Positions 1-64,000 of a stretch of DNA of 64,000 bases are shown here, piece after piece; positions within the stretch are counted from its first letter, which is position 1, and each line of letters opens with the position of its first letter. The position numbers and the translations under genes were made by a program. The stretch comes from Acidobacteriota bacterium (GTDB lineage Bacteria > Acidobacteriota > Terriglobia > Acidiferrales > UBA7541): the NCBI GenBank assembly GCA_003225295.1, contig QHYZ01000056.1, positions 62,001 through 126,000 on the forward strand. Direction: 5' to 3'. The notes beneath the pieces were generated by a model. The model did not search any database, was not told the origin of the DNA, and was given only the letters and a program-made list of their open reading frames with translations.

Positions 1-2862
1 AGTGACGCCCAGAGCGGCGCTGCCCGTGGCGCAATTGATGATATCCGTGCGCACGGCGTAAAGCACCCCGCCGTTGGTGGTGACATAGATCACCCGGCCG
101 TCGAAGTTTTCGGTCGGCGCCTGGTCGATATCGTTCAGGCTGAAGGACGCCGATAGAGCTCCGGTATTGGTGCTGATTTTCCAAAGGCTGGGCTGGGCAA
201 TACCACCAGCGGAGCGGCTGGCGACCCAAGCCATGTTGTTGACGTAGTCTACATACGGAGTGGCGTTCACGATGTCCATGTTCCCCGGATTGAGTGTCCA
301 AACCGTTGCGCCGGTGTTTCCGTTCAAGCCGAAAACCCTATTGTTGGTTGTGCTGCCCGCGCCGACATTTCGCGTGGCCACGATGACCAGGTCAAAAGCG
401 CTGAGGTAGCCAACTCCGCTGAACGACTTCACCTGGACGGCTGGGGCCGCCAGGAAACCGCTGCCAGCGCCAGTGGTCAGCACTGCGGTTTGCCACAGCA
501 AGGCGCCCGTGTCTGCACGGAAGGCATAAACCGTGCCGTCGCCTGCGGCCACATAAGTGACGGCACAGACGTTTTTGCAGGTGGGATGGGATGTATCTGA
601 AGCAGCGATAAGCGGAGGCCGTCCCTGGATCGCGCCACCGGTAACACCCGATGTTCCACCGGGCTGATAATTGCGCTGGCCGTTGGTGACGCTCATGGCG
701 TGAACCGAGTTGTCGTTTCCACCGGTAACAACAATATTTCCGGGATCCAAGGCCGGTGCCGCCAGAGTCGTTGCGCCCGTCTTGTAACTCCAGTTCTTGT
801 TCGCGCCCCCGCCGGCCACCGTGGTGTTCGTTTGTGTAGCGGTGTTGCCGAAAGAATAGTGAGGTGCAGCAGTGGAAGCCGCCCCGGCAATGGCCGTGGC
901 ATCGTGGGTGTAGGCTCTGTAGGCGTACGGCGTGCCAGGAAGAACGATGCTGTTGTCTCCGTTTTCATCAAAGGCGCTGACGGTCGCGAACGCGCCGGTG
1001 TTGGCGGCGATGAATTGCCCGGCAACGGGCTGCGCCCCGGTGTTGTAGACCGTACCGTCGGCCGGAGCAAACGTCGGCGCGACGCCTCCTGCCTGCTTGG
1101 CGAACAATACGCCGTCGTAATTGGCATTTGTCGAGCCGATCGGAAACGTCCAGTTCAGCGTGATTTCCGAAATTCCCAGCGTCGGCACGCCGAGCGTCAC
1201 ATCGCGCAGATAGCGCAGGTTGAGCGTCGGCTGGTTGGCCACGATGTTTTCGCGCGATCCATACAAAGGCGACAAGGCATTGGCCGACTCGGCGGCGACG
1301 GCGGTCACCGGCTCGGGCTCGGTGTAGCGGCGGGCCAGGAAATTGTCGAAGTCGTAGTTCACTGGATTGCCGTCATAGACAAAGAGTCCGACGGAGCCGG
1401 CGGTCGTAACGTTGTTGTTGCCGACGATGGACGGCGCCTGCAGTACGCCACCGACGTAGGTGCGCATCGTTGCGGGGCTTCCGAAAAATGCTCCGGCGAC
1501 GGTATAGAACGTGGCGTCGACCCAGGGGTAGAGCGGCTCCTGCAAGCTAAGGAACGCGCCGGCATTCCAAGACGCGAGCTGCGACACTCGCTGGTTCGTA
1601 AGTGCTCCGATGGTGATGAACTGCAAGCAAGAACGGTACGCGGTCATATTGGCAGCCGTGGTCCCGCCAACCCGCCCCAGCGGGCATCCCGTGCTCTCCA
1701 GCCCCGCGACGGTAGTCATTCGAACGTCGGCCTGAACCAGCACGTCCCTCTCGTTGGCAACAGCAGTAAAGTAAATGACGTTTCGATTGGCGCCCACGGC
1801 ATTGGATTCGCGAAGGATCCGGTTTGTCCCGACGTCGGCCACCACGTTCCAAGGCCCCCCACCTTGTACCGTCCAGCCGGCAGGCGGCTGAGCAAGCGTA
1901 TCGGCGTCAAAATTGTCGTAGGCAAGATAGACGTTGTTCAGGTTAGCCGGGGGAGCAGGTGCGTTGGCGCTGCCGTAGAACAACGAGTAGCTCGCGTCTG
2001 TGCCATTGGCGGCGATATCCGCCCGCAACTTGAACCAGATCGTGCTGCTGGCGGCGTTGCAATTGATTACCTGCCGGTCGAGCTGCGTCCAAACGTTGGC
2101 GGCGAAGCGCGCGATGCGCAAGTCGTTGCAGTCGGCGCGCATCTTTCCGGCGATGACCAGAGCAGCGGTATTGAACCCGGTGATCTGCGCGCTGTAGCCG
2201 TTGTACCCGCCAAAAGGCGCGATGGCGCCAACCGTAACGGTGATGGCCCGAGTGAAGGACCACGTGACTCCATCTTCCAGCTGATCTTTCACCAGCAAGC
2301 CGTAATTCGGAATCGTTCCGTTAATCCAACCCTGGGGAATGTTCGCCGACGTCGAATCGCTCAGAACGTTAAACGAAACCGCCGTGCCCGCCGTCGTTCC
2401 CGAAGGCTGCGTGTCGGTCGCCGTGGGATCGAAGTCGCCCCCCGCGGTGGTCCATGCCAGCGCGCCATTCCGGGTATTCCAGGTGACCCCGGCTTCCGTC
2501 CAGTCGGTCAATCCGGTAATGCGATGGATTTCCTGGCTGCGACTGAGAAAGGGTGGCGTGGTGCGAACTAGATTGAGTGTCGAAGTCTTCAGTGCGGTGT
2601 TGGGGGTTAGTCCCGTGGTGCTGAGATCGAAACGCACCAAGGAACGTTGGTTGGCATTTTGCGCGGTATGCGTGGAAACCGTTGTCGCAGCGCCGTTATT
2701 GATCGCGGGGGCGGCTTGACTGACGGTCGCGTCTCGAGTCGATGTCACCGCGGTTTGTTCGTCCGAGAGGAGTGGCCTCGCCGGGCAAACCAGTAGCAGC
2801 ACGAGGAAGCAGCGTAGCGCGGTAGCTAGAAAACTTCGAATTGACCAGGAATTCGTTCTCAT
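1..2862 (-). CDS. Large exported surface protein (DNRLRE + DUF2341 + LamG-like + PQQ-type propeller), 3'-partial
   Basis: Reading the minus strand from an ATG at 2862 gives an uninterrupted 954-codon frame that runs off the left edge, so the C-terminus is missing. Residues 1-30 form a Sec-type signal peptide (hydrophobic core LLLVCPARP; no good lipobox). Residues about 60-195 read like a DNRLRE domain (LVRFDLS, WTEAGVTWNTRNGALAW). Residues about 210-305 match the DUF2341 pattern (MRADCNDLRIARF, IWFKLRADI, YSLFYG). About 310-515 is a LamG-like jelly roll (YDNFDADTLAQPPAGWTV). From about 680 onward are PQQ/pyrrolo-quinoline-type propeller blades (NKNWSYKTGATTLAAPALD, DGTVYAFRADTGALLW, GGVLYAVRTD). 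The ATGA overlap with the upstream gene implies translational coupling. It is likely a secreted or surface-attached adhesin-like protein; the ligand is unknown. Confidence 0.85.
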   Translation of the reverse strand, partial: MRTNSWSIRSFLATALRCFLVLLLVCPARPLLSDEQTAVTSTRDATVSQAAPAINNGAATTVSTHTAQNANQRSLVRFDLSTTGLTPNTALKTSTLNLVRTTPPFLSRSQEIHRITGLTDWTEAGVTWNTRNGALAWTTAGGDFDPTATDTQPSGTTAGTAVSFNVLSDSTSANIPQGWINGTIPNYGLLVKDQLEDGVTWSFTRAITVTVGAIAPFGGYNGYSAQITGFNTAALVIAGKMRADCNDLRIARFAANVWTQLDRQVINCNAASSTIWFKLRADIAANGTDASYSLFYGSANAPAPPANLNNVYLAYDNFDADTLAQPPAGWTVQGGGPWNVVADVGTNRILRESNAVGANRNVIYFTAVANERDVLVQADVRMTTVAGLESTGCPLGRVGGTTAANMTAYRSCLQFITIGALTNQRVSQLASWNAGAFLSLQEPLYPWVDATFYTVAGAFFGSPATMRTYVGGVLQAPSIVGNNNVTTAGSVGLFVYDGNPVNYDFDNFLARRYTEPEPVTAVAAESANALSPLYGSRENIVANQPTLNLRYLRDVTLGVPTLGISEITLNWTFPIGSTNANYDGVLFAKQAGGVAPTFAPADGTVYNTGAQPVAGQFIAANTGAFATVSAFDENGDNSIVLPGTPYAYRAYTHDATAIAGAASTAAPHYSFGNTATQTNTTVAGGGANKNWSYKTGATTLAAPALDPGNIVVTGGNDNSVHAMSVTNGQRNYQPGGTSGVTGGAIQGRPPLIAASDTSHPTCKNVCAVTYVAAGDGTVYAFRADTGALLWQTAVLTTGAGSGFLAAPAVQVKSFSGVGYLSAFDLVIVATRNVGAGSTTNNRVFGLNGNTGATVWTLNPGNMDIVNATPYVDYVNNMAWVASRSAGGIAQPSLWKISTNTGALSASFSLNDIDQAPTENFDGRVIYVTTNGGVLYAVRTDIINCATGSAALGVT

Positions 2863-3542
2863 CGCTCCGCTTCTACTTCCGCCCTGGCTGGAGTGGGGGG
2901 CTGGTGGGGGAGGAGTGTGAATTCCGATTCAAGCACCAGGCGGTCGTCCAGGAAAACGCGCACGCGCCAGGTCCCGCTGAGATTTCTTTGCGTGATATAT
3001 GTTCCACCGACGGGCAGCACGGTGAGAACCGAGGAATCGCCCCGGCTTTTCATCAGCAGGGTGGTAATCCCTTCCGGATGAACTTTGTTGGCATCAGCCA
3101 CGAGGTGCGGCGCCGCCGGGGCGGGTGAGACTTCACTGTTGAACGCCGGGGCCCTGGCCGGCGCAGGACCGCCAATCGAAAACCGTGTCTTTCTAGAGGA
3201 ATACATGCTTCCACCCGGCAAAAGAAATTCCACCGTCTGCACATGCTGGCCGCTCACACCCGGCCACACCACAAAAACGAACAGATCGCGAAGGTCGGCG
3301 ATGGGAAAGGTATCCTGCGTGGTCCGGCAGGAAGTATCCGGCGTCTCGCAATAGAAAATCTCCGGCCCGCGGGGCCGGGGTAGTGGGCGACGCGCGCCTA
3401 GCCGCGCGTCGGAGTTAAGACGGCCCTTTTCCTCGTTGGGCCGGACTGGCCGGTTCGAAGATTGGGCGGTGGCCTGCTCGGAAACACACCAGAGCAAGCC
3501 GAGAGAAGCGAAAATTAGAATGGCGAGACGAATCCGTCCCAT
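2859..3542 (-). CDS. Small secreted protein of unknown function, coupled to the large surface protein
   Basis: 227 residues. The ATG at 3542 is preceded by a good Shine-Dalgarno (GGAGG, about 5 nt away). An N-terminal signal peptide ends near SEQATAQS. The mature part contains a possible disulphide pair (FYCETPDTSC) and a beta-rich region with the phrases DLFVFVVWPG, TVEFLLPGG and GTWRVRVFLDDR, which resembles an immunoglobulin-like or NPCBM-like sandwich, but I do not recognise a named family. Its stop overlaps the start of the large surface protein by four bases (ATGA), so the two are one transcription unit and probably work together at the cell surface. Confidence 0.75.
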   Translation of the reverse strand: MGRIRLAILIFASLGLLWCVSEQATAQSSNRPVRPNEEKGRLNSDARLGARRPLPRPRGPEIFYCETPDTSCRTTQDTFPIADLRDLFVFVVWPGVSGQHVQTVEFLLPGGSMYSSRKTRFSIGGPAPARAPAFNSEVSPAPAAPHLVADANKVHPEGITTLLMKSRGDSSVLTVLPVGGTYITQRNLSGTWRVRVFLDDRLVLESEFTLLPHQPPTPARAEVEAER

Positions 3543-3579
3543 GGCTGCCTCCGCAGACCAGTTGTGCTACCTGCGAACA

Positions 3580-3608
3580 TGACCCTAGTTTCAAACTAAC
3601 TAGGGTCA
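3580..3608. promoter_or_regulatory. Perfect 11-bp inverted repeat, candidate operator or enhancer site
   Basis: TGACCCTAGTT at 3580-3590 is exactly mirrored by AACTAGGGTCA at 3598-3608 around a 7-nt spacer. A further copy of the GACCCTAG core occurs near 3734. The repeat lies between divergent genes, about 50-90 bp upstream of a candidate sigma-54 promoter, which is a typical position for an enhancer-binding protein. It has no T-tract, so a terminator is unlikely. Confidence 0.5.
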
Positions 3609-3658
3609 GGCGGGCTGTCTATAGGCCTATGGTTTGAAGTTTCTAAGAAACAAGGGTA

Positions 3659-3673
3659 TGGCAAGGCACTCGC
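3659..3673 (+). promoter_or_regulatory. Candidate sigma-54 (-24/-12) promoter for the UDP-glucose dehydrogenase gene
   Basis: The sequence TGGCAAGGCACTCGC has the hallmark GG and GC dinucleotides separated by 10 bases and agrees with the consensus TGGCACGRNNNTTGC at all but two defined positions. It is about 118 bp before the TTG start of the gene at 3791. No sigma-54 or activator gene is present in this window, so the assignment rests on the motif alone. Confidence 0.4.
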
Positions 3674-3790
3674 CCGAGAAATGGGGCGCCTACGAGGGAG
3701 GCTTTGTTCCTTCCGACGAATAGGTCAAAATAAGACCCTAGCATTCCACCGCGGACGGGGGTCCGAAGCTCATCCTAGGGAGAGTTCGTT

Positions 3791-5140
3791 TTGCGTCTTT
3801 CAGTCATCGGTTGCGGGTACGTAGGTCTCGTCACCGGAGCTTGTCTTGCCGAGGCCGGACACGAGGTAGTTTGCACGGACATCGATCGGGAGCGCATCGC
3901 CAAGCTCAATGCCGGCGGCGTTCCGATTTACGAGCATCACCTTGAGCAAATCCTCGCATCCGCTCGGAAGGCGGGAAAGATCTCCTACACCGCCGACGCC
4001 GGTGAAGCCATCCGCGCCGGAGATACCATCTTCATCTGTGTGGGAACCCCGCCGAAAGATTCCGGCGAGGCCGACCTCTCGGCCATCGACCACGTGGCTC
4101 GGCAAATCGCCGCGGAAGCGAAATCGCCTAAACTCATCGTTGAAAAAAGCACCGTCCCCGCGCGCACCGGGCTCGAACTCAGCCGCGCCCTTTCCGCGTA
4201 TTCCAAGAACAGCAACGTGAAATTCCGCGTCGCTTCCAATCCGGAATTCCTTCGCGAAGGCACCGCCGTCGCGGATTTTTTTCATCCCGACCGGATTGTC
4301 GTGGGTGTCGAGGATCCCTCTTCCGCCGCCGAACTCCGCGAAATCTACCGACCGATTCTCGAACGCAGTTTCCGCTGCCCGGTGCACAACGGAACCTGCC
4401 CCCCAGGCCGCATAGCCGAATTTCTGGTTACCACCATCAACAGCGCCGAGCTCATCAAGCACGCCTCGAATTCTTTTCTGGCGCTGAAAATCAGTTATGC
4501 CAATGTGATCGCTGATCTCTGCGAAAAGATCGGTGCCAACGTCGAGGAGGTTACGCATGCCATGGGACTCGACCCGCGCATCGGCGGAGAGTTTCTCAAG
4601 GCCGGGCTCGGTTATGGCGGTTTCTGTCTCCCCAAGGACGTACAGGCATTCATCCACTTGTCGGCTTCCGTCGGAGTGGACTTCGACATCCTGAAGGCCA
4701 CCGAAAGCGTCAACAAGCAGCGCATCGACCGCTATTTTGAAAAAATCCGCCAGGCGCTATGGGTGGTAAAAGGCAAGCGCGTGGCCGTCCTTGGACTGGC
4801 CTTCAAAGCCAACACCGACGACATCCGCTTCGCTCCCGCGCTGGAAGTCCTCAGGCGCCTGCTTGAGGAAGGCGCGGTGGTGCATGCCACCGACCCGGAA
4901 GGAATGCCGCGCACCAAGGCCCTCTTTCCACAAGTGCACTATCACGAAGACGCCTACCAGGCTTTGCAAGGCGCCGATGCCGCGCTGGTTTGCACGGAAT
5001 GGGATTCCTTCCGCAAGCTCGATTGGGATCGCGCCGGAAAAGTCATGGCGCGCAAACTGGTGATCGACGGAAGAAATCTCTACACCCCCCAGGGCATGCG
5101 CGAAAAGGGCTTCGAGTACTACTCCTTCGGGAGACAGTAG
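3791..5140 (+). CDS. ugd: UDP-glucose 6-dehydrogenase
   Basis: 449 residues. Oxidises UDP-glucose to UDP-glucuronate with two NAD+ in the cytoplasm. The N-terminal Rossmann motif GCGYVGLVTG is at residues 7-16; the catalytic cysteine is Cys279 in GYGGFCLPKD; the C-terminal UDP-binding domain contains GLAFKANTDDIR. Length is normal for the family. The start is a TTG at 3791 preceded by GGGAGAG about 6 nt upstream, and the Rossmann fold begins right after it, so no ATG is available closer. Its product is the substrate for the decarboxylase encoded convergently at 5373-6311. Confidence 0.93.
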   Translation: MRLSVIGCGYVGLVTGACLAEAGHEVVCTDIDRERIAKLNAGGVPIYEHHLEQILASARKAGKISYTADAGEAIRAGDTIFICVGTPPKDSGEADLSAIDHVARQIAAEAKSPKLIVEKSTVPARTGLELSRALSAYSKNSNVKFRVASNPEFLREGTAVADFFHPDRIVVGVEDPSSAAELREIYRPILERSFRCPVHNGTCPPGRIAEFLVTTINSAELIKHASNSFLALKISYANVIADLCEKIGANVEEVTHAMGLDPRIGGEFLKAGLGYGGFCLPKDVQAFIHLSASVGVDFDILKATESVNKQRIDRYFEKIRQALWVVKGKRVAVLGLAFKANTDDIRFAPALEVLRRLLEEGAVVHATDPEGMPRTKALFPQVHYHEDAYQALQGADAALVCTEWDSFRKLDWDRAGKVMARKLVIDGRNLYTPQGMREKGFEYYSFGRQ

Positions 5141-5372
5141 TCGTGGTTCGGGGGTGCGCCAGGTGCTCCCCCCGGCCCCACCGAATTCTCGCCTAGGGAT
5201 GAGGGTGGGTCTTAGCGTTGATCGGAGCGTGGGCAATTCGACGGAAATCCTAGGATGGTGCAAATAAACGCCGGGGATCTTTGCTAGTGGGAACAACCGA
5301 ATGAGAAGATTGCCGGGGGGCGGGCCGCCTCTGCTTCTTTTTTCTGATTCCCTACCTCTATCCCCTTCGCAC

Positions 5373-6311
5373 TCATCTTTTGCGGAACACTTCCTTGAAG
5401 TACGCCAGCGTCAGCTTCAACCCCTCGTCCAATCCCACTTTGGGCTCCCACTTCAGAATGCGCCTCGCCTTGGTTATGTCCGGGCAGCGGCGTTTCGGAT
5501 CGTCCTGCGGCAACGGCTTGAAGACAATCGGTGGGGCATGGTCAAAATGCTTGCGGATGCGTTCGGCAAATTCCAGGATGGTGATCTCCTGGGGGTTGCC
5601 GACGTTCGTCGGCAGGTGCTCATCGGACATCATCAGCCGGTAAATCCCGTCGATCAGGTCGTCGACGTAACAGAAGCTGCGCGTCTGCAGCCCATCCCCA
5701 TAAATCGTGAGCGGCTTGCCGCTCAGCGCCTGATACACAAAGTTTGGCAGCGCACGCCCATCATGCAACCGCATCCGCGGTCCATAGGTATTGAAGATTC
5801 GCACGATATGCGTGTCTAGCTTGTAGTAGCGGTGGTAGGCCATGGTCATGGCTTCGGAGAAGCGTTTCGCCTCATCATAAACGCCGCGTGGCCCGATGGG
5901 ATTGACGTGTCCCCAATATTCTTCGTGTTGCGGAGAAACTTCCGGATCGCCGTAGCATTCGCTCGTGGAGGCCAGAAAAAACTTTGCCTTCTTCGCCAGC
6001 GCCAATTCCAAAGCATTTTGCGTGCCAACCGAGCCCACCATCATCGTAGCAATGGGATGCTTCAAGTAGTCGGGAGGGCTGGCCGGTGAAGCGAAGTGCA
6101 GCACGTAACCCACTTTTCCCGCCACCTTCAGCGGCTTGCTCACGTCCGCCTTCTGAAACTTGAACTTTTTACTCTTTGCTAGATGGCTCAGGTTGCCCTT
6201 GGCGCCGGTAATAAAATTATCCAGCGCCAGCACGTGCCATCCTTCGGCCAGCAGCTTGTCGCAAAGATTCGACCCCAGAAATCCCGCCCCGCCCGTCACG
6301 ACGGCACGCAT
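5373..6311 (-). CDS. UDP-glucuronate decarboxylase (UDP-xylose synthase family)
   Basis: 312 residues of the extended short-chain dehydrogenase fold. The NAD motif [10 protein letters not shown] is at residues 6-15, and the catalytic Tyr145/Lys149 lie in RGVYDEAKR, a phrase characteristic of UDP-xylose synthases, as are [16 protein letters not shown] and [10 protein letters not shown]. The ATG at 6311 is preceded by a strong GAGGAGG; the open frame extends further upstream but the fold begins at this methionine. Facing Ugd, it would complete the route UDP-glucose to UDP-glucuronate to UDP-xylose, a donor for cell-surface glycans. A UDP-apiose or other NDP-sugar epimerase role is less likely. 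Confidence 0.85.
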
Positions 6312-6612
6312 GCACCCTCCTCGAAAATCAATTCGACAGTGTAACGTGAGCGTGCTGGAACATCCAATCGTCTGAACTTTCCGCGGGGGCAGATCCATCT
6401 CCGGCGTGCCCAGCTGGCGTACTAATCAGAGTTAGCGGTGGCGTTGACGCGCGAAAGTGGAGAAACCCCCGGTGTGCTAGTCGTCATGAACTCCGCCCCG
6501 CGCGATTGGAGCACAGTTTCCGAAGGTTTGGTTTCTCTCCGGGTGTCTTTCTCGGATGTTCTGATTCGGTCATACCTTGAAGGGAATCTGCTGGCCAGGT
6601 GGTGTGTAGTTG
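6312..6612. other. Intergenic region, 301 bp, no gene supported
   Basis: Only short open frames without family resemblance or ribosome-binding sites are seen. It holds the upstream region of the decarboxylase gene (minus) and the downstream side of the hybrid kinase gene; I see no clear terminator hairpin. Confidence 0.5.
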
Positions 6613-8589
6613 CTAGCCTTTGACGGCGGGCACATCCAGCACTTCCTGGATCTTTCGGGCCAGCGCTTTGGGACGATATGGTTTCTGAATGAACGCGACG
6701 GCAGGGTCAAGGACGCCTTGTCGAGCAATCGCATCGTTGGTGTAGCCAGAAGTGAAAATTATTTTTATCTCTGGACGGAGTTCCGTCATGTGGCGGGCCA
6801 GCTCGGGTCCGCTCATTTCAGGCATTACCACATCGGTGAGCAGCAGATGAATCGGTCCGTCGAATTCCTTGGCCTTTTGCAGCGCCTCTCTGCCGGAGGC
6901 CGCTTCGAGAACCACATAGCCGACGCTCTCGAGATATTCCCGAGCCATTTCGCGAAGTGACACGGAGTCTTCGGCCAACAGAATTGTTTCGCAGGACTCG
7001 CGGACCACCGCCTCCGGCTCGTTTTGCTTGGCTGGCTGAACCGACTCGTCGACGCGCGGGAGATATACCTTGAAGAGGGTGCCCTGATTTAACTCGCTGT
7101 ACACCCAGATGTATCCACCGCTCTGCTTTACAATTCCATAGACCGTTGCTAGACCCAAGCCGGTGCCCTTCCCGAGTTCTTTGGTGGTGTAAAACGGTTC
7201 AAAGATTCGCGATTGGGTGTCGCGGTCCATCCCGCAACCTGTATCTTGGACCCCCAGCACGACGTAGCGCCCGGGAATGAGCACCTGATGCTCGCCTTTA
7301 TAGGGGTCGTCCATCTCAACGTTGTGGGCTTCAATTGTCAGTCGCCCCCCCTGAGGCATGGCATCCCGGGCGTTTATAACCAGGTTCAAAAGCACCTGCT
7401 CGATTTGTCCGGGGTCGGCCTTTACACGCCCGAGAGAAGGATCCAGCGAAATCTTGAACTCGATGTTTTCGCCGATGAGCCGACGAAGCAATGCCTGAGT
7501 CCGCTCGACAATTTCCTTGAGATCCAGCACTCGCGGCTGAAGCATCTGTTGCCGGCTAAACGCGAGAAGTTGTCGAGTCAGATCTACCGCCGATGCGCCG
7601 GCCCTCCTGATCATTTCAATTTTCCGGATGGCTGGATGATCGGGCGGGAGCGCGTCAAGAAGCACATCGGAATATCCGAGGATGACAGCCAGCAGATTGT
7701 TGAAATCGTGCGCCACGCCGCCTGACAGTTTGCCAATAGCCTCCATGCGTTGCGAAAGACGCCGTTGCTCCTCCATTTTCTTTCGTTCCGTGATGTCAAC
7801 GATGGTGCTCGAAACCAGAACCCCGTCGTCGGTGGCCAGAGGCGCCAGCGCGATTTCCACCGCAAACTCGGTTCCGTCCTTCCGGCGCGCGGTCAGTTCC
7901 TGGCCCACGGCCATGGGACGCGTGTGCGGCGCTTTCATGTAGCTGGATCGCTGCCCTTCATGAGAACGACGAAACCGCTCGGGCAGGAGCATTTCGATGG
8001 ATTCACCGATCAGCTCTCCACGGTCATAGCCGAACATGCGGAGTGCCTGCGTGTTCGCATCGATAACCATTCCCTGCTCGTTGGTGAGCAGAATGCCGAT
8101 GGGTGCCGTCTCCGAAAGGAGGCGGTAACGCTGTTCGGAGAGTTGCAGAGCCTGTTGCACACGAGCGCGGTGTTTTATCTCGGCACGGAGCTCGCTGGAA
8201 AGCTTGTGCCGCTCGACGGCATAGCGAAGAATTCTTCGCAATTGGCCGCCGTGTATCTGGCCCTTGATGACGTAATCGTGCGCACCCTCCCGCAGTGCGG
8301 CGATCCCCAACTCTTCATCCTGGAGCGCCGTAAAAACCACGACGCTGGCGCCCTCTGCCAGAGGCATGATGCGCCGCAAGGTTTCGAGGCCGGTGCTACC
8401 GGGAAGTCCCAAGTCGAGTAGGATGACCCGGTATAGAGAGTCCGGGGCGAGAAAGCGCAAACCTTCCTCGAAGGTCGACGCATGTTGCAGTGTAAAAATG
8501 CCATTTTCGTCATGTTCCAGCATTCCTTTGACGAGGCGCGCGTCAACCGCACTGTCTTCAATCAACAGAACATGAATCGTTTCTTTCAT
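6613..8589 (-). CDS. Hybrid sensor histidine kinase with receivers at both ends (REC-PAS-HisKA-HATPase-REC)
   Basis: 658 residues, soluble (no membrane segment). Order: receiver domain 1-120 with phospho-acceptor Asp59 (LLDLGLPG); helical linker; PAS domain about 150-268 (EQRYRLLSETAPIGILLTN); HisKA with His294 in GGVAHDFNNLL; HATPase with N box LVINARDAM, G1 DTGCGM and G2 GTGLGL; C-terminal receiver about 533-650 with Asp586 in LLTDVVMP. The start chosen is the ATG at 8589, directly before the first receiver; an open frame extends 16 codons further upstream. Being a receiver-headed kinase, it probably takes phosphate or a signal from another sensor. No cognate output regulator lies next to it, so the target is unknown. 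Confidence 0.9.
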   Translation of the reverse strand: MKETIHVLLIEDSAVDARLVKGMLEHDENGIFTLQHASTFEEGLRFLAPDSLYRVILLDLGLPGSTGLETLRRIMPLAEGASVVVFTALQDEELGIAALREGAHDYVIKGQIHGGQLRRILRYAVERHKLSSELRAEIKHRARVQQALQLSEQRYRLLSETAPIGILLTNEQGMVIDANTQALRMFGYDRGELIGESIEMLLPERFRRSHEGQRSSYMKAPHTRPMAVGQELTARRKDGTEFAVEIALAPLATDDGVLVSSTIVDITERKKMEEQRRLSQRMEAIGKLSGGVAHDFNNLLAVILGYSDVLLDALPPDHPAIRKIEMIRRAGASAVDLTRQLLAFSRQQMLQPRVLDLKEIVERTQALLRRLIGENIEFKISLDPSLGRVKADPGQIEQVLLNLVINARDAMPQGGRLTIEAHNVEMDDPYKGEHQVLIPGRYVVLGVQDTGCGMDRDTQSRIFEPFYTTKELGKGTGLGLATVYGIVKQSGGYIWVYSELNQGTLFKVYLPRVDESVQPAKQNEPEAVVRESCETILLAEDSVSLREMAREYLESVGYVVLEAASGREALQKAKEFDGPIHLLLTDVVMPEMSGPELARHMTELRPEIKIIFTSGYTNDAIARQGVLDPAVAFIQKPYRPKALARKIQEVLDVPAVKG

Positions 8590-9133
8590 GAATTCTCTTA
8601 TTGACGAGCCTGGAGTGCACCTACCGTCTTCGCGCACACGGCGTTACCCCAAGGAGACGTATCCCTCCACTAACCGAACGGTGCAATCCAGCAACCACGA
8701 AGGTGGTGGGTAAGTTGCTGAAAAGACAACGAATCCGGAAAAGACTGGCAATCGTGGGTGTTCTGAATTGAAACACTGGCTAGATTTCGTGCTTATTCGG
8801 AGAGCATCCCCTCAACCAGCTTCCTGCGAGGGATTCCCAAGCAGGGCTGATCGGTAGGTCTAGTAGGCAAGGCTTGCGATTCATTGGCGAGTCCTCTGGG
8901 TATCCTGGTCGTCTTTACAGGTTTTTGTTTGTTGAGCCGCCTGGACATCAGTATTCGACATTTCAGCATCCCGTTGATTCTCCTTATCCTTGTTATTGGC
9001 TCCCTGGCCGCGAATGATAGCCCGTCTCCAGCCGGCCTCTCCGAATCTGCGACGGCTTGTGGGGACCGCCGCAGTTGGATGCGCCCACATATCGTTGCTG
9101 AAGGTTCCCGGAAGGGCATGGCATGCGACCGTC
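8590..9133. other. Intergenic region, about 540 bp, no gene supported
   Basis: Short open frames exist on both strands here (for example 8884-9192 plus, 8793-9119 minus), but none has a family-like sequence. The region separates the kinase from the toxin-antitoxin pair and may carry remnants of decayed genes. Confidence 0.45.
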
Positions 9134-9529
9134 TCAGTGGTTTGATAGCGACGAAATACCCTTTATCGCGAGGAGTCTGGCGTCGGCTGTAACCAGGGTG
9201 AGCTCAAACACCTTGGCCGTCGCCACGAGGAATGCGTCAGCGGGATCCCTGTGAGGGAGGCGGATTTTGCACATTGAGAGAACGACTTCGGTTGTGATAG
9301 GAGCTTCTTTAGGTGGAAACGTCGCGAGCGCCTGCGCGACCCACTCTTCGGCATCCATATCCAACTCCACGCGGCCCTTCTCGACCAGGATCAGGAGTTC
9401 CCAGATGCTGATCGGGGAGAGCCATTTTTCAATCGCCGGATCCTCGAGCGCTCTCCGAACGCGGGACCCGATTTTCTCTGGCTCGAGGAAACTCCAAATC
9501 CAAATGTGAGTGTCGAGTAAAAGTTTCAC
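9134..9529 (-). CDS. PIN-domain toxin (VapC-like ribonuclease)
   Basis: 131 residues, the usual VapC length. Starts MKLLLDTHIWIW, typical of the DUF/PIN subgroup paired with Phd-type antitoxins. The acidic metal-binding residues are visible: Asp6, Glu44 (SIWELL), Asp95 and Asp98 (HRDPADAFL) and Asp116 (TADARL), so the nuclease site looks intact. The start overlaps the upstream antitoxin stop by four bases (ATGA), the usual coupling in such operons. It presumably cleaves RNA when the antitoxin is degraded; the RNA target cannot be read from sequence. Confidence 0.9.
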   Translation of the reverse strand: MKLLLDTHIWIWSFLEPEKIGSRVRRALEDPAIEKWLSPISIWELLILVEKGRVELDMDAEEWVAQALATFPPKEAPITTEVVLSMCKIRLPHRDPADAFLVATAKVFELTLVTADARLLAIKGISSLSNH

Positions 9530-9819
9530 GAGCTGAGGACTTCCCAGTCCTTCTCATCGCTCGCGGGCGAGACGATATCCCCAACAATTCGCCCAGTACC
9601 TGCCATTGATCCAAGCCAGTGCTTTCTCTTCGGTTTTGGGGAAGGAGGCACAACTTCGGCAACAGGTTCGCCAAATTTTGTGACTAGGACCGGCCTGCGG
9701 GTTTTGCGAACGCGTTCCAACACCGCAAGGCAGGTAGCCTTAAATTTCGAAATGGCGATTTCATCCACTGGCAGTCCGCGCGCTACTCCTTTACGACTTG
9801 TACCATGGTCAATGACCAT
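9526..9819 (-). CDS. Phd/YefM-family antitoxin
   Basis: 97 residues. The N-terminal half (IAISKFKATCLAVLERV, RRPVLVTKFGEPVAEV) is the DNA-binding Phd/YefM fold; the C-terminal tail (SMAGTGRIVGDIVSP, DWEVL) would wrap the PIN toxin. The same frame stays open for over 1 kb upstream, but the ATG at 9819 has an AGGA about 8 nt before it and coincides with an operator-like palindrome. It lies first in the pair, as expected, and probably represses its own promoter together with the toxin. Confidence 0.85.
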   Translation of the reverse strand: MVIDHGTSRKGVARGLPVDEIAISKFKATCLAVLERVRKTRRPVLVTKFGEPVAEVVPPSPKPKRKHWLGSMAGTGRIVGDIVSPASDEKDWEVLSS

Positions 9820-9839
9820 AGTCAACGTCCTATGTTGAC
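9805..9839. promoter_or_regulatory. Two adjacent palindromes at the antitoxin start, candidate autoregulatory operator
   Basis: ATGGTCA-A-TGACCAT (9805-9819) is a perfect palindrome with 7-bp arms that includes the antitoxin start codon. Immediately next to it, GTCAAC (9821-9826) and GTTGAC (9834-9839) form a second inverted repeat sharing the GTCA core. Such paired palindromes are the usual binding sites for Phd-type antitoxin complexes; the role is inferred. Confidence 0.55.
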
Positions 9840-9912
9840 GCTTCTCCCCCCTGCTCCTAGAATCTGCACAACTGCAGTCATCTTCGGTGTTTCGACGACG
9901 GGGCGGGATAGC

Positions 9913-10584
9913 ATGCGCGGTTCCCAAATGGCAAGTCAGGACAATCCCGCCACGGTTTCTCGTTCGCGCTCCCGTATTCTTTTCGCCACCAGTGGTGGCG
10001 GCTTGGTCGTTGCACTGGTGATCTTGTTCGGCGTCGGCCGCTGGCTGGTGATGGAGGACCCGCTTGTGAAAGCCCGGGCGATCGTAGTGCTCAGCGGCGC
10101 AATGCCGCTGCGCGCCATCGAAGCAGCGAAACTCTACCGCCAAGGATACGCGCCGGAAATCTGGCTTACCCATTCCACGGAGCCCGGCGCGACTCTCGAA
10201 GAGATGGGCATTCTTTTCGCGGGAGAGGATCATTACAGTGCCCTCGTTCTGATTCACGAAGGAGTGCCGCCGGAAGCGATTCACACCCTCAAACCGCCAA
10301 TCGTGAATACCGCCGACGAAATCAAGGTCATTGCTCCGGCCCTCGCGCCAGGGCAGGACGACACGGTAATTCTTGTCACCACCAAAGCGCATACGCGTCG
10401 CGTTCGCCTGCTCTGGCGCAGGCTGGCTCCTGGTCAGGGCCGGGCCATTGTGCGCGCTGCCTCGGGCGATCCATTCGATCCCCGGCACTGGTGGCGCAAC
10501 ACTCGCGATGCTCTCGAGGTGGTGCGCGAAATTCTGGGCCTGTTGAACGCCTGGGCGGGCCTGCCCCTGCACCCGGCGCGGTGA
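9913..10584 (+). CDS. YdcF/DUF218-family membrane-anchored protein
   Basis: About 223 residues. One N-terminal membrane segment (GGGLVVALVILFGVGRWLV) is followed by a DUF218 domain: ARAIVVLSGAMPLRAIEAAKLY, PEIWLTHS, NTADEI and VILVTTKAHTRR, matching the ElyC/SanA/YdcF pattern. These proteins are linked to envelope polysaccharide and peptidoglycan precursor metabolism, though the chemical activity is not settled. Start uncertain: the ATG at 9913 is preferred; another ATG follows at 9928 and the frame is open back to 9805, overlapping the antitoxin start. Transcribed away from the toxin-antitoxin pair. Confidence 0.75.
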   Translation: MRGSQMASQDNPATVSRSRSRILFATSGGGLVVALVILFGVGRWLVMEDPLVKARAIVVLSGAMPLRAIEAAKLYRQGYAPEIWLTHSTEPGATLEEMGILFAGEDHYSALVLIHEGVPPEAIHTLKPPIVNTADEIKVIAPALAPGQDDTVILVTTKAHTRRVRLLWRRLAPGQGRAIVRAASGDPFDPRHWWRNTRDALEVVREILGLLNAWAGLPLHPAR

Positions 10585-10621
10585 AGGGGTCGTTTTCGTC
10601 AGCGCGAAAGGACCAGGCTTC

Positions 10622-11392
10622 TTAGAAAAGGAAGAACCGTTTGCGGCGCGGCGGAGGCAATTCATCTTCGATTTCTGGAATGTGTGGCAATCCCCGCCCC
10701 TCAAAAGCCGCGAGCGGATTATCCTGGAACAGAGCGCGCGCCTTCTCTTCACCAAACTGATGGACGACGAGGTTGTACGCAGGTTGCAGACGAAGCGGCC
10801 GCGTTCGCGTGTTGTGCGCATCGCTGGCCACGAAATGGATGAGACCCTCACCGATCCACCGCAGCGCATTCTGCTGCGCACCGACACCGAAACCTCCGGT
10901 AAGTGCGCCTCCAGTCACCTGCGCAAAGCAGCCCTGCCGTACCCATTTTTTCAAGCGCTCCGGGCGCGAGCGCAAAATGCCGTTGCGCTCCGGGTGAGTG
11001 ATCACCGGCTGCACACCGGCAAGCTGAATTTGGTGCAACGTCTGGTCCATCGAAGGCGGGATCGAAAACTCGTTGAATTCCAGCAGCAGGAAATCGCGCT
11101 GGTTGATGCAATAGTGTGGGGCATCCTTGCGCAACGATCCGAGATTCTCCGGATTGAGATGAAAGTCGCAGCCGGTGGCGATTGTCAGCCGGTCGCCGAT
11201 CGTGGCTTGCAGCTCGTCGCGAAGCTGTCGCACCTGCGCAAAATCGAAAAAATATTCGTTGCTGGAGTGTGGTGTGGCGACCAGGTGGGTAATACCGTCG
11301 GCAATGGCGGACTCCGCCATGGCCATCGATTCTTCCATGGTGGCCGGTCCATCATCGAGACCCGGCAGTATGTGACAATGTAAATCGACCAT
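10622..11392 (-). CDS. CpsB/YwqE-type PHP-domain tyrosine-protein phosphatase
   Basis: 256 residues. A PHP (polymerase and histidinol phosphatase) domain with all expected metal-ligand motifs: HCHILPGLDDG at residues 5-15, TPHSS, GCDFHLN, ITHPERN and ASDAHNT. This is the family of manganese-dependent phosphatases that dephosphorylate the tyrosine kinase controlling capsule and exopolysaccharide export. It is the last of three minus-strand genes; the stop of the preceding TauE-like gene is 15 bp upstream of its ATG at 11392, so co-transcription is likely. It fits the polysaccharide theme of the region, but no Wzc-type kinase is in view. Confidence 0.88.
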   Translation of the reverse strand: MVDLHCHILPGLDDGPATMEESMAMAESAIADGITHLVATPHSSNEYFFDFAQVRQLRDELQATIGDRLTIATGCDFHLNPENLGSLRKDAPHYCINQRDFLLLEFNEFSIPPSMDQTLHQIQLAGVQPVITHPERNGILRSRPERLKKWVRQGCFAQVTGGALTGGFGVGAQQNALRWIGEGLIHFVASDAHNTRTRPLRLQPAYNLVVHQFGEEKARALFQDNPLAAFEGRGLPHIPEIEDELPPPRRKRFFLF

Positions 11393-11407
11393 TTGGATTT
11401 TCCGCCC

Positions 11408-11824
11408 CTAGCGCCACCAGGCGCCCAACGCCTGCCACACGCCGAGCAAAACCAGGATCCCCGCAAAAATCTGTCGCATGCTTCGCGGATTGATCTTCTT
11501 CGCCAGGATTCCCCCGGCAATACCGCCCAAAAATATTCCCGGGATCAGCAGCACCCCCGTTTTCCAGGAAACGAATCCTTCCCTGGAGTACACCGTCAGT
11601 GCCAGCACTCCGGTAGGGGGTATCAGCGCAACCAAGGAAGTTCCTTGGGCGCGATGCTGGCTGAAGGCCAACAGCAGCCCGAGGAGAGGCACGAGAAGGA
11701 CCCCACCGCCGACCCCGAACATTCCCGAAGCCACTCCGCACACGCAGGCGATTGCCAAGATGCCAGCGCTGCGGCCAACAAATCCCTCCGTCTTAGCCAC
11801 GGGCCTGCTCCTGTGCTCGGCCAT
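11408..11824 (-). CDS. Half-length TauE/SafE-family membrane protein (second of pair)
   Basis: 138 residues with about four membrane segments. It contains one copy of the family signature, GMFGVGGGVLLVPLL, followed by AQGTSLVALIPPTGVLAL. Typical TauE/SafE sulfite/organosulfonate exporters are about 250 residues with two such repeats, so this is a single-repeat form. Its ATG at 11824 lies 32 bp inside the 3' end of the preceding gene, which encodes another single-repeat protein; the two probably assemble into one transporter. Substrate unknown. Confidence 0.82.
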   Translation of the reverse strand: MAEHRSRPVAKTEGFVGRSAGILAIACVCGVASGMFGVGGGVLLVPLLGLLLAFSQHRAQGTSLVALIPPTGVLALTVYSREGFVSWKTGVLLIPGIFLGGIAGGILAKKINPRSMRQIFAGILVLLGVWQALGAWWR

Positions 11825-12197
11825 CGACAGAGCCTTCCAGCCGCGCTTTCCTCCACAGCAGCAATCCCGCCAGCACCAGGAAGCAACCGAACAATCCTCT
11901 CAAGTTCCGGGATAGCATGGGGAGGGCTATTAAACTCCCCGCGTAAGCGCCGAGTAGCATTCCCAGCGCGCACAAAATTCCGGCACGCAAATCCACCTGG
12001 CCCTGCTTCCAGTATTCCCGCAAGGCTCCCAGTCCAATGGGCGGCAACAAGATAAACAGCGAAGTGCCCTGCGCTAGGTGCTGGTCCATGTGCAGCAGAT
12101 AGACCATGGCCGGCACCAGAACAACGCCACCCCCGATACCCAATAGGCCCACCAGCACACCAACGCCAAGGCCCAGCAGAAGGATCATGAATATCAT
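11793..12197 (-). CDS. Half-length TauE/SafE-family membrane protein (first of pair)
   Basis: 134 residues, four predicted membrane helices. The signature GLLGIGGGVVLVPAMVYLL appears at residues 17-35, followed by AQGTSLFILLPPIGLGAL, closely paralleling the downstream partner. It carries a short hydrophilic, charged C-terminus. The ATG at 12197 is the first before the hydrophobic start, but lacks a clear ribosome-binding site; a second ATG is at 12188. The open frame continues far upstream, antisense to the dehydrogenase gene, without resemblance to a protein. It heads a three-gene unit with the second half-transporter and the PHP phosphatase. Confidence 0.8.
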   Translation of the reverse strand: MIFMILLLGLGVGVLVGLLGIGGGVVLVPAMVYLLHMDQHLAQGTSLFILLPPIGLGALREYWKQGQVDLRAGILCALGMLLGAYAGSLIALPMLSRNLRGLFGCFLVLAGLLLWRKARLEGSVDGRAQEQARG

Positions 12198-12488
12198 GGT
12201 GACCGGTCTGTTTTGCGCGCATCGCCCCGATGATTCGAATCCAGCTCGACTATTTTCGCCTCTCCGGGCTTCTGCGGCAACCTCCCTTGAACAAGCGGTA
12301 ACACCCAAGAGAGCGCGCCTTTTTTTGTTTGTGCCGAACCTGTTATATTTGCTTGTCTCTTTCACGTCGGAACTGCGGCTTTGCTGGCCCTCTAGCGGGT
12401 CGGCGTCTGGAGACGACGTGGCATCCCCATAAACGTGAATCCCTTGACCGCGGTGCGGTCCGACATAAAGAGGAATGCGACGGAACTC

Positions 12489-13844
12489 ATGCCCATTGAC
12501 CGGAAACCCGAGTTTTTCAAAGGCGGCCAGCTCAAAGTGGGAATCATTGGCTGCGGCTACGTCGGCTTGCCCCTGGCGTTGCGCTTCGCCGAAGCGGGGC
12601 ACAAAGTCACGGGACTCGATACCGATCCCCGCAAGGTGACCATGCTCAATGCCGGCAAGTCCTACATCGAGCACATTCCTCAGAACAAGATCCAGCAGTT
12701 CGTCAACAGCAAGCACTTCGGCGCGACCAACGATTTCGAGAAGCTGAAAGAAGCCGACGCCATTCTCATTTGTGTTCCCACGCCACTCGATGAGCGCCGC
12801 GAGCCCGATCTGAGCTACGTCGAGCAGACCGCCATGTCTATTTATCCTCACCTGCAAAAGGGACAGCTGGTGGTCCTCGAATCGACGACCTACCCGGGCA
12901 CCACCGAAGAACTGGTTCTCCCCATCCTGGAGAAAAGCGGATTGCGCTGCCCCATCGCCGTCGGCCAAGAACATGAAAATATCGCCGGTGATTTTTTCCT
13001 GGCCTTTTCGCCGGAACGCGAGGATCCCGGAAACAAGCAGTTCGGCCTGGCACAGATTCCCAAGGTCGTTGGCGGATTGAATCCCCCGAGCGGCCGCGCC
13101 GCGCAAGCGCTGTACGCGCAGGTCGTGGCTCGCGTCGTTCCGGTCAGCTCCACGCGCGCCGCGGAGATGGCCAAGCTGCTCGAGAACATCTTCCGTTGCG
13201 TGAACATCGCGCTGGTTAACGAGCTCAAACAGCTCAGCCTGCGTATGAACATCGACATCTGGGAAGTGATTGACGCCGCGGCCACCAAGCCCTTCGGTTA
13301 CATGCCATTCTATCCCGGGCCGGGGCTGGGCGGGCATTGCATCCCGGTGGACCCGTACTACCTTTCCTGGAAAGCCCGCGAATATGATTTCGCCACGCGG
13401 TTTATCGAGCTGGCCGGAGAAGTCAACACCGCCATGCCGTATCACATCGTCGACGCGGTCGCCAATTCGCTGAACAATCACAAGAAGAGTATGAAAGGCT
13501 CTCGCATTCTGGTTCTCGGCGTGGCCTACAAAAAGGACGTGGATGATCTGCGGGAATCACCAACGCTGAAAATCATGCAGCTCCTCCAGCAGCGCGGTGC
13601 GCTACTCGATTACAACGATCCCTACTTCCCGCAGCTCCACAAGATGCGGCACTACAATTACGAAAACATGAAATCGGTGCCGCTCAGTCCGCAGGCGCTC
13701 GGCAGCTATGACGCGGTAATTGTGGCTACCGATCATTCCAGCTATGACTATGCCGCCATCGTCGATGCCGCAAGACTGGTCATTGATACGCGCAACGCCA
13801 CCCGGCGGGTCATGCGCCATCGCGAAAAAATCGTGCTTTGCTAG
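12489..13844 (+). CDS. UDP-N-acetylglucosamine 6-dehydrogenase-like nucleotide-sugar dehydrogenase (WbpA type)
   Basis: 451 residues. Rossmann motif GIIGCGYVGLPLALRFAEAG near the N-terminus, catalytic Cys284 in GLGGHCIPVDPYYL, and the phrase KPFGYMPFYPGPG, which is typical of the WbpA group that oxidises UDP-GlcNAc to the uronic acid rather than of Ugd. The C-terminal domain has GVAYKKDVDDLRESP. The ATG at 12489 is preferred; an in-frame GTG at 12435 lacks a ribosome-binding site. GmhA starts 6 bp after its stop, so these two form an operon that makes sugar precursors for O-antigen or exopolysaccharide. A UDP-ManNAc dehydrogenase role cannot be excluded. Confidence 0.87.
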   Translation: MPIDRKPEFFKGGQLKVGIIGCGYVGLPLALRFAEAGHKVTGLDTDPRKVTMLNAGKSYIEHIPQNKIQQFVNSKHFGATNDFEKLKEADAILICVPTPLDERREPDLSYVEQTAMSIYPHLQKGQLVVLESTTYPGTTEELVLPILEKSGLRCPIAVGQEHENIAGDFFLAFSPEREDPGNKQFGLAQIPKVVGGLNPPSGRAAQALYAQVVARVVPVSSTRAAEMAKLLENIFRCVNIALVNELKQLSLRMNIDIWEVIDAAATKPFGYMPFYPGPGLGGHCIPVDPYYLSWKAREYDFATRFIELAGEVNTAMPYHIVDAVANSLNNHKKSMKGSRILVLGVAYKKDVDDLRESPTLKIMQLLQQRGALLDYNDPYFPQLHKMRHYNYENMKSVPLSPQALGSYDAVIVATDHSSYDYAAIVDAARLVIDTRNATRRVMRHREKIVLC

Positions 13845-13850
13845 GCTGCC

Positions 13851-14429
13851 ATGACTTCGTCTGCCGAAGAGATTCGCCGCCAGCTCGAGGAAAGCGCTCG
13901 CCTCAAGCAGAGTTTTTCCGGCGAACTGATCGGCCAGATCGCCCTATTCGCGGAGAAATCCGCAGCCGCCCTGCGCGGTGGCGGCAAGCTCGTTTTTTTC
14001 GGAAACGGCGGCAGCGCTGCGGATGCTCTTCATCTCGCCGCCGAACTGGTCGTCCGGCTGCGAAGGGAGCGCCCGGGCCTGGCGGCCCTGGCGCTCACCA
14101 CGAATCCTTCGGTATTGACTGCCGCAGGCAACGACTACGGATTCGAACTTATTTTTTCCCGCCAGATTGAATCTCTCGTCGCCAGTCCCGACATCCTCGT
14201 GGCGCTCACCACCAGTGGCAATAGCCCCAATATCATCCGCGGCGTGGAAGCTGGCCGCGCGCGCGGTGCCTATGTCGTAGCCTTCACTGGAGACACGGGC
14301 GGGGAGATCGCCGGCAAGGTCGATCTTCTCTTGAATGTTCCTTCACGGGACGCGCAGCGGATCCAGGAATGTCACATCACCATGGGCCACATTGCTTGCG
14401 ACATCATCGAACGGCTAGCGTGTACATGA
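13851..14429 (+). CDS. gmhA: Phosphoheptose isomerase (sedoheptulose 7-phosphate isomerase), SIS domain
   Basis: 192 residues, normal length for GmhA. The SIS-domain motifs FFGNGGSAADALHLAAEL and LTTSGNSPN are intact, and ECHITMGHIACDIIE near the C-terminus contains the histidine expected in the zinc/active site. It converts sedoheptulose 7-phosphate to D-glycero-D-manno-heptose 7-phosphate for LPS core or S-layer heptose. Lies 6 bp downstream of the WbpA-like gene in the same direction. The later heptose genes (kinase, phosphatase, nucleotidyltransferase) are not in the window. Confidence 0.92.
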   Translation: MTSSAEEIRRQLEESARLKQSFSGELIGQIALFAEKSAAALRGGGKLVFFGNGGSAADALHLAAELVVRLRRERPGLAALALTTNPSVLTAAGNDYGFELIFSRQIESLVASPDILVALTTSGNSPNIIRGVEAGRARGAYVVAFTGDTGGEIAGKVDLLLNVPSRDAQRIQECHITMGHIACDIIERLACT

Positions 14430-14501
14430 GCGACACCAGCGAAGCCGTCTGGCAATCACCAACGGGACGCCGCCGCATCCTTTCCCTTTTAGAGCAGCAT
14501 G

Positions 14502-15392
14502 TCAATTCGCTCTTAGCAGCTCGACCCGCGCGGTGGCGAAGGGCATAACGGCCTCAAGCAGCACCGGTATGCGCGCCGCATTGTTCGTCACGTACAGCGT
14601 GAAAGAGGCGTCCTTCATCTCCACGCCGCCGTCAAACACGCGAATCCCGATCTTTGACGCCGTGTAGTCTCCTGCCGGCACGTTCACCTGCTCGGAGGCG
14701 GCTGCGAGCTTGGCGCGAACATCGTACAGCTTGTGCCCGTCGTAGACCGAGCTTTGCACTTCCGGTGTTTTTGTCCAATCCACATTCCGCAGGTATTGCA
14801 TCATCCCGAGCGGATCGCGCGTCCCCGGCAGCACTCGCGCCTCGGTGGCGTCCTCGGAAGCAGGATCCTGGCCAGTCGCGGTCATGCGCTGGACGGACTG
14901 CACCTTCTGCCCACGCTCGCTCAGGTGCATCTCATACTGTAAACTCGCCAGTGTCCCGGCATCGCTATAGGAATCGAACTGATCATCCAGCTCGAAAACC
15001 ATTCGCAACGGATTCTGGGTGTGCGCAAACGCCTGCAAGTGCCAGGAGCTTTTTCCCAGAAAATTGCCCCGCCCGGCAACCTGCAGCTTTAGACTTGCCA
15101 CATTATTGAGCTTGGAAACATTTGCGGTGTACTCCAGTACCTCACCAGCCTTGAGAAGGGGTCCGGGGTCCACCGGAGGCGTGGTCTTCTTCGACTCCCT
15201 GGGCAATGGTGACGTCCCGGCGGCAGCAACTGCGGATTTCTCCGCCGCGGGTGCTTCATGAAAACCGGGCGGCTCCGCCGATACGACCTCAGGAACGGGC
15301 TGCTCCCCTCGCGCGCGCAGCCAGTAAAACGCTCCCGCGGCGCAACCCAGCACCGCCAGCGCAGTAATGCCAACTGTTGTCTTGAGGCTCAT
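14502..15392 (-). CDS. DUF3108 domain-containing exported protein
   Basis: 296 residues. Begins with a membrane anchor or signal (TTVGITALAVLGCAAGAFYWL), then a proline/alanine-rich linker to about residue 85, then a beta-rich DUF3108 domain (LKAGEVLEYTANVSKL, DSYSDAGTLASLQYEM, YDGHKLYDV, NAARIPVLLEAVMPFATARVEL). The start at 15392 has GAG 2-5 nt upstream; an open frame extends 20 codons further but would put a charged stretch before the membrane segment. The family is periplasmic, of unknown biochemical role, and often near envelope genes. Converges with gmhA. Confidence 0.8.
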   Translation of the reverse strand: MSLKTTVGITALAVLGCAAGAFYWLRARGEQPVPEVVSAEPPGFHEAPAAEKSAVAAAGTSPLPRESKKTTPPVDPGPLLKAGEVLEYTANVSKLNNVASLKLQVAGRGNFLGKSSWHLQAFAHTQNPLRMVFELDDQFDSYSDAGTLASLQYEMHLSERGQKVQSVQRMTATGQDPASEDATEARVLPGTRDPLGMMQYLRNVDWTKTPEVQSSVYDGHKLYDVRAKLAAASEQVNVPAGDYTASKIGIRVFDGGVEMKDASFTLYVTNNAARIPVLLEAVMPFATARVELLRAN

Positions 15393-15579
15393 GCTCTTTG
15401 TGCGACGCCCCCTTTGAATCTGCTGCTTGTCCGCCGCGCTTCCGTCGTACAATATCTTTCCGTACGCGGAAATTATCCGGCTTCCGTTGCCGGCTGGCCG
15501 CGAACTATCAGCGTATCAAAACGCGGGCCGGTCGTCTTTCCCCGGGCTCGCGTTATTAGCTGCGGTGGGAATCCGCCGT

Positions 15580-15594
15580 TGGCAGAAACGATGC
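15580..15594 (+). promoter_or_regulatory. Candidate sigma-54 promoter before the epimerase gene
   Basis: TGGCAGAAACGATGC keeps GG-N10-GC spacing, TGGCA at -24 and TGC at -12. It lies about 41 bp before the ATG at 15636, giving a short leader containing the AAGGAGG ribosome-binding site. Weaker match than the site at 3659 (three mismatches at defined positions), but the position is good. Confidence 0.35.
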
Positions 15595-15635
15595 CCGGCC
15601 GCATGGCGGCCGCAAGGGCAAGGAGGATTTCCTAA

Positions 15636-16586
15636 ATGCGCTACCTCGTCACGGGCGGCGCCGGTTTCATCGGCTCAAACACGGTGGACGAACTTGTGCG
15701 TCGCGGCCATAGCGTGGTCGTTCTCGACGACCTCTCTTCCGGCAGGGAAGACAACCTGGCAGAAATCCGCAACAAGATTACTTTCATCAAAGGCAGCATC
15801 ACAGACATTGAGGTCGTGCGGAAGGTCATGCACGAAGCGGAATACGTTTTGCACCTGGGCGCCCGGACATCCGTGCCACGCTCGGTCAAGGACCCCCTCG
15901 AAACGAATAAGATCAACATCGAAGGCACGCTCAACGTTTTGGTCGCGGCCAAGGAGCTGAAAGTCAAACGCGTGGTCTTCGCCGCTTCATCTTCTGCTTA
16001 TGGCGAGACGCCCACTCTTCCAAAAACCGAAGCCATGCAGCCGCAACCCATCTCGCCTTACGGCGTCACCAAGTACGTTGGCGAACTGTACTGCCAGACC
16101 TTCGGCCGGTGTTACGGTCTGGAAAACGTGGCGCTCCGCTATTTCAATATCTTTGGGCCTCGCCAGGATCCCGGTTCGCCGTATTCCGGGGTACTGGCTA
16201 AGTTCTGTACGGCGTTTCTCGAAGATGTGCAGCCGCTTGTTTTCGGAGACGGCGAACAGACACGGGACTTCACCTACGTGGACAATGCCGTTCAAGCCAA
16301 CCTGCTCGCCTGTGAAGCGCCCAATGCTTCCGGAAAAGTTTTCAATGTCGGCGTGGGCGGGCGCGTCTCTCTCAATGAAGTCCTTCGCGAGCTTGCAAAA
16401 ATTACCGGCAAGACGCTCGCGGCGAAGTACGAACCGCCGCGTGACGGAGACATCCGCGACTCCCAGGCAGACATCTCTCAAGCGCGGGAAACGCTTGGTT
16501 ACGACCCCCCGGTGAGCTTTGAGGAAGGCTTAGCGCGCACCTTCGAATGGTATCGCTCGACACCGATGAGAGCAGCGGCGAGGTAA
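15636..16586 (+). CDS. NDP-sugar 4-epimerase (WbpP/GalE-like extended SDR)
   Basis: 316 residues. NAD motif TGGAGFIGSN at 6-15; catalytic Tyr142/Lys146 in SPYGVTKYVGE; SVPRSVKDPLETNKIN and RYFNIFGPRQDPGSPYSGV resemble UDP-GlcNAc/GlcNAcA 4-epimerases of the WbpP type more than housekeeping GalE. Strong AAGGAGG ribosome-binding site just before the ATG. With the WbpA-like dehydrogenase it could make UDP-GalNAc uronic acid for surface polysaccharide. Substrate cannot be fixed from sequence alone; UDP-glucose 4-epimerase remains possible. Confidence 0.82.
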   Translation: MRYLVTGGAGFIGSNTVDELVRRGHSVVVLDDLSSGREDNLAEIRNKITFIKGSITDIEVVRKVMHEAEYVLHLGARTSVPRSVKDPLETNKINIEGTLNVLVAAKELKVKRVVFAASSSAYGETPTLPKTEAMQPQPISPYGVTKYVGELYCQTFGRCYGLENVALRYFNIFGPRQDPGSPYSGVLAKFCTAFLEDVQPLVFGDGEQTRDFTYVDNAVQANLLACEAPNASGKVFNVGVGGRVSLNEVLRELAKITGKTLAAKYEPPRDGDIRDSQADISQARETLGYDPPVSFEEGLARTFEWYRSTPMRAAAR

Positions 16587-16636
16587 TAACCCCTAGTTCT
16601 AATACGCTTGAGCGGCAACTCTTCAAAGCTGTACAG

Positions 16637-19600
16637 CTACGGTTGAGTGGTCTTTCCGTACTTGAGCGGCTCACCGGCCTTCGGGACGTCGTAGTTGTTC
16701 CAGAACCACAGCGGCTCCAACTTTTTCTGTTCCGGCCACACCTGGTTCAGTGTGTCTCCTTCAAACAATTCACCGTTCTTCATCACCCAGTGAATCGTAT
16801 TGGTGTTGTGAATATCGTCGAGCGGGCTTTTGTCCATGATTACCAGGTCCGCCAGCTTGCCAGGCTCAATCGAACCCAAGTCGGCAGGTCTCCCGATAAT
16901 CTTGGCCCCGTTTACGGTTGCACATCGCAGCACTTCGAGCGGGGTCATTCCGCCGCTCGCCAGCATCCATAACTCCCAGTGATAGCCGATTCCCTGCATC
17001 TCCCCATGGCTGCCGACTCCCACGAGGCCGCCCGCGCGCGCCAGTTTCGCCATTTGCGCCGCAAGCTTCGGAAATTCATACTCGTCCTTGCGGAACCATC
17101 CCTGCCGGCGCTTGGTTCTCTGGTCGATGACCCGGTGTGGCATGAAGTGATTTAGTTTTAGGTTGTCGTGCACTTCGCTGTTCTCAAACCAGTAGTCCTC
17201 ACCGAACGGCCCTCCGTAATTCACAATCAGGGTCGGTGTTTCCGCAATCCCGGATTTCGCGAACATCTGGATCACGTCGTTATAGAGCGGTGTTATCGGC
17301 AGGGTGTGCTCGTTGCCATGGAAGCCGTCGATCACGTGAGTCAGATTGAGCTTCAGGTCCAGCGCACCTTCGGTTGTTGGCATCATTTCCAGCTCTTTTG
17401 ACGCTTCGACCATGTACTGTCGCTGCTTCCGATTGCCCACGACATAGCTCTTGATGTTGTGCGTGCCGTAATATTTCTTGTACTTGGTCAGCACACCTTT
17501 CACATCTTCGGCGGACTGGAAGTTGTTGTCGGAGAAAACGCCGGGCCCGGTCGAGAAGGCGCGCAGCCCGAGGATGTCGCCGCTGTCCACCAGGTCTTGG
17601 TACGCAAACATATCGTTCGTGCCGGTCTGTACGTCCAGGCCGGCGGTCACGCCGTAAGCCAGGTTCGCCAGGAATGACCAGTTTTGCGTGTCCAGAATCC
17701 CGCGCCGGATTTCCGTCCAGTGCGCGTGCGTGTCGACGAAGCCCGGCACGATGGTCTTCCCGCTCACATCGAACACCTTGGCTCCTCCGGGCCCACTGCC
17801 CTTTGCGCCTACGCTTTTGATCCGGTTGTTCTCAATGACGATGTCGGCATTCTTCACAACCTCATCGCCTTTCATCGTCACCACGGTCGCGCCCCGCAGT
17901 ACCATCGTGCCTTGGGGCGTTTTCCGCGGAAATTCCAGATCGACGGCGATTTCTTGAACATCCTTTTCCTGCTCTTTCAGCTTCTTCTCTTCTTTTTTCT
18001 CGTCTTTCTTTTCGTCTTTCTTCGCATCAGCCGTCTGCGAAGTGGCTGCGTCTTTGGCGCCCGCATCTTTCTTGTCGCCTTCTTTCTTTTCGTCCTTTGG
18101 CGGTTCGAAAGAGATCGCGCCGAGCGGCTCGCGGAAAAGGCTCGCGCCCACCGCCCAGGTAATGGTCTTGCCGTCATCAGCCCACGCAAAATAATCAGCA
18201 CCAATGTCCGTCAGCCGCTTTGTCGGGACGGCGGGGGAAGTTACGTTGACGGTGGGCGCCTCTCCGCCCACGACCGGCATGGCAATTAGGTAGAGTTGGT
18301 TCATCACATGCGCGAGTACCCATTGGCCGTTGGGGCTGGGCACGACGTCGTCCGCCGGAACCGGTTCCTCGGAGAAGTACAGTCCCTGTCCTTTCACGAC
18401 CAGGTGGGTGCGCCGGTCCGTTCCGTCATAGCGCAGCGACACCAAGCCTTGCGGCGTGTAAACGTAGATGCGGTCCCGCTCATTCGTGAAATGCGGTCCG
18501 CCTGCTCCGCGCGCGGGCAAAATCAGGTTGGCCTCTCCTCCCTCCGCGGGAATCCAAATGAGGTCGGCGTTCTCCGTCTGTCCGCCGTCGAAGGTGCTGT
18601 TTTCCCGGTCATACGCGTTGCCGCGGAGCAACACGATTTTTGTGCCGTCCGGCGACCAGGCCGGATTGCTGTACACCGCCAGGGATTTCGACAACGGCAC
18701 GGCAGTTCCACCGGCCGCAGGGATTTTCCATAGCTGCCCGCCGTCGCTCGACCAGGTCACGTAAACGATGGACTTGCCATCCGGTGACCAGGCCGGCTGA
18801 AACTCGTGGGCGCTTCCGGGGATCAGCCGCTGCGGTTGGCCTCCCGGCAAATCCATGGTGTAGAGATGGGTCATGGCAGAAAACGCCAGCTTCTTGCCGT
18901 CGGGCGATTCCACCGGGTCCATGATTAACCGCGCCTTTACCGGCCCTTGTTCAACCGTCTGCGGGAAATCCAGCTTGGGCCCCAGCTCCTCGGATACCTG
19001 TGCGGTGAACGGAATTATTTTTTCCGCTCCCGTGGCGAGATCCAGCCGCTTGATTTTCCCATCCTGGTTGTAAACGATCTCTTTGCCGCCGGGCAGGAAG
19101 GCGTAGCCCGGAAAAACGTCGCGGGTAAAGAGCGATTCCTGATCGTCGCGCGTGACCGGATATTTCACCCAGCGGTCTTCGCCGCTTTCCAGGTTGCGCA
19201 AACGCAGCCCGGACTCCGTCTCGTGGCGCGTGACGTAGAGAACCTGCCGGCCGTCCGGCGAAAGCACCGGACGAAACGCGCTCTTGATCTGATGAATGAG
19301 GCTGTCTTCGTCGCCGGTCTTGCGGTCGCGCCGGGCGATGTACCAGGTGGGAAGCTGCTGGTTGTAGTAGAGCGAGCCTAGCTTGGCCGCATAGTAGAGA
19401 TACTTTTCATCCGGAGATGCCACCACACCCATGGCATTCGGGCGCTTGTTTCTTTCCGTGGTCGGAGTGGGCTTCGATTTAGTAATCTGCACGCCCGAGC
19501 CGCCGTCCACATGGTACATCCAGATTTCGCTGGAGCCGATTCCGAATTGCGCTTTCGAAACAAATATGTATTTTCCGTCCGGAGCCCAGCTCGGCGAAGT

Positions 19601-20095
19601 GAATTCGTTATTGGCGTCCTTGGAAACTTGCTTCACGCCAGTTCCGTCCGCATGCATGATCCAGATGTTCTCGCTGCCTTCGCGGTCGGAAATGAAAGTG
19701 ATCCACTGCCCATCCGGCGAAAACTTTGGCTGGCTGTCGAAGGCCATCCCACCGGAGATCGGTTTCGCTTGGCCGCCTTCGATGGGGAGTGTGAAGATGT
19801 CGCCCAGCAGTTCGAATACAATGGTCTTGCCGTCGGGCGAAGCGTCCAGCGAAAGCCAGGTACCCTCATCGGTCGTGAACTCGACTTTTCGGTCGGACTT
19901 CAACGGCAGACCCTTCTTCTCGTCCTTTTTTTCTTCCTTCTTTTCTTCCTGTTTGTCCTTCTCCTGCGCTACGGCATCCGGTCGTTTGCGGCTGGCCGGT
20001 AGCGCCGTTGCGCCTCCGAAACTGACCCCGAGGACCATGGCCAACACGACAAACCACGCGGTCAGACCGCCGAGACTGGGCTGCTTCACACTCAT
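16637..20095 (-). CDS. Exported PD40-propeller/amidohydrolase fusion protein
   Basis: 1152 residues. Signal peptide with hydrophobic stretch AWFVVLAMVLGVSFGG, then a Lys/Glu-rich linker (about 35-60), then a TolB-like propeller with many PD40 repeats (SPDGQWITFISDREGS, WAPDGKYIFVS, WSPDGKSIVYVTW), a second Lys/Asp/Glu-rich linker around residue 670-720, and a C-terminal amidohydrolase with metal-binding DTHAHW, FHGNEH and GSHGEMQGIGYHWE. The start at 20095 has GGGAGGAAA about 8 nt upstream. It likely acts in the periplasm or outside, hydrolysing a cyclic amide or peptide-like substrate; specificity unknown. Next to a second giant propeller gene in the same direction 148 bp upstream. Confidence 0.88.
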   Translation of the reverse strand: MSVKQPSLGGLTAWFVVLAMVLGVSFGGATALPASRKRPDAVAQEKDKQEEKKEEKKDEKKGLPLKSDRKVEFTTDEGTWLSLDASPDGKTIVFELLGDIFTLPIEGGQAKPISGGMAFDSQPKFSPDGQWITFISDREGSENIWIMHADGTGVKQVSKDANNEFTSPSWAPDGKYIFVSKAQFGIGSSEIWMYHVDGGSGVQITKSKPTPTTERNKRPNAMGVVASPDEKYLYYAAKLGSLYYNQQLPTWYIARRDRKTGDEDSLIHQIKSAFRPVLSPDGRQVLYVTRHETESGLRLRNLESGEDRWVKYPVTRDDQESLFTRDVFPGYAFLPGGKEIVYNQDGKIKRLDLATGAEKIIPFTAQVSEELGPKLDFPQTVEQGPVKARLIMDPVESPDGKKLAFSAMTHLYTMDLPGGQPQRLIPGSAHEFQPAWSPDGKSIVYVTWSSDGGQLWKIPAAGGTAVPLSKSLAVYSNPAWSPDGTKIVLLRGNAYDRENSTFDGGQTENADLIWIPAEGGEANLILPARGAGGPHFTNERDRIYVYTPQGLVSLRYDGTDRRTHLVVKGQGLYFSEEPVPADDVVPSPNGQWVLAHVMNQLYLIAMPVVGGEAPTVNVTSPAVPTKRLTDIGADYFAWADDGKTITWAVGASLFREPLGAISFEPPKDEKKEGDKKDAGAKDAATSQTADAKKDEKKDEKKEEKKLKEQEKDVQEIAVDLEFPRKTPQGTMVLRGATVVTMKGDEVVKNADIVIENNRIKSVGAKGSGPGGAKVFDVSGKTIVPGFVDTHAHWTEIRRGILDTQNWSFLANLAYGVTAGLDVQTGTNDMFAYQDLVDSGDILGLRAFSTGPGVFSDNNFQSAEDVKGVLTKYKKYYGTHNIKSYVVGNRKQRQYMVEASKELEMMPTTEGALDLKLNLTHVIDGFHGNEHTLPITPLYNDVIQMFAKSGIAETPTLIVNYGGPFGEDYWFENSEVHDNLKLNHFMPHRVIDQRTKRRQGWFRKDEYEFPKLAAQMAKLARAGGLVGVGSHGEMQGIGYHWELWMLASGGMTPLEVLRCATVNGAKIIGRPADLGSIEPGKLADLVIMDKSPLDDIHNTNTIHWVMKNGELFEGDTLNQVWPEQKKLEPLWFWNNYDVPKAGEPLKYGKTTQP

Positions 20096-20243
20096 ACTCG
20101 ATTTCCTCCCTACCATCGACCGACAACGTTCGACAGGAATTCACGCTTCGGCGGGCCCCTGCCAATCGGCCTGCCGACGGACACACCCTTTTCCGGCCTT
20201 TAGACGCCCGCGGTGAGGAAGCGTCTCCGAGTCGAGAGTCCGG

Positions 20244-23200
20244 CTACGGCTCCCACTCCTCTTGGCCGCCCCGCCCGCCGCGTGGCTGCGGCGGCGCCGG
20301 GACGATGTGGGGAATGCCCGCGTCATTCATCTTCTTATTCAGCGCGGGCAGTTCCTCCTCGGCGATTTTCTTGGCCTGCGCCAAAGCATCGTTGACCAGC
20401 GGCGTCAGCTCTGCCAGCTTTTCCTTCTGCTGTCCGTCGGGGGCGGCCACAAATCCGTCCAGGTCATCCAGCAGGTTCTGCACTTGATTCGGCAGCGGGT
20501 CGGGCTTCCATTCAAACGGCGGCCCCGCATTTCCCAAGCCTTCGCGTTCACGAATAAACTTTCCCGCCACCGCGTCTACTCTCTTCTGCAGTTCGTCGGC
20601 GGCTTTGACGATATCGTCAGGGATCTTGGTCGTGTTGGGTTTTCCCGCATCCTTCTTCCACTGCTCGCGCGCGGTCTTCAGCGCTGTCTGTATGCCTTCC
20701 ATTGTTTTCCGGTCCTTGTCCGTCGTCTTGGCCATGGGGTAAAGCTGGTCAATCATTTCGCGCCGAGCGGAGCGGTCCGCCGCGGAGATCACCACGCGCG
20801 TATCCTCTTCGACCAGGACTTTCTCGGAGGCTTCCCGGTCTCCGGCCTTGATCTTGATGGTGTATTCCCCCGGCTCGACGAGCGGCCCGCGTGGCCCCAA
20901 TCCATATCCCGCCGCGATCGCTTCCAGCTGTTCGGGTGTGGGATCCGCCGGCGGCGCCGAGCGCAAATCCCAGTTGGTGCGGTTGACGCCCGCCGCGCCC
21001 GGCCCGTCCAACTCCCGCAGCACTTTCCCGTCTTTGTCAAGCACGGTGATTTTTACTTGGCCTTCCTTCTTTTCCTTTGCGTCGCCCTTGGCCTCCGGCT
21101 TGGGCTTCTCGTCGGCCGCGTCTTTCTTGTCTTTTTCCTCTTTGTCGTTCTTGGGCGTCTCCGGTGGCACGGCTTCTTTCAGGTAGTAGCTCAAGATCAC
21201 CCCGTACGGCGGATTCTTCGCCGTGAACATTTTCTGGCCTGCACTCCAGCGGCGGTTGCGCAGGTGCCAGGTCGTCGCCGCCCGCGGCGCAAAGAATGTC
21301 AGGGGTGATCCCGCCACGCTCGCATCCATCTTCTCCATGGGCGTCAGATCGTCAAGCACCCAGATCGATCGCCCGTGCGTCGCCAGCACCAGGTCGTTTT
21401 CGCGCGACTGGATTTCGATGTCGTCCACCGGTACCGTCGGGAGATTGTTTTTCAGGGCCGCCCAGTTTCCTCCGCGATCCCACGATACCCAGAGCCCGAA
21501 CTCCGTCCCCGCAAACAAGAGGTTCATGTTCCGCGGATGCTCACGCACTACGTGCACGCTCCCGGCGGAATCGGGAATGCCGTTGCGGATGGCTTTCCAG
21601 TTTTCGCCATAGTCGCTGGTCGCAAAAATATAGACGCTGTTATCGTCGCCGCGATGCCCGTCGAAGGCCAGCAGCGCCGCGCCTTCACCGGTTTTCGAGG
21701 CCACCACGCGGCTCACGTAAGTTCCTTGGCCCACTCCCGGCACCTTGGACGCCACGTTCTTCCAGGTCTTCCCGCCGTCGCGCGTCACCTGCACGTTGCC
21801 GTCATCGGTCCCCACCCACAACACGTTGGGAGTCAGCGGCGATTCGCTGAGCGTGGTGATGGTCGGATATTCCTGCACGCCGTCGTGCCGCGACAAGGTG
21901 TTCTTGTCCGGAGTTTTCCCAAAAATTGGTAACTTATTGCGGTCCACTCCCGTGGTCATGTCCCCGCCAAGCCGGGTCCAGGTATCTCCGCGATTCGTTG
22001 ACTTGAACAGATAATTTCCGCCGTAGTACACCGTGGTGTGCTCGTGAGCGGAAACGGCCACCGGCGAATTCCACTGAAACCGGTAGTGCGGCTCTCCTGC
22101 TTTCGCCTCCGGGCGGATCGACCGTTGCTGCCCGGTGCGTAAGTCGCGGCGATCGATGTACCCATCCTGTGACTCGGTGTAAACGATCCAGGGCTCCAGA
22201 TTATCAATTGCCGCGTAGAAACCGTCGCCGCCGTGAATCACCTGCCAGTCATCATTCACGATCCCGTCGCGCGTCAGCGTTTGGCTTGGCCCGCACCAAC
22301 TGCCGTTGTCCTGCAAGCCGCCGCAGATGTGGTACGGCTTTTCGTTGTCGAGCGCTATTTCGTAGAACTGCCCGATCGCGATGGTGTTGACGAAGTCCCA
22401 GGTCTTCCCGGCGTCATAGCTCCAGTGAATCCCGCCATCCGACCCGGTGAGCATGTGGTTCGAATCCGCCGGATCGATCCACATGGCGTGATAGTCGCCA
22501 TGAATTCCTTTCACGCGCTGCGTCGAAAACGTCTTTCCGCCATCCTGGGAATAGAACATCGGTGCACCGAGTTCCCAGATCCGGAGATCATTATTGGGAT
22601 CAATGCGAATCTGGCTGTAGTAGGAAGGGCGCGGATTGGTATCGCCCATCTTCTTCCAGGTCTCGCCTTTGTCCTCGCTGCGATAAGTCCCGCCCTTGTC
22701 GTGCTGCACGATGGCGTAAACAATGGCGGGGTCCTTGCGGTAGACGTCCAGCCCGATGCGCCCGGTTGCTCCGCCGTTCTCATACGGCAGGCCTTTGGTC
22801 AGTTTTTTCCAGGTTGCGCCGCCGTCGGTTGTCTTATAGATGGCACTGTCCGGTCCGCCGCCATTGAATCCGAAGGGGGTCCGCCGCCGCTCATACGCCG
22901 CGGCATACAGCGTGTCCGGACTCTCCGGGTCCATGGCGATGTCGCTCACCCCGGTGTCATCGTTGATCTTCAGCACTTGCGACCAGGTCTTCCCGCCGTC
23001 CGCCGTCTTATACACGCCACGGTCCGGATTCGGTCCCCACAGATGTCCTAGCGCCGCCACGTACACCATATCCGGATTCTTCGGATGGATCACGATTCGC
23101 CCGATGTGGCGCGTGGCTTCGAGCCCCATTCTCTTCCAGGTCTTCCCGCTGTCGAGCGACTTGTACGCTCCATCGCCCCAGGAGGAACTTTGCCGGTTGT

Positions 23201-23561
23201 TCGGCTCGCCCGTTCCGACCCACACGACCGAGGGATCCGACGGCGCAATCGCGATGTCGCCAATCGTTGATACGCTCTCTTTATCGAATATCGGCTCCCA
23301 CGTCGTGCCGTTGTTGGTGGTTTTCCACACACCCCCCGAAGCCGTGCCTACATATACGATGTTTGGATTGCTCTCCACCACTGCGAAATCGTCGATGCGT
23401 CCGCCCATGGTCGCGGGGCCGATCTCCCGGAATTCAAGATTCTTGAATTTATCGGTGGGATTTGGCTGGTCGCCGGGCGCCGCCAGCGCGCTCATGGACA
23501 ACGTGCCAAAAATCGCCCCACCAGCCAGAATCGTCCGCAGAGCATTCCCGGTATGCTTCAT
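20244..23561 (-). CDS. Exported sortilin-like (VPS10/BNR Asp-box) beta-propeller protein
   Basis: 1105 residues. Signal peptide with AGGAIFGTLSMSALAAPG. At least ten Asp-box repeats of the form S/T-x-D-x-G-x-T-W are readable (SLDSGKTWKRM, TADGGKTWSQV, TTDGGATWKKL, SEDKGETWKKM, SYDAGKTWDFV, STNRGDTWTRL, TRDGGKTWKNV, SWDRGGNWAAL), forming one or two large propellers to about residue 720. A Lys/Glu/Asp-rich linker follows near 780-820, then an FlgD-like segment (KVLRELDGPGAAGVNRTNWDL) and a helical tail ending in a glycine/proline-rich stretch. Start 23561 chosen for a GAGG 9 nt upstream. Function unknown; in the family, binding or glycosidase-like roles are only assumed. Confidence 0.85.
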   Translation of the reverse strand: MKHTGNALRTILAGGAIFGTLSMSALAAPGDQPNPTDKFKNLEFREIGPATMGGRIDDFAVVESNPNIVYVGTASGGVWKTTNNGTTWEPIFDKESVSTIGDIAIAPSDPSVVWVGTGEPNNRQSSSWGDGAYKSLDSGKTWKRMGLEATRHIGRIVIHPKNPDMVYVAALGHLWGPNPDRGVYKTADGGKTWSQVLKINDDTGVSDIAMDPESPDTLYAAAYERRRTPFGFNGGGPDSAIYKTTDGGATWKKLTKGLPYENGGATGRIGLDVYRKDPAIVYAIVQHDKGGTYRSEDKGETWKKMGDTNPRPSYYSQIRIDPNNDLRIWELGAPMFYSQDGGKTFSTQRVKGIHGDYHAMWIDPADSNHMLTGSDGGIHWSYDAGKTWDFVNTIAIGQFYEIALDNEKPYHICGGLQDNGSWCGPSQTLTRDGIVNDDWQVIHGGDGFYAAIDNLEPWIVYTESQDGYIDRRDLRTGQQRSIRPEAKAGEPHYRFQWNSPVAVSAHEHTTVYYGGNYLFKSTNRGDTWTRLGGDMTTGVDRNKLPIFGKTPDKNTLSRHDGVQEYPTITTLSESPLTPNVLWVGTDDGNVQVTRDGGKTWKNVASKVPGVGQGTYVSRVVASKTGEGAALLAFDGHRGDDNSVYIFATSDYGENWKAIRNGIPDSAGSVHVVREHPRNMNLLFAGTEFGLWVSWDRGGNWAALKNNLPTVPVDDIEIQSRENDLVLATHGRSIWVLDDLTPMEKMDASVAGSPLTFFAPRAATTWHLRNRRWSAGQKMFTAKNPPYGVILSYYLKEAVPPETPKNDKEEKDKKDAADEKPKPEAKGDAKEKKEGQVKITVLDKDGKVLRELDGPGAAGVNRTNWDLRSAPPADPTPEQLEAIAAGYGLGPRGPLVEPGEYTIKIKAGDREASEKVLVEEDTRVVISAADRSARREMIDQLYPMAKTTDKDRKTMEGIQTALKTAREQWKKDAGKPNTTKIPDDIVKAADELQKRVDAVAGKFIREREGLGNAGPPFEWKPDPLPNQVQNLLDDLDGFVAAPDGQQKEKLAELTPLVNDALAQAKKIAEEELPALNKKMNDAGIPHIVPAPPQPRGGRGGQEEWEP

Positions 23562-23795
23562 TTCCATCCCCCTCGGTACAAGGCCCGGCATGATACTCCG
23601 GCTGGGCCGAGTAGCGCATCAAATGTCTTCAGAAGGGCCAACCAACCCGCTCCGAAGAGTGACGCACCGCGCGGCCGCTTCGTTTCACGCCTGCGCCATT
23701 CGGCCGTTCCGTCACCGCGTGCAACTCATGGCCTGTCGTTGCCTTCAAATCCCTACGACCGCATGCTAGGCTATCCCACGATCTTCTTTGACCGC

Positions 23796-26180
23796 ATGTT
23801 CCGAGTGAATCACCATCCCCATCGACGGATTCTTTCCGCGCTGCGCCTCTTTCTTTTCCTGCTTCTTCTCGCACTTGCGGTCGCCCCGCCACGCGTGGCC
23901 TCCGCCCAGCAAGCTCGCTTTCCATCCCGCAAGGGAGGAGTCGCAAATCTAGAAGCGAGAACCCAGGGCCGCAAAGGCGACGTCACCACCGCTGACGGCG
24001 ACGTGGACATTCAATACGCGGAAACCCGTCTTCGCGCCGACCACGTCGAATACGACAGGAAGACTTACGAAACCACCGCTACCGGCCACGTGCAGCTCGA
24101 TTACGGCAACGAGCACCTCGAAGCCGATGAAGCCCATTACAACGTCAGCACCGGCCACGGCCTCTTTCACAACGTTCGCGGCAACATCAAGATCGAGCGG
24201 CGGCCTAATCCGTCAATCTTGATTTCTGATAATCCGCTGTACTTCGAAGCGCGGGACGTGGAACGCTTCCCAGGAGACATCTATCTCATCCACCGTGCCT
24301 GGATCACCATCTGCGATCCCCAACACCCCAAGTGGCAGTTCTACGCGCCCAACGCGCGGATCCGGCTCGATAAAACTGTCGTGCTGATCAACGCCAACTT
24401 CCGTCTTTTCCGCGTGCCCCTCATCTGGCTCCCGTACGCCTCCGCCCCGGCGGGCCCCAAGGTCCGCGCGTCCGGCTTCCTCATCCCCGACGTCGGCCAG
24501 AGCTCGCGCAAGGGCTTCATCCTCGGTGATGCTTTTTATCTGGCTCCCACTCCGTGGGTGGACGCTACCTTGGGCGCCCAATTTATGAGCCGCCGCGGCT
24601 TGCTCGAACGCGGATCATTCCGCGCCAAGCCTTTCGAAGACACTTCGATTGAGTACACCTATTTCGGTGTCGAGGACCGCGGCCTGCTCAACGCTGACGG
24701 CACACGCAATCCTCAGGGTGGCGAACAGCAACGCCTGGAAATCCAATCCTTGTTCCCCGGCGGCTGGCGCTTCGTGACCGACTTCAACCATCTTTCCTCG
24801 CTTACCTTCCGTCTGGCCTTCGCCGACTCTTTCGGCGAAGCCACCAACTCCGAAGTGCGCAGCGCGGTGTTCCTTTCGAACAATTTCCGAGGCTTCAGCC
24901 TGAATTTCGCCGGCCTCAGTGACAAAAGTTTCCTCACCCTGCCGGTCGCCGCAACCTCTACCACGCCCCCGGTTCCCGCCACCAGCGTTACTCTGCGAAA
25001 CCTGCCGGAAGCGCGCCTGGGCGCCGTCGAGCAGGCTCCCTGGCGCCGCGCCCCGGTTTATTTCGGTTTTGACGCCTTTGCCGACGCGGTATACCGCCGC
25101 GATCAAAACATTCAAACTGCAAATTTCGTCGGTCGCTACGAATTGGCGCCCCGCGTTACCGTTCCACTGCACTTCGGTGGGTGGCTGGGGGTGACCACTT
25201 CCGCCGCGTTTCGCACTACCCGCGATGGCGACTCCCTCAATTCCGCCGGGCTGGTCAGTGCGGCTTCGCTATCCCGCAACACTGGCGAGTTCGCCGTCGA
25301 GGTTCGCCCGCCTACGCTCGAACGATTCTTCCGTGGCGCTCCCTTGAAGCAGGGCCAGCATGGACGCCGCTACAAACACACCATCGAGCCGGCGTTCACC
25401 TACCGCTACGTTACCGGAGTGCATCATTTCGCCGACTTTATTCATTTCGATTCCAATACCACTCTTACCAACACCAGCGAAGTCGAATATGGCTTTGCGC
25501 AGCGGCTCTTCCGCAAAGACGGCGACGGCCAGCCTCAGGAGCTCATTTCCTGGAGCATCGTTCAGAAGCACTACTTTGATCCCACCTTTGGCGGCGCCAT
25601 CGTCAACGGCCAGCGCAACGTGTTCCAGGCGTTCGACTCCATCTCGCCTTTCGCATTTGCTTTCGGTCCCCGCAACTGGTCTCCGATCGTCAGCGATTTC
25701 AAAATCACTCCCGGCGACCTCTACGATCTGGAGCAGATTCTTCAGTACGATCCCCAAATTCAAAGACTCGTCACCATCGGCACGCTGCTCAAAGTAAAAC
25801 CTTATCGGGAATTATTTGCCACCATTTCCTACTTCCGCCTGAATGACAATCCGGCGCTCAGCGACCTTCCTCTCCCGCCCGCCCCGGTGCCTCCCTTCCA
25901 GCAGCCGGCTTCCAACCAGATTCGCGGGCTGCTCGGCTACGGAAGCGAATCCCGCAAGGGGTTTAATCTCATTACCGGTCTCGGCTATGACTTTGAGAAC
26001 AAGACGTTGCAAAACCAGATCGTGCAGCTCAGTTACAACGGCGGCTGCTGCGGCCTGGCTGTCGAATATCGCCGCATCAACCTCGGACAGGTGCGCGCGG
26101 AGAATCAATTTCGTCTCGCTTTCATCATCGCCAACATTGGCACGTTCGGAAATCTCCGCCATCAGGAAAGAATCTTCTAG
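23796..26180 (+). CDS. lptD: LPS-assembly outer-membrane protein LptD
   Basis: About 794 residues. Signal peptide from MFRVNHHPHRR (cleavage after ASAQQ), an N-terminal OstA/LptA-like jelly roll (GDVDIQYAETRLRADHVEYD, GHVQLDYGNEHLEADEAHYN), then the LptD barrel with the diagnostic block WLPYASAPAGPKVRASGFLIPDVG and many aromatic strand ends through YRRINLGQVRAENQFRLAF. It inserts LPS in the outer leaflet with LptE. The frame is open 81 codons further upstream (to 23553); I chose the ATG that gives a sensible signal peptide, though it lacks a clear ribosome-binding site; ATG 23763 is an alternative. Only two adjacent Cys (GGCCG) near the end, so the disulphide pattern differs from E. coli. Confidence 0.88.
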   Translation: MFRVNHHPHRRILSALRLFLFLLLLALAVAPPRVASAQQARFPSRKGGVANLEARTQGRKGDVTTADGDVDIQYAETRLRADHVEYDRKTYETTATGHVQLDYGNEHLEADEAHYNVSTGHGLFHNVRGNIKIERRPNPSILISDNPLYFEARDVERFPGDIYLIHRAWITICDPQHPKWQFYAPNARIRLDKTVVLINANFRLFRVPLIWLPYASAPAGPKVRASGFLIPDVGQSSRKGFILGDAFYLAPTPWVDATLGAQFMSRRGLLERGSFRAKPFEDTSIEYTYFGVEDRGLLNADGTRNPQGGEQQRLEIQSLFPGGWRFVTDFNHLSSLTFRLAFADSFGEATNSEVRSAVFLSNNFRGFSLNFAGLSDKSFLTLPVAATSTTPPVPATSVTLRNLPEARLGAVEQAPWRRAPVYFGFDAFADAVYRRDQNIQTANFVGRYELAPRVTVPLHFGGWLGVTTSAAFRTTRDGDSLNSAGLVSAASLSRNTGEFAVEVRPPTLERFFRGAPLKQGQHGRRYKHTIEPAFTYRYVTGVHHFADFIHFDSNTTLTNTSEVEYGFAQRLFRKDGDGQPQELISWSIVQKHYFDPTFGGAIVNGQRNVFQAFDSISPFAFAFGPRNWSPIVSDFKITPGDLYDLEQILQYDPQIQRLVTIGTLLKVKPYRELFATISYFRLNDNPALSDLPLPPAPVPPFQQPASNQIRGLLGYGSESRKGFNLITGLGYDFENKTLQNQIVQLSYNGGCCGLAVEYRRINLGQVRAENQFRLAFIIANIGTFGNLRHQERIF

Positions 26181-26246
26181 CCGCCCGGCTTTGCAGTGCC
26201 GCGCTTGAATCTCCGGCATGTTCGACTGTGGTTTAATGTGACTCCT

Positions 26247-27659
26247 ATGAACGACACCGACCTGGCCTTCGCATCCATCGAGGAAGTCGGAAAACTCTTC
26301 CGCAAACGCAAACTCTCTCCCGTCGAGCTCACCAAGCTGATGCTCGCCCGCATCGAGCAGCTCAATCCCAAACTGAACGCTTACATCACGGTCACCGCAG
26401 AACTGGCCCTGGAGCAATCCAAGAAGGCCGAATCCGAGCTTTTCGGGCGGCGTGCTCAGAAAGGGCATCGTGATCGCGGCCCGCTCCATGGAATCCCGAT
26501 TTCGCTGAAAGACAACATCTGCACAAAAGACATTCGAACAACTGCGGGTTCAAAAATCCTGAAAGATTTTATCCCCCCGTGCGACGCTCAAATCGTGGCC
26601 AGGCTGAGAGAAGCCGGCGCGGTGATCCTGGGAAAGACCAACTTGCACGAGTTCGCTTACGGTGTGACCTCTAGCAATCCGCACTACGGGGCGGTCCGCA
26701 ATCCCTGGGATCCCCGGCGCATTCCCGGTGGCTCGAGCGGAGGTTCTGCTGCCGCCGTTGCCGCCGGCCTCGGTTACGGCAGCATGGGAACGGACACCGG
26801 CGGCTCTATCCGCATTCCCGCATCCCTCTCGGGCGTCACCGGTCTGAAGCCCAGCTGGGGCCGCATCTCATGTGCAGGCATCATTCCACTTTCTCCCGCC
26901 CTCGATTGCGCGGGCCCACTGGCTCGAACCGTCGGTGACGTGGCCACTCTCGCCGGAGTTCTATACTCGCGCGTGGGCCGCCAACCAAATCTTCTAAGTT
27001 CTGCGGCTCGGCGGTCTGGCAAGTTTCGCCTGGGAATTCCACGTCAATTGTTCTTCGATGCTCTTTCACCGGAAGTCCGGAAAGCCTTTGACACCGCTTT
27101 ACGCCGCGTGGCTATGGCCGCGAAAGACATTTCTATCCCCCTGCTCGATGAAACCGAAGACGCCGGGAATCATATCGCCTGGGCGGAAGCGGCCCTTTAC
27201 CACCAGCAACAGGGATATTTTCCGGCCCGGGCTGCGGAGTACGGCGACGACGTGGGTTCAAGACTGGAGATGGGCTCGAAGGTGCCAGCGGTTGACTACC
27301 TGCGGGCGCTGGAGATTCAGAGACAATTCTTCGAGCAACTGCACTGGGCGCTCGCGGAGGCGGATGTGGATGCCATGGTCTTTCCCTCCACCGCCATTGA
27401 GGCGCCGCTCTTGAATCAGGAAACGATCCGCATCGGGACGCACGAGTATGCGACTCGCGCTTTGCTGCTGCGGAACAACCGTCCGGCAAATCTGGCCGGT
27501 GTGCCTGCTGTTTCCGTTCCTTGTGGCTTTACCGGTTCGGGATTGCCGATCGGTTTCGAGCTCATGGCCGGTGTCGCGAGCGAGCCCGTGCTGCTGCGCA
27601 TCGCCAATATCTTCGAGCGCTCCCGCTCCGAGAACCTCCGTCCTCCGTTAGCTGTTTAA
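26247..27659 (+). CDS. Amidase-signature hydrolase (GatA-like)
   Basis: 470 residues. The amidase-signature catalytic triad is complete with family spacing: Lys88 (GIPISLKDNI), cis-Ser163 in GGSSGGSAAA and nucleophile Ser187 in GTDTGGSIRIP. It resembles GatA of the Asp/Glu-tRNA amidotransferase, but gatB and gatC are not adjacent, so a stand-alone amidase is at least as likely. Starts 66 bp after lptD at ATG 26247. Its last 98 bp overlap the 3' end of the convergent PAP2 gene. Confidence 0.85.
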   Translation: MNDTDLAFASIEEVGKLFRKRKLSPVELTKLMLARIEQLNPKLNAYITVTAELALEQSKKAESELFGRRAQKGHRDRGPLHGIPISLKDNICTKDIRTTAGSKILKDFIPPCDAQIVARLREAGAVILGKTNLHEFAYGVTSSNPHYGAVRNPWDPRRIPGGSSGGSAAAVAAGLGYGSMGTDTGGSIRIPASLSGVTGLKPSWGRISCAGIIPLSPALDCAGPLARTVGDVATLAGVLYSRVGRQPNLLSSAARRSGKFRLGIPRQLFFDALSPEVRKAFDTALRRVAMAAKDISIPLLDETEDAGNHIAWAEAALYHQQQGYFPARAAEYGDDVGSRLEMGSKVPAVDYLRALEIQRQFFEQLHWALAEADVDAMVFPSTAIEAPLLNQETIRIGTHEYATRALLLRNNRPANLAGVPAVSVPCGFTGSGLPIGFELMAGVASEPVLLRIANIFERSRSENLRPPLAV

Positions 27660-28806
27660 TGGGCGGGTACCCGCCACGGCCGTCAAGAGAACCGACCCCT
27701 GGCCTCGTGCTTATCCCCTGTTCAGGCTTGCATTTGCGGGCGTACTTGGCGCCAGACGTTTTATCTGCTTCCGTCGCCAGGGAGCCTTCGGTGGTCATTA
27801 CCCAACCACCGATCACATACCCCAGCGTCCCGGTGGCCATTCCGGCGAACACATCCACCACGTAGTGGTACCGTCCCCACACTGTCGAAACACACATGCA
27901 GGCGACCAGCGGCAACATTACCCAAAACAGCCACCGCCGGTGACGCCATGCTCCCCACAACGCCGCGACCGACCCGGCTACGTGCTCGGAAGGAAAGGCC
28001 GCCCCGCGCACGCGACCGAAATGTTCAATGAAATTGATGGTTGCCGTGATGGGCCCGCCCTCTAACGGGCCGCGCCACGCTCCCGCCATCGAAAACCATG
28101 GACTTTCGATGGGAAAGAGAATCGCAATCACATACCCGACGGCGTACCCCGTGGCCGAATACGTCATCACCGACCAGTACTCGCGCCAATCGCGCCGGTA
28201 ATACAAGACGCCGCCCAACACCAACAGATATCCGAAATAAGTAAGATAGGCGAATTGCATGAAATCGTTCCGCGCCGGCGTTGCAAACTGTTCCAGCCAC
28301 ACCGCCGGATCCACGCCCGTCAGCCAGTGATCGGCGGCCATCAGCTTGGCGTCCTGCCAGCCGGGCGTCACGAGATGCACGAATTTTCCCAGCTCCTCAA
28401 AACAGAATAGAAAAAACAGATGCGGATACCAGTGCCGCCAGAAGCGCCAGAACTTTGCTGAAAACGTCTCGCTTGGCCCCCTGGCGCGCTCCCGAACCCA
28501 GGCTTCGACAAGGCACAAGGCCAGAATCATGGTCGCAACCAATGCTTGCACGCTGACCAGCTTCACTGGATGCGCAAGGTTTTCCGCAAACACGGCGATC
28601 AGCGCACTCGATGCCGCCAAATACCCGAGCGCCACCCACTCGAATGCTCCGCACGCCGCCCACGCTGCCGCCAACTGCCGGGTAATCCATGGCGCGATTC
28701 TTTGCCCCCCTGCTTCGAAGTCGGCGGTGCGCGCGCCGCCTCCGGCAGCACCCCTCGCGATCGCGTCTTCGTGCCCTCCATGATTCTGTCTTTCCGCGCT
28801 ATTCAT
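27562..28806 (-). CDS. Aur1/Ipt1-like PAP2-family membrane enzyme
   Basis: 414 residues with about six membrane helices between residues 55 and 335. PAP2 motifs: AAFPSEHVAGS with His275, and STVWGRYHYVVDVFAG with Arg312, His314 and Asp318, the arrangement seen in inositol-phosphoryl-ceramide synthases and related lipid phosphotransferases; the first motif (K-x6-RP) is not obvious, as in that subgroup. The last 70 or so residues are hydrophilic and overlap the end of the amidase gene on the other strand. It follows the CDP-alcohol phosphotransferase-HAD fusion by 63 bp in the same direction, so a joint role in phospholipid or sphingolipid head-group chemistry is inferred. Confidence 0.82.
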   Translation of the reverse strand: MNSAERQNHGGHEDAIARGAAGGGARTADFEAGGQRIAPWITRQLAAAWAACGAFEWVALGYLAASSALIAVFAENLAHPVKLVSVQALVATMILALCLVEAWVRERARGPSETFSAKFWRFWRHWYPHLFFLFCFEELGKFVHLVTPGWQDAKLMAADHWLTGVDPAVWLEQFATPARNDFMQFAYLTYFGYLLVLGGVLYYRRDWREYWSVMTYSATGYAVGYVIAILFPIESPWFSMAGAWRGPLEGGPITATINFIEHFGRVRGAAFPSEHVAGSVAALWGAWRHRRWLFWVMLPLVACMCVSTVWGRYHYVVDVFAGMATGTLGYVIGGWVMTTEGSLATEADKTSGAKYARKCKPEQGISTRPGVGSLDGRGGYPPIKQLTEDGGSRSGSARRYWRCAAARARSRHRP

Positions 28807-28869
28807 CGCCGGCCCATCGAAGGTGGATTCACGGCTGGTTCTTTCAGTTCGCCAGGGCTCACTTGTTTT

Positions 28870-30393
28870 TCAGCTTCGCCTTTCACACCACCCGGCAATC
28901 TGTCTGTTCTTCTTCCGGAACTTGGAGCGCTCCGGTGTTAAAGCTTTCCACGCGATCGTCGGCCACCCCAGCTTCTTGGCCATCTGTCCAAGACCTTTCG
29001 ATGGATTCACCGCAGTGGGCCGGCCTACCGCTGCCAGCAACCATCGATCATTCAGGCTGTCGCCATACGCGTAGCATCGCCGTAGGTCGAGTCGCTCCTC
29101 CTCCGCCCGTCGCTTCGCTGCGCGCGCCTTGGCTTCCCCAAACATCGCCGGGCCCAAAATCCGTCCCGTCCACCGGCCGTCCAGTTCTTCCAGCCGCGTT
29201 GCCAACACGCGAATCGTCACCGTGATGCCACGCGCGGCAAGTTCGGCTTCCATGGCGCTCGCGGCTCTCCGCGCTAACGGCAGAAGCGTCCCGCTCACCA
29301 GCACAATGTGGTGCCCTTCGTTCGCGTGCCACGCCACTTTCTCTATCGCTTGCGCAAGAAAGGTGGGAACAGGCAGTGGTGGATTGCGCCGCAAAGGAGC
29401 GCGCGGCCGGCCTTCGGCGGGGTGGCCGTCCGTGTCTCCCTGGCCATGCTCGTCAAGAATCTCGACGCCGCGCAGATACACCTTGTTGGCCTCGAAAATC
29501 GCGCCGATCCCGCGCGGCATCAGCCGCATCGCTTCCCTCAACCACAGAAAGTAATTTCTTGCCGGGATCGCTCTTCGGTTTCTCAACATGCGGAAGAATC
29601 TTTTTTCTAGCGAAGGCCGCGCCACCAGCGTTCCATCCAAATCAAAAAACGCCGCAACTCCTCCGCCCTTCTCCCTGGTCTCCTTTACCAGCGGCTCCTG
29701 GGGCACGGTCTTTCCTCCGCCGAGCTGCCCCGCGTTTCCCGCAATGTATTTCCACCCTTCCACCAGCACCGGCACTCCTCGCAGCAAACAAAACGCGGCG
29801 GTCATCCAGGTCAACACATGCGCCCCCAGGCGAATCATGGCCTGGACATCGGCAGCCAGTTCACCCACCAGCGCCAGCGGCCCGCGTGTCAGCGCCAATT
29901 CCAATCCCAAATAGCAGAAGCACAAGCATTTCATCGCCGCATACAACCCTCGGCTCCAGCGTGACGCCACCAGCGCCTGCCCCCACCACGTCTCGAGCAT
30001 GGCATTCGCGCCCCAGCCGGAATGGCCCGCCTTCATGGCCAGCCCGCGCAAGAAATCCGTTGCCGCTCCGCGCGCAAAAAATAAAACCGGCAGCCACAGC
30101 GATACCATCCCCACCACCGCGAAATAGGTGAAGTACACGTTCTCAATCATGCGGTCGCCTAGGATGTCCAGTTGGGCGCCCACCGGCGTGGCCATTTGTT
30201 TCTTGCGCGCGAGATGCCCATCCAAAGCATCCAGCGCGATGGCCGCCACGGTCAGCCCTACTGCCGTGAGGTTGGCCCACGGCCCACGCCCGAACAGACA
30301 CACTGCCAGGAACCCCACCACGACCCGCAGCAACGTCACTTTGTTGGCCGTCCATCCGCTACTCACCTGCCGCATGCCTCCCTGAACGCTCAC
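28870..30393 (-). CDS. CDP-alcohol phosphotransferase fused to a HAD-IB phosphatase
   Basis: 507 residues. The N-terminal membrane half (to about 215) has the complete CDP-alcohol phosphotransferase motif: Asp55, Asp58, Gly59, Ala62, Arg63, Gly72, Asp76, Asp80. The C-terminal half is a HAD phosphatase: nucleophile Asp251 and Asp253 in FFDLDGTLV, motif II VSGT, and metal-binding YGDSLND. The two halves would catalyse transfer of a phospho-alcohol from CDP-diacylglycerol (or similar) and then remove a phosphate, as in phosphatidylglycerol- or phosphatidylinositol-phosphate pathways. Start uncertain: GTG 30393, ATG 30375 or GTG 30366. The Aur1-like PAP2 gene follows in the same unit. Confidence 0.87.
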   Translation of the reverse strand: MSVQGGMRQVSSGWTANKVTLLRVVVGFLAVCLFGRGPWANLTAVGLTVAAIALDALDGHLARKKQMATPVGAQLDILGDRMIENVYFTYFAVVGMVSLWLPVLFFARGAATDFLRGLAMKAGHSGWGANAMLETWWGQALVASRWSRGLYAAMKCLCFCYLGLELALTRGPLALVGELAADVQAMIRLGAHVLTWMTAAFCLLRGVPVLVEGWKYIAGNAGQLGGGKTVPQEPLVKETREKGGGVAAFFDLDGTLVARPSLEKRFFRMLRNRRAIPARNYFLWLREAMRLMPRGIGAIFEANKVYLRGVEILDEHGQGDTDGHPAEGRPRAPLRRNPPLPVPTFLAQAIEKVAWHANEGHHIVLVSGTLLPLARRAASAMEAELAARGITVTIRVLATRLEELDGRWTGRILGPAMFGEAKARAAKRRAEEERLDLRRCYAYGDSLNDRWLLAAVGRPTAVNPSKGLGQMAKKLGWPTIAWKALTPERSKFRKKNRQIAGWCERRS

Positions 30394-30740
30394 GGTCGTA
30401 ATGGCAACCGCAATGCCAGTCTCTGGTCCTACAAGCTACGTCTGTTCAGTTACTTGCAGACTGATCCGTCATTTTTGCCGGGGCTCTACGCCAGCCAAAT
30501 CCTTCATCTGTCGCCCCTTTGCTCCCCCTTGCGACTTGTTTCCTTTTCCGCGTCTTGCGCGTCTAAAAAGAGAGGGGTTCGCCAAGACCCACCGGAGCCG
30601 GGCGCTGTCCTGAGCGCAGCGGTGCGGTTCTTGTGCAGGATCTGCACACGAGCACGAACTAGATTTATGGGAGAATAAGAGGTAGGGTTTTCGAGTCTCC
30701 CTAAGGGGATCTGGAAGCCGCAGCCGAGGATGAACCAGGG
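30394..30740. other. Intergenic region, about 350 bp, between divergent genes
   Basis: Separates the lipid-enzyme unit (minus) from the CcdA-TlpA gene (plus) and must carry both promoters. I see no coding frame with family character, no clear tRNA and no convincing -35/-10 pair. Confidence 0.45.
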
Positions 30741-32300
30741 ATGAATGATGTTTCACTAGCAGGAGCTTTTCTCGCCGGGCTGGTTTCGTTTCTTTCGCCC
30801 TGTGTTCTGCCGCTCGTTCCCGGCTACATCTCCATGCTCTCCGGCATCGGCATGGAGCAGCTCCGCAAGGGCGAAGTTCCGAGTTCCAGTTTGTTGGGCC
30901 CCTCGCTCTCCTTCATCGCCGGCTTCTCCGTGGTGTTCATCTCTTTTGGAGCATCAGCAAGTGCCGTCGGCGTTTTCCTCAAACAGAACCGCAATATGCT
31001 CACTCCCGTGGCGGGTGCGCTTATCCTTCTTTTCGGTCTCCATCTTCTCGGCCTGCTCATCAAGCTCAGCCCCCGTGTAGGCATCATTCTCGGGGTCATG
31101 CTCATCGCTTTCGGTATCACTTCTTTACTTCGCCATGCCCCTCTCTTCGCCGGATTTGGTGCGCTTCATTTCTTCTCGCTTTCCATCATCGGCTTCTTTG
31201 GTCCCGCCTTGGCCCGCTGGCTCAACCGCGACGTCCACCTGCGCAGTTCTGTCGCGCAGCCCAGCGCGTGGAGCGGCTTCCTCCTGGGCTTCGCGTTTGC
31301 CTTCGGCTGGACCCCCTGCATTGGCCCCATCCTCACGACGGTGCTTACGATCGCGGCCGCAAGCGACAAAATTCAGCGCGGCGTGCTCCTCCTGGCCGTC
31401 TATTCCGCCGGCCTGGGGATCCCGTTTCTTCTAACGGCTCTGGGCATCGGAAAATTCATGACCTTCTACAAGAATTTCAGAAAATATCTTCACGCCGTCG
31501 AACTCTTCAGCGGCGCCCTTTTGCTTTTCGTTGGCGCTCTGGTTTTCGTCAACAAGCTGACCTGGCTCACGGCCAAGCTGAGTTTCTTGAATGTCCTTGT
31601 TTTGTGGCTCGAACGCGTCCTCACTAGCGGAAGGGGGGGTACGACGTTCTGGCTGCTAGCCGGTGTGGCTGGTCTGGCAGTCGTGGTATTCGCGGTCATA
31701 AAGCGTTGGGAGAAAATTACTGCTATGCAAGGCAACAAAACTTTCTTGGCCATAGCTACCGTCATCGCGCTCATCATCGGCACCTACTACGCCGATAAGG
31801 CCACGCGCGTCAAAGTCACCGACCCGGTGAAGAGCACCGAGCAGGTCAGCGTCAAGTCCGCCGGACAGCCCGCTCCTGACGTCACCTTCAAAGATCTGCA
31901 GGCCAAAGACGCCACGCTTGGTCAGTACAAAGGCAAAGTCGTGCTGGTCAATTTCTGGGCCACCTGGTGCGATCCCTGCTATATCGAAATTCCCTGGCTC
32001 ATTGAGATGCAGCAGAAGTACGAAGCAAAAGGCTTTACCGTTCTGGGCATCTCCATGGACGAAGAAGGCCAGTCCGCCGTCGCTCCCTTCCTCGCCAAGG
32101 AGCGCTTCAACGTCAACGGCCAGAAACTTCCCATGAACTATCCCATCGTCATCGGCAACGACGAAGTCGCCGACAAGTTCGGCGGCCTCCTCGGCTACCC
32201 CACCAGTTTCCTCATCTCTCGCGACGGCAAAATCGTAAAAAAAGTTCAGGGTCTGATTAGCTACGAGGAACTTACCAAAGCCATCGAATCTCAGTTGTAG
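30741..32300 (+). CDS. CcdA-type transmembrane thiol reductase fused to a TlpA/ResA-like thioredoxin
   Basis: 519 residues. Residues about 1-240 form the CcdA/DsbD membrane domain with its two reactive cysteines, Cys21 (FLSPCVLPLVPGY) and Cys193 (GWTPCIGPIL). One more membrane helix (TFLAIATVIALIIGTYY) leads to a periplasmic thioredoxin-like domain with the active site Cys410-x-x-Cys413 in NFWATWCDPCYIEIP. The fusion would carry electrons across the membrane to periplasmic partners for cytochrome c or disulphide reduction. The missing DsbD N-terminal domain is encoded separately at 33729-34265. The ATG at 30741 follows GAGGATGAACCAGGG. Confidence 0.9.
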   Translation: MNDVSLAGAFLAGLVSFLSPCVLPLVPGYISMLSGIGMEQLRKGEVPSSSLLGPSLSFIAGFSVVFISFGASASAVGVFLKQNRNMLTPVAGALILLFGLHLLGLLIKLSPRVGIILGVMLIAFGITSLLRHAPLFAGFGALHFFSLSIIGFFGPALARWLNRDVHLRSSVAQPSAWSGFLLGFAFAFGWTPCIGPILTTVLTIAAASDKIQRGVLLLAVYSAGLGIPFLLTALGIGKFMTFYKNFRKYLHAVELFSGALLLFVGALVFVNKLTWLTAKLSFLNVLVLWLERVLTSGRGGTTFWLLAGVAGLAVVVFAVIKRWEKITAMQGNKTFLAIATVIALIIGTYYADKATRVKVTDPVKSTEQVSVKSAGQPAPDVTFKDLQAKDATLGQYKGKVVLVNFWATWCDPCYIEIPWLIEMQQKYEAKGFTVLGISMDEEGQSAVAPFLAKERFNVNGQKLPMNYPIVIGNDEVADKFGGLLGYPTSFLISRDGKIVKKVQGLISYEELTKAIESQL

Positions 32301-32485
32301 CTCTTCGCGTGGGGCAGGACATCTCTTTTCTCTCTGCGCTCAGTCGCGCCCATGGCCATCCCCGGCGCAAATCGCGTAGTTCAGTTGCACCAGCACCATA
32401 ATGCCTTACTCCCATAGGACCGTTTTTTCTTTCTGCCTTGGCTACCGCTCACTGCCCGCTTCGGTTTTGCTAGACTGTTTTGGCC

Positions 32486-32986
32486 ATGAGCGTCATCGAC
32501 GAAGTCCTTGCCGCCAACGAGATCTACTCGCGCACCCATGAATTGCGCCGACTGACCCCGCGTCCCGAGCGCAAGCTGGCCGTGCTGACCTGTATGGATA
32601 CTCGTCTTTCGACCCGCACGCTGGGATTGAAAGAGGGAGATGCGCACATCATCCGCAACGCCGGCGGCATCGTCACTGATGACACGCTGCGCTCCCTGGT
32701 CGTTTCGCACTATCTGCTGGGCACCGAGGAAATCATGGTCATCAATCACACCGATTGCGGATTGATGCACACCAGCGAACAAGATCTGCGCACCAGAATC
32801 CAGAATCTCACGGGAACCGCCGCTGTTGCTCCCGCCTTCTTCTATGCCTTCCAAAACATCGAAGAAAATGTCCGCCACCAGTTACAGAAACTTCGTACCC
32901 ATCCCTGGATTCCCGCAACCGTGGCCGTCCGCGGCTTCGTCTACGACGTCAGCAGCGGTCATCTTCGGGAAATCAAGGGCAGCTGA
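32486..32986 (+). CDS. Beta-class carbonic anhydrase
   Basis: 166 residues, the length of small mycobacterial-type beta-carbonic anhydrases. Zinc ligands and catalytic dyad are visible: Cys36, Asp38 and Arg40 in LTCMDTRL, then His88 and Cys91 in INHTDCGLM. It interconverts CO2 and bicarbonate in the cytoplasm. The ATG at 32486 is chosen over an in-frame TTG two codons earlier. Lies between the CcdA-TlpA gene (185 bp) and the frataxin gene; no sign of a specific operon role. Confidence 0.9.
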   Translation: MSVIDEVLAANEIYSRTHELRRLTPRPERKLAVLTCMDTRLSTRTLGLKEGDAHIIRNAGGIVTDDTLRSLVVSHYLLGTEEIMVINHTDCGLMHTSEQDLRTRIQNLTGTAAVAPAFFYAFQNIEENVRHQLQKLRTHPWIPATVAVRGFVYDVSSGHLREIKGS

Positions 32987-33399
32987 TGCTCATCCTCCCT
33001 GCCGATCCGCCGTGAACAGGGAAACTCCCAACCCGCCTGGCATACACCAGCCCACAGGTCCCCTCCAGCGCGACTGCTTCCTCCTCCGCCGCCCCGTCGC
33101 CAGCTATTTTGCGTTGACGTTGGCAGATCGGCGCCCTCCTCGTCAGCTCATGCACGTCAGTTCGACCGGCTCGCTCGTCATCTTCAGCCCGCCTGGCGTC
33201 TCTGCGGCACAGGAAGCCTTTTGGTATGCTGTCTACGCCGCCGCCCTGTGGGTCGCCGTGGCCCTCCTCGAGCTCGTCGATGGGACGAAAAATCCAGAGC
33301 CGGCCAAAACTAGTGTCTCGTGGGGAAGGTTCGGGCGCGCCCGGCACCCTTTCCTCCGCCTACTACCCACTACGCACTCTCTTCATGTACGCTAAATGC
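32987..33399. other. Intergenic region, about 410 bp, no gene supported
   Basis: An open frame from an ATG at 33150 could encode a short peptide with a hydrophobic stretch (YAVYAAALWVAVALLELV), but it has no recognisable family or ribosome-binding site. It probably holds the promoter of the frataxin operon. Confidence 0.4.
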
Positions 33400-33732
33400 A
33401 TGCTCGATGAAAAAGACTTTCAGCGAAAAGCCGACGCCGCGTTCGAGGACCTCAGGCGCCGCATGCTCACCGCCGGCGATGAGCACGGTTTCGACGTCGA
33501 AGGCGAATCCGGAAAGCTAGAGGTGCTGTTCGAGGAACCCATGGAGGCCAAATTCGTGATTTCACCCAACACCCCCGTCCGCGAAATCTGGATCTCCGCG
33601 CTTTCCACCAGCTTCAAGCTGGGCTGGAATGAACCACGCCAGGCGTTCGTGCACGAAAAAACGGGTGAAGATCTTCACGCCGTCATGAGCCGCGTCATCT
33701 CCCAGCAACTCGGCACCCAGGTCACTTTATGA
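33400..33732 (+). CDS. cyaY: Frataxin-family protein CyaY
   Basis: 110 residues, the usual bacterial CyaY size. Recognised by the acidic first helix (DEKDFQRKADAAFEDLRRR) and the sheet with LEVLFEE, KFVISPNTPVREIWISA and FKLGWNEPRQAF. It binds iron and modulates Fe-S cluster assembly by IscS/IscU. ATG 33400 is preferred over ATG 33385 by family length; the open frame runs further upstream. Its stop overlaps the next start by four bases (ATGA), coupling it to the DsbD-like N-terminal domain gene. Confidence 0.88.
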   Translation: MLDEKDFQRKADAAFEDLRRRMLTAGDEHGFDVEGESGKLEVLFEEPMEAKFVISPNTPVREIWISALSTSFKLGWNEPRQAFVHEKTGEDLHAVMSRVISQQLGTQVTL

Positions 33733-34265
33733 AAATCAAAGCAGGTATCCTTTCCATCGGCTTGCTGGTTCTGTCGACCGCGCTGCTGCCGCAAGTCCCC
33801 TCCGGCCGCGAGGTCGTCAAACCCGAAACCTACGTCTCGCTCGATCCCGCGGCCCGCGGCAGCGCATTCGAAATCGCCGTGGTCATGAAGATTCGCCCGG
33901 GCTTCCATGTCAATGCCCGCGAAAAATCGGAAGCCTATCTCATCGCCACCGATCTCAAGGCCGAACTTCCCGCCGGTTTCCACGGCGGCGAAGTCTCCTA
34001 TCCCAAGGGCAAGCTCGAGAAATTCACGTTTTCCAAAACACCACTGAACGTCTACCAGGGCACCTTGATTCTTCGCCTGCCTATCACCACGCTTGCCAAT
34101 GCCCCGCTCGGCGAGCAGCACATTCCTCTCAAGCTCCGCTACCAGGCCTGCAGCACCGAACTCTGCCTGCCCCCGGTCACCGTCACTCTCGACGCCACGC
34201 TCAACGTCGTCGCCTCGGCCTCCGCCGTCAGGTCCGTCCACGCGGACATTTTTAGAAAGCAATAG
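33729..34265 (+). CDS. Stand-alone DsbD N-terminal-like periplasmic thiol protein
   Basis: 178 residues. Signal peptide (GILSIGLLVLSTALLPQ) followed by an immunoglobulin-like domain (IRPGFHVNAREKSEAYLIAT, VYQGTLILRLPIT, LKLRYQACSTELCLPP). The cysteine pair Cys141/Cys146 in ACSTELC matches the redox pair of the DsbD alpha domain that passes electrons to DsbC/DsbG/CcmG. It lacks the membrane and thioredoxin domains, which instead are found fused in the gene at 30741. Overlaps cyaY by ATGA. Confidence 0.85.
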   Translation: MKIKAGILSIGLLVLSTALLPQVPSGREVVKPETYVSLDPAARGSAFEIAVVMKIRPGFHVNAREKSEAYLIATDLKAELPAGFHGGEVSYPKGKLEKFTFSKTPLNVYQGTLILRLPITTLANAPLGEQHIPLKLRYQACSTELCLPPVTVTLDATLNVVASASAVRSVHADIFRKQ

Positions 34266-34342
34266 GCCCGCCATGCCCATCGCATATTTGATCCGCCGCC
34301 AGGGTGGCCGACCTGCAGATCTTTTTTCCAGGAAGGCTGGCT

Positions 34343-35821
34343 TTAGGCTTTAGCGAAACTGGCCACCGCGTCGCGCAAACGGCGGACCACGCGCTGCTGG
34401 CCGAGAACGACCATGGTGTCGAAGAGCGGCGGCGCTACGGCTTGGCCGACGATGGCCACGCGCGTGGCATTGATCAACAAGCCGGCTTTCACGCCGCCGG
34501 CTTCGGCCACCGCGCGGGAGGCGTGGTCGCATGCGTCGTGATTCCACTCGGCCAGCGCTTCGAGCCGATCGGCCAGTCTCCCGAGGAGTTCCGGCACTCT
34601 CGGATCTGTCCAGAATTTTTCCTTGGCCGCGGCGTCGCGCGTGAATTCGTCGCTGAAAAATGCGCGCGACCAACTCGAAAAATCCGGCAACAAGCGGATT
34701 CGCGGCCGCAGCAAATCGACGGTCTTTGACAACCAGGCATGATCTCGACCGTCCGCGCCGGGAGCGGCCCACTCCGGCTTCCACAATCCGCTGCGCTTCA
34801 ATTCATTTTCGACTTCCGGGAGCAACTCCTCGATCGGAAGTTTCTGCAGATACTGGGTGTTGAACCACTCGAGTTTCGGCCGGTCGAACACGGCGTTGGT
34901 GCGGCTCACGCCCTCCAGCGAAAATTTCCGCAGCAAATCTTTGGTTCGCAGAAACTCTTCGTCTCCCCCGGGAGACCAGCCGAGTAAAGCGAGAAAATTG
35001 CGGAAGGCTTCCGGCAGGAAGCCTTCGGCGCGGTACATGTTTACATCCGTTGCGCCGTGACGTTTCGAAAGGCGGGACTTGTCCGGGCCGAGAATCAGCG
35101 GCACATGCGCAAAAACAGGAGGTTCCGCACCCAGCGCGCGGTACAGCAGCACCTGTTTGGGAGTGTTCGAAAGGTGGTCCGCGCCACGAATCACGTGAGT
35201 GATGCGCATATCGATGTCGTCGACGACCACCCCCAGCTGATACATGGACTGGCCGAATTCTTGGTCGTCCTTCCCGGAACGCAACAAGACAAAGTCCTCG
35301 ATTTCATCGTTGGAGAACTCGCGCTCCCCAAATACCGCGTCCAGGAATTTCGTGGTTCCACCAAGGGGAACTTTGAAGCGCACCGCCGCTTTCACACCCG
35401 GCGTCGCGGGCCGGCCCTGGCGGCAGGCACAGCGCGTGACCCGACGTAGCTGCGGGCCTTCGCTGCTTTCTTCCTGGTGATCCCCGCCGACGTATTTTTC
35501 CGCCGGACAGTAGCACAAGAATGCCGCCCCGTTCGCCAAGCACTTTTTCGCGGCCGCGCGATACAGTTCCGTTCGCTCGGATTGGTAAAAGGGCCCCTCG
35601 TCCCAAGCGACGCCCAGCCACTCTAAGCCATCGAGAATTCCCCCGACCAGTTCGGGCTTATTGCGCTCGGCATCAGTGTCCTCGACGCGAAGAATCATCG
35701 TGCCGCCCTGGCCCCGTGCGAACAGCCAGTTAAACAGCGCGGTCCGGGCTCCTCCCAAGTGCAAATAACCGGTGGGGGAGGGGGCAAAGCGCACCCTCAC
35801 AGCGGATGTTTTATCATTCAT
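34343..35821 (-). CDS. gltX: Glutamyl-tRNA synthetase
   Basis: 492 residues, class I synthetase. HIGH-type motif at 21-24 appears as HLGG in RFAPSPTGYLHLGGARTALF; the KMSKS-type motif is SRLSKRHG in GPDKSRLSKRHGATDV. The catalytic core phrase MRITHVIRGADHLSNTPKQ and the helical C-terminal anticodon-binding part are complete. The ATG at 35821 directly precedes the fold; the frame is open 22 codons further. It charges tRNA-Glu (possibly also tRNA-Gln if non-discriminating, which would require GatCAB). Confidence 0.95.
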   Translation of the reverse strand: MNDKTSAVRVRFAPSPTGYLHLGGARTALFNWLFARGQGGTMILRVEDTDAERNKPELVGGILDGLEWLGVAWDEGPFYQSERTELYRAAAKKCLANGAAFLCYCPAEKYVGGDHQEESSEGPQLRRVTRCACRQGRPATPGVKAAVRFKVPLGGTTKFLDAVFGEREFSNDEIEDFVLLRSGKDDQEFGQSMYQLGVVVDDIDMRITHVIRGADHLSNTPKQVLLYRALGAEPPVFAHVPLILGPDKSRLSKRHGATDVNMYRAEGFLPEAFRNFLALLGWSPGGDEEFLRTKDLLRKFSLEGVSRTNAVFDRPKLEWFNTQYLQKLPIEELLPEVENELKRSGLWKPEWAAPGADGRDHAWLSKTVDLLRPRIRLLPDFSSWSRAFFSDEFTRDAAAKEKFWTDPRVPELLGRLADRLEALAEWNHDACDHASRAVAEAGGVKAGLLINATRVAIVGQAVAPPLFDTMVVLGQQRVVRRLRDAVASFAKA

Positions 35822-36188
35822 GTTCAGCGCGTCTTGGCACTTGAATCGAAGCTCTCTAGTGTAGCCAAACCCTCTATGTAGGTCCAACCGGCGAGTAGGG
35901 GCAAAGGCCAGACAGGCTGTGCTCCGGGGCCTTGATATCGTTATCTCCTAGATGCTGTCTCTTTGGCAACCAGTACTGCGGTATGCTTGCTTCCTGAAAA
36001 TTCCGTCATCCATAATCGTAACCAGTTTGTTTTGTGTACCGGCGCGACCTTCTAGCGTCGCCGCATGACTGTGCTCTCCTGCAGCCGGTGCGCTTGCCGG
36101 GCGACACCGTGGAGCCGAACGACGTTTGTGCCTCGGTGGCTAGCGGAGTAGAGTCCGCCATACGGGCGGAGAATCGAATGCGTTCCTG
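35822..36188. other. Intergenic region, about 370 bp, between divergent genes
   Basis: Lies between gltX (minus) and the cyclic-di-GMP gene (plus). No coding frame with family character. I looked for a tRNA and found no acceptor/T-loop pattern. Confidence 0.45.
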
Positions 36189-39100
36189 ATGCATCAGAGT
36201 TTTATTTCACTGGCCCTGCTGATCGCCACTGCTTTGGTGGCGGGCTTTTTCTCGTATATCCACAGCATCAAGCGCCAGACTTATCTGCTGCTGTGGACCG
36301 CCGCGTGGGCCGTCTTCGGACTTCATTACGTGTGGCTGACACTGGCTCCGTGGGCAGCAGCGAGCCCGCTGCAGAGCGCGTTGAATCATTGGCTTTTCGC
36401 GGTCTCCGGGGTGCTCTTTTTTCTGGGGGCACAACTTTACGCCCAGCGGAAGGCCTGGAACATTCCCGGGCTGGCTGTTGGGGTCCTGTTTGGATTTTGG
36501 GCTGCGGCCAATGCCGCCAACGCCTTTTCTGTCTCCGCGCTCATTCCCGGTTCGCTTCTCTACATCGCGGTCGCGGTGGTGTTCTGGCAGGAAAGCCGGC
36601 GGCAGGAAACTCTGGCAGACGGGCTGCTGGCTGTTTCCTTCGCTTCCTGGGGCGTTCTGTGGATCGCTCTGCACTTCCTGGATGCCACTCCGGAACTCCA
36701 GGGCGCAGGCATGAGCGTGGTTGCGGCGGCTCCCTGCGCGTTCGTGGCCATGCTTATGGTCATGGCGCTTTACGAAGAAGAAAAGCGGCGCATCGAGCGC
36801 AACATGCTGGCGCTTTCGAATCTCAATTTGGCGACCTCCAGCTTTGTGGGCGGCGAGATTCAGCGCATGCTGTCGCAAGCGCTGGACCGCGTGCTGGGTG
36901 TTGTGCGGCTGCCCGCCGGGGCGCTCTTTCTGCACCACGGTGATCCGCTGGGCCCGACGTCGGTCGTTGCCGTGGGCTTGAGTGACGAGTTTTGCCGCGC
37001 CGCTCAGGACGAAGGCCTGGACGATTATCTCGTCAGTCTGGTGTCGCGCCTCGGAGGCCTGCTTGAGGGGTTGCGTAGCGTGGTGGCCATCAGCCTGCAG
37101 GCCAAAGAGCAAGCCTTCGGGGTGCTGCTTCTCGGAACACCGGACAGCCGGCGCTTTACACCGGCGGAGCTGAGGCTGCTCCTCGCGCTGGGGCACCAGA
37201 TCGGCATGGCCGTAGAGAACAGCTATTTGATTCAGCAGACGGCGCGGCGGAGCGAAGAGCTTCACGTATTGAACGAGATCGGCCGCGCGCTCAGCTCCAC
37301 GCTGAACAAAGAAGACCTGACCAGGAAAGTGTGGGAGGAGCTGGGGCGGCTCTTTGACGTGGAAAATTTCTATATCGCGGAACTGGATCCGCTGCGCGAC
37401 GAAATCCAATTCGATCTCGAGATCGTGGATGGCGTGCGTCTGCCGAAGCGCACCCGCCCGGCAGGCAACCACATCTCCGAATACATCATTCGAACGCGGC
37501 AGCCGGTGCTCATCCGTGACAATTACGTGGGGGAGATGAAAAAGCTCGGTGTCGAGCCTCTGCGCACAAAAGGGTGCTTCTGCGGCGTGCCGCTGGTGGC
37601 CTATGATCACGCCATTGGCGCGATGGCGGTGTACTCCGACGAGGAGCGCGTTTTTGACGAAGGGCATTTGGAGCTTCTGCGCGTCCTGGCAAGCGAAGCG
37701 AGCATCGCGATTGAAAACGCCCGCCTGTTCAGCGAAGAGCGCACCAAGGCGCGGCACCTCACTCTGCTCAACACGATTTCTCGCAACGCCATCGCCACGC
37801 TCAATCCGGACGAGATGCTCGCCAAGATCACCGAGCAACTCGAATCCGGCCTGACCTACGATCACATCGGCATCGGCGTGCTGGACTACGCGACACGGGA
37901 AGTGGTGATCCAAGCCGAGGCCGGCAAACGCCGCGGGACGCTGGGGCAGCGCATCTCCCTTGGCGCGGGCCTGATCGGCCAGGTGGCCCGCAATGGCCAC
38001 ATGGCGGCATACCGCGCTTCCTCTCCTGCCGAAGCCGCGTTGCAGCCACTCTTGCCGGATTCCGTGGCGGCCGTCGCCTTGCCGGTCTTTTACGCCGAAC
38101 AGCTCCACGGCATCCTGTACATCGAGTCGTCCGTTCCCGTGGACTTCTCCGAGGAAGAAATTCTTCTGCTGCGCACGCTGGCCGACCTCATCGCCGGCGC
38201 GCTGCACAACGCGCTTTCTTTCCAAAAGGCGCAGGAACAGGCCATCACCGACGGACTCACCGGTGTGAAGACCCATCGTTTTTTCATGGAAGCATTGTCC
38301 GCGGAATGGAAGCGCTCCACTCGAGCCGGCCGGGGCTTTGCGCTGGTGCTCATGGACCTCGACCGCTTCAAATTCGTGAACGATTTCTACGGACACCTCG
38401 AAGGCGACCTCGTTCTGCAGCGCGTCGGGCAGATCCTGGAGACCAATTGCCGGCGCTCCGACGTGGTAGCCCGCTACGGCGGGGACGAGTTTGTCATTCT
38501 GATGCCGGAAACCAATATGGAACATGCGCGGCAACTGGCCAGCAAGCTCCGTGGGTGGGTATCCGCCGATGGGCTGTTGCGCGACAAAAACATAAGCGCC
38601 AGCTTCGGCATCGCCTGCTATCCGCTCCACGGCTCGTCACCGCAAGAGCTAATCCAAGTGGCCGACGCCTCGATGTATCTTTCCAAACATCAGGGCGGCA
38701 ACGCTGTCTCAACCGCCGATCACTTCGATCCCAACGAAGCAAAGAAATGGAAACGTGACGTCCTCGAAGCCTATCTGGGAGTGACGCTCAAGCGGCTTTT
38801 CTCCACGGGCCCCGAGGCCTTTGAAGAGATCTACCAGCGCTTGCGACAATTCACCGAATCGCTAGCGGCGACCGAACCAAATAACGGCCAGTCAGCCGCG
38901 GCCTCGGCCCAGGGTAGGCAGGCTCTCCCGCACGCGGTGCTTGACACCGTCACCTCGCTGGCCCTGGCGATCGACGCCAAGGATCACTACACCCAAGGCC
39001 ACTCGCAGAAAGTCTCTGCGTATGCGACGCTGGTCGCAGAAGCCATGGGGATCAAAGACGAGGAAATGGAAGAGATTCGTCTGGGTGCCGTGCTTCACGA

Positions 39101-39539
39101 CATCGGCAAGGTCGGTATCCCGGAAAGCATCTTGAACAAGAACGGCCCGCTCAATCCCGAAGAGTGGGAGACCATGAAGGCACACGTGAAGTTTGGCGCG
39201 AAGATCCTCGACCCGCTGACGCCGCTCGCGCGTATCCGCGAAATGGTTCTTCACCACCACGAATTCTTCGACGGCTCGGGCTATCCAGACGCATTGATCG
39301 GGGAGAACATTCCCTTGGGCGCGCGCATCATTGCGATCGCCGACGCCTACGACACCATCACCAGCGACCGCACCTACAAGCGGGCCCGTAAAGCAATTGA
39401 CGCTCTGGCCGAGCTAGAGCGCTGCGCGAATGCGCAATTTGACGGAGCCATCGTGGAGATTTTTGTCCGCACCATGAGGGCGCAACCTAACCCGATCATT
39501 GAAGTTGCCGCGACCACCGGCCCGGTGCGCGGCAGCTGA
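36189..39539 (+). CDS. Membrane-bound triple-GAF GGDEF/HD-GYP bifunctional cyclic-di-GMP protein
   Basis: 1116 residues. About seven membrane helices (1-200), three GAF-like sensor domains (roughly 235-350, 355-510, 525-680), a GGDEF cyclase domain with intact YGGDEF near residue 764 and an inhibitory RxxD site (RRSD) five residues before it, then a HD-GYP phosphodiesterase with LHDIGK near 968, HHHEFFDGSGYP near 1030 and ADAYDTITSDRTYK. Both making and breaking activities appear preserved in one chain, which would set cyclic-di-GMP levels from membrane or ligand signals, plausibly affecting exopolysaccharide made by nearby genes (inference). The ATG at 36189 precedes the first helix. Confidence 0.92.
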   Translation: MHQSFISLALLIATALVAGFFSYIHSIKRQTYLLLWTAAWAVFGLHYVWLTLAPWAAASPLQSALNHWLFAVSGVLFFLGAQLYAQRKAWNIPGLAVGVLFGFWAAANAANAFSVSALIPGSLLYIAVAVVFWQESRRQETLADGLLAVSFASWGVLWIALHFLDATPELQGAGMSVVAAAPCAFVAMLMVMALYEEEKRRIERNMLALSNLNLATSSFVGGEIQRMLSQALDRVLGVVRLPAGALFLHHGDPLGPTSVVAVGLSDEFCRAAQDEGLDDYLVSLVSRLGGLLEGLRSVVAISLQAKEQAFGVLLLGTPDSRRFTPAELRLLLALGHQIGMAVENSYLIQQTARRSEELHVLNEIGRALSSTLNKEDLTRKVWEELGRLFDVENFYIAELDPLRDEIQFDLEIVDGVRLPKRTRPAGNHISEYIIRTRQPVLIRDNYVGEMKKLGVEPLRTKGCFCGVPLVAYDHAIGAMAVYSDEERVFDEGHLELLRVLASEASIAIENARLFSEERTKARHLTLLNTISRNAIATLNPDEMLAKITEQLESGLTYDHIGIGVLDYATREVVIQAEAGKRRGTLGQRISLGAGLIGQVARNGHMAAYRASSPAEAALQPLLPDSVAAVALPVFYAEQLHGILYIESSVPVDFSEEEILLLRTLADLIAGALHNALSFQKAQEQAITDGLTGVKTHRFFMEALSAEWKRSTRAGRGFALVLMDLDRFKFVNDFYGHLEGDLVLQRVGQILETNCRRSDVVARYGGDEFVILMPETNMEHARQLASKLRGWVSADGLLRDKNISASFGIACYPLHGSSPQELIQVADASMYLSKHQGGNAVSTADHFDPNEAKKWKRDVLEAYLGVTLKRLFSTGPEAFEEIYQRLRQFTESLAATEPNNGQSAAASAQGRQALPHAVLDTVTSLALAIDAKDHYTQGHSQKVSAYATLVAEAMGIKDEEMEEIRLGAVLHDIGKVGIPESILNKNGPLNPEEWETMKAHVKFGAKILDPLTPLARIREMVLHHHEFFDGSGYPDALIGENIPLGARIIAIADAYDTITSDRTYKRARKAIDALAELERCANAQFDGAIVEIFVRTMRAQPNPIIEVAATTGPVRGS

Positions 39540-39565
39540 TCAGGGCGGTTCAAAATGGAAAGTGC

Positions 39566-40051
39566 TCAGCGCGCCTCGAGGTCCACTTCCTTGATGGGCA
39601 GATCCCAATGAGCTTCCAGGATTTCGAAGCGGCGTTGTTCTTCTTTTTTGAAGCTGTCTTGATCGGGATAGAGCTGCTTGGTGAGCACCGAGCTGTCAAA
39701 ATTGTCGTTGGCAATGGTGGCATTCTTGAAAGCGATGGTTACCCGATAATCCCAACGGCCGTCTTCGGTGGTGTGATACCGCGGAACGGTCATGCTCACC
39801 CTCAACATACGCCCCAGCTCCATCTCCTTGGCGAGAACTGGATAATGGTTTTTCTTGAAGAGCGCCAGGAATTCCTCGGCGTGCCCCCACTTGGCCTTGT
39901 AGTAGTACTCAATCACGTACGGTTGGTCTTTTCCATCGGCGGCCAAACCACGCTGAGGCGGGGCAGCTCCGATGGTTGACGACCAAAGAAGCGCCGCCAG
40001 CCCAAGCGCAGCGATCGCCGGGCCCTTGGCCTTGAAGATTGGAATTTGCAT
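39566..40051 (-). CDS. Secreted protein of unknown function
   Basis: 161 residues. Signal peptide (PAIAALGLAALLWSSTIGAAPPQ), then an alpha/beta region (VIEYYYKAKWGHAEEFLALF, YPVLAKEMELGRMLRVSMTV, WDYRVTIAFKNATIA) that reads like a dimeric alpha-beta-barrel (NIPSNAP/EthD-like) fold, but I cannot name the family. Strong ribosome-binding site (GGGGAGGAG) upstream of ATG 40051. Divergent from the OsmC-like gene, sharing a 137-bp promoter region. Confidence 0.72.
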   Translation of the reverse strand: MQIPIFKAKGPAIAALGLAALLWSSTIGAAPPQRGLAADGKDQPYVIEYYYKAKWGHAEEFLALFKKNHYPVLAKEMELGRMLRVSMTVPRYHTTEDGRWDYRVTIAFKNATIANDNFDSSVLTKQLYPDQDSFKKEEQRRFEILEAHWDLPIKEVDLEAR

Positions 40052-40188
40052 TGGCTCGCTCCTCCCCTAGCGCCATCGACAGTACAAGCCGGGCCAGGCA
40101 ATTTAAACCAAAAAGCAGAGCCCATGGTACAACGGGTGTAGCTCGTTTCAAATTCCGCCTCCTGTTATCCTTTCCCCGGGGAGGTCGC

Positions 40189-40602
40189 ATGCAGACCGGA
40201 TCGGTGAAGTGGATTGGCGAACAGAAATACGTGGCCACCAGCCCGTCTGGACACGCCATGACCATTGATTCCGACCGGGCCTCCAACCAGGCGCCCGGCC
40301 CGATGGAGCTGCTGCTGCTGGCGCTCGGAGCCTGCACCGCCACCGACGTGGTCATCATCCTGGACAAGAAGCGCCAGAAGCTGGAATCCCTGGAAGTGAT
40401 CTGCTCGGGGGAACGTGCGGCGTCCCCACCCACGGTGTGGACCAAGCTGGAAATACTCTATCGTCTCGGCGGCCAACTCGACGACGGGGCGGTAAAGCAC
40501 GCCATCCAGCTCAGCGAGGACAAGTACTGCTCGGTTGCCGCCATGCTGAGGAAAACTGCGACCCTTTCGTGGCGCTATGAAATTCTTCCGCCGGCCTCCT
40601 AG
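40189..40602 (+). CDS. OsmC/Ohr-family protein
   Basis: 137 residues. OsmC fold phrases: GSVKWIGEQKYVATSPSGHA, GPMELLLLALGACTATDVV with the first redox cysteine, and AIQLSEDKYCSVAAML with the second. It is therefore probably a thiol peroxidase for organic hydroperoxides or, as in the YhfA branch, a related protein without defined substrate. Start at 40189 has GGGGAGG 4 nt upstream; the frame continues 50 codons upstream with no family match. Confidence 0.85.
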   Translation: MQTGSVKWIGEQKYVATSPSGHAMTIDSDRASNQAPGPMELLLLALGACTATDVVIILDKKRQKLESLEVICSGERAASPPTVWTKLEILYRLGGQLDDGAVKHAIQLSEDKYCSVAAMLRKTATLSWRYEILPPAS

Positions 40603-40738
40603 CGGCGGACCCCACGTTCCGCGGCCCCCGCCTCCACCGTACTGAATGAGACAATCCCAGTACCAGCTTATAACTACGCGAAAGTATAATAATTCCAGTT
40701 TGCTCTCAAGATGAGACTAATTGTGTTATGTTTGGGGC

Positions 40739-41312
40739 ATGGCAAGACCCAGAAAGATCGACTCGGGTTTGGTGAAGCAGGCCCAACTGTTGGCGTCTCG
40801 AACAGACGACATTCAGGAATTGCGCATGGCGCAAGCGGTTCTGTTGCCCGCCTTGGGACAAATGACCTTGAAGGCCGCCGCCAAGGTGATCGGCGTTGGG
40901 CGGGCCACCGTGGCGCGGCTCCAGACAAGGTTTCGGCGTCGCAAGGGGAGCACTCAACCGACGCCCCGGCGGTGGGGAGGGCGGCGGCGGGCGCTGATGA
41001 AACTGGAAGAGGAGCAGGCCTTTTTGTCCGCCTGGAAACCCCAGGCCGAGCAAGGCCAATTGGTGGTCGTGACGCCGCTCCAGGTGGCGCTGGAAGAAAA
41101 GCTCGGTCGCCGGGTCAAGCCCTCGGTGCTGTATCGGCTGCTGGATCGCCACCACTGGCGCAAAGTGGCCCCCGACACACGACATCCCAAGACCCAGCCA
41201 GGCCTGCAAGACGAATGGGAAAAAAAACGCTACCCCAAGAGTTGGAGGCCGTGCTGACTGCGCAGGCCGTGCGCGAGCGTCCGATTCGGCTGATGTTTCA
41301 GGACGAGGCCCG
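40739..41312 (+). pseudogene. Truncated IS630-family transposase with frameshift
   Basis: The first frame (40739-41257) encodes the helix-turn-helix part (MARPRKIDSG, LKAAAKVIGVGRATVARL) and the region up to WEKK. A run of eight A at 41220-41227 allows a -1 shift into TLPQELEAVLTAQAVRERP and RLMFQDEAR, the beginning of the DDE catalytic domain, as in IS630 elements made by frameshifting. Homology stops at the FQDEAR motif, so most of the catalytic domain is missing. The 3' side joins the DUF5916 remnant. I could not identify terminal inverted repeats or a TA duplication with confidence. Confidence 0.75.
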
Positions 41313-41320
41313 TGCGGCCG

Positions 41321-41710
41321 GGTTGGACTACGCCTCCGTTCACACCCGGGCAAAGTGTTTTCAACAATTACCTTAACCGCGCCAAGCTGAATTACCAGTT
41401 CACCAAAGAATTGTCGCTGCGGTTGATTCTGGACTACAACACGACCATCGCCAATGCGCAACTCCTCGACGTGCAGACGAATCTGGGCGGCGTCAATGGC
41501 GGACCGTTCGCTCCCACTAAACTCTTTACCACCGATGTGCTGCTGACCTACTTGCTGCACCCCGGTACGGCGGTGTACGCCGGCTACAACAATGGCTTCA
41601 CCGATTTGTCTTTGGCCAATGTGGCCGGCGGGATCGGACCGCGCGGCTCGCCGGCCAACACCACCAATCGCCTGTTTTTCGTCAAGCTCAGCTATCTGTT
41701 CCCCTACTAG
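41321..41710 (+). pseudogene. C-terminal barrel fragment of a DUF5916-type outer-membrane protein
   Basis: The fragment reads LDYASVHTRAK, then after a one-base shift in a T-run (41358-41361) [49 protein letters not shown] and [11 protein letters not shown] at the stop, matching the end of carbohydrate-binding-9/DUF5916 beta-barrel proteins that are about 700-900 residues when whole. Everything upstream has been replaced by the IS630 remnant. Not expected to be functional. Boundaries are approximate. Confidence 0.7.
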
Positions 41711-41799
41711 GCTGCGCATGTCTTAACCTTGTAACGCCCAGGCGCAATCGCATAAAATTCAGCTTCCTTGTTGGGGGTAGCAAAAAGCACAGGAGCATC

Positions 41800-42795
41800 A
41801 TGTCCCACCGCATTGCGGCAAAAATTACGGGTGTAGCCGGTTACGTTCCGCCAAAGGTGATGACCAACGCGGATCTGGAGAAAATCGTGGAGACCAGCGA
41901 CGAATGGATCCGCACGCGCACCGGGATCCGGGAACGCCACGTCGCGGCGAAGGGCACGGCCACCTCGCACATGGCCACAGAAGCCACCAAGGCTTTGCTG
42001 GCCGAAACCAAAACAGATCCCGCGGAGATCGACCTTATCGTGCTTGCCACGGTTACCCCGGACATGTTTTTCCCCGCCACCGCTTGCCTGGTTCAGGAGC
42101 GCATTGGCGCGAAAAAGGCCTGGGGCTTTGACCTGTCCGCGGCGTGTTCCGGCTTTGCCTACGCGCTGACCGTCGGAGCGCAGTTCGTCAGCGCGGGCAC
42201 GCACAGGAAAGTGCTGGTCATCGGCAGCGATACCATGACTTCCGTTCTGGATTACACGGATCGCGCAACGTGTGTGCTGTTCGGCGATGGCGCGGGCGCG
42301 GTGCTGCTCGAGGCCGCGGGCTCGAGCGAAGGGATCCTCGATTTCGCCCATGACGTGGATGGCTCAGGGGGAGCATTTCTCTACATGCCGGGTGGCGGGT
42401 CGCTCCATCCCTCCAGCCAGGAAACCGTCCAGAAGCGCATGCACTATGTCCACCAGGAAGGCTCGCAGGTGTTCAAGTACGCGGTGCGGCGGATGTCCGA
42501 GATGGCGTCACATCTGCTAAATAAGAATGGCTTTACCAAAGACGATCTGAAGCTGCTGGTGCCGCACCAGGCTAACTTGCGCATTATTCGAGCCACGCAG
42601 GAGCGACTGGGACTAGACGATTCCAAGGTGGTGGCGAACATTGACCGGTATGGCAACACCACGGCGGGTACGATTCCGCTGGGGCTGCGCGATGCCGTAG
42701 AACAGGGGCGCGTGCACAAGGGCGACCTGGTGCTGATTGTCACCGTGGGTGCGGGGTACACGACCGGTGGCGTGCTGCTGCGCTGGGCGTACTAG
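41800..42795 (+). CDS. fabH: 3-oxoacyl-ACP synthase III (beta-ketoacyl-ACP synthase III)
   Basis: 331 residues. Catalytic triad Cys116 ([13 protein letters not shown]), His256 (VPHQANLRI) and Asn286 (YGNTTAGT) with normal spacing; [16 protein letters not shown] near the N-terminus is characteristic. It condenses acetyl- or branched acyl-CoA with malonyl-ACP to start fatty acid synthesis. It stands alone, without plsX, fabD or acpP beside it; a second copy elsewhere is possible. Starts 89 bp after the DUF5916 fragment. Confidence 0.93.
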
Positions 42796-43394
42796 CGGTG
42801 ACTGGTGCCAGAGTAACCGGCGAGTGAAAGGCGTGCCGGGCGATTGCCGGTAATTCTTCAATGAGCAGTTGGACTTCCACGGCCATAACGGCAGCGAACC
42901 GCGGCACTCATCTTCCGCGGCGACCATAGATCAATAAACGGCTTGGTTGATCCTTAATTTAGTACGTGCTTTTATTCTCTTGTACGGCAGTCGACTGCTA
43001 GGGAAGGGATGTCACAGGCGTTTGTTGGAGGGCCGGTAGGCTGCAGATTTCGTCTAACCAATCCATATCTCGGTATCTCCTACCAATTGCTAGAGCCAAG
43101 CCTGCCCGCGCCAGCAAGCGGTGTGCATACCTAAGTTCTAAGTACTTATTCCAGTTAAGATTGGACACACTCCAAAAAATGCTTTCTGGCCCCTGTCTTG
43201 CTGACAAGACAAACTAAGCTCTCGACCGATGGTGACTCGTAAAATTTCTCTTGGCCTACCTCAGCAAGCTGCTTGATATGACGCAGCGCGTATGGACAGG
43301 AGGGTGTTACCTGGAACTTGGCCCGATGCAGGGTAGGAAGTTTTCGATTGGTGGGGTGAATCACAAGCACTTATGAAAAGGGGTGGATCAAGTT
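42796..43394. other. Intergenic region, about 600 bp, lower GC than neighbours
   Basis: No convincing gene. Two short minus-strand open frames (42998-43207, 43155-43370) read like protein in places but have no good start, no family resemblance and overlap in different frames. Lower GC than flanking genes suggests regulatory DNA for the TonB receptor gene or decayed foreign sequence. Confidence 0.45.
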
Positions 43395-46300
43395 ATGCGT
43401 AAATCTCTTCTAGCGTCAGTTTTGTTGCTTGCCTGCGCGTCTCTGATTGTCGGACAGTCTTCTACAGGTTCCATTGTTGGAACGGTTGTGGATGCTCAGG
43501 GTCTGCCCATCAAGGATGCCACCGTGACTCTGACCAACCTGGGCACGAATTCCAGCTACGGTTCTTCTACCGGGACGAACGGCGGCTACCAATTTGAGAG
43601 TATTGATTACGGATATTACAGAGTTTCCGTGACCCGGGCAGGTTTCAAAGCCGGAGTGGTCAACAACATCAAACTTGATGCTGCGACTCAATATTCGGTG
43701 CCGCCGATCACCCTGGAGGTAGGCGCGACGGCGGATACGGTGCAGGTCGAGGCGGGGGCCGAAATCGTCAACACCACGAGTGCCGAAGTTACCAGCACAG
43801 TCGAAAAAGCCCAGATCGATAGCCTGCCGATTCTGAACAGAAATCCGCTTGCTCTCCTGGCTTTGGAGCCTGGTGTATCGAACAGTGGCCCAAACGGCGC
43901 AATCGCGACGACCATCAATGGCCAGCGCACGTCCTTCTCCAACCTCACCATTGACGGCATCAACGTTCAGGACAATTTTATACGCGAAAATGCTTTGGAT
44001 TTTTCTCCCAATCTGCCCTTTAACAGCCAAGCCCAGGAATTCACCGTTGTGAATCAGAATTCCGCGGTTGAAAATGGCGGCGGCGCCTCGCAAGTCAGCA
44101 TTGTTACGCCCAAGGGAACCAACAACTTTCACGGCGACGGTTTCTGGTACTACCGCTCAAACGCCTGGGCAGCCAACGACTGGTTCAATGCGGCCAGCGG
44201 CATACCCAAGCCGGGTCTTCTGCAGAACCAGGGTGGCGGCAGTCTCGGCGGTCCCCTCAAGAAGGATAAACTGTTCATTTATGGGTATTACGAATTCTTG
44301 CGCCTGCGCCAGCAGACTCCCAATAACACCACGATTCTCAGCCCGGCCACCCAGTCGGCGCTGGCCTCAGCAACTCCGACGTTGCCCTTTACTTATCAGC
44401 CTTTGGACACCACTACGGGTCTGCCCTCTGGTCCTCCGCAAACAGTGGATCTTTTGTCGGTCTCTCACAATGCTCGCCCGACAGTTCCGGTATTCAACCT
44501 GGACCCAGCGACACTGGCAATTCTAAAGAGCGTTCCGACGGCCTCCAATAACAATCGCGTCGGAGATGGCGTGAATCTGCTGGGCTATCAATTTAATGCG
44601 CGTTCGAATAACACCCTGGATAACTTTGGATTCCGCGGGGACTACGATTTAAGCCACCATAACACCCTCTCGGCTACTTTCCAGTGGAACCGGCAGATCG
44701 TCGATCGGCCGGACATCGACACTTCGTTTAACCAGGTTCCCATCGTCAGCAACAACGATAAGACGAAATTTCTTTCCACGGCATGGCGCTGGAATTCCGG
44801 CGGGAACATTACCAACGACGCCAGGTTTGGATTTAACCTGGCTCCGGCCACCTTTCGGAGTACGCAGGATTTTTCGAAACCCGGATACTTTCTAGGCGGC
44901 TTCGCGACAACGCTTCCGACACCTGATTTCGAGCCGCAGGGCCGCAACACGCATACCTGGGCATGGAAAGACAATGCCAATTGGGTCCATGGCAATCACG
45001 TCATCACCTTCGGGGGCCAGTTACAACGCGTCACCATTTTCGCCTACGATAATTTCGGCGTTACTCCGGTCTATACCTTGGAGATTAACGGCGCGAACAG
45101 ACCGTCCCGCAGTGATTTCCCCGCTCCTGCTGGAGCAGCAATTAGTTCCACCGATCGCCTCAATGCCATTGCGCTCCTGGCCAGCGGCGCCGGCGTGGTG
45201 GGCCAAGTGGATCAAACGTTTAACGTAACCAGTCAGCAGTCCGGATTCGTGAGTGGTGCGGGCGACAACCGCAATTATCGCCAAAACAACTGGTCGACCT
45301 ATCTGGGCGATAGCTGGAGAATGACCCGCAAATTGACCTTCAGCTATGGGGTTCGCTGGGAATATTACAGTCCAGTGGACGAGAAAAATGGCTTGGTTCT
45401 TCTTCCCGTCATACCGGCGAGCCAGACCGTCGCCGAGACTCTTCTTGGCAATGCCACGGTCGATTTCGCTGGTGGCCCGAGCAAGCGTCCGCTGTATAAC
45501 GGCCGGAAGACGCAATTTGCACCCAACCTCGGACTGGCGTGGGATCCGTTTGGGAATGGGAAGACCGCCGTTCGCGCGGGATTTAGCTTGAACTATGTGA
45601 ATGATGCCTTTTTTACCGCTGCGGGAAACGCAGCCGCAGGCAATTCCGGCCTTGGCTCCAGCCCGTCGGCACAAGGCCTGACCGGGTTGACTGTGAGTGG
45701 GCTAAACGCTCAAGGACTTACTGCTCCGCCGTTTCAGGTGCCCATCGATTTCCAGACCAACGCCATAAACCTAGGCGTTGGCAGCGTGGCGGGGTACGCC
45801 ATTGATCCCCACATACGCGTGCCCTACGTCGAGCAGTGGAACCTGAGCATTCAGCGGGATCTTGGGTGGAACACTTCGCTTACGATTGGATACATTGGGA
45901 ATCACGGGGTCGGACTGTTCCGGGCCATCGACGTCAACCAACTGGATTTCACCAAGAACGGATTCTTGGCCGATTTCAAGCGAGCGCGTGCCAACGGGTT
46001 CCTCTCGCTGGCGGCCAACGGTGTCTTCGATCCGCTTTACAGTGGTCCGGGGAGTCAGCCCCTGACCGTCTTTCCGCTTCTTTTCGCGACTGGTGGGATA
46101 GATTCCCACGATCCGAACAACAGCCAATTCTTTCAGCAGCGATTCGTGGACGACATTCAGCTAGGACTGATGGGAGCACTGGAGTCTTCCTATCACGCTG
46201 AGGAATGGGATACGGGGAACAATCCGGGCCCGGGTTTTGGAAATCCAGTGACCCTTTTTGCCAATCCCTTCATCATGGGCGGGGACCTGCTGAAGAACAG

Positions 46301-47138
46301 TTCGTTCTCTTCCTACCACTCCGGAGTCGTTGAGGTTCGCCGACGCCTCAATCGCGGGTTGTACTTGCAGGCCAACTATGTCTTTAGCAAGGTAATGACC
46401 GATTACAGTACGGGAACGAACACTGACCAGGTCCGCTTCCAGCCGTATTTGGACAACGCACGGCCATTTTTGGAAAAGGGCCGGGCAGGGTTCGACATCA
46501 CCCATGCTTTCAAGACCAATTTTACCTATGACCTGCCGTTCGGCACGAATCACCGGCTATTCTCAACAACGAGCAAGGCGCTCGGCCTGTTCGTCAACGG
46601 CTGGCAGACCGCTTCCGTCTTGACTTGGCAGAGCGGAAGTCCATTTTCGATTCTTTCGAAGTGGGCCTCGTTCAATCGAGGCGGTTCACGGTCAGTGCGG
46701 GACACCGCCGTGGCCACGCTCTCTCATGGACAACTCGGCAGCGACATCGGCGTATTCGTGCAGCCGAACGGCATCGTTTACGGTATTAATCCGAAACTCA
46801 TCGGTCCAGACGGTACCGGTATCCCGGCCCAGGCGCAGCAAAGCTGCGCCGCGGCCGTTCCGGGGGGCTTCTGTGATCCACAGCCCGGTGAAGTAGGCAA
46901 CCTGCAGCTCAATGCCTTCAGCGGACCCGCTTACTTTGACTGGGATCTTTCCGCGAGGAAAGACTTTGCCGTCTCGGAAAGACTAAAGCTCACCTTCCGT
47001 ACCGAAGCGTTTAACGTCTTGAATCACCCAGTCTTTTTTATGGCCGATCAAGACATCAACAGCCAGCAGTTTGGCCAGATCACCAAAACCGTGTCACAGG
47101 CGCGCATCCTTCAGATGTCGCTGCAGCTCAAATTCTAA
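43395..47138 (+). CDS. Oar-like TonB-dependent outer-membrane receptor
   Basis: 1247 residues. Signal peptide (SLLASVLLLACASLIVGQ), carboxypeptidase-regulatory-like beta sandwich (GSIVGTVVDAQGLPIKDATV, about 24-105), plug domain (LPILNRNPLALLALEPGV, ITINGQRTSFSNLTIDGINV pattern about 120-220), and a long beta barrel ending in a phenylalanine (RILQMSLQLKF), the outer-membrane assembly signal. This Oar-type architecture is abundant in Acidobacteriota, usually for uptake of large substrates. Start at ATG 43395 is four codons after an in-frame GTG; AAGGGGTGG lies 8 nt before it. No partner lipoprotein follows, unlike SusCD pairs. Confidence 0.92.
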   Translation: MRKSLLASVLLLACASLIVGQSSTGSIVGTVVDAQGLPIKDATVTLTNLGTNSSYGSSTGTNGGYQFESIDYGYYRVSVTRAGFKAGVVNNIKLDAATQYSVPPITLEVGATADTVQVEAGAEIVNTTSAEVTSTVEKAQIDSLPILNRNPLALLALEPGVSNSGPNGAIATTINGQRTSFSNLTIDGINVQDNFIRENALDFSPNLPFNSQAQEFTVVNQNSAVENGGGASQVSIVTPKGTNNFHGDGFWYYRSNAWAANDWFNAASGIPKPGLLQNQGGGSLGGPLKKDKLFIYGYYEFLRLRQQTPNNTTILSPATQSALASATPTLPFTYQPLDTTTGLPSGPPQTVDLLSVSHNARPTVPVFNLDPATLAILKSVPTASNNNRVGDGVNLLGYQFNARSNNTLDNFGFRGDYDLSHHNTLSATFQWNRQIVDRPDIDTSFNQVPIVSNNDKTKFLSTAWRWNSGGNITNDARFGFNLAPATFRSTQDFSKPGYFLGGFATTLPTPDFEPQGRNTHTWAWKDNANWVHGNHVITFGGQLQRVTIFAYDNFGVTPVYTLEINGANRPSRSDFPAPAGAAISSTDRLNAIALLASGAGVVGQVDQTFNVTSQQSGFVSGAGDNRNYRQNNWSTYLGDSWRMTRKLTFSYGVRWEYYSPVDEKNGLVLLPVIPASQTVAETLLGNATVDFAGGPSKRPLYNGRKTQFAPNLGLAWDPFGNGKTAVRAGFSLNYVNDAFFTAAGNAAAGNSGLGSSPSAQGLTGLTVSGLNAQGLTAPPFQVPIDFQTNAINLGVGSVAGYAIDPHIRVPYVEQWNLSIQRDLGWNTSLTIGYIGNHGVGLFRAIDVNQLDFTKNGFLADFKRARANGFLSLAANGVFDPLYSGPGSQPLTVFPLLFATGGIDSHDPNNSQFFQQRFVDDIQLGLMGALESSYHAEEWDTGNNPGPGFGNPVTLFANPFIMGGDLLKNSSFSSYHSGVVEVRRRLNRGLYLQANYVFSKVMTDYSTGTNTDQVRFQPYLDNARPFLEKGRAGFDITHAFKTNFTYDLPFGTNHRLFSTTSKALGLFVNGWQTASVLTWQSGSPFSILSKWASFNRGGSRSVRDTAVATLSHGQLGSDIGVFVQPNGIVYGINPKLIGPDGTGIPAQAQQSCAAAVPGGFCDPQPGEVGNLQLNAFSGPAYFDWDLSARKDFAVSERLKLTFRTEAFNVLNHPVFFMADQDINSQQFGQITKTVSQARILQMSLQLKF

Positions 47139-47273
47139 AGCCACGGCGGCGTTTGGACAGCCGAGTACAATCGAATCGCTTTCGCTTTTGACACCAGAAA
47201 TCTTTTGAAGGAAGTGAACCAGGCAGACGGTCGAGCGCGAAGGACAGGAAAAGACTGATCGGTGGAAAGTCCG

Positions 47274-47675
47274 TTAGCAGGTGTACAGCGAGGCCGCTAG
47301 GTCGAGGTTGGCCTGAAGGCGGCGATCGACCTGGACAGCGGCGTAACGGGCGCAGATGACCCGTTCACTTTGGCTCCAGACGGTGAAAGCAGGAATCTTG
47401 CCGAGAAAGACATCCAGGCCTTCGATAACCTTGTAATAGAGACGTACCAAACCCAATCCGCTGCGGTTGGGAGAGAGATCAAGGGTCAAATGATGTAAGC
47501 CGGACAAGGTCTGGAAATCCTCGGGCGTAACCCGCCCATTCTTGACCTGGGCTGCCACTAGCACCCGCTCAGAAACCGGCGTCGCGGCAACACCCGCCAG
47601 GACCGCTCTCCAATAATAGAGCGCGAACTGGGAAAGGGCTACAATCGAGATGGCAAGTAGCATGGCGCTGTACAT
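47274..47675 (-). CDS. Small hypothetical membrane-anchored protein
   Basis: 133 residues from ATG 47675 (a TTG at 47723 would add 16 residues; neither has an ideal ribosome-binding site). One N-terminal membrane helix (AMLLAISIVALSQFALYYW) and a cytoplasmic helical domain (SERVLVAAQVKNGRVTPEDF, GLGLVRLYYKVIEGLDVFL, QSERVICARYAAVQVDRRL). I do not recognise the family. Stands alone between the TonB receptor and an NTF2-like protein. Confidence 0.55.
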   Translation of the reverse strand: MYSAMLLAISIVALSQFALYYWRAVLAGVAATPVSERVLVAAQVKNGRVTPEDFQTLSGLHHLTLDLSPNRSGLGLVRLYYKVIEGLDVFLGKIPAFTVWSQSERVICARYAAVQVDRRLQANLDLAASLYTC

Positions 47676-47858
47676 TCCCTCCGCCTCTACAGGGATTCTG
47701 GCTGAGGCAAAAATGGGTTCCAATAGCTCCGAAGTACCACTTGGCTAGGACTATCGGATGCAACTCTTTGGGATTATTGGAGGAGAGAGAGAAATGCTCG
47801 GCCGGGCGGTGGTCGCCTATCCTCGCTCGAGACCAAGGTTTTGGCTAGGAGAGCGGCC

Positions 47859-48335
47859 ATGCGAGCGAAGGGTTGCTGGGTACTCGTGACGGTTACACTG
47901 GCAATGGGGGTCGCTGGACTCGCCCATCCCGCCGAGGAGCGCCGCACCGACCAGGAAGCCATCAACGCCGTTCTAAGCGGGCAGCAGACCGCGTGGAACC
48001 GTGGCGATGTGGACGCCTTTCTGGAGGGCTATTGGCGTTCCCCGGAACTGACCTTTTCCGGGAGCAGCGGCGTGGCACGCGGCTGGGACGCGGTGCGCAC
48101 GCGATATAAAAAGAATTATCCCGACCGAGGGGCCATGGGACAGCTGGATTTTTCGGAGCTAGAGTTTCGATTTTTGGGGCCGCAAGCCGCGCTGGTCCTG
48201 GGGCGTTGGCATTTGAAACGTGAAAAAGGTGATGTCGGAGGAGTGTTTAGCCTGGTGTGGCAACGCTTCCCGGATGGATGGAAGATCATTCACGATCATA
48301 CCAGCGCCGTGATTCCGGCGAAGTTGGGTGGCTGA
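47859..48335 (+). CDS. Exported SnoaL/DUF4440-like NTF2-fold protein
   Basis: 158 residues. Signal peptide (GCWVLVTVTLAMGVAGLAHPAEE), then an NTF2-like cone: NAVLSGQQTAWNRGDVDAFLEG, YWRSPELTFSG, GWDAVRTRYKKNYPD, VGGVFSLVWQRFPDGWKIIHDHTS. The last phrase is typical of DUF4440/SnoaL-type steroid-isomerase-like proteins. Function unknown; probably binds a small hydrophobic ligand in the periplasm. Ribosome-binding site AGGAG 8 nt before ATG 47859. Confidence 0.8.
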   Translation: MRAKGCWVLVTVTLAMGVAGLAHPAEERRTDQEAINAVLSGQQTAWNRGDVDAFLEGYWRSPELTFSGSSGVARGWDAVRTRYKKNYPDRGAMGQLDFSELEFRFLGPQAALVLGRWHLKREKGDVGGVFSLVWQRFPDGWKIIHDHTSAVIPAKLGG

Positions 48336-48438
48336 TCTGATTGCCGAGGAAGGATTTATCAATAAGAACGATCTCCACAGCCGGCCAAGATTTGGTGTGC
48401 TCGCCTAGATTCACTCTTTGATGGGATAAGGCTGTACA

Positions 48439-50268
48439 TCAAAGGATTTCGAGAATTTCTTCATAGCGCTTGAACGGCGGAATGAGATACGCGCCGGCGA
48501 GTTCGGTGCGCGCCCAGGCGAGCATGTGGCGGGCGACTTCAAAGCCGCGATCGCGCGCGGCGCTCCCGGCGGCTTCCATGGACTTCAGCAGCGGCTCGGG
48601 GATGACGATGCCGGGCACTTCGTTGCTCAAACGCAGCGCCTGCTTGTAGCTCGTGAGCGGCCAGATACCGATCAGCACGGGGATCACCGGCTTGCCGCCG
48701 AGTTTCTTCAGGAAAGCGTTCCAGTGTTCGGGGTCGAAGAGCGGCTGAGTCATGGCGAAATGCGCGCCGGCTTCGACCTTGGCGTGGAAGCGCTCGATTT
48801 CGTTGTCGAGATCGTCGGCAACGGGATTGACAGCCACGCCGATGGTGAAATTCGTCCTGCCGCCGAGAGTTTTTCCGGCCCAGTCGGTGCCCTGATTCAG
48901 CCGGTTCAGAACTTTGACGAGGCCGACGGAATCGACTTCGTAGACGCCGCTGGTTTCCGGGTAATCACCGACCGATGGCGGATCACCCGTGATGGCCAGC
49001 ACATTGCGAACCCCGCCGACGGTCCATGCACCGAGAAGCGCGGCTTGCAGGCCGATGATATTCTGGTCGCGCGTGGTCAGATGGGGAACGGTTTCGATGC
49101 CGCGGGCTTCCAGAGCGCCGGCCACAATCAGCGCGTCCATGCCGACGCGGGCCATGGCTCCGCTGTTGATGTCGATGGCATCCACTTTTTTCGAGGCCAT
49201 GACCTTGTCGACCTGCTCGAAGATGCGCTCGAGCGAGAGGCCCTTGGGCGGATCGATTTCCAAGCAGACGCTGAATTCCTTTTTCTGAAGTTGTTTCCAG
49301 AACCGACTCTCGGGCTCGCGATGGGCCACCGGCGCTGGTCTTAACACGGTTTCGACGGACCGCACGACGGGATGGGTTTTCGAGGGTCGCAACAATTTGA
49401 CGGCTTCGGCCATGGCGCGAACATGCGCAGGCGTCGTACCGCAGCAACCCCCCAGAATCCGCACCCCGAGTGCAGCGGCTTCCCTGGCGAAGAGCGCAAA
49501 ATATTCCGGTGAAGATCTCGGATACACGATGCGATCGCCTTCGCGCTTGGGAAAACCGGCGTTGGGCATGCCGCTGACGCGAAGTCCATCAACGGCGGCA
49601 AGCTCCTCGAGAATCGGCAGAAGCGCCTGCGGACCAAGCGTGCAATTGGCGCCGATTACCTGGACGTTTTTATTCTTCAATTGCGCTGCGGCATCAGCGG
49701 GGCGGACATCGCCGTAGGTTGTGCCTTCTTCCGCGTAGGTGAGCTGAGCAACAATAGGCAAGCCGGAAAACGAGCGAATGGCGTCGATGGCCAAGAGCAA
49801 CTCTTCGATATAGGAAAACGTTTCCAGGATGTAGAAGTCGACCCCACGTTCTTCGAGCGCGAGCGCCTGTTCGTGAAAAATTTCCTGTATTTCTTCGGGA
49901 GACGGGTGGCGCGACTGCACGCCGAGACCCAGTGGACCGATGGACCCGGCGATGAGCACTTCACGCGCCGCCGCCTCGCGGGCTTCGCGGGCGATTTTCA
50001 CCCCGCGGCTGTTGAAGCGCTGGACTTCCTCGGCCAGGCCGAGCGGCGCGAGCTTAAAGCGATTTGCGCCAAACGTGTTGGTTTCGATGATTTGCGCACC
50101 GGCTTCGATGTACGCCTGGTGGATACGGAATACCGCTTCCGGCTCGGTAGAATTCAGCTCATCGAAGCAGCGTTCGAAGCCCACCGCTTCATGCAGCATC
50201 GAGCCCATCGCGCCATCGGCGATCAGGATGGCGTCTTTCAGCCGTTCATTGAAATCGTAAATCTTCAC
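48439..50268 (-). CDS. Bifunctional homocysteine S-methyltransferase / methylenetetrahydrofolate reductase
   Basis: 609 residues. N-terminal half is the zinc homocysteine methyltransferase (Cys209 in GANCTLGP, Cys275/Cys276 in GGCCGTTPAHVRA), C-terminal half from about 325 a MetF-type reductase (KEFSVCLEIDPPKGLSL, DAIDINSGAMARVG, NVLAITGDPP, HFAMTQPLFDPE). This arrangement is known from YitJ-type proteins. Reduction of methylene-THF and methylation of homocysteine would both be served, although the methyl donor of the first half is not fixed from sequence. Downstream of cystathionine beta-synthase by 38 bp in one operon. Confidence 0.92.
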   Translation of the reverse strand: MKIYDFNERLKDAILIADGAMGSMLHEAVGFERCFDELNSTEPEAVFRIHQAYIEAGAQIIETNTFGANRFKLAPLGLAEEVQRFNSRGVKIAREAREAAAREVLIAGSIGPLGLGVQSRHPSPEEIQEIFHEQALALEERGVDFYILETFSYIEELLLAIDAIRSFSGLPIVAQLTYAEEGTTYGDVRPADAAAQLKNKNVQVIGANCTLGPQALLPILEELAAVDGLRVSGMPNAGFPKREGDRIVYPRSSPEYFALFAREAAALGVRILGGCCGTTPAHVRAMAEAVKLLRPSKTHPVVRSVETVLRPAPVAHREPESRFWKQLQKKEFSVCLEIDPPKGLSLERIFEQVDKVMASKKVDAIDINSGAMARVGMDALIVAGALEARGIETVPHLTTRDQNIIGLQAALLGAWTVGGVRNVLAITGDPPSVGDYPETSGVYEVDSVGLVKVLNRLNQGTDWAGKTLGGRTNFTIGVAVNPVADDLDNEIERFHAKVEAGAHFAMTQPLFDPEHWNAFLKKLGGKPVIPVLIGIWPLTSYKQALRLSNEVPGIVIPEPLLKSMEAAGSAARDRGFEVARHMLAWARTELAGAYLIPPFKRYEEILEIL

Positions 50269-50306
50269 AGTTCCATTATCCTGCCTGCTCCAAGATGCGG
50301 CCGCGC

Positions 50307-51695
50307 TCAGCGCTTTTGTTCCATGAGGCTGGCGACGGTGCTCATGAGGTCGTATTTGGTGAGGATCTCGAAACGAGCATCGCCCATTTCGACAAAGACC
50401 GCAGGGTTCTCATGGCTGAGGAGGTGGGTGATGCGCTCGACGGGTGCGCTCCTGGGCACCTGCGGCAAAGGCTTGCTCATTACTTCGCGGACGACCAGCT
50501 TACGAAGATCCTTGCCCTGCAAGGCGAGGTTGAGTATCTGGTCTTCGTAAATTGTGCCGATCGGAACATTCTCCTCAAATATTGGGATCTGCGAAACGTC
50601 CTGCTCCTGCATGGTCTTGAGGACGTGGAAAACGGTCTGGTAAGGCCGCGCGATGACCAGTTCGCGCACTTTGCCGGTCGCGTGTTTGGCGTTGACCACT
50701 TCCGCTGCGGTGATGGCGGTAGCCGCGTCAACATAGCCGCGCTCGTGCATCCACAGGTCGTTGTAAACCTTGCTGAGATAGCGCGTGCCGGTGTCCGGCA
50801 GCAAGGCCACCACGAAGTCATGCGGGCCCAGGTCTTTGGCAAGGAGCAACGTCCCGGAGATGCAACCGCCGCCGGAGCCGCCGGTGAACAAACCTTCGAG
50901 CTTCGCCAGGCGGCGCGCGACAACGAAACATTCCTCGTCGTTCACTTGGATGATGTCATCCAGAATTTTCAGATTCATGGTCGTTGGGAAGAAATCCTCG
51001 CCGATACCTTCGACGACATACGTTTTGGCTTTGATGGTTTGCCCGGTCTTGACGAAATCGTAGTACAGCGAGCCGTAGGGATCGACGCCGATGATTTTGA
51101 CGTGGGGATTTTTTTCCTTCAGGTATTTTCCCACGCCGCTGACGGTGCCGCCGGTGCCCATACCGCACACGAAGTGGGTGATCTGGCCTTCGCTGTCTTC
51201 CCAAATCTCGGGGCCGGTGGTGCGGTAATGCGCTTCGGGATTGCTGGGATTGTCGTACTGATTCGGGTAGTAAGAATTGGGAATCTCGCGGGCGAGTTTT
51301 TTCGCCACCGAATAGTAACTGCGCGGATCATCCGGTTCGACGGCGGTCGGACAGACGATGACTTCGGCGCCCAGGGCTTTGAGGAGATCGACTTTTTCCT
51401 TGGATTGTTTGTCCGTGGTGGTGAAAACGCACTTGTAACCGCGCACCGCCGCGACCAGCGCCAGACCCATACCGGTATTGCCCGATGTGCCTTCAATGAT
51501 TGTGCCGCCGGGCTTGAGCAGGCCTTTTTTCTCGGCCTCGTCGATCATGCTGATGCCAATGCGGTCTTTCACCGAGCCACCCGGATTGGTGAACTCGGCC
51601 TTGACGTAGATTTGCGGCTTCAGACCCTGATTGATGCGGTTGAGGCGCACCAGTGGGGTATGCCCAACCGCTTCCAGAATGTTGTTGCACTTCAT
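50307..51695 (-). CDS. Cystathionine beta-synthase (PLP domain plus CBS pair)
   Basis: 462 residues. PLP-binding Lys43 in [11 protein letters not shown], the phosphate loop [11 protein letters not shown] and [12 protein letters not shown]; from about residue 325 a pair of CBS regulatory domains ([32 protein letters not shown]). The PLP domain alone would resemble cysteine synthase; the CBS pair and full length favour cystathionine beta-synthase, condensing serine and homocysteine. CBS domains usually sense adenosyl compounds. ATG 51695 starts right before the fold; a TTG lies 8 codons upstream. First gene of the operon with the methyltransferase/MTHFR fusion: both use homocysteine. Confidence 0.88.
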
Positions 51696-51844
51696 CAGTG
51701 TTCTCGGTTTCTCCGTCAAATCTCAATCAGTCTAGCATCTTCTCCGAGCAGTTCTGCTATCTGGCGGCGCGAACCATTTTCTTACGTTCAAACACGAAGA
51801 GAGTAGATTATTCTTTCTATGATTTCCGAGAAGGAGAGACCAGC

Positions 51845-52231
51845 ATGACGCGTCAGAATATTTCGAGCGGTGCGCCGTGGGAGCCCATCGTAGGCTACTC
51901 GCGGGCGGTCAGGATGGGCAACGTCATTACCGTGTCGGGAACTACCGCGACGGGGCCGGATGGAAAGATTGTGGGTGTGGGTGACTTGCGAGCGCAAACG
52001 GTGCAAACCATCAAGAACATCGAGGCGGCGCTGGTCAAGGCTGGCGCGAGCCTCAAAGATGTTGTACGGACGCGAATTTATGTCACCAACATCGCCGAGT
52101 GGGAAAAGGCCGGACGCGCGCACGGAGAGTTTTTCGGGGAGATCCGGCCGGCCACGAGCATGGTGGAAGTGAGCAAGCTGATTGCCCCGGAAATGCTCGT
52201 GGAGATTGAGGCGGACGCGCTGGTGGAATGA
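51845..52231 (+). CDS. RidA/YjgF-family imine deaminase
   Basis: 128 residues. RidA phrases: [50 protein letters not shown] with the conserved arginine, and [11 protein letters not shown]. It hydrolyses reactive enamines/imines such as 2-aminoacrylate released by PLP enzymes. It is divergent from the cystathionine beta-synthase gene (150 bp between starts), a PLP enzyme acting on serine, which is a fitting neighbour. Start 51845 has GAAGGAGAG 7 nt upstream. Confidence 0.9.
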
Positions 52232-52298
52232 GGTAATGGAGGTAAAGAAGACCGTTTAGCGCCTCGCTAGAGGATTGGCAATTCCCCGGAGACTTTTC

Positions 52299-53084
52299 AT
52301 GGCCTCACAGTTATACGATTCGTTTATCGCGGACTACTACGACGAGTCGCCCGTCGTGAGCAAACGGCTCGAGGACGTGGCGTTCTATCGCCACGCCGCG
52401 CGCGACTTCGGCGATCCCATTCTGGAGCTGGGCTGCGGCACTGGGCGCATCACCATGACGCTGGCAGAGGACGGAAAGCGGATCACCGGGCTTGATCTTT
52501 CCGAGCGCATGCTGGAACGCGCGGTGACCAAGCGCGCGGCACTCCGTGTGGAAGCGCGCGAACGCGTTCACCTGGTTCAAGGCGACATGGCGCGGTTCGA
52601 TCTGGGCGAAACATTTCGGCTGGTTATCATTCCTTTCCGGCCATTTCAGCACCTCCTGGAGGTGCGGCAGCAGACCGATTGCCTGGACTGCGTTCAGAAG
52701 CATCTGGCGCCGGGCGGGCGGCTGATTCTGGATGTCTTCCAAACGGATGCCGAGCGCATGCACGATCCCGTGCACATGCGAGAAATGCTGGTGACCGAGT
52801 ACAAAACCGACGACGGCCGACAGGTGCGCGTCACCGAGCGAGTGGCCGCGTTCCATCGTGCGGAGCAACGGAATGACGTGGAGATGATTTTTTCCATCAG
52901 GCATCCGGACGGGCGCCAAGAGAAGCTGGTGTTCGCCTGGACGTTGCGGTATTTCTTCCGCTACGAGATCGAACACCTTCTGGCACGATGCGGGTTCCGC
53001 GTTACCGCGCTGTATGGAAATTTCGACCGTTCGACACTCGCTGATTCTTCACCCGAGATGATCTACGTCGCCGAAGCGTCCTAA
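52299..53084 (+). CDS. Class I SAM-dependent methyltransferase
   Basis: 261 residues. Motif I ILELGCGTGRITMTLAEDG and post-I acidic ITGLDLSERML are clear; motif region VQGDMARFDLGETFRLVII follows. A bulky C-terminal half (VTERVAAFHRAEQRNDVEMI, WTLRYFFRYEIEHLLARCGF) resembles methyltransferases of unassigned small substrates. Starts 67 bp after RidA in the same direction; co-transcription possible. Substrate unknown. Confidence 0.85.
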   Translation: MASQLYDSFIADYYDESPVVSKRLEDVAFYRHAARDFGDPILELGCGTGRITMTLAEDGKRITGLDLSERMLERAVTKRAALRVEARERVHLVQGDMARFDLGETFRLVIIPFRPFQHLLEVRQQTDCLDCVQKHLAPGGRLILDVFQTDAERMHDPVHMREMLVTEYKTDDGRQVRVTERVAAFHRAEQRNDVEMIFSIRHPDGRQEKLVFAWTLRYFFRYEIEHLLARCGFRVTALYGNFDRSTLADSSPEMIYVAEAS

Positions 53085-53158
53085 AGACCAAACCGAGCGC
53101 GGCATCCCCGGACTAACGCTCAGGATGAAGCTGCGCTACTACCAACCCCATTTGCCCC

Positions 53159-54679
53159 CTACCACTTTGCGCGGATGCGGTATTTCAGCACGGACTTGCC
53201 GTCTTTGGCCACCGGCACAGTGAATTGGGCCGCAAAGGCAGCCGTCTTGGTGTACTTGTGGGAAGAATAAAGCATCTCCCAATCGCCGCCGATAGGCTCG
53301 TTCACTTGCACGATGATGGGTGTGTCCTTGTGGTTGCGCAGCGTGATTTCAAATTCCATCTCCCAGACGTGGCTCGCTATGCTCTTGTAGTCGGTCTGCT
53401 TGTGTTCGGCGACCACATCAAAAGCGTTGCCGATATGAATGTTGACGTCCTCATCCTTGGGGGTGTGGTCGATGCGATCCTCGCCGGCAAAGAGAATGCC
53501 GCCTTTGGAGTCCTTTTGATAGACACGGACGTTACCCGCAGGAAGCGGAATTCCGAGGCCGGACTTTTCTTCGTTTTTGAACTTGTAATAGACCATCACG
53601 GGATCTTTCAGCGGTGCTCCTGGGTTTTGTGCATTGTGGTAATAGTAGTTCTGCCCGTTCACGACGAAAATCTTCTCCACTGGAACGCCACTGCCCTCGA
53701 GCAAGCTGATCTGCTTGGTTTCTTTGTCTTCGACCGAAGTCTTTCGGCCGAGCGAGTACAGATGGTATTCGCTGAAGCTTTCCTGCTGGAACTGCGGGGC
53801 AGCTGCCTTGGCCTCCATGGCCCGGTTAACCGCCATGTCCCGCAGCCCGCCAGTCTGTTGAACCCGATTCAGCTCTCCGGCCACCAGCTGGAGCCGCGCA
53901 TTATGAAAGGCCGTGCCGCTGTTGTTGACGACGGTAACCCAGCCATCCAGGTCAGCATTCTTGTCATCCCGCGCGACGGTAAGGACGTAATCGGCATTCC
54001 AAGACAGATTGCTCGCCAGGTAAGAGGCTTCAATCAGCTGCTTTTTCGCGCCGGAGTTTTCCAGAGACATCAGCAGCGTGGGGCGCTCGTAGAGATTCGC
54101 CGGGACTTCGGGGAAGCGATAACTCTCGGCAAACATTCCGGTCACGATGTCGTTGCCGATTTTCCAGACCGGCCCGTTGTTATCGGAAAGCAAGGTAGCC
54201 TTGATCTCTTCGCGCTTGGTTGAGTTGTTCTCCTGATACGAGCGCACCAGAGTGACTTCCCTGCCGACGTACTTGTGCAGCAGTTTGGCGGGCTCGAGAA
54301 GGTCGTATTCGTAATTTTGTTCGATGACCCCGAGTTTTTCCGGGTCGTTCAGCGAACGGAAATGAACGGTCGCGGGATTCACGGTGGCGGCAATGTCCAT
54401 GAATTTCAGACGAAACGAACCGCTGGGAAGCAGCAGCTGTCGAACATCGCGTACCAGGGCGATATTGGAGTTGTACACGGTAACGTTCAGGTCGGTCTGA
54501 TCGTTCAAGCTGGTGGATTGCTCGCCAGCGCTGGCGCGGCCGGACTCTTTCTCTTGTGACGCAAAAACCTTGCGGCCCGGTGCCGCGCAATAAAGAATTG
54601 CCGCTCCGGCGGTGAGCATCAGGGCAGTCGAAATCATCCATAACCATCGCGTAGTGGCCTTACTCCCGGGGATCTTCAT
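53159..54679 (-). CDS. Exported DUF4139-domain protein
   Basis: 506 residues. Signal peptide or anchor (WLWMISTALMLTAGAAILYC), then a long beta-rich DUF4139 region: VTVYNSNIALVRDVRQLLLP, YLASNLSWNADYVLTV, GWVTVVNNSGTAFHNARLQLV, FEITLRNHKDTPIIV, NEPIGGDW. The internal segment GAPLKDPVMVYYKFKNEEK links the two parts. Start 54679 has GAGGTG 5 nt upstream; an in-frame GTG is at 54688. The family is widespread and uncharacterised; mucoidy-like or envelope roles are speculative. Last gene of the minus-strand group after the sigma/anti-sigma pair, 92 bp downstream of the anti-sigma stop. Confidence 0.82.
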   Translation of the reverse strand: MKIPGSKATTRWLWMISTALMLTAGAAILYCAAPGRKVFASQEKESGRASAGEQSTSLNDQTDLNVTVYNSNIALVRDVRQLLLPSGSFRLKFMDIAATVNPATVHFRSLNDPEKLGVIEQNYEYDLLEPAKLLHKYVGREVTLVRSYQENNSTKREEIKATLLSDNNGPVWKIGNDIVTGMFAESYRFPEVPANLYERPTLLMSLENSGAKKQLIEASYLASNLSWNADYVLTVARDDKNADLDGWVTVVNNSGTAFHNARLQLVAGELNRVQQTGGLRDMAVNRAMEAKAAAPQFQQESFSEYHLYSLGRKTSVEDKETKQISLLEGSGVPVEKIFVVNGQNYYYHNAQNPGAPLKDPVMVYYKFKNEEKSGLGIPLPAGNVRVYQKDSKGGILFAGEDRIDHTPKDEDVNIHIGNAFDVVAEHKQTDYKSIASHVWEMEFEITLRNHKDTPIIVQVNEPIGGDWEMLYSSHKYTKTAAFAAQFTVPVAKDGKSVLKYRIRAKW

Positions 54680-54771
54680 CACTTTCACCTCAATCTGGAT
54701 TTGCCTTCTCGGTTAGAACGACGCGGGCGAAGATTCTTGCACCGCACGGGTCGGGCAGAGCGCCCAGCGCA

Positions 54772-56172
54772 TCAGGGATGGGGGACTTGCTTCCAGGTCC
54801 GCCCGCCGTCGCTGGTTTCAAAGCTCTTGGTATTTCGGGCGTTCCAAATCGTGGCGTGCTGCTCGTCCGTCGAGCGAATCCCGCCAAGATCCTCCGCGAG
54901 GGGGGAAGAAATCGAGGCCCAATGCGCGCCGCCATCGGTGGTCAGAAGAATGGCTCCGAGGCGGCCCACGATCCAGCAGATTTTGTCCGAGGGAGCGGAA
55001 CCGCCGAGCAACTCGGCGAGCACCCCGCTGGTTTGCCGCGACCAGGAGGCGCCGCCATCCCCGGAGAATTCGATCAGGCCGGAGCGTCCGGCGAGCCACA
55101 TGACGTTCGAGCCCGGCGGTGAGATCAAACGCGGATTGGAAATCGCCCGGGTGACTCCGAGGGAAGCCGCGCTGCTGAAGCTGGATACCGCACTGGGTGG
55201 CGGTTGCGGGGCCGGCGGCGCAGCCACAGCTCCCTTTACCTTCTTCGGATTTTCCATCTGGTTCAGAGGGCTGGGGCCGGGCACTCTTTGCGGAGCAGAA
55301 TTGTATTGATTCTGAATTTGGGCGTTTTCGGATTGCGCGAGCGCGGCTTGAACATTTCCGCCTTGGGCTTCTTCTTTTTTCTGTAATGTCTCTCGGGGAT
55401 TCTTGGCGTCGAGGTCGAGCGGATGCGCGGCAGTCAGCAAATCCACGGGAGCATCGCGCAGGGAGTCCTTTCGCGCGTTGAGTTCTTTGTCGCCGGGGGA
55501 CCGCGTCCTGGCTGTCTCGCTGAGCTTTTCGCTTTGCTTGGTGGAATCGGAAGCTACGTGGCCCGCACCTCCGCGGACCGGCGATGGTGGTTTCCTGGAC
55601 GATTCTTCAGGCGGAGAAGACCGCGGCGCGACTGTTGAAACCTCTCGATTTTCGGCCACTTTGTTTTCATTTTCGGGCAAGGCTCGAGGCCGCCAGGATT
55701 GATTTTCATGCAGGACAATCCAAACCAGCAGACCGGCGGCCAAGGCTCCCGCGGGAGCGAGCCATTGCCAGCGGGCGCCTCCGAGAAGGAGGACGCGGCG
55801 AGATTTTTTTGCTGGCGTTAGGGGAGGCGCAGGCTGGCTTTGGTAAGCAGCTGACGCCAGAAGCGCTGGTTCTCCCTGAGCCAGGACCTTCTTTTGGTCC
55901 GCCGCCGGACAAGGAATCTCGTCGGTGGCCTCCAAGTGGGCGAGCACGGTCTGGCAGTTGGCGCAGCCGACCACATGCTCCTTCCAGAAATTCATTTCCT
56001 CGGGAAGCAAAGACCGTTCGTGATAAGCCGCCAGCGTTTCCGACTCAGGGCACGCGCCGCTCTCCCGAGCGGGAACCGCGGGCCATCTCGCGGCTGCACC
56101 GGACGGAGCGGCGGGGCGCAGATGGCGGGCCAGCGCTTGGTCAAGTCTCCGATCGCGTTCGTCAGACGCCAT
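54772..56172 (-). CDS. Anti-sigma factor with C-terminal YCF48-like propeller
   Basis: 466 residues. Cytoplasmic zinc-binding anti-sigma domain with His66-x3-Cys70-x2-Cys73 (FWKEHVVGCANC), one membrane helix near 136-153 (WLAPAGALAAGLLVWIVL), a long low-complexity Ser/Pro/Glu/Gln-rich linker (about 160-330), then Asp-box/YCF48-like blades (FSGDGGASWSRQTSG, LTTDGGAHWASISS, TSDGGRTWKQVPHP). So an anti-sigma module faces the cytoplasm and a propeller faces the periplasm. ATG 56172 has GGAGAAG 4 nt upstream; ATG 56184 is an alternative. Immediately downstream of a sigma factor gene (51 bp). Confidence 0.87.
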   Translation of the reverse strand: MASDERDRRLDQALARHLRPAAPSGAAARWPAVPARESGACPESETLAAYHERSLLPEEMNFWKEHVVGCANCQTVLAHLEATDEIPCPAADQKKVLAQGEPALLASAAYQSQPAPPLTPAKKSRRVLLLGGARWQWLAPAGALAAGLLVWIVLHENQSWRPRALPENENKVAENREVSTVAPRSSPPEESSRKPPSPVRGGAGHVASDSTKQSEKLSETARTRSPGDKELNARKDSLRDAPVDLLTAAHPLDLDAKNPRETLQKKEEAQGGNVQAALAQSENAQIQNQYNSAPQRVPGPSPLNQMENPKKVKGAVAAPPAPQPPPSAVSSFSSAASLGVTRAISNPRLISPPGSNVMWLAGRSGLIEFSGDGGASWSRQTSGVLAELLGGSAPSDKICWIVGRLGAILLTTDGGAHWASISSPLAEDLGGIRSTDEQHATIWNARNTKSFETSDGGRTWKQVPHP

Positions 56173-56223
56173 AGGCTTCTCCATGCTTAGAACGAAACTT
56201 CAAACTTTTCTTGCACCGCGCGG

Positions 56224-57213
56224 TCACGGCGTCCGCTTGGCGGTTGCCGGGGCCCGCGAGTTGGAGCGCGGCAGCAATTTTTGCAAATCGATAGGCGTGT
56301 CTTCCGCGCTGTACTCGAAACACAGAGCGATCTCCGCATCGCTTAGTCCGGGCTCGACGGCGGAACCGTTGGCCTCCCCGATACCGTGGCGAAGAAGGTT
56401 CTCCACCGCCTGCCGCAAATCGCGCCGCGCGTGGTCCAGATGACGCGAAACACTGGATTCGTGCTCCCCGAGCAGCCGTCCGATCTCCGCAAGCGTTTTT
56501 TCCTCGGCGTAATAGAGGCGGAGCCTCTCCCTTTCCTGTGGTGGGAGGTCTTCAAGCGCCTTCTCTAAGGCCCGGGTGAATGACCGGACGTAGCGCTCGC
56601 GATAGGGATCCGCGGGCTCGATCGGCGGTCCGATGAAGATCTTCGGCCGCCCCTCGCCCGTTTCCTCCTCGCCAAGTTCCTCGAAGCGGCGGCCAGCACG
56701 GAGGGCATCAATGTGCCGCCGGGCAAGAACGGCACGGAGCCAGGTCTTTAGCGAACTGCGCCCATGGAAGTAACGGAAGAGCGAACGCTCCGAGCCTGGC
56801 CCGCCGGCCAAACCGTACAACTCGGAAAAAAGAGCATCCGCGAGATCACTGGCTTCCGCGGAACCCGAGCGAATAATCGCGGCCGCCGCGGCGTGCAAGT
56901 AAGCGCGGTACTGGGTGAAAAAATACTCCCAAGCCGCCTCACCCCCTTCGGCACAAGCGGTGGCCAGAGCTAGATCTTCGAGATGCAACGCGCCGAGATA
57001 TTCTTCAAGCTTAGGGGCACTGAGCGCACCACTCGCCCAGCGCTTAGTGACGCTGCGTTCCAGGGCCATCGCGAAATGCCCACGAGAGAGCCCCCAACGT
57101 GAGGCCTTGGCCTGCGCGTACAGCCACTCGACCAGCGGGGCGCAATCCTTGAGCGACGGCAGCGGGTCCGCGGTATGCGCGTCTCCAGACCGGCATTCGG
57201 GATCTTTTTCCAT
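56224..57213 (-). CDS. ECF-type RNA polymerase sigma factor with N-terminal extension
   Basis: 329 residues, longer than usual ECF factors (about 180-200). Region 2: EAAWEYFFTQYRAYLHAAAA, SDLADALFSELYGL; region 4 with a helix-turn-helix: LPPQERERLRLYYAEEKTLA, EIGRLLGEHESSVSRHLDHA. About 95 extra residues precede region 2 and about 65 follow region 4, the tail possibly serving regulation. The cognate anti-sigma gene follows directly, so the pair is probably autoregulated; no target promoters can be named from this window. Confidence 0.85.
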   Translation of the reverse strand: MEKDPECRSGDAHTADPLPSLKDCAPLVEWLYAQAKASRWGLSRGHFAMALERSVTKRWASGALSAPKLEEYLGALHLEDLALATACAEGGEAAWEYFFTQYRAYLHAAAAAIIRSGSAEASDLADALFSELYGLAGGPGSERSLFRYFHGRSSLKTWLRAVLARRHIDALRAGRRFEELGEEETGEGRPKIFIGPPIEPADPYRERYVRSFTRALEKALEDLPPQERERLRLYYAEEKTLAEIGRLLGEHESSVSRHLDHARRDLRQAVENLLRHGIGEANGSAVEPGLSDAEIALCFEYSAEDTPIDLQKLLPRSNSRAPATAKRTP

Positions 57214-57696
57214 ATCAGTTTCTTACTGTATCCCAACCCACCCGCCAGTTGCAGCGGTGCCCCGCGAGAACATTCTCAAAGAGTTATATCGAGCAGCAGA
57301 AGAGGCCGCCCTGACGTTTTTCGACGAGCCTCATATCCCCGGGCTGAAGTCCGGGGCTTTCGGGGGCCCCACGGGTAAGGATAAACCCGCGGGAGGACCA
57401 CTGGCGTCGAAAAGAGACGCAACCTTGGGCGGGTTTAGGGTATCCTATCTACGTGTTGCGCGCCCCGCCCGCAACCAAGACTGCCTCGCCGGGTTAAAAC
57501 TGGGTGCGTTACCATGCGCTCGCGATAGCATTAGCGACTTCGCGACGCTAGTACGAAAGTCCTATCGGGCTTCCTCAGCCTCGTCAGTACGCTGGTACTG
57601 GTAGAGCACTTCCTATTTAGCTGGCGGACTGGGGAGCGTTAGGCATTTTTAAACCACCCACGTTCCGCGGCCCGAATTTCACGAGGTGGCAGGCGG
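57214..57696. other. Intergenic region, about 480 bp, with palindromic hairpins
   Basis: Separates the divergent sigma factor and TonB-like genes. Apart from the hairpins listed separately, no gene is supported: short open frames lack family character. Confidence 0.5.
57337..57389. repeat. Two adjacent hairpin-forming palindromes (REP-like)
   Basis: CCCCGG (57337-57342) pairs with CCGGGG (57351-57356) around GCTGAAGT, followed by CGGGT (57372-57376) pairing with ACCCG (57385-57389). Neither has a T-tract and the site sits between divergent genes, so a terminator is unlikely. It resembles the short dispersed palindromic repeats of bacterial genomes; copies elsewhere were not checked. Confidence 0.45.
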
Positions 57697-58869
57697 ATGA
57701 GAACCATGAGTGCGAATCCACCACGTAAGAACACCTTGGGCGTCGGTTTTGAGGCCAACCGCGGCCGTACGGGCGACCCGCAGGCGTGGAAAAAGGCTAT
57801 CGGCACGAGACCGGTGGCAGCACGCCTGGCCTTGCTCCCTGATTCCAAGCCACGCTGGGGCCGCATCGGACTGAGCGCCGCCGGACAATTTGCGATTGTG
57901 GGGTTTCTGCTCGCGCTTCCTCTGATCTTCCCACAGCAGATGCAAACGGCATTGAACTTCCGAGTTGTGGAGTTGATGCAGCCGGTTACGGAAATCCCCG
58001 TTGCGCCACCGCCTCCACCCCCGCCGAAGGTCAAGGCCAAAGTTGCGCCTCCGGCTCCCAAGCCGGTGGTGCCTGAACCGGTAAAGCTGAACCCCAAGCA
58101 GACGCACGTTTTTCTCGCGGCAAAAGTCGCGCCACCCAAGATAAAGACCTTGGAAGCCAAGCCCGTGGAACTCAATCCGGAATTCCAACAGGTGAAAATC
58201 GATACCCCGACGAGTCAGCCAAAGCGGCCCAAAGAAGATGTGAAAGTCGGTAACCTCGGAACCGGTAGCGCTGCTCCGGCAACGGTGGTGGCTCCCGTGA
58301 ACAAAGTGCAAACCGGCGGCTTTGGCGATCCCAACGGACTCCCCGGTAAAGGTGATCCGAACAAAGCCACGAACGTCAATCGTCTTGGTTCTCCCGCTTT
58401 GCCAGGGGGACCGGGATACGGAAACGGCACGGGCGGCGATAAAGGAATTCGCGGCACCGTGGCGAGCACCGGCTTCGGCAATGGCACGGCGAACCCACCG
58501 CCAAGCACCAAGCGCGCCACGCTGCAGTCCACTGGCTTTGCGGATCAGAACGTCGCCAGCGCAGCGCCAAAAAAGAAAGCGTCGGCGGGCGAAAACCCCA
58601 CGACGCCTGTTGACATCCTGGACAAACCTCGTCCAGAGTACACCGCAGAAGGGCGTAGCCTGAAGATTGAAGGCGACGTTGTTCTCGATATGGTATTTCT
58701 TTCCAGCGGCAGCATCCAAGTGATCCGAGTGATAAGTGGTCTGGGCCATGGTCTCGATGAAGCAGCATCTCGCGCGGCGCAGCAGATCAAGTTCAAGCCG
58801 GCCAGACGCGAAGGCCAGCCGGTGGATTTCCCGGCTCGTGTGCGAATTGAATTCCGTTTGGCTTACTAA
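57697..58869 (+). CDS. TonB-family energy-transducing protein
   Basis: 390 residues. One membrane helix (FAIVGFLLALPLIFPQQM, about residues 68-86), a proline-rich Pro-Lys stretch (VAPPPPPPPKVKAKVAPPAP), a long Gly/Asn/Ser-rich linker, and a C-terminal TonB domain (PRPEYTAEGRSLKIEGDVVL, GLDEAASRAAQQIKFKPA, VRIEFRLAY). It would transmit energy from an ExbB/ExbD complex to outer-membrane receptors such as the Oar-like protein at 43.4 kb. ATG 57697; ATG 57706 is an alternative. The M48 peptidase gene follows 13 bp later. Confidence 0.88.
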   Translation: MRTMSANPPRKNTLGVGFEANRGRTGDPQAWKKAIGTRPVAARLALLPDSKPRWGRIGLSAAGQFAIVGFLLALPLIFPQQMQTALNFRVVELMQPVTEIPVAPPPPPPPKVKAKVAPPAPKPVVPEPVKLNPKQTHVFLAAKVAPPKIKTLEAKPVELNPEFQQVKIDTPTSQPKRPKEDVKVGNLGTGSAAPATVVAPVNKVQTGGFGDPNGLPGKGDPNKATNVNRLGSPALPGGPGYGNGTGGDKGIRGTVASTGFGNGTANPPPSTKRATLQSTGFADQNVASAAPKKKASAGENPTTPVDILDKPRPEYTAEGRSLKIEGDVVLDMVFLSSGSIQVIRVISGLGHGLDEAASRAAQQIKFKPARREGQPVDFPARVRIEFRLAY

Positions 58870-58882
58870 GGGGAGAGAGACA

Positions 58883-60574
58883 ATGCGTAAGGCAGCAACG
58901 GCTATTTTTGTCCTTATTTTGAGCGGGCTGGGGGCGATGGCGGCCACCGAGGCCCCCAAGCCGGCCGATCAAGCGCGGACCATGAGCGACGTGATCGACC
59001 GCGTGATCACCAATGAAAACCGGGCCAACCAGCAGATCAAACAATACACGCCGCTGGTAGAGACCTACATCCAGAACTTGAAGCCCGATAAGGATCTTGG
59101 CTACACGCCCGCCGGCGACAAGTATTTCCTCGGCCGCGCGGACTTCTCGAAGGGTGTGTCGCTGGTTTCCTTGACGGACGTCAACGGCAAGGGCAAGAAG
59201 ATTTTTGGTTCCATTGGCAACTTCTTCTCTTTCGCCATGCAGTTCCTGCCGGACGGCTTCCTGCAGATGATCTTCATCGATACGAATGGCTTCGACAAGC
59301 AGCACTACAAGTTCGATTACGTGCGCCGCGAATTCCTCGGCGAAGTGCGTTGCCTGGTGTTCGACGTGACGCCTCAGGATAAGGCCGGCAAGGGCCGGTT
59401 CCTTGGCCGCATCTGGGTCGAAGATCAGGACTACAACATTGTTCGATTTAACGGCGCTTACGGTGGCGGCGGGCACTCCAGCTGGTACTTCCACTTCGAC
59501 AGCTGGCGCACCAATGTGCAGCCGGGCCAATGGATGCCTTCGTTCGTGTACAGCGAGGAAAGAGATTTGCACTACGCGCTGGCCAAGAAACTGGACTTCA
59601 AAGCGCAGACCCGGCTGTGGGGCTACAACGTCGGTCACTCCAGCCAGGAACAGGAATTGAGCAAGATCCTGGTGGAGACCCCGGTGCAGGACGATACCAA
59701 GACGGCCAATGACCTTTCCCCCATTCAGGCCCAGCGCTCCTGGGACCGCCAGGCGGAAGATAACGTTGTCGATCGCCTGGAGCGCATCGGCCTGATGGCG
59801 CCGCGCGGCGAAGTCGACAAGGTCCTGGAGACGGTGGTCAACAACCTGGAGGTCACCAACAACATTGATGTTGACCCGGAAGTACGCTGCCGCGTGATGA
59901 TGACCTCTACGCTGGAGTCCTTCACCGTCGGTCACACCGTCGTCCTCAGCCGCGGGTTGATCGACGTGCTGCCGGATGAGGCCAGCCTGGCAACCATGAT
60001 CGCACACGAACTCGGCCACGTCGTTCTCGGCCACCGTCTCGATTCCAGCTATGCTTTCTTCGATCAATTGCTGATCGACGACAAGGAAACTTTCCGCCAT
60101 TTCGGATTTGCGCGGACTCCCGACGAGGAGAGGGCCGCCAACACGAGAGCGATGCAAATCCTGAACAATTCCCCTTATAAGAACCAGCTCGGAAACGCCG
60201 GGCTCTTTCTGGCTGCGCTCACTACACGCGAAAAGGAAATTCCCAACCTGATCAGCCCGCACCTTGGCGACCGAGTGCCGGTCATCGGTGATCTCAGGTC
60301 CTCCATGCCGGTGGACCAGAAGCAGAACCCGCAGGCCATCGTGGCGCTTCCGATCGGCGGACGAGTGAAGCTGGATTCGTGGAACGATAAGCTGGATCTC
60401 ATCAAAAGCAAGCCGGTGGGCACAGTGGCGGAACGTGAAAAGATGCCATTTGAAGTCACCCCATTTATGCCTTACCTGATGCGCTACGGCACCGAGACCT
60501 CCAAACCCATCGCCGCCAGCGCGGCCGCGCCGAGCGATCCGAAGACCGGCGAAGCCGCGCCCGGTAAGCCATAG
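58883..60574 (+). CDS. Exported M48-family zinc metallopeptidase
   Basis: 563 residues. Signal peptide (AATAIFVLILSGLGAMAATE), an N-terminal LolA/lipoprotein-sorting-like half (VSLVSLTDVNGKGKK, RREFLGEVRCLVFDV, RFLGRIWVEDQDYNIVRFNG) and an M48 peptidase half with HELGH at about residues 375-379 (IAHELGHVVLGHRLD) and DEERAANTRAMQIL likely giving the third zinc ligand region. Ends in an Ala/Pro-rich tail. Probably processes or checks outer-membrane proteins, comparable in idea to BepA-like M48 enzymes, but substrate unknown. Start at 58883 has AAGGGGAG; co-transcribed with the TonB-like gene. Confidence 0.87.
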   Translation: MRKAATAIFVLILSGLGAMAATEAPKPADQARTMSDVIDRVITNENRANQQIKQYTPLVETYIQNLKPDKDLGYTPAGDKYFLGRADFSKGVSLVSLTDVNGKGKKIFGSIGNFFSFAMQFLPDGFLQMIFIDTNGFDKQHYKFDYVRREFLGEVRCLVFDVTPQDKAGKGRFLGRIWVEDQDYNIVRFNGAYGGGGHSSWYFHFDSWRTNVQPGQWMPSFVYSEERDLHYALAKKLDFKAQTRLWGYNVGHSSQEQELSKILVETPVQDDTKTANDLSPIQAQRSWDRQAEDNVVDRLERIGLMAPRGEVDKVLETVVNNLEVTNNIDVDPEVRCRVMMTSTLESFTVGHTVVLSRGLIDVLPDEASLATMIAHELGHVVLGHRLDSSYAFFDQLLIDDKETFRHFGFARTPDEERAANTRAMQILNNSPYKNQLGNAGLFLAALTTREKEIPNLISPHLGDRVPVIGDLRSSMPVDQKQNPQAIVALPIGGRVKLDSWNDKLDLIKSKPVGTVAEREKMPFEVTPFMPYLMRYGTETSKPIAASAAAPSDPKTGEAAPGKP

Positions 60575-60596
60575 TTAGACAATTTCGCCTTTGCCG

Positions 60597-60640
60597 ATAC
60601 CACGGCCCGGAGAAGTTCTGTTCTCCGGGCCGTGGTATTT
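60597..60640 (+). terminator. Strong intrinsic terminator hairpin
   Basis: An 18-bp perfect stem (60597-60614 with 60621-60638) closed by the 6-base loop GTTCTG and followed by TTTT (overlapping the end of the stem). It sits 23 bp after the M48 stop and before the convergent M20 gene; it closes the plus-strand operon. Without a T-run on the other side it is less suited for the minus strand. Confidence 0.85.
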
Positions 60641-60653
60641 TGCTGGCCAGGTC

Positions 60654-62096
60654 TTATTTCTTGGGCGGGTTTCTCATCGCCGGCGAAGACAGCTCCTTTA
60701 TCAGCCGGTAATTGAAGTCCACCCCATTGTAAAAGTCCTGGACGCCGACACGCTCGTCTTTCCCATGCTCGCGATTGTCGTTGATGTCAAAAAACATGCA
60801 GGAGATGCCGAAGGTCGGGATGCCGGCGATGCGCGTGTACTTGCCGTCGGTGGCCCCGGTGGACATGGTGGCAACCAGAGGCACACCCGGCCAGGTGATG
60901 CTCAAGACTTTCTCCATGGCCTCGGTCACCTCAGGGAGAAGCGGCGAGGGAGGCACGGGCACTACCTTTCCGTCCGGACCAGGCTGTGAAACAGTGGTGA
61001 TCCTGACTTGCGGGTCGCTGGCCACCCGCTCGAGCGTCCGGCGAACTTCCTCCGGGTCTTCCCCCGGAAAAATCCGGCAATTGACGTTGGCGCGCGCGGT
61101 TTGCGGGAGTGCATTGCGGGCATGCCCGCCGGAGAGCATGGTGGCGACACAGGTGGTGTGCAAAAGAGAATTGAAATAAGGCGCTTCCGAGAGCCGCTCC
61201 ACTGCTCCAGGATCGGGGGGTTGCTGGGCCACGGCTTTCATATCCGCGGCGACCTGTCCGGTCGTCAGCACGGCGTTCCGTTCGAAATAACTCCGCGTGA
61301 TTTCGTTGATCCTTGCGGAGAAGGAATACTTTTGCAAACGGGACAGCGCACCGGCCAAGTGGTAGATGGCGTTGTCCGGGCTAGGGACGGAGCTATGCCC
61401 GCCGGGATTCAGCGATTCGAATTGAAAATCCACATAAACTTTTTCGCTGGCTTGAATTCCCGCGAGCAGGCGTTTGTCTTTGTCCTTTTCGAATTCGCCG
61501 CCGTCCAGATTGATGCAGTATTCCGCATCAATCCAGTCGCGATGTTCCTTGAGCAGCCAGTCCACACCGTTCGAAGAGCCGCCCTCCTCATCGGCGGTCA
61601 GCGCCAAAATCACATCGCGGTCAGGCAGATATCCCTCCATTTTCAAGCGCATGAAATTGGTAATCAGGATGGCGTCGCCTTCTTTCATGTCTTCCGTGCC
61701 GCGGCCGTAGAAGTAGCCGTCTTTCTCGATGAATTCGAAGGGATCGGTGCTCCAGTCCGCTCGGAGCGCCTCGACGACATCAAGATGCCCGATGAAGAGT
61801 ATGGGCTTGCGTTTTCCGGTTCCGCGAAAACGCGCCACGAGATTTTTTTTGCGTTCGCTCGGCCCGGCTACCTGGATATCCCCCGTCTCGAAGCCCCCGT
61901 CGCGCAAACGCTTGGCCATCGCTTCGGCGGCGGTGGTCACGTTGCCAACGGAGTCGGTGGTGTTGATCTCAATGAGCTGCTTGAAAATGTCGTGCGCCAA
62001 CTGCTTGATTTGCTCCTGACCTTCGGAGTGTCCACGAGGTGCCCAGCCCGCGATCAGGCAAAATAACAATAAGATCCAGCGCATCGGTCTTGGCAT
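60654..62096 (-). CDS. Exported M20-family metallopeptidase
   Basis: 480 residues. Signal peptide (PMRWILLLFCLIAGWAPRGHS), then the M20 catalytic domain: LFIGHLDVV (metal His), GRGTEDMKEGDAILI (metal Asp), TADEEGGSSNGVDW (catalytic Glu), and dimerisation phrase SLNPGGHSSVPS; ends near GKDERVGVQDFYNGVDF. It hydrolyses peptide or acyl-amino-acid bonds in the periplasm. Start 62096 has TAGGAG 5 nt upstream; the longer open frame from 62183 overlaps the neighbour. Follows the membrane-protein gene by 23 bp. Confidence 0.9.
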   Translation of the reverse strand: MPRPMRWILLLFCLIAGWAPRGHSEGQEQIKQLAHDIFKQLIEINTTDSVGNVTTAAEAMAKRLRDGGFETGDIQVAGPSERKKNLVARFRGTGKRKPILFIGHLDVVEALRADWSTDPFEFIEKDGYFYGRGTEDMKEGDAILITNFMRLKMEGYLPDRDVILALTADEEGGSSNGVDWLLKEHRDWIDAEYCINLDGGEFEKDKDKRLLAGIQASEKVYVDFQFESLNPGGHSSVPSPDNAIYHLAGALSRLQKYSFSARINEITRSYFERNAVLTTGQVAADMKAVAQQPPDPGAVERLSEAPYFNSLLHTTCVATMLSGGHARNALPQTARANVNCRIFPGEDPEEVRRTLERVASDPQVRITTVSQPGPDGKVVPVPPSPLLPEVTEAMEKVLSITWPGVPLVATMSTGATDGKYTRIAGIPTFGISCMFFDINDNREHGKDERVGVQDFYNGVDFNYRLIKELSSPAMRNPPKK

Positions 62097-62119
62097 GTAC
62101 GCTCCTAGAGAAGGAATGA

Positions 62120-62683
62120 TCAGGAAAAAGGCAGCTGCCCCGCGGGCAATGCCGGCCGCGCCGCCAGCGCATGACGCAAGCACCGCGACAGATACGATGC
62201 CGCAGAGAACAGCAGCACCATGCCCAGCCCGCGGTCCAGCACAAGAAACACGGCAAAGGCGATAAATACCGCCGACCCCGTTCGATCAGGTCTCATGAGC
62301 GGGGCTTCGAGACGGCTATTCACATAGCGGGCCAGATCCCGCGGCCACTTGAAAACCCAGTACAAGCCATAGATGGGAATCAGATGAAACCACGCCGCAC
62401 GCAAAGGCTTAATGGGATACGCCCCGGCGGTGGCCTCGGCGAGGACGACATGATATTCATAGACGCAGACAAGCCAATAGACCAGGCTGATGAAATTCGC
62501 GAGAAACAGATACAAAGGCGGTATGAGCAGCGGTTCTTTGGCTAGTTCCGGATGCCGCGTGACCGCGATCATTTCCGCAATCAGCGTCCCGAGGCCCACT
62601 AGATAGCCAATCCAGATACGCGGAAACGGGGGCAAGGCCCGAGGTTCGGCCTGCTGTTGTGATTCTCTGCCGGACCAATCCAT
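62120..62683 (-). CDS. Multi-pass membrane protein of unknown function
   Basis: 187 residues with about four membrane segments (IWIGYLVGLGTLIAEMIAV, LYLFLANFISLVYWLVCVYE, AWFHLIPIYGLYWVFKW, AVFIAFAVFLVLDRGLGMVL). I do not recognise the family. ATG 62683 has GGAGG 5 nt upstream; ATG 62695 also possible. Probably co-transcribed with the M20 peptidase downstream. Confidence 0.65.
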   Translation of the reverse strand: MDWSGRESQQQAEPRALPPFPRIWIGYLVGLGTLIAEMIAVTRHPELAKEPLLIPPLYLFLANFISLVYWLVCVYEYHVVLAEATAGAYPIKPLRAAWFHLIPIYGLYWVFKWPRDLARYVNSRLEAPLMRPDRTGSAVFIAFAVFLVLDRGLGMVLLFSAASYLSRCLRHALAARPALPAGQLPFS

Positions 62684-62826
62684 TCCGTCCTCCATGCGAG
62701 CGTAACGGCCTGCCGCTGGTCCGTCAAACCCTTTCCAGGGAGCGACCGCACTGGCGTGGTGGCCGCGACTTGCCTGGTCGTGCCGGCCTTGCATAGACTG
62801 GCAGGGTTCGGATTGTGGAGGAGAAG

Positions 62827-63243
62827 ATGACGTCACTCATGAAACGCGCCTCGCAGATGGCCTGGGGCGCCGCGATATTCGTTGCGGGAATCACGGCCGG
62901 CTCGCTGTACGCACGCAGCGCGGCCGTACAGAACCGCTTTGGCCAGCCGAAAACGGTGCTGCACGTAGTGGTGTACAAATTCAGAGACACTGTCTCGAAT
63001 GATGACCGGGAAAAAGCCATCAATGGCATCAAGGAAATGGCCGGAAAAATTCCCGGCATCAAGAATGTCTGGCTGAAAACCGAACGCAACCAGATCAAGG
63101 ACTTCAGCGGCGTTTACGCCATCGAATTCACAAGCGCCGAAGCCGCGGCCGACTATGCCGAAAGCCCCGTTCATGAGGGGTGGTCCAAGATGTGGCAGGA
63201 ACAGAGAGAAAACAGCCTCTCCTTCCAGGTTTCGAACCCCTAG
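62827..63243 (+). CDS. Exported Dabb (stress-responsive alpha/beta-barrel) protein
   Basis: 138 residues. N-terminal signal or anchor (AWGAAIFVAGITAGSLYA), then a dimeric alpha-beta barrel: VLHVVVYKFRDTVSNDDREK, INGIKEMAGKIPGIKNVWL, FSGVYAIEFTSAEAAADYAE. Dabb proteins are small-ligand binders or enzymes of mostly unknown role. The GGAGGAGAAG immediately before ATG 62827 sets the start. Divergent from the membrane-protein gene. Confidence 0.8.
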   Translation: MTSLMKRASQMAWGAAIFVAGITAGSLYARSAAVQNRFGQPKTVLHVVVYKFRDTVSNDDREKAINGIKEMAGKIPGIKNVWLKTERNQIKDFSGVYAIEFTSAEAAADYAESPVHEGWSKMWQEQRENSLSFQVSNP

Positions 63244-63290
63244 CCGCCAGGTTTCCTCTGGCCTGGGGATCCTGACGGTCCGAACCCAGC

Positions 63291-64000
63291 TTATTCTTCG
63301 CGCTTGACGCCATATCTTCTGCGGATCAATGCGTCCAGGGCGCTGTCCGGCAGCAGACGTTTCGCCCACTGGATGGCGGTGGTCAGCGGCGTAACCGCAT
63401 AGCGGGCCTTGGGCTTGGGCGCTTCGATGGCCCTCAGAATGACCCGCGCGCAATCTTCCGGCGTGGTCTTCGACTTGGCCCTGCTGCGGTTCGCACCGGC
63501 CCAGCATCCTCGGTACACTTTGGCATAGGCCCCCTTCTGAATTTTCTCCTGGTACGGCTGTGCCAGTTCCACGGCGGTCTGCTGGATGTTTGTCACGATG
63601 TATCCCGGCTCGATCAAGATGGTCTTGACTCTGAAGGGATACAATTCGTGTCGCAAGGCGTTGCTCAATCCCTCCATGGCGTGCTTGCTGACGCTATAGG
63701 CGCCTTGCGCCGGCGGGGTCACCAGACCGGAGACCGAACTGATCATGATGATGCGGCCGGAGCGCCGCTCCCGCATTTTCCCCAGCGCCGCCCGGGTCAC
63801 GCGTACGACACCGAAGAAATTGGTCTCGAACTGCCGCCGCCAATCTTCCATGTTCATGTCTTCGACGGTTGCGAAATAGGCCAGTCCCGCGTTGTTGATG
63901 AGCACATCAATCTGGCCTGTTTTCTGGTGCACCACGGCAACCGCCCGCTCGACGGAGCGGTCATCCGAGACATCCATTTCCAAGGTTTCAAGTGGCAGTC
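63291..64000 (-). CDS. Short-chain dehydrogenase/reductase, 5'-partial
   Basis: The 235 visible residues lack the N-terminal NAD(P) motif, which lies beyond the right edge; the frame continues upstream of 63983 through LPLETLEMDV. Visible SDR features: INNAGLA, the catalytic Ser-Tyr-Lys in SSVSGLVTPPAQG and YSVSKHAMEG, and ILIEPGYIVTNI. A helical, basic C-terminal extension ends in IRRRYGVKREE. Classical SDR oxidoreductase; substrate unknown. Confidence 0.85.
   Translation of the reverse strand, partial: LPLETLEMDVSDDRSVERAVAVVHQKTGQIDVLINNAGLAYFATVEDMNMEDWRRQFETNFFGVVRVTRAALGKMRERRSGRIIMISSVSGLVTPPAQGAYSVSKHAMEGLSNALRHELYPFRVKTILIEPGYIVTNIQQTAVELAQPYQEKIQKGAYAKVYRGCWAGANRSRAKSKTTPEDCARVILRAIEAPKPKARYAVTPLTTAIQWAKRLLPDSALDALIRRRYGVKREE

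Follow-up and report, generated by a model that had tools for sequence, protein, structure and literature searches.

A conserved three-gene operon of Acidobacteriota and its candidate role in lipid head-group synthesis

Genes for a CDP-alcohol phosphotransferase (CDP-AP), a HAD phosphatase and a PAP2-family membrane protein (hereafter, the trio) form a conserved operon in Acidobacteriota, which we interpret, with a probability of about 0.42, as an accessory lipid head-group operon that would use an acceptor other than ceramide and whose first two genes have recently been fused in the lineage studied here. The operon has been analyzed in a 64,000-nt stretch of an acidobacterial contig (the window) and compared with the loci of relatives; those relatives that bear a name are gp2 MAGs of soil Acidobacteria. 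Many soils are dominated by Acidobacteria, a group with unusual membrane lipids for which only a few head-group enzymes are known. If our reading is true, the chemistry of inositol-phosphorylceramide synthases would extend to another lipid backbone, in genomes with no detected sphingolipid synthesis, and the operon would pair a new CDP-AP clade with a phosphatase and a putative transferase of the Aur1 type.

Structure of the locus

Both reading frames of the operon lie on the minus strand of the window. The fused CDP-AP/HAD frame (28870..30393, 507 aa) is followed after a gap of 63 bp by the PAP2_3 frame (27562..28806, 414 aa), an arrangement that had been read from the sequence alone and is confirmed by the coordinates and by the PF14378 match. 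The CDP-AP half occupies positions 29730..30393 (residues ~1–221) and carries the motif D55xxD58G..AR..G72xxxD76xxxD80-R81, and the HAD-IB phosphatase half occupies 28870..29664 (residues ~244–507) and carries D251xD253 and GDSLND; between them is a weakly conserved linker of ~21 residues (29665..29729), modeled with low confidence at residues 226–243. A complete CDP-AP motif and a complete HAD phosphatase in one chain had been claimed by the sequence-only reading, and D55, D58, D76, D80, D251, D253 and GDSLND are all in place. The profile search of each part, also proposed there, yielded the families CDP-OH_P_transf (PF01066, residues 15–123, E 5.3e-14), HAD (PF12710, residues 248–451, E 2.5e-24) and PAP2_3 (PF14378, residues 154–331, E 2.7e-16, 60.4 bits, which passes the cut-off of 27).

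The GTG start of the fused frame at 30393 is uncertain, as relatives start near ATG 30375 or later. At the other end of the operon, the PAP2 frame closes with a stretch of ~50 residues (27562–~27710) that is not conserved among relatives and reaches into the convergent amidase gene, with an overlap of 98 bp; the tail is probably non-functional, and the extension past the conserved end is probably due to the loss of an ancestral stop codon.

Distribution and conservation of the operon

The order CDP-AP, HAD, PAP2 is kept by each of the 28 relatives with a sufficiently long contig, and in most cases the genes overlap by 4 bp (ATGA). Within the genus, CDP-AP and PAP2 are both present in 31 of the 36 members and both absent in the other five; the trio is also carried by the sister genus (G036), and a complete trio in the same order is found in a genome of another acidobacterial class (G292, locus L098). 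The real unit is the conserved operon of three genes, which members of the genus have or lack as a whole. In the phylum survey, a third lineage, comprising five small-genome relatives, has the adjacent CDP-AP–HAD pair without PAP2, and PAP2_3 homologues alone are commoner (67 of 297 genomes).

In these five relatives (loci L124–L128, genomes of 1.8–2.0 Mb), the pair is situated within a conserved gene run, and the neighbors scanned upstream of it at L127 comprise a radical-SAM/SPASM gene plus two ORFs of ~500 and ~315 aa that match nothing in Pfam. Solitary PAP2_3 homologues from other Acidobacteriota families recurrently abut or overlap a gene for an NAD-dependent epimerase (PF01370), such pairs being observed at L100:7706-8722, L101:7869-8915 and L104:4865-5887.

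Fusion of the first two genes

In all 29 relatives examined, the CDP-AP gene lies next to the HAD gene; the two are separate in 28 of them, mostly ATGA-coupled with the stop and start overlapping by 4 bp, and fused only in G015 (locus L025). The junction alignment and codon counts reveal a ~26-nt deletion, common to the window genome and G015 only, that removed the ATGA stop/start, put HAD in frame and produced the linker. Comparison of the two genomes indicates purifying selection on both halves (dN/dS about 0.39 and 0.57) and none on the linker. The fusion is a recent, derived small deletion joining two enzymes that were already made side by side.

That the fused frame could be an assembly or frameshift artefact, as the split genes of 28 of the 29 relatives might suggest, is extremely improbable, because L025 (MNIJ01000123), an independently assembled relative with 90% identity, carries the identical deletion and frame; the sequencing error considered in the sequence-only reading is thus ruled out as the origin of the fusion. 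The weight given there to the fusion as the key feature did not hold, since it is a derived deletion seen in two genomes only and a similar CDP-AP/HAD fusion has been published for Prevotella veroralis (PMC9246714). No fused homologue was found in a search of a plasmid collection.

CDP-alcohol phosphotransferase half

The eight-residue motif DxxDGxxAR...GxxxDxxxD is complete in the window, with its aspartates invariant in 19 aligned members, and R81, R108, R116, R148 and R205 are invariant in relatives. The best NCBIfam model is PgsA (TIGR00560), followed by archaetidylinositol-phosphate synthase and then by phosphatidylinositol-phosphate synthase (PIPS), and none of the curated cut-offs compared is reached: 50–53 bits vs. 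109.1 for TIGR00560, 28 bits vs. 170 for NF045883 (PIPS), and 15–17 bits vs. 350 for the BT_1523 model. A tree built from 46 sequences places the trio CDP-APs in a clade of their own (support 95/98), whose nearest side, PgsA/Cls, is unsupported. Hence, being below both cut-offs and in a separate clade, the enzyme could be placed with neither PgsA nor PIPS, whether by score, by fold or by tree.

With PgsA, the CDP-AP half shares its best profile, the nearest solved fold in modeled comparison (S. aureus PgsA, structures 7drj and 7drk) and the R...LR spacing of TM4. It differs in the sequence following the motif glycine, which is DIxxDRxxE in the trio, DPxxDK in PgsA and DSTxDR in PIPS, and in a conserved TM6 Arg that is absent in PgsA by alignment. 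With prokaryotic PIPS (NF045883; 6h5a), it shares the pair of the catalytic Asp4 and the following Arg: the invariant R81 corresponds to R94 of M. tuberculosis PIPS, and this Arg has been reported as necessary for inositol phosphate (PMC6506517). The invariant R148 and R205 align, in a low-identity alignment, with the acceptor-phosphate arginines R155 and R195 in TM5/TM6 of PIPS (PMC4634129); in contrast to PIPS, the trio enzyme has neither the SYARARAE nor the ERPERL signature. From these residues, it seems a fair conclusion that the acceptor is a phosphorylated compound, and the phosphatase encoded by the following gene would agree with this.

HAD phosphatase half

The HAD half passes the HAD-IB model TIGR01490 (108 vs. 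98.3 bits) and has the DxD, K and GDxxxD motifs, and its nearest folds in the modeled comparison are HAD-IB 3fvv and SerB. In relatives, DxD and the motif-III K are invariant, and the first Asp of motif IV is lost in a few; this half is the fastest evolving part of the trio. To our knowledge, the characterized members of HAD-IB are phosphatases.

PAP2 protein

The PAP2_3 membrane protein carries the Aur1-type motif FPSEH...VSTVWGRYHYVVD, and H275, H314, D318, S307 and T308 are invariant in relatives. The third PAP2 motif reads STMYLTHHYFVD in Aur1 and STVWGRYHYVVD in the window, both with ST, whereas SR is kept at this position by three phosphatases of the PAP2 family that the genome also encodes; the earlier description of the motif as Aur1-like rather than phosphatase-like is thus borne out. 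The only recurrent NCBIfam match is NF052609, the Bacteroides phosphoinositol-dihydroceramide synthase, to which 18 of 20 PAP2 members match weakly (19.4 bits for the window protein, far from passing the cut-off of 480).

Fungal Aur1, the inositol phosphorylceramide synthase (9ivc, 9vj3), has the same PAP2 fold class, FPSxH and ST-x-Y-xxx-HYxxD; the sequence match to it is not significant (E 0.56), and no ceramide pathway was found in the window genome. In structure comparison the first match is a PgpB-type phosphatase (5jki) and the second is Aur1, neither of them significant, and the model (pLDDT 62, low confidence) is too weak for a decision between phosphatase and transferase. The ST motif is common in the solitary PAP2_3 homologues across the phylum. 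Taken from the sequence, the role of a head-group transferase is favored for this protein.

Genome context and the ceramide question

Separate phospholipid genes are dispersed over the genome: PgsA on C82 (TIGR00560, 149 bits vs. the cut-off of 109.1), a cardiolipin-synthase-like enzyme on C160, PssA on C174, PgpA on C331 and a canonical PIPS with the SYARARAE and ERPERL signatures on C75. Orthologues of PgsA are present in 59 of 61 relatives, and those of PIPS, in 56 of 61. As these genes are separate and PgsA and PIPS are widespread, the trio is accessory, and the housekeeping synthesis of phosphatidylglycerol and phosphatidylinositol does not need it. The sequence-only reading had named a PGP phosphatase supplied by another gene, with common phosphatidylglycerol as the lipid, as grounds for giving up its pathway; PgsA and PgpA are indeed encoded elsewhere, which marks the operon as accessory without implying that it makes ordinary phosphatidylglycerol. 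The sixth CDP-AP of the genome (L077:4817-5479) has a degenerate motif, with N for Asp3 and no Asp–Arg pair, and scores as a distant archaetidylinositol-phosphate synthase.

The search for inositol-phosphate synthase and serine palmitoyltransferase genes, suggested together with ceramide as a possible acceptor, succeeded in its first part, with myo-inositol phosphate synthase (MIPS) found on another contig (G000:C63:18324-19544, E 2e-97). Serine palmitoyltransferase was not found in the genome (96% complete) by a search tuned to the superfamily, which did find homologues in Bacteroides and Caulobacter as controls. The one strong gene of the superfamily is Kbl, as it passes the glycine C-acetyltransferase model, is situated beside tdh (threonine dehydrogenase) and scores 232–363 bits against three serine palmitoyltransferase models with cut-offs of 500–670; the same Kbl/tdh pair is seen in G027. 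Serine palmitoyltransferase is therefore likely absent from the genome, and ceramide, disfavored because of this lack, was rejected as the acceptor.

Proposed pathway and its alternatives

In the proposed pathway, the CDP-AP would join a polyol phosphate, be it that of inositol, of glycerol or of a related compound, to CDP-diacylglycerol, as its family and motif suggest; the HAD-IB domain, judged by its family and conserved residues, would take the terminal phosphate off the lipid head group; and the Aur1-like PAP2 protein might move the phospho-polyol head group to a second, non-ceramide lipid, the motif and weak homology pointing to this step less strongly. The enzyme classes and the likely order of reactions put forward earlier are supported. 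Conservation of the catalytic residues in all three families favors the pathway, as do the fixed order and joint occurrence of the genes, the accessory status of the trio, the Aur1-like ST and recurrent NF052609 match of the PAP2 protein, and the D4–R pair at R81, of the kind that PIP synthases use for inositol phosphate. Against it, the CDP-AP has PgsA as both its best score and its best fold, so that glycerol 3-phosphate may be the acceptor; the NF052609 match is weak and the best fold match of PAP2 is of the PgpB type; with ST common in solitary PAP2_3 proteins, the third step could be a general property untied to the first two; and the HAD half evolves fastest, with the motif-IV Asp lost in some relatives, and no inositol or lipid gene was seen adjoining the trio at the locus. 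That an Aur1-like enzyme would move a phospho-polyol to a non-sphingoid acceptor, in organisms lacking sphingolipids and supplied by a dedicated new CDP-AP family of the DIxxDRxxE type with its own HAD phosphatase, and so constitute an undescribed bacterial pathway, is a specific reading that we hold as rather doubtful; candidate acceptors include hopanoids, glycolipids and lipids of the membrane-spanning or ether kind.

Comparably doubtful is the possibility that the CDP-AP and HAD make an accessory phospholipid such as phosphatidylinositol or phosphatidylglycerol, and PAP2 acts as a phosphatase in the recycling or trimming of lipids. The non-significant match to 5jki, the solitary state of PAP2_3 homologues in most of the phylum and the five relatives with the pair and no PAP2 would agree with it, but an invariant Thr, also seen in Aur1, stands in place of the Arg of phosphatase motif 3, in a genome where three PAP2 phosphatases have SR, and the recurrent model match is to a transferase. 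Somewhat less probable still, and unlikely in our estimate, is that the first two genes encode isozymes of PGP synthase and PGP phosphatase and so provide an additional path to phosphatidylglycerol: the pgsA family, the S. aureus fold and the TM4 spacing speak for it, and against it stand a score of half the curated cut-off, the clade separate from PgsA, DxxxD-R in place of DPxxD-K, the TM6 Arg, and the full-score PgsA and PgpA encoded elsewhere in the genome.

Among pathways that run through these three reactions, the best known is that of BT_1522/1523/1525 in B. thetaiotaomicron, shown by knock-outs (PMC9246714). There, the product of a CDP-AP is a phosphorylated inositol lipid, on which a phosphatase and then a head-group transferase act; by its genes, the trio is likened to the inositol-lipid cluster BT_1522–1526 (PMC9246714, PMC8791184). 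The trio PAP2 weakly matches NF052609, the model of BT_1522. The two systems differ in that the trio phosphatase is HAD-IB and the BT one PgpA-like, MIPS and the GtrA protein are outside the trio operon, the CDP-AP is weak to the BT_1523 model and no serine palmitoyltransferase was found here. Identity of the trio with the Bacteroides inositol-phosphorylceramide pathway, with ceramide as the final acceptor, is suggested by the equal reaction types (PMC9246714) and by MIPS and PIPS in the genome, and is nevertheless very unlikely given the lack of serine palmitoyltransferase here and in G027, when control genomes give homologues. A route of the Kennedy type, like the one put forward for B. vulgatus, in which the CDP-AP would use CDP-inositol and diacylglycerol and the HAD protein would be the transferase, appears just as improbable. 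It recalls the putative alternative inositol-lipid cluster of B. vulgatus and P. veroralis, to which the trio is likened by description, with a CDP-AP beside a HAD hydrolase or, in P. veroralis, fused to it (PMC9246714). That cluster, of putative function, is near MIPS and has an NTP transferase, whereas the trio pair is accompanied by PAP2, already a transferase candidate, and no nucleotidyltransferase gene was identified beside it. As far as we know, moreover, characterized HAD-IB proteins act as phosphatases.

Neighboring genes

The DsbD-like, amidase, LptD and VPS10-like neighbors of the trio gave no functional clue. The DsbD parts are split across the locus: two DsbD-type genes, one encoding a DsbD transmembrane domain fused to a redoxin/thioredoxin (30741-32300) and the other, a separate DsbD N-terminal domain protein (33729-34265), flank a carbonic anhydrase gene. 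A VPS10/sortilin-like BNR-repeat protein of 1115 aa, encoded at 20244-23591 of the window, is strongly conserved near the operon in relatives.
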